Assembly: GCA_937860165.1 (NCBI GenBank)
Contig: CALMBE010000637.1
Location: forward strand, 1-10,924
DNA length: 10,924 nucleotides
Origin: an uncultured Planctomycetaceae bacterium
Lineage (GTDB): Bacteria > Planctomycetota > Planctomycetia > Pirellulales > Lacipirellulaceae
Direction: 5' to 3'
Under the pieces are notes generated by a model that searched no databases, was not told the DNA's origin, and saw only the letters and a list, made by a program, of their open reading frames with translations. Below are positions 1 to 10,924 of this stretch, piece after piece; within the stretch, counting starts at the first letter, position 1; each line of letters starts with the position of its first letter. Made by a program: the position numbers and the translations under genes.

Positions 1-19
1 CCATGGCACCCTCCATTGT

Positions 20-50
20 GAAAAAGTCATTGGCCCTGCCTATTCCAGTG
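20..50 (-). terminator. Possible terminator at the 3' end of the DUF1015 gene (repeat copy 1)
   Basis: On the minus strand the DUF1015 stop codon lies inside an imperfect stem (CACTGG paired with CCAATG, one mismatch) followed by ACTTTTTC, a T-tract typical of intrinsic termination. The same block recurs at 10620-10646 after acs: GAAAAAGTCATTG is identical in both copies and each has TCCAGTG about 10 nt later. The stem is weak, so termination is uncertain; the repeat is clear. Confidence 0.4.
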
Positions 51-1401
51 GGTTAAAAACTAGCCCGCTGAGGAGTTTTGGGTAGAAATAGGTGCTCTTG
101 GCGGGCATCCGTTCACCGGCATTGGAAATCGCACGGATGTGATCCACGGTGGCGGGCATTACGAGGGCCGCCACTTCAAAGCGGCCACCGCTTCCTTCTT
201 GGCCAGTATGGTCCCGACCTGCTGCGTCGCCATGGCGAAGTCCCTCCACTACTTCCTCGATCGCTCTCACGTACTTGGGTGCCGGGAGGTTGGGACTTGC
301 GAACAAATGGTCAACCACCAAACGGTGCAAGAGACTCACCCCCAGTTCTCGCCAGTCCGCGCAGTGATCGGTCGCTACCTCCGCCATCTTCTTCCTGCCC
401 GCATCGGTGAGTCGAGCACAGGTCCAAGTTTGGTCCTCGGCAGTAAAGAAAGCGAGTGTACCTTGGTCGGATTCGTATTCGATTTCCTCCCACAGGCTGG
501 GGGCCCGATCAGGGCCACTGCCTGCCTGTTCGCAATCAAAGTAGGGACCCAATCGCTCTATCAAGTCACTGCTCTTCATCGGAAGCATTCCACGGAACAA
601 GCGGTGGGTGGGGAGTACGATCATCCCTTGATCACTCATGGATACGCACATCATCAACACAAAGTTCGCAGGGTGTTCACTGTCGAGTGATTTGCCCTGG
701 GCAGTGAGTTCCGCGGCGAGCTCGTCGCGGTAGTTGCACGCGGTCTCGTAGCGGTGATGGCCGTCGGCAATGTAAATCGGGAGGCCGCCCATAGCGGCAA
801 CGAGATCGGTAATGACTCGAATGTCTGACACGGGCCAAATCCGATGCAGGACTCCCAAGTGGTCCGTCGCTTCGAGGGGCGCAACTCCGCGGATCGCCGT
901 TTCCAAAATTTCCTGTGCGGTGTTCTGTTCATCGGGGTAAAGGCCAAAGATCTGGCTGCAATTGGCCCGCAGGGCTTTCCAGAGTTTGAGCCGGTCGGCC
1001 TTCGCTCCACCGTGGGTTTCCTCGTGGGGATAGATGTTCCCTTCGCCGAAGCGTTCGAGCCTGGTGCGACACATAAATCCCCGGCGTGTCATCTCCTGCC
1101 CACCTTCGGTGAACACCTGATGATAAACGTAGACTGCCGGTTCCCCCTCGGTGAAGAGCACCCCTTCGCGGTGCCAATTCCGCATGGTACGGGCAGCCCG
1201 GGTGTAGCGATTGTTGGTCTGGTCGTCGCCCGGCTGGTCTTGACCAAGAATGATCCGCACACAATTGGCCGGGTGGAGTTCAACCAACTGCTGCTGGAGT
1301 TGGCTGTCGATCACGTCATACGGAGGTGCGATGACATTGCTCAGCGAGCCGACATGGGAGAGGTCGTAGCGGACCCCGCGGAAAGCACTAATGTGGGGCA
1401 T
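40..1401 (-). CDS. DUF1015 family protein
   Basis: This 453-residue protein matches the DUF1015 family over its whole length and is slightly longer than the usual 400-430 residues. The N-terminus begins in family style (MPHISAFRGVRY). Conserved blocks follow: APPYDVI at about residues 25-31, a YPHEETH segment at 125-130 with downstream K and DRL residues, and IADGHHRYETA at 211-221. No signal peptide or membrane segment is visible, so it is probably cytosolic. The DGHHR block resembles the signature of ParB/sulfiredoxin-fold enzymes such as the archaeal serine kinase SerK, and DUF1015 genes often lie near serine-biosynthesis genes in other bacteria; a phosphotransfer or serine-related role is inference only. 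The ATG at 1401 is chosen because it gives the family N-terminus, although no Shine-Dalgarno precedes it. The gene stands alone here, divergent from the small-gene pair. Family assignment is secure; function is unknown. Confidence 0.9.
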   Translation of the reverse strand: MPHISAFRGVRYDLSHVGSLSNVIAPPYDVIDSQLQQQLVELHPANCVRIILGQDQPGDDQTNNRYTRAARTMRNWHREGVLFTEGEPAVYVYHQVFTEGGQEMTRRGFMCRTRLERFGEGNIYPHEETHGGAKADRLKLWKALRANCSQIFGLYPDEQNTAQEILETAIRGVAPLEATDHLGVLHRIWPVSDIRVITDLVAAMGGLPIYIADGHHRYETACNYRDELAAELTAQGKSLDSEHPANFVLMMCVSMSDQGMIVLPTHRLFRGMLPMKSSDLIERLGPYFDCEQAGSGPDRAPSLWEEIEYESDQGTLAFFTAEDQTWTCARLTDAGRKKMAEVATDHCADWRELGVSLLHRLVVDHLFASPNLPAPKYVRAIEEVVEGLRHGDAAGRDHTGQEGSGGRFEVAALVMPATVDHIRAISNAGERMPAKSTYFYPKLLSGLVFNPLE

Positions 1402-1402
1402 G

Positions 1403-1430
1403 GGGAGGGTTTAGGGTTCGGGGTTTGGGA
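1403..1430 (-). repeat. Telomere-like heptamer repeat in the DUF1015 leader
   Basis: Read on the minus strand, the bases just before the ATG are successive degenerate heptamers: CCCAAAC, CCCGAAC, CCTAAAC, then CCTCCCC. They occupy the place where a Shine-Dalgarno would normally sit, and none is present. It may be a dispersed microsatellite-like repeat or a C-rich leader; I cannot tell which. Confidence 0.6.
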
Positions 1431-1438
1431 GGTCAGGA

Positions 1439-1444
1439 ATTATC
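1439..1444 (-). promoter_or_regulatory. Possible -10 box for the DUF1015 gene
   Basis: The minus strand reads GATAAT here, one base from TATAAT, about 38 nt upstream of the DUF1015 ATG. No good -35 hexamer lies at the proper distance. The leftmost TTACGTGA site lies just upstream, so the operator could affect both divergent transcripts. Weak evidence. Confidence 0.25.
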
Positions 1445-1451
1445 GCGTTAG

Positions 1452-1521
1452 TTTACGTGAATAGTGGATTGACCGAAATCCCTTCACGTAACTTCCCAAC
1501 AGAGTATAATGCTTTACGTGA
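1452..1521 (+). promoter_or_regulatory. Triple operator: three TTTACGTGA-type sites
   Basis: Three copies of one motif lie in the divergent region: TTTACGTGAA at 1452-1461, its inverse TTCACGTAA at 1483-1491, and TTTACGTGA at 1513-1521. Sites 1 and 2 form a perfect 9-bp inverted repeat. The ACGT centres are 31 and 30 bp apart, about three helical turns, so all three would face the same side of the helix. Site 2 covers the -35 hexamer and site 3 the expected transcription start of the small-gene pair. That geometry fits repression, most simply by one of the two small proteins; the identity of the binder is inference. Confidence 0.7.
1483..1510 (+). promoter_or_regulatory. Sigma70-type promoter of the small-gene pair
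   Basis: The -35 candidate TTCACG (1483-1488) and a perfect -10 TATAAT (1505-1510) are separated by 16 bp. Transcription would begin near 1517. This excludes the earlier in-frame ATG at 1509, which overlaps the -10 box, and favours the ATG at 1548 (or 1527) as the first start codon. Confidence 0.65.
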
Positions 1522-1547
1522 CCATAATGTTTTATGAACGGATTCGC

Positions 1548-1772
1548 ATGCATCCCAACAAGCACATCCGCGAGGCCTTGAAGTATGCCGAGGTGCAAGG
1601 CTGGGCGTTTGCAAAATCACACGGTCACGCCTATGGCAGAATTCGTTGCTGCTTTCGTCACAGCGACTGCCAAATGTGGATTTGGTCGACACCGCGAAAT
1701 CCTGAGGGACATGTCCGGCGGATTCGAAAGACCGTAGAGGCGTGTCCTGGAGAAGATACTTATGACTCCTGA
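1548..1772 (+). CDS. HicA-like small protein, possible toxin
   Basis: This 74-residue basic protein has a HicA-like layout. An N-terminal helix (HIREALKYAEVQGW, residues 6-19) is followed by a KSHGHAYGRI block at 23-32 that resembles the HicA Ser-His active-site strand, then an IWSTPRNPEGH block at 45-55 leading into an Arg/Lys-rich helix. Cysteines occur at 34, 35, 41 and 66. HicA proteins are small dsRBD-fold mRNA interferases; similar stand-alone proteins are seen in many bacteria, usually annotated as hypothetical. The start at 1548 is chosen because ATG 1509 overlaps the promoter -10 box and ATG 1527 would add seven residues ahead of MHPNKHIREAL without any visible ribosome site; the site before 1548 is also weak. 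Its 3' end overlaps the next gene by 11 nt. RNase activity and toxicity are inference; the partner is not a recognisable HicB. Confidence 0.65.
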   Translation: MHPNKHIREALKYAEVQGWAFAKSHGHAYGRIRCCFRHSDCQMWIWSTPRNPEGHVRRIRKTVEACPGEDTYDS

Positions 1773-2001
1773 ATTCTACATAGTTCTGAAAGAGCGCGAA
1801 CCTGATGATTCACTTGCGGACGCTGTTTATGAGGCCGGATTTGATGATTCGAGCTTCGTAATGCGAGGCGGCCACGCGGCGATTTGGGTCACTGACCGAC
1901 AAGGCGAATTGACCGAGCTTGTTCGTGAAGCAATCATGCAGGCTCGAAAGGGGGGACTAAACGTCAACCACGTGGAAATCGAAAGCGAAGTCTTTGCCTG
2001 A
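1762..2001 (+). CDS. Small partner protein of the HicA-like gene, possible antitoxin
   Basis: This 79-residue acidic protein starts inside the preceding gene, with GGAG (1749-1752) about nine bases before its ATG, so the two are almost certainly co-translated. The pattern suggests a ferredoxin-like alpha/beta fold: strand FYIVLKE (5-11), helix LADAVYEAG (18-26), a conserved-looking FDDS (27-30), strand HAAIWVTDR (38-46), helix LTELVREAIMQARKG (50-64), then strand VEIE (71-74). I recall similar small proteins with an AGxDD motif next to HicA-like genes, but I know of no assigned function. It has no helix-turn-helix or ribbon-helix-helix that I can see, so whether it binds the upstream operator is open. 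The opposite charge of the two products fits a complex. Confidence 0.65.
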   Translation: MTPEFYIVLKEREPDDSLADAVYEAGFDDSSFVMRGGHAAIWVTDRQGELTELVREAIMQARKGGLNVNHVEIESEVFA

Positions 2002-2010
2002 CAAACACAT

Positions 2011-2035
2011 AAAAAAACGCCGGCATGCGCCGGCG
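2011..2035 (-). terminator. Intrinsic terminator of ahcY
   Basis: On the minus strand a perfect 7-bp GC stem (CGCCGGC, GCAT loop, GCCGGCG) is followed at once by seven T residues. It lies 33 nt beyond the ahcY stop codon and faces the convergent small-gene pair, whose last codon is at 1999-2001. The plus strand has no T-tract after the stem, so it acts for ahcY. Confidence 0.92.
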
Positions 2036-2067
2036 GTTCGTTGGTCTCGTCGCTAAGCCGCAAGCGG

Positions 2068-3423
<1,356 letters not shown>

Positions 3424-3427
3424 GTTC

Positions 3428-3539
3428 GGTAAACTCCTATGGGAATCAGGGACGGAACAACTGCGAGGGGGCGGCGTCACTGGCAATCAGAGAATTTCCG
3501 CCTATTTGTATCAAATCTAACGATTGTAATGAGTTTACC
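3428..3539 (-). promoter_or_regulatory. Possible structured leader masking the ahcY ribosome site
   Basis: In the minus-strand transcript GGUAAACUC (3539-3531) is perfectly complementary to GAGUUUACC (3436-3428), which contains the last three bases of the AGGAG ribosome site. The 94 nt between the arms can form a GGCGG/CCGCC stem (3502-3498 with 3474-3470) and a weak CAAUC-type hairpin near 3528-3514, giving a three-way-junction outline like a riboswitch aptamer. I do not recognise a known SAM or SAH riboswitch consensus. Function is inference. Confidence 0.4.
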
Positions 3540-3544
3540 CGACG

Positions 3545-3556
3545 AGGGGGCCCCCT
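3545..3556. repeat. GC palindrome after the trpF stop codon
   Basis: AGGGGGCCCCCT is a perfect 12-bp palindrome 17 nt beyond the trpF stop. It has no loop and no T-tract on either strand, so it is not an intrinsic terminator; it could be a protein site or chance in GC-rich DNA. Confidence 0.4.
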
Positions 3557-3573
3557 TCAAGGCAAGCAATCGC

Positions 3574-4248
3574 TCAGCCCTCGGTTTCCCGAAAGGCCTC
3601 GAGAGCCTCACTGACGAATTGTCTTACCTTGGCAGCACTTTTCAGTCCTGGGGAATCTTCCACTCCTCCGGCCACGTCGACGCCAAACGGCCTGGCAAGG
3701 GCAATCGCGCGCGCGACATTTGAGGGATTCAGCCCACCGGCTAGCAGCAGAGGAAGTGCCAGTCTTTTTTCGCTTAGGTGGCGTATGAGATCGCCTACGG
3801 ACTGCCAATCCAGCGTTTGACCAGTCCCGCCAAAAATGCCCGGTGCAGCCGCATCGACCAGAATAGCATCCGGCATGCGACCGGCCTGCTGGCAGTTTTG
3901 TAGATCTGCGATTACTTCTGTCGAGGTTCTCGAACGATAGACCCTGAGGATGCGGACCTCAGAGGTAATGTCGTTCAAATAGTCGGGAGGTTCGTCCCCA
4001 TGCAACTGGACCCAGTCGAGTCTCAGCGAATTCGCTGTGCGATTCACTTCTTGCGCATCAGCGTTCACAAAGACGCCGACTTTGGCAACTTGCCCGGCAA
4101 CCGCAGCGGCAATCTCCTGCGCCCGCTCCAGGTGAACAAACCGCGTGCTGCTAGGAACAAAATTCAAGCCAATCGCATCTGCACCGGCCTCGACCGCTGA
4201 GTGTGCGTCGACTGGTCGAGTGATACCACAAATCTTGATGCGAAACAT
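3574..4248 (-). CDS. trpF: Phosphoribosylanthranilate isomerase
   Basis: TrpF catalyses the Amadori rearrangement of N-(5-phosphoribosyl)anthranilate in tryptophan synthesis, in the cytosol, with a (beta/alpha)8 barrel. The 224-residue length is normal for a single-function enzyme. Diagnostic blocks are KICGIT at 5-10 with the catalytic Cys7, QLHGDE at 81-86, ILVDAAAPG at 129-137 with the catalytic Asp132, GGTGQTLDW at 140-148 and LAGGLNPSNV at 169-178. The C-terminal phosphate loop reads GVDVAGGVEDSPG, where many homologues have two serines after VDV. No other trp genes are nearby, so this is an isolated trpF. The ATG at 4248 gives the family N-terminus; the ribosome site before it is weak. 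It is divergent from the ATPase gene and lies upstream of ahcY on the same strand. Confidence 0.96.
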   Translation of the reverse strand: MFRIKICGITRPVDAHSAVEAGADAIGLNFVPSSTRFVHLERAQEIAAAVAGQVAKVGVFVNADAQEVNRTANSLRLDWVQLHGDEPPDYLNDITSEVRILRVYRSRTSTEVIADLQNCQQAGRMPDAILVDAAAPGIFGGTGQTLDWQSVGDLIRHLSEKRLALPLLLAGGLNPSNVARAIALARPFGVDVAGGVEDSPGLKSAAKVRQFVSEALEAFRETEG

Positions 4249-4508
4249 GGGTCACCGAGTGCGATGGTGCTTGTCAGCCAGAAAGTAGGGATTATGCATT
4301 CTCGCCGCGAATTAGTGGGGGTCAAGCACCCATCATTCCGATTGCACCACTTCAGCACAATCTCTGAGAAAGCCGATGGATGAGTATGAGTGTTTATGTC
4401 GGTTGAGGTAAAATCCATTTCGGGTGAGTTTACCCACCGGTCCGAAGTGAACTCTGTTTTCTGGCGTACGCCTAAGCTACACACTTTGCAGATACCAGGA
4501 TATTGGCC
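4249..4508. other. Divergent spacer between trpF and the ATPase gene
   Basis: This 260-bp stretch must hold the start signals for both flanking genes, but I find no convincing -35/-10 pair on either strand. It contains a small GGGT/ACCC hairpin (4319-4331), the 10-mer GAGTTTACCC at 4426-4435 that also occurs in the ahcY leader at 3531-3540, and a perfect 10-bp palindrome GGCGTACGCC at 4463-4472, 36 nt before the ATPase start, which could be an operator. Short open frames across it have no coding character. Confidence 0.5.
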
Positions 4509-6014
4509 ATGGAAGAACTCCCGCAACACGATCGATTTGCGAGACCATTCGTCGCGGCACCAGATCCTGATCGATATTTTCCGGCCACTGCCATCGAGGA
4601 AGCCCGGCGGAAAATAACGCGGGCCATCGACCGGGGGGAGGGTCCCACGCTGCTAATTGGTGGCACGGGCACGGGCAAATCGTTACTGTTGGAAGTTCTT
4701 ACTCGACATTACAGCAATAAAACTTCCTGCGTCCTCTTGATCGGTGCCCAGGTTTGCACCCGGCGTTCGTTGTTTCAGTCGATTCTGTTTCAATTGGATT
4801 TACCCTATCGTGACCTGGACGAAGGGGAATTGCGGCTGGCGCTGCTCGAACATCTTCGACCTCGAAACGGCCAGGCTCGGCGTTTGCTTCTCCTAGTCGA
4901 TGAGGCCGATTCGCTCCCCACACGCTTGCTCGAAGAATTGCGGGCTTTAACGAACATCTCGGTGGGTGGGCAACTGCTGCTGAGCATGGTACTGGTAGGC
5001 TCGGCCGTGCTCGAAGAAAGATTCACGGACCCCGATCTCGATGCCTTGACTCAAAGAATCTCGCACCGTTGTTACTTGGCCGCTTTGGGACGAGATGAAA
5101 CCTTTCAATATTTAAGGGCTCAAGTCGCGGCCGTGGGGATAGACCCCCAGAAATTGTTCACCGACGACGGACTCGATGCCATTTTCACAGCCACCGACGG
5201 AGTCCCCCGTTTGATCAATCAACTCGGTGACCAATTGATCTGGATTGTCGAAGAAACGGGTTGTGCTCCGGTCGATGCCACCATTGTCCAACAAGCATGG
5301 TCTGAGTTGCAGCAACTTCCCGCCCCCTGGAACCTTAAAAACATCGAATTCCACGATTCGTCAGTCGAGTACGGCGAGTTGGGCTTGGAAGAGGACGATT
5401 TCGTCGACGACGATTCGGACGAGATGCCGGCCTTGCTTCCCATCTCCGGACGTCAAACGAAACCAAGTTATGGGGAAGGAATTGAGTATCTCGATTCGAT
5501 CGCGACCACGGAAACTTTGATGGAAGAATTTGAGAGCCTGCAGCCGAATATCCCGACCGTAGAATTAGATGCTCACAGCCCTCAGGCAACAAGGAATCCT
5601 TTTGCGGAAGATTTCGAGTTGGAAGAACCGGTAGTCGATAGATATCAGGAATTCGAGGCAGCCCTGCTGGCGCGTGCCCCGCGCGTGGTCAATCGACTCG
5701 ATTCAGTCTTCTCCGAACAACTCCACACCTGCGAAGGTGATCTTCGAGTTAAGTCGGCCGCCAGTGCCGAAGCGATCACGCAGGAACCACCTTCCGAACA
5801 ACAGCCGATCCCCCATGTTTTAGAGAATCTTGGCAGCACTCAAGTTATCGAGTTCGAGGCATTGAATCCCCTCGAAAACGTGACACTCACTCCAGGAGAT
5901 ATCTTGATAGTGGAGGACGACGAGTCCCGCGGACCCGAGATCGTGCCGAGTCGCAACTACCGTCGCTTGTTTAGCAGTCTCGAAAAGGGAACGCGTCCCA
6001 CTCGGTTTGCGTGA
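4509..6014 (+). CDS. ExeA/GspA-like AAA+ ATPase with long acidic C-terminal tail
   Basis: The first 270 residues of this 501-residue protein form an AAA+ ATPase of the ExeA/GspA (AAA_22) type. It has Walker A GGTGTGKS at 51-58, Walker B LLLLVDEAD at 126-133, a QRISHR arginine segment at 182-187 and the sensor-2-like GVPRLINQL at 231-239, close to the GIPRxIN motif of the family. ExeA-type proteins assist secretin assembly; related ATPases serve transposition. The remaining 230 residues are acidic and low-complexity (for example EEDDFVDDDSDE at about 297-308), with no visible membrane segment or peptidoglycan-binding domain, unlike classical ExeA. ATG 4509 is chosen over the in-frame TTG 4503 because AGGA lies eight bases upstream of it. 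The glycosyltransferase gene follows after 40 nt. No secretion or transposase genes are nearby, so the cellular role is open. Confidence 0.85.
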   Translation: MEELPQHDRFARPFVAAPDPDRYFPATAIEEARRKITRAIDRGEGPTLLIGGTGTGKSLLLEVLTRHYSNKTSCVLLIGAQVCTRRSLFQSILFQLDLPYRDLDEGELRLALLEHLRPRNGQARRLLLLVDEADSLPTRLLEELRALTNISVGGQLLLSMVLVGSAVLEERFTDPDLDALTQRISHRCYLAALGRDETFQYLRAQVAAVGIDPQKLFTDDGLDAIFTATDGVPRLINQLGDQLIWIVEETGCAPVDATIVQQAWSELQQLPAPWNLKNIEFHDSSVEYGELGLEEDDFVDDDSDEMPALLPISGRQTKPSYGEGIEYLDSIATTETLMEEFESLQPNIPTVELDAHSPQATRNPFAEDFELEEPVVDRYQEFEAALLARAPRVVNRLDSVFSEQLHTCEGDLRVKSAASAEAITQEPPSEQQPIPHVLENLGSTQVIEFEALNPLENVTLTPGDILIVEDDESRGPEIVPSRNYRRLFSSLEKGTRPTRFA

Positions 6015-6054
6015 TCCCCCGAACTGAGTACGGACTTCGCCAGCGATTCTCACT

Positions 6055-6807
6055 ATGAGTACCTCCGGTTCCATTCTTGTAGGTTTGGCGACTTACAATG
6101 AGTTGTTGAATCTTCCCTCACTTGTCGAGGCAATTCACGCAGAACTCCCCGAGGCAGGGGTACTGGTGGTCGACGATAATTCGCCTGACGGGACTGGCCG
6201 CTGGTGCCAAGAGTTCTCTACGGGCCATTCGTGGCTCGAGGTAATCTCCCGCCCGGAAAAAATGGGCCTGGGAACGGCCCTTGCGTTGTTAATGCAATCT
6301 GCCATCGAAAGGGGCGTGACCCACTTGGTGACACTCGATGCGGACTGGAGTCATCCCCCCGCGCGACTTCAGGCAATGCTGCTACAAGCCGTCGATTCCG
6401 ATGTGGTAATCGGATCCCGGTATTGTCCCGGCGGGCAGATCTCGGGTTGGCCATGGCAAAGGCGATTCACGAGTCGGTGCATCAATACACTTTCTCGGCT
6501 GATCATGGGATTGCCGATTCGAGATTGCAGCGGAAACTTCCGCATCTACCGCACGGCAATTTTAGAAAAAGTGCGCTGGGAGAATTTGAATTCTCCCGGC
6601 TACGCGTTCATCGAAGAAATCTTGTGGGAACTAAAACTTGCCGGGGCCCGCTTTGCGGAAGTACCGATTCTGTTCACCGATCGTAAGGCAGGCGATTCAA
6701 AATTGTCTTTCTCGGAAATTGCCGGTGCCGGCCGCATGATTGCCGGCTTGGTGAAAAAACGATTGAGTTCTTTTTCCCATTCTCCCAATCCTAATGCGTT
6801 AGGTTGA
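6055..6807 (+). CDS. Family 2 glycosyltransferase, DPM1-like (polyprenyl-phosphate sugar synthase)
   Basis: The 250-residue protein has the GT-A layout of dolichyl/polyprenyl-phosphate mannose synthases: TYNE at 13-16, VVDDNSPDGTG at 38-48, the DAD metal-binding motif within DADWSHPP at 95-102, GSRYCPGG at 120-127, DCSGNFRIYR at 157-166 and EVPILFTDRKAGDSKLS at 202-218. Such enzymes move a sugar from a nucleotide donor (GDP-mannose for DPM1) to a polyprenyl phosphate at the cytoplasmic membrane face. There is no C-terminal membrane segment, so it is a soluble or peripheral DPM1-only form; the donor sugar cannot be read from sequence. It follows the ATPase gene by 40 nt, probably in one transcript. 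No clear ribosome site precedes the ATG. The last codons lie in a small hairpin (6786-6806). Confidence 0.9.
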   Translation: MSTSGSILVGLATYNELLNLPSLVEAIHAELPEAGVLVVDDNSPDGTGRWCQEFSTGHSWLEVISRPEKMGLGTALALLMQSAIERGVTHLVTLDADWSHPPARLQAMLLQAVDSDVVIGSRYCPGGQISGWPWQRRFTSRCINTLSRLIMGLPIRDCSGNFRIYRTAILEKVRWENLNSPGYAFIEEILWELKLAGARFAEVPILFTDRKAGDSKLSFSEIAGAGRMIAGLVKKRLSSFSHSPNPNALG

Positions 6808-6824
6808 ACGGGAGAAAGAAAAGG

Positions 6825-6959
6825 GCCACGGAATGTCACGGATTAAACACGGATCATTGGGAGTGTTGCTATCGGGGGCAGCAGTCGAGTTCGTCCCAGA
6901 AAGAAAGAACCTATTATTCCTTTTGAATATCCGCGTTTAATCCGTGTTTCATCCGTGGC
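6825..6959. repeat. Inverted repeat with phased CACGGA boxes
   Basis: The left arm (6825-6858) and right arm (6926-6959) are 34 bp each and nearly exact inverse copies, differing by a one-base shift and a few substitutions. Each arm holds three CACGGA boxes (TCCGTG or TCCGCG in the right arm). Box spacing is 10 and 11 bp on the left and 11 and 11 bp on the right, close to one helical turn. The 67-bp centre shows no gene. I recall similar CCGTG-rich strings between genes in planctomycetes and other environmental bacteria; this is recollection, not a search. Confidence 0.75.
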
Positions 6960-6984
6960 TAATGCATCCCTGGCATAGTGAGCC

Positions 6985-7005
6985 GCACGGCCCGGGGGGC
7001 CATGC
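6985..7005 (-). repeat. GC-rich hairpin in the pfkA upstream spacer
   Basis: GCACGGCCC (6985-6993), three G, then GGGCCATGC (6997-7005) form a 9-bp stem. The single non-Watson-Crick position is C-A in plus-strand RNA but a G-U wobble in minus-strand RNA, so it folds best on the minus strand. No T-tract follows on either side. Probably a dispersed intergenic hairpin. Confidence 0.6.
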
Positions 7006-7111
7006 TACGGAATGTAATGTAACGATTGCAGGGATTGTCTGGCCCCAGGCGGCGTGTCGATTTGCCGCTGCCGGTGCAGATTCTCGGATTCGCCTCCGCT
7101 TCGACCTATGT

Positions 7112-7177
7112 TTGACAAGCTTGTATTTGTCTCACTTTTCCAAGTTTCCACCTTTCCAGAGTTTCCTGAGGGGGAAG
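7112..7177 (+). promoter_or_regulatory. pfkA leader: pyrimidine repeats and ribosome site
   Basis: A TTGACA hexamer occurs at 7112-7117 but no good -10 follows at 16-18 bp, so the promoter is uncertain. TTTCC recurs at 7137, 7145, 7153 and 7162, an 8-8-9 bp spacing. The purine-rich ribosome site GAGGGGGAAG (7168-7177) lies four bases before the pfkA ATG. Confidence 0.4.
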
Positions 7178-7181
7178 TATC

Positions 7182-8411
7182 ATGTCCAAAAAGCGCATCG
7201 GGGTGTTGACCAGTGGCGGCGATTGTCCCGGTCTGAATGCGGTTATTCGCGGCGTTCTCAAGGCATCCAGTCAGCTCGGCTACGACTGTATTGGATTCCT
7301 CAAGGGCTATGAAGGACTCTACGACCCCGTTCGCTATATCACGCTCACGCACAAGAACACCTCCGGGATCCTGAACCAAGGGGGCACGATCTTGGGTTCG
7401 ACCAATAAGGGTCGTTTCGCTGCCACGGTGGGCGTTGACGACCGAGTCGAAATTGACCCGGAACTATTGGAAGGCGTAAAGGGAACCCTCGAACAACTCA
7501 ACATCGCCGGCCTGGTGTGCATCGGCGGCGACGGTTCGCTCGCGGTCGCGCAACAGTTCCATGAATATGGGATTCCCGTCGTGGGGGTTCCCAAAACCAT
7601 CGACAACGACCTCTCGGCCACGGCCTTTACGTTCGGCTTCGACAGTGCCGTCGAATGTGCCGCTAGTGCCTTGGATCGCCTGCACACGACCGCCGCCAGT
7701 CACGAACGGATCATGGTTATCGAGTTGATGGGCCGACACGCGGGCTGGATTGCCCTGCACGCGGGAATTGCGGGTGGCGGCGATGTGATTCTGCTACCCG
7801 AGATTCCTTGGACTTACGAAAACGTCTGTCACAAAATACTCGACCGCGAAAGCCACGGCAAGCGATTCTCGCTGGTGGTCGTAGCCGAAGGGGCCGAACT
7901 GCCGCAGGGTGGTTTGGTCGGTCAAGAGCAGAATGGCGCCCAAGCCCGGCTGGGAGGAATCGGCCAGATCGTGGCCAGTGAAATCGAACGCCGCCTCCAC
8001 CGCGAAGTCCGCGTCTCGGTCTTGGGCCACCTCCAACGGGGTGGTGCACCAACAATGTTTGATCGAGTATTGGCCACTCAGTATGGGGCCCATGCCGTCC
8101 GCCTGATCGAACAACATAAACTTGGCGAAATGGTATGCTACAATCCTCCCGAGATCGAAAGTGTGCCGATTATCAAGGCCGTCAATAAACTGCGGACCGT
8201 GGAACGCAATGGCTCGGCAGTGCAGGCCGCCCGGGCTTTGGGGATCAGTTTCGGCGATTGTGCCGCCGATGCCAGCCCCTTCGCCTGGCGAGAAGAAGTC
8301 TGCGAAATCACGACATCGGAAATTACCACCTCCGAAGAAGTAGAACTCGACGCCGAGTTCACGCTCGACATGGCCGAAGCAGCCACCGAAGAAGCGTTGC
8401 TCGACGTGTAA
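7182..8411 (+). CDS. pfkA: 6-phosphofructokinase (PfkA family, group III-like)
   Basis: The enzyme phosphorylates fructose 6-phosphate to fructose 1,6-bisphosphate in glycolysis. Family blocks are GVLTSGGDCPGLNAVIRG at 7-24, IGGDGS at 114-119, VPKTIDND at 136-143 with the catalytic Asp141, MGRHAGWIAL at 183-192, EGAELPQGG at 236-244 and LGHLQRGG at 281-288. Phosphoryl-donor positions are mixed: Gly118 (equivalent to E. coli Gly104) favours ATP, while Lys138 (equivalent to Gly124) is typical of pyrophosphate enzymes and of group III ATP enzymes, so the donor is not settled. At 409 residues it is longer than the usual 320-370; the excess is a roughly 45-residue acidic tail containing EITTS twice in tandem. 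It has a strong purine-rich ribosome site and its own spacer on both sides. Confidence 0.95.
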   Translation: MSKKRIGVLTSGGDCPGLNAVIRGVLKASSQLGYDCIGFLKGYEGLYDPVRYITLTHKNTSGILNQGGTILGSTNKGRFAATVGVDDRVEIDPELLEGVKGTLEQLNIAGLVCIGGDGSLAVAQQFHEYGIPVVGVPKTIDNDLSATAFTFGFDSAVECAASALDRLHTTAASHERIMVIELMGRHAGWIALHAGIAGGGDVILLPEIPWTYENVCHKILDRESHGKRFSLVVVAEGAELPQGGLVGQEQNGAQARLGGIGQIVASEIERRLHREVRVSVLGHLQRGGAPTMFDRVLATQYGAHAVRLIEQHKLGEMVCYNPPEIESVPIIKAVNKLRTVERNGSAVQAARALGISFGDCAADASPFAWREEVCEITTSEITTSEEVELDAEFTLDMAEAATEEALLDV

Positions 8412-8446
8412 GACGTGAAAAGACGCTTCTCTATAAACCCCACGAG

Positions 8447-8466
8447 CCCCCGACGTAAGTCGGGGG
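8447..8466 (+). repeat. Perfect GC hairpin downstream of pfkA
   Basis: CCCCCGAC, loop GTAA, GTCGGGGG gives a perfect 8-bp stem 36 nt after the pfkA stop codon. No T-tract follows on the plus strand (an AGCTCC string comes next), so it is not a textbook terminator, though it could stall polymerase or protect the mRNA 3' end. A CCAG/CTGG pair at about 8471-8490 follows directly. I recall closely similar hairpins scattered between planctomycete genes; unverified. Confidence 0.6.
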
Positions 8467-8597
8467 AGCTCCAGTCGCTCACCCTCCTGGCTCGTCAATT
8501 CGCTTGAAATAGATAGCCCACTCAGCAATTCTCCGTGCTCTTGAACGACTTGGATTCGCCCGTCCGCTCCAGTAGAATTTGGGGCTGGGCGATTTTC

Positions 8598-8625
8598 TTG
8601 TCTAAACGTTGTTTTCTTGTATAAG
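8598..8625 (+). promoter_or_regulatory. Candidate promoter of acs
   Basis: TTGTCT (8598-8603) and TATAAG (8620-8625) are separated by 16 bp. Transcription would begin near 8632, leaving a very short leader that still contains GGGGAG (8634-8639), nine or so bases before the acs ATG. Sigma70-like but not tested; planctomycete promoters often deviate from consensus. Confidence 0.5.
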
Positions 8626-8647
8626 CTTTCTCGGGGAGACTTTTCCG

Positions 8648-10603
8648 ATGTCGGGTTCCAGTGGTTCTATCGATACCGTCATGCACGAGTCGCGGTTGTT
8701 TCCGCCGCGGCAGAGTTTTTCCGACAAGTCGCACTTTAAGTCGCTCGCCGACTACGAGGTGACCTGGAACCTAGCCGCTACCGATCCCGTAAAATTTTGG
8801 TCGGACCTTGCCCGAGAAGAACTCCATTGGTTCGAGCCGTTCACCGAAGGTTTGATTTGGAAAGAACCGTTTGCCCAGTGGTTTGTCGGCGGTAAGACCA
8901 ATGCCAGTTACAATTGCCTCGACGCCCACCTCGCAGCCGGTCATGGCGACCGCACGGCACTCTTGTGGGAAGGCGAACCGGGCGACACCCGCGAATTCAC
9001 CTATGCCGAGCTGCACCGCGAGGTTTGCAAGTTCGCCAATTGCCTCAAATCGCTCGGCATCGGCCAGGGCGATGTCGTTTCGATCTACATGCCGATGGTC
9101 CCTGAGTTGGTCATCGCCATGCTGGCCTGCGCTCGGATCGGTGCGATCCATTCAGTGATCTTCGCCGGCTTTTCCGCCGAAGCAATCGCCGACAGAAATA
9201 ACGATGCGAAAGCCAAACTGCAAATCACCTCCGATGCCGCCTGGCGACGCTGCAAGGTGCTTCCTCTAAAACAGACAGTCGATGAAGCACTCGCGAAATC
9301 TCCGACCGTCAAGCACTGCATCGTGCTCGACAGGGTGAATGAAGCTGTCTTCATGCAACCAGACCGCGATCATTGGTGGCATGAATTGATGAAAGATGCT
9401 TCCGACGATTGCCCCGCGACTCCCTTGGACAGCGAATCGCCACTGTTTATTCTCTACACCAGTGGTTCCACCGGCAAACCCAAGGGAATCAAGCACACGA
9501 CCGCCGGTTATAATCTGTTTGCGAAAAAAACCTTCGAGTGGGTTTTCGATCATCGTGAAGAAGACATCTTCTGGTGTACGGCCGACTGTGGCTGGGTCAC
9601 GGGACATAGTTACGTCGTGTACGGGCCGCTGTCGGCAGGGGCGACATGCGTGATGTACGAGGGTGCCCCCAACGCCCCGGATGAAAGCCGGTTTTGGTCG
9701 ATCATCGAAAAGTACAAGATCACCACGTTCTACACCGCCCCCACGGCAATTCGCGCTTTCATCAAATGGGGCGATCATCATGTCGAAAAACACGACTTGC
9801 GCAGCCTGCGACTCTTGGGAACCGTCGGCGAAGGGATCAATCCAGAGGCTTGGATGTGGTATCACCGCGTCATCGGTGGCGAGCGCTGTCCTATCGTCGA
9901 TACCTGGTGGCAAACCGAGACGGGTGGAATCATGATGAGTCCGCTCCCAGGGGCGATTGCCACGAAGCCCGGCAGTTGTACCAAGCCGCTCCCAGGAATT
10001 ATCCCCGAGATCGTCGATGAGCAAGGCAATCCCGTCGGCAAAAACCAAGGAGGATGGCTCACCATTGCCCACCCGTGGCCAGGGATGTTACGTGGAATTT
10101 GGGGAGACGACCAGCGCTACCAAGAGGTTTATTGGAGTAAAGTCAAAGGCAAATATCTCGCCGGTGACAACGCCCGCTGCGACGAAGATGGTTACTACTG
10201 GATCATGGGCCGCATCGACGATGTGCTCAATGTCTCTGGCCATCGGCTGAGCACGATTGAAATCGAGAGCGCGCTCGTCTCGCACCCCAACGTAGCCGAA
10301 GCCGCGGCAGTAGGGCGTCCCGACGAACTCAAGGGCGAAGCGGTCGCCGTGTTTGTCACCCTGAAAAATGCGGAGCCCAGCGATTCCCTCCGCGAGGAAT
10401 TAAAAAAGCACGTCCGCAAGGAAATCGGAGCCCTGGCTCAGCCCGATGATATCCGCTTCACGGGAAGTCTTCCGAAAACCCGCAGCGGCAAAATCATGCG
10501 GCGACTCTTGAAAGACATCGCCGCCGGCAAGGAAACGGTCGGCGACACCACGACCCTGGAAGACTACAGCGTCTTGGCTAAGCTCAAGGAAGTTGACGAA
10601 TAA
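8648..10603 (+). CDS. acs: Acetyl-CoA synthetase (AMP-forming)
   Basis: Acs activates acetate to acetyl-AMP and then acetyl-CoA in the cytosol. The 651-residue length matches the family (E. coli Acs has 652). Motifs run in the expected order: the N-terminal ACAS region ([16 protein letters not shown], 36-51), the P-loop [11 protein letters not shown] at 270-280, [13 protein letters not shown] at 310-322 lining the acetate pocket, [10 protein letters not shown] at 418-427 with the pocket-closing Trp, [20 protein letters not shown] at 521-540 and [11 protein letters not shown] at 609-619, where Lys615 is the catalytic lysine controlled by acetylation in other bacteria. The ATG at 8648 is chosen for its GGGGAG site and normal length; an in-frame TTG at 8609 would add 13 residues and overlap the promoter. 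No deacetylase, acetyltransferase or actP neighbour is present. Confidence 0.97.
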
Positions 10604-10621
10604 TGAGTGGGCCTAATTAGA

Positions 10622-10652
10622 AAAAGTCATTGCCGATACTCCAGTGACTTTT
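10622..10652 (+). terminator. Terminator-like hairpin after acs (repeat copy 2)
   Basis: AAAAGTCATTG (10622-10632), a 12-nt loop region and TGACTTTT (10645-10652) form an AT-rich stem: eight perfect pairs, extendable to 11 with one G-U wobble through CAG at 10642-10644. T-rich sequence follows (TTTT, then TTTTT at 10657-10661). It lies 18 nt beyond the acs stop and before the next gene. GAAAAAGTCATTG and TCCAGTG are shared with the left end of the window (20-50). Confidence 0.55.
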
Positions 10653-10665
10653 GACCTTTTTAGGG

Positions 10666-10671
10666 TATACT
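10666..10671 (+). promoter_or_regulatory. Candidate -10 box of the UPF0175 gene
   Basis: TATACT matches the -10 consensus at five of six bases and lies 16 nt before the GTG start. The -35 is poor: GTGACT (10644-10649) is at the right distance (16 bp), whereas the better hexamer TTGACC (10651-10656) is too close. The GTGACT overlaps the acs terminator stem. The expected leader is only about ten bases. Confidence 0.4.
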
Positions 10672-10687
10672 AGAGGCAGAGGATACT

Positions 10688-10924
10688 GTGGCCGTAACGA
10701 TTCAACTACCTGCCGACATCGAGGAGCGCTTACGCGCTTTAAGTCCCGACTTGGACTCCGAAGCTAAGGAGACATTGCTCATCGAGCTTTACAGACAGGA
10801 TAAGGTGACTCGCTACGAGCTCTCTTTGGCACTCGGCATAGGCCGGTTCGAGACGGATGCCCTCCTCCAGAAGCACAGCGTTACCGAGGACTTGCTAACG
10901 CCGGAGGAAATGGCGGAAGACCTG
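10688..10924 (+). CDS. UPF0175 family protein, probable antitoxin (partial, 3' end outside window)
   Basis: The frame opens with GTG at 10688 and runs 79 codons to the window edge without a stop. The start is chosen because a stop codon lies 27 nt upstream in frame with no other start between, and AGAGGA lies five or so bases before it. The protein begins MAVTIQLPADIEERL, followed by LDSEAKETLLIELYRQDKVTRYELSLALGIGRFETDALLQKH (about residues 22-63); the final part resembles a helix-turn-helix, and the sequence matches the UPF0175 pattern I recall. UPF0175 genes are commonly followed by a PIN-fold DUF3368 ribonuclease, making a toxin-antitoxin pair; the expected toxin gene would lie just outside the window. 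The assignment rests on recalled family resemblance. Confidence 0.8.
   Translation, partial: MAVTIQLPADIEERLRALSPDLDSEAKETLLIELYRQDKVTRYELSLALGIGRFETDALLQKHSVTEDLLTPEEMAEDL

Follow-up and report, generated by a model that had tools for sequence, protein, structure and literature searches.

A predicted HicA-fold protein and its predicted ferredoxin-like partner: a putative type II toxin-antitoxin module in planctomycetes, phages and plasmids

Two very small overlapping genes, here named A and B, lie between a divergent DUF1015 gene and a convergent ahcY gene in a planctomycete assembly (G000; 3.77 Mb, 828 contigs, 87% complete), the relatives of which are planctomycetes including Lacipirellula limnantheis. 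The locus raises the question of whether A and B form a toxin-antitoxin module and, if so, whether the antitoxin belongs with the HicB proteins that usually accompany a HicA-like toxin. An earlier note on the window (the whole stretch of 10,924 nt analysed here) had described two tiny genes overlapping by 11 nt, the first encoding a basic protein with an SHGHAYG block and the second an acidic protein with an AGFDD motif. The coordinates agree with this description (Table 1), as do the calculated pI values (9.1 for A and 4.4 for B) and the positions of the two motifs (residues 24-30 of A and 25-29 of B).

Table 1. Coordinates of A, B and adjoining features in the window
Feature	Position	Strand	Basis
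Gene A (74 aa, basic, PDC-M06A family, predicted HicA-like toxin)	1548..1772	+	ORF, PADLOC, predicted fold
Gene B (79 aa, acidic, predicted ferredoxin-like antitoxin; short form lacking a DNA-binding domain)	1762..2001	+	ORF, predicted fold
A/B overlap, 11 nt	1762..1772	+	ORF coordinates
DUF1015 gene, divergent from A	40..1401	-	PF06245, 8.7e-85
ahcY (adenosylhomocysteinase), convergent with B	2068..3486	-	TIGR00936 above cut-off
Promoter-like site of A-B, TTCACG-16-TATAAT	1483..1510	+	Motif scan
Three TTACGTGA sites, ~30 bp apart	1453..1521	+	Copies at 1453, 1484 (inverted) and 1514

The overlap, which measures 11 nt in seven and 4 nt in two of nine orthologous pairs, probably couples the translation of B to that of A. 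An alternative in-frame ATG for A is located at 1509; 12 of 19 aligned A relatives begin at the counterpart of the ATG at 1548, with nothing added N-terminally. Between the window and eight orthologs, third codon positions vary 2.3 to 3.7 times more than first or second positions and, thus, both frames are under protein-level selection.

Protein A is most likely a small HicA-fold protein in which H27 is the putative catalytic histidine. Its predicted fold is the dsRBD-like alpha-beta-beta-beta-alpha arrangement of HicA, and structure comparison of the model finds six HicA structures among the best matches, with middling Z scores; the C-terminal parts of aminotransferases match the model equally well (Z up to 5.6). 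H27, at the start of strand 2, aligns with the catalytic histidine of HicA (GSH motif) and is invariant in the aligned A relatives (112 of 112). The earlier note's description of the first protein as HicA-like is, therefore, supported by structure prediction at middling scores. Against it, hhalign of A with HicA returns a probability of 28%, and the Pfam HicA_toxin family (PF07927) does not match window A, for which 0 families are recorded. HicA_toxin is also absent among the matches listed (25 of 33 families) for the 112 A relatives, and none of the PF07927 matches in 43 genomes coincides with an A locus. A search by sequence for solved-structure relatives of A (profile A4) found nothing meaningful, and Pfam and NCBIfam gave nothing convincing for A or B. 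The A family amounts to 2970 proteins at E 0.001, and nearly all of the 120 matches listed are unnamed or called hypothetical.

A differs from HicA in carrying a putative metal-site pattern, no comparable Cys/His set being present in the 19 HicA sequences compared. Three cysteines are nearly fixed among the 112 aligned A relatives (C41 in 112, C66 in 111 and C34 in 108). A larger set of 156 distinct A sequences was picked by a pattern that itself requires three Cys/His positions, so that what can be learned from it is confined to the H38/H68 exchange: histidine occurs at 38 only in 76 sequences, at 68 only in 73, at both in 4 and at neither in 3 (one of which, L145, has a CCH tail misread by the pattern). 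These counts are not independent, since the H38 and H68 forms are probably two subfamilies in which loop length goes with the form, and the Fisher value calculated from them should not be read as a probability. In 11 of the 156 sequences, histidine replaces cysteine at position 41. Viral A proteins of IMG/VR (L183-L190 and L192-L199) have His at the C41 position of the pattern. A four-ligand metal site would be expected to leave three constant ligands and a fourth that alternates between two histidines and, thus, the three fixed cysteines with alternating H38/H68 suggest such a site in A. The predicted model places C34 at the end of strand 2, C41 before strand 3 and C66 after helix 2, from which the three cysteines should meet at one pole of the fold.

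The metal-site pattern and the dsRBD-like predicted fold could also belong to a metal-bound protein that binds nucleic acid and is not a nuclease, in which case A-B would be a regulator pair or a phage takeover or counter-defence device; phage Cyrano carries its copy of the pair beside replication and recombination genes. This reading is very improbable, as H27 is invariant and in register with the catalytic histidine of HicA, and loci with B but without A exist while none of the orthologs found has A alone.

Protein B is modelled with high confidence (pLDDT 94.3) as a beta-alpha-beta-beta-alpha-beta, ferredoxin-like fold, as the earlier note had predicted, and this topology is not that of HicB, a partial RNase H fold (beta-beta-beta-alpha-beta). 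AGFDD is invariant across 98 aligned B sequences. The best 50 structural matches of the model are generic ferredoxin-like folds (e.g., Atx1/HMA domains, S6 and Lrp/AsnC) and include no HicB chain, which excludes nothing; sequence searches for solved-structure relatives of B (profile A1) and of the long B of contig C157 found nothing meaningful. The B family comprises short forms, as in the window, and frequent long forms with a C-terminal helix-turn-helix (HTH)-like part, the Pfam HTH scores of which fall below the cut-off. The short B of the window has no recognisable DNA-binding domain.

The comparison of B with HicB bears on whether the pair is a divergent HicAB of the classical kind, comparable to class 1 in Gerdes 2024, with B as a strongly drifted HicB. 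The gene order and sizes equal those given in that paper for two classes, 1 and 3, in which B is short or carries an HTH, respectively; A has the predicted HicA fold, and the score of B against the HicB profile (17.1) lies above all 150 shuffled controls (9.7 +/- 1.9). However, that match is a 21-column tail with a probability of 2.7%, obtained with nine HicB sequences; the confidently modelled topology of B (pLDDT 94) differs from that of HicB; the HicB family (PF15919) does not match window B; and no B locus is found among the PF15919 matches in 43 genomes at E 0.001. A drifted HicB is, thus, quite improbable, and the earlier proposal that the partner is not of the HicB fold agrees with the model.

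The pairing of A with B extends well beyond the window. In the source genome, each of the four A genes (contigs C637, C157, C612 and C583) is immediately followed by a relative of B; the B of C157 is found weakly by window B (E 0.12) yet matches the PADLOC model PDC-M06B at 4.1e-27. There are 34 A loci outside the window type, of which 33 were tested (G030:C627, with a split A beside B, was left out) using a B profile that contained none of the tested proteins. B is downstream of A in 27 of these 33 planctomycete loci by profile search and in 30 when judged by eye; the three loci without any visible B (L144, L148 and L067, the last a fragment) indicate that A can stand without B in the wider family, a point against the module. 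Among IMG/VR viral contigs, B is downstream in 18 of 18 A loci (E 1.6e-19 or better) by a profile of 47 B sequences, none viral. The conserved co-occurrence and the toxin-antitoxin-like architecture that had been proposed (two small codirectional overlapping genes, kept as a pair) are, thus, borne out. A occurs in 16 and PDC-M06B matches in 13 of 292 genomes sampled across the phylum (the source genome in both). With the C157 proteins as queries against 72,556 plasmid records, 233 contain A and 280 contain B, mostly from enteric genera, and both are found in 3 of 50,697 phage records (SSU5 twice and Cyrano). SSU5-type phages are presumably phage-plasmids. Departures from the usual layout include the A gene of G030:C627, which is in two pieces (L066 and L068; 449-568 and 568-663) and adjoins a B relative at 698-904, and two B relatives outside the window type that have no A recognisable ahead of them (L036 of G028:C23 and L038 of G038:C745).

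The window-type B (at least 133 bits) is found in 12 of the 43 genomes of the family, its own included, and any B match in 16. Of these 12 loci, 11 have ahcY no more than 1.6 kb from B, and 10 have DUF1015 no more than 1.4 kb from it (neither gene is near B at L017, and L016 stops at a contig edge). Such residence of the ortholog at one chromosomal place is unlike a typical mobile addiction module and counts against a toxin-antitoxin reading. Three of the 12 loci (L012, L017 and L018) have B without A; L017 retains a 16-residue C-terminal remnant of A (E 0.002), and no remnant is visible at L012 and L018. The genomes of these solitary B genes (G027, G030 and G028) carry other A-B pairs elsewhere, and other A genes are present in 3 of 3 B-only genomes versus 2 of 9 whole-pair genomes, numbers too few to weigh. 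Since the 12 loci were found by B, only the A-based and DUF1015-locus searches bear on the reverse case, and no A without B is seen at this site among the orthologs found in these two ways.

The fixed neighbourhood, the loci with B alone and the purifying selection on both proteins would also fit a domesticated regulatory pair at ahcY-DUF1015 that has lost its mobility and serves the host (e.g., by controlling neighbour genes). The empty sites count against this: of 30 DUF1015 loci read (from 38 genomes with a DUF1015 match), 13 have ahcY adjoining DUF1015 (gaps of 80-1179 nt) with no A or B, eight have A and B, one has B alone and eight have neither ahcY nor the pair within the available stretch. 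The source genome, moreover, has three more A-B pairs elsewhere. Approximately unbiased (AU) tests point the same way, as the DUF1015 tree is rejected by the A and B data (p 0.0014 and 0.0015, respectively), while the B tree is compatible with the A data (p 0.127). Domestication is accordingly judged unlikely. Strict vertical descent of A-B with the locus is rejected by the AU test and is unseen in the distance correlation with DUF1015 (r -0.22, p 0.89 for B; r 0.39, p 0.065 for A). The rejection of the DUF1015 tree suggests that the A-B cassette is exchanged at one chromosomal site; this is suggestive, as the alignments are short (74-87 columns, 8-10 taxa) and the distance correlations weak, including that of A with B (r 0.25, p 0.10).

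The earlier note had placed the pair under a strong promoter with a triple operator. A promoter-like site is indeed present, with two such sites between 1300 and 2200 versus 0.6 +/- 0.8 in shuffles, and inspection by eye shows a TATAAT/TATACT-like element ahead of most orthologs. The triple TTACGTGA site is likewise real, its copies being the sole exact ones in the window, and the assembly (3.77 Mb, 87% complete) contains the spaced inverted pair a single time. A conserved operator is not supported, as no exact TTACGTGA copy occurs in the 19 other loci scanned (L012-L030, covering the 11 other ortholog loci). An AGTTTA element overlaps the first copy; by eye, AGTTTA or AGTCTA is also present in 9 of 13 empty sites read and, thus, the element probably belongs to the promoter of DUF1015, the divergent neighbour. 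A CGAAATCCC-like block of most orthologs was likewise rejected as an operator, since it lies 18 nt from AGTTTA and by eye fits the DUF1015 promoter.

Elsewhere in the window, a UPF0175 gene (10688-10924; PF03683 6.1e-7, above cut-off) is cut by the window end. UPF0175 is a family of small proteins often seen as antitoxins. Similar short stretches (aaaaagtcattg ... ccagtg) are noted by eye near both window ends (~23-47 and 10620-10646).

Taken together, A-B is most likely a type II toxin-antitoxin module of putative activity, and the mechanism outlined here, taken whole, is considered probable. A and B would probably be co-transcribed and, via the overlap, translationally coupled. A most likely cleaves RNA using H27, its fold braced by a metal, probably Zn, on C34, C41, C66 and H38. 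The acidic, ferredoxin-like B would most likely bind A and cover the H27 face. The long B found elsewhere, with its added C-terminal helix-turn-helix, probably autorepresses, and the short B of the window would, on its own, be unable to. If B were lost or inhibited, A would be set free and stop growth (e.g., during phage attack), a candidate defence role to which the PADLOC candidate listing points. The broader proposal has somewhat less than an even chance: A-B would represent a separate and widespread toxin-antitoxin class of bacteria and phages. Its HicA-fold RNase, braced by a metal, would be neutralised by a ferredoxin-like antitoxin of an origin independent of HicB, while short forms are regulated without a DNA-binding domain, and solitary B proteins perhaps guard against related toxins. 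If true, the HicA toxin fold has come to be paired with an antitoxin that folds in an unrelated way, and the whole family of A proteins, relatives of which appear in phage and plasmid records from enteric bacteria, gains testable residues (H27, the four-ligand metal site and the B surface).

The earlier description of the pair as undescribed does not hold, since PADLOC lists A and long B as PDC-M06A/B, a candidate defence system, and the Cyrano copy is annotated as HicA/HicB. Window A matches six PDC-M06A models (best 8.6e-22), and two paralogous short B proteins match the N-terminal part of PDC-M06B (1e-12). Window B has no PADLOC match and is related to these two paralogs (E 7e-8 and 2e-5); it differs from the PADLOC system as a diverged short form without HTH. 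The copies of Cyrano (CYRAN_51/CYRAN_50) and SSU5 are related to the C157 paralogs (48% identity for A and 40% for long B) and differ from the window pair in being phage-borne with a long, HTH-containing B. PMC9928086 calls the Cyrano proteins HicA toxin and putative antitoxin HicB, a HicB name that is unsupported by the predicted fold of its relative, window B. PDC-M06 as a name was found in no paper of the literature searched, which yielded no experiment on the family and only the annotation of the Cyrano pair; as far as seen, the family is, thus, catalogued rather than characterised.

Among better-studied systems, the HicA-like toxin gp91 of mycobacteriophage Adephagia is described as toxic and rescued by its partner gp90 (PMC11373665, in part). 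Compared by description, this system differs from A-B in that the antitoxin gene comes first (class 2) and the partner is HicB-like by fold search. A HicA-domain system is also reported, in the portion available, as validated against phage (PMC13092281). The closest resemblance in the accessible part of Gerdes 2024 (PMC10865869) is to HicAB classes 1 (short HicB without DNA-binding domain) and 3 (B with HTH), in which, as in A-B, the toxin gene comes first, the partner lies downstream and often overlaps, and the toxin has the HicA fold with a catalytic-type histidine. The legend of 14 HicA contexts in that part names no ferredoxin-like partner, and a word search of the paper gives no mention of ferredoxin, cysteine, zinc or Planctomyc-. 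By contrast with the HicAB toxin, A has the Cys/His pattern and no Pfam HicA match, and B has a predicted ferredoxin-like rather than a partial RNase H fold. What is new here is the predicted ferredoxin-like fold of the partner, the pattern of a putative metal site and the loci with B but without A.
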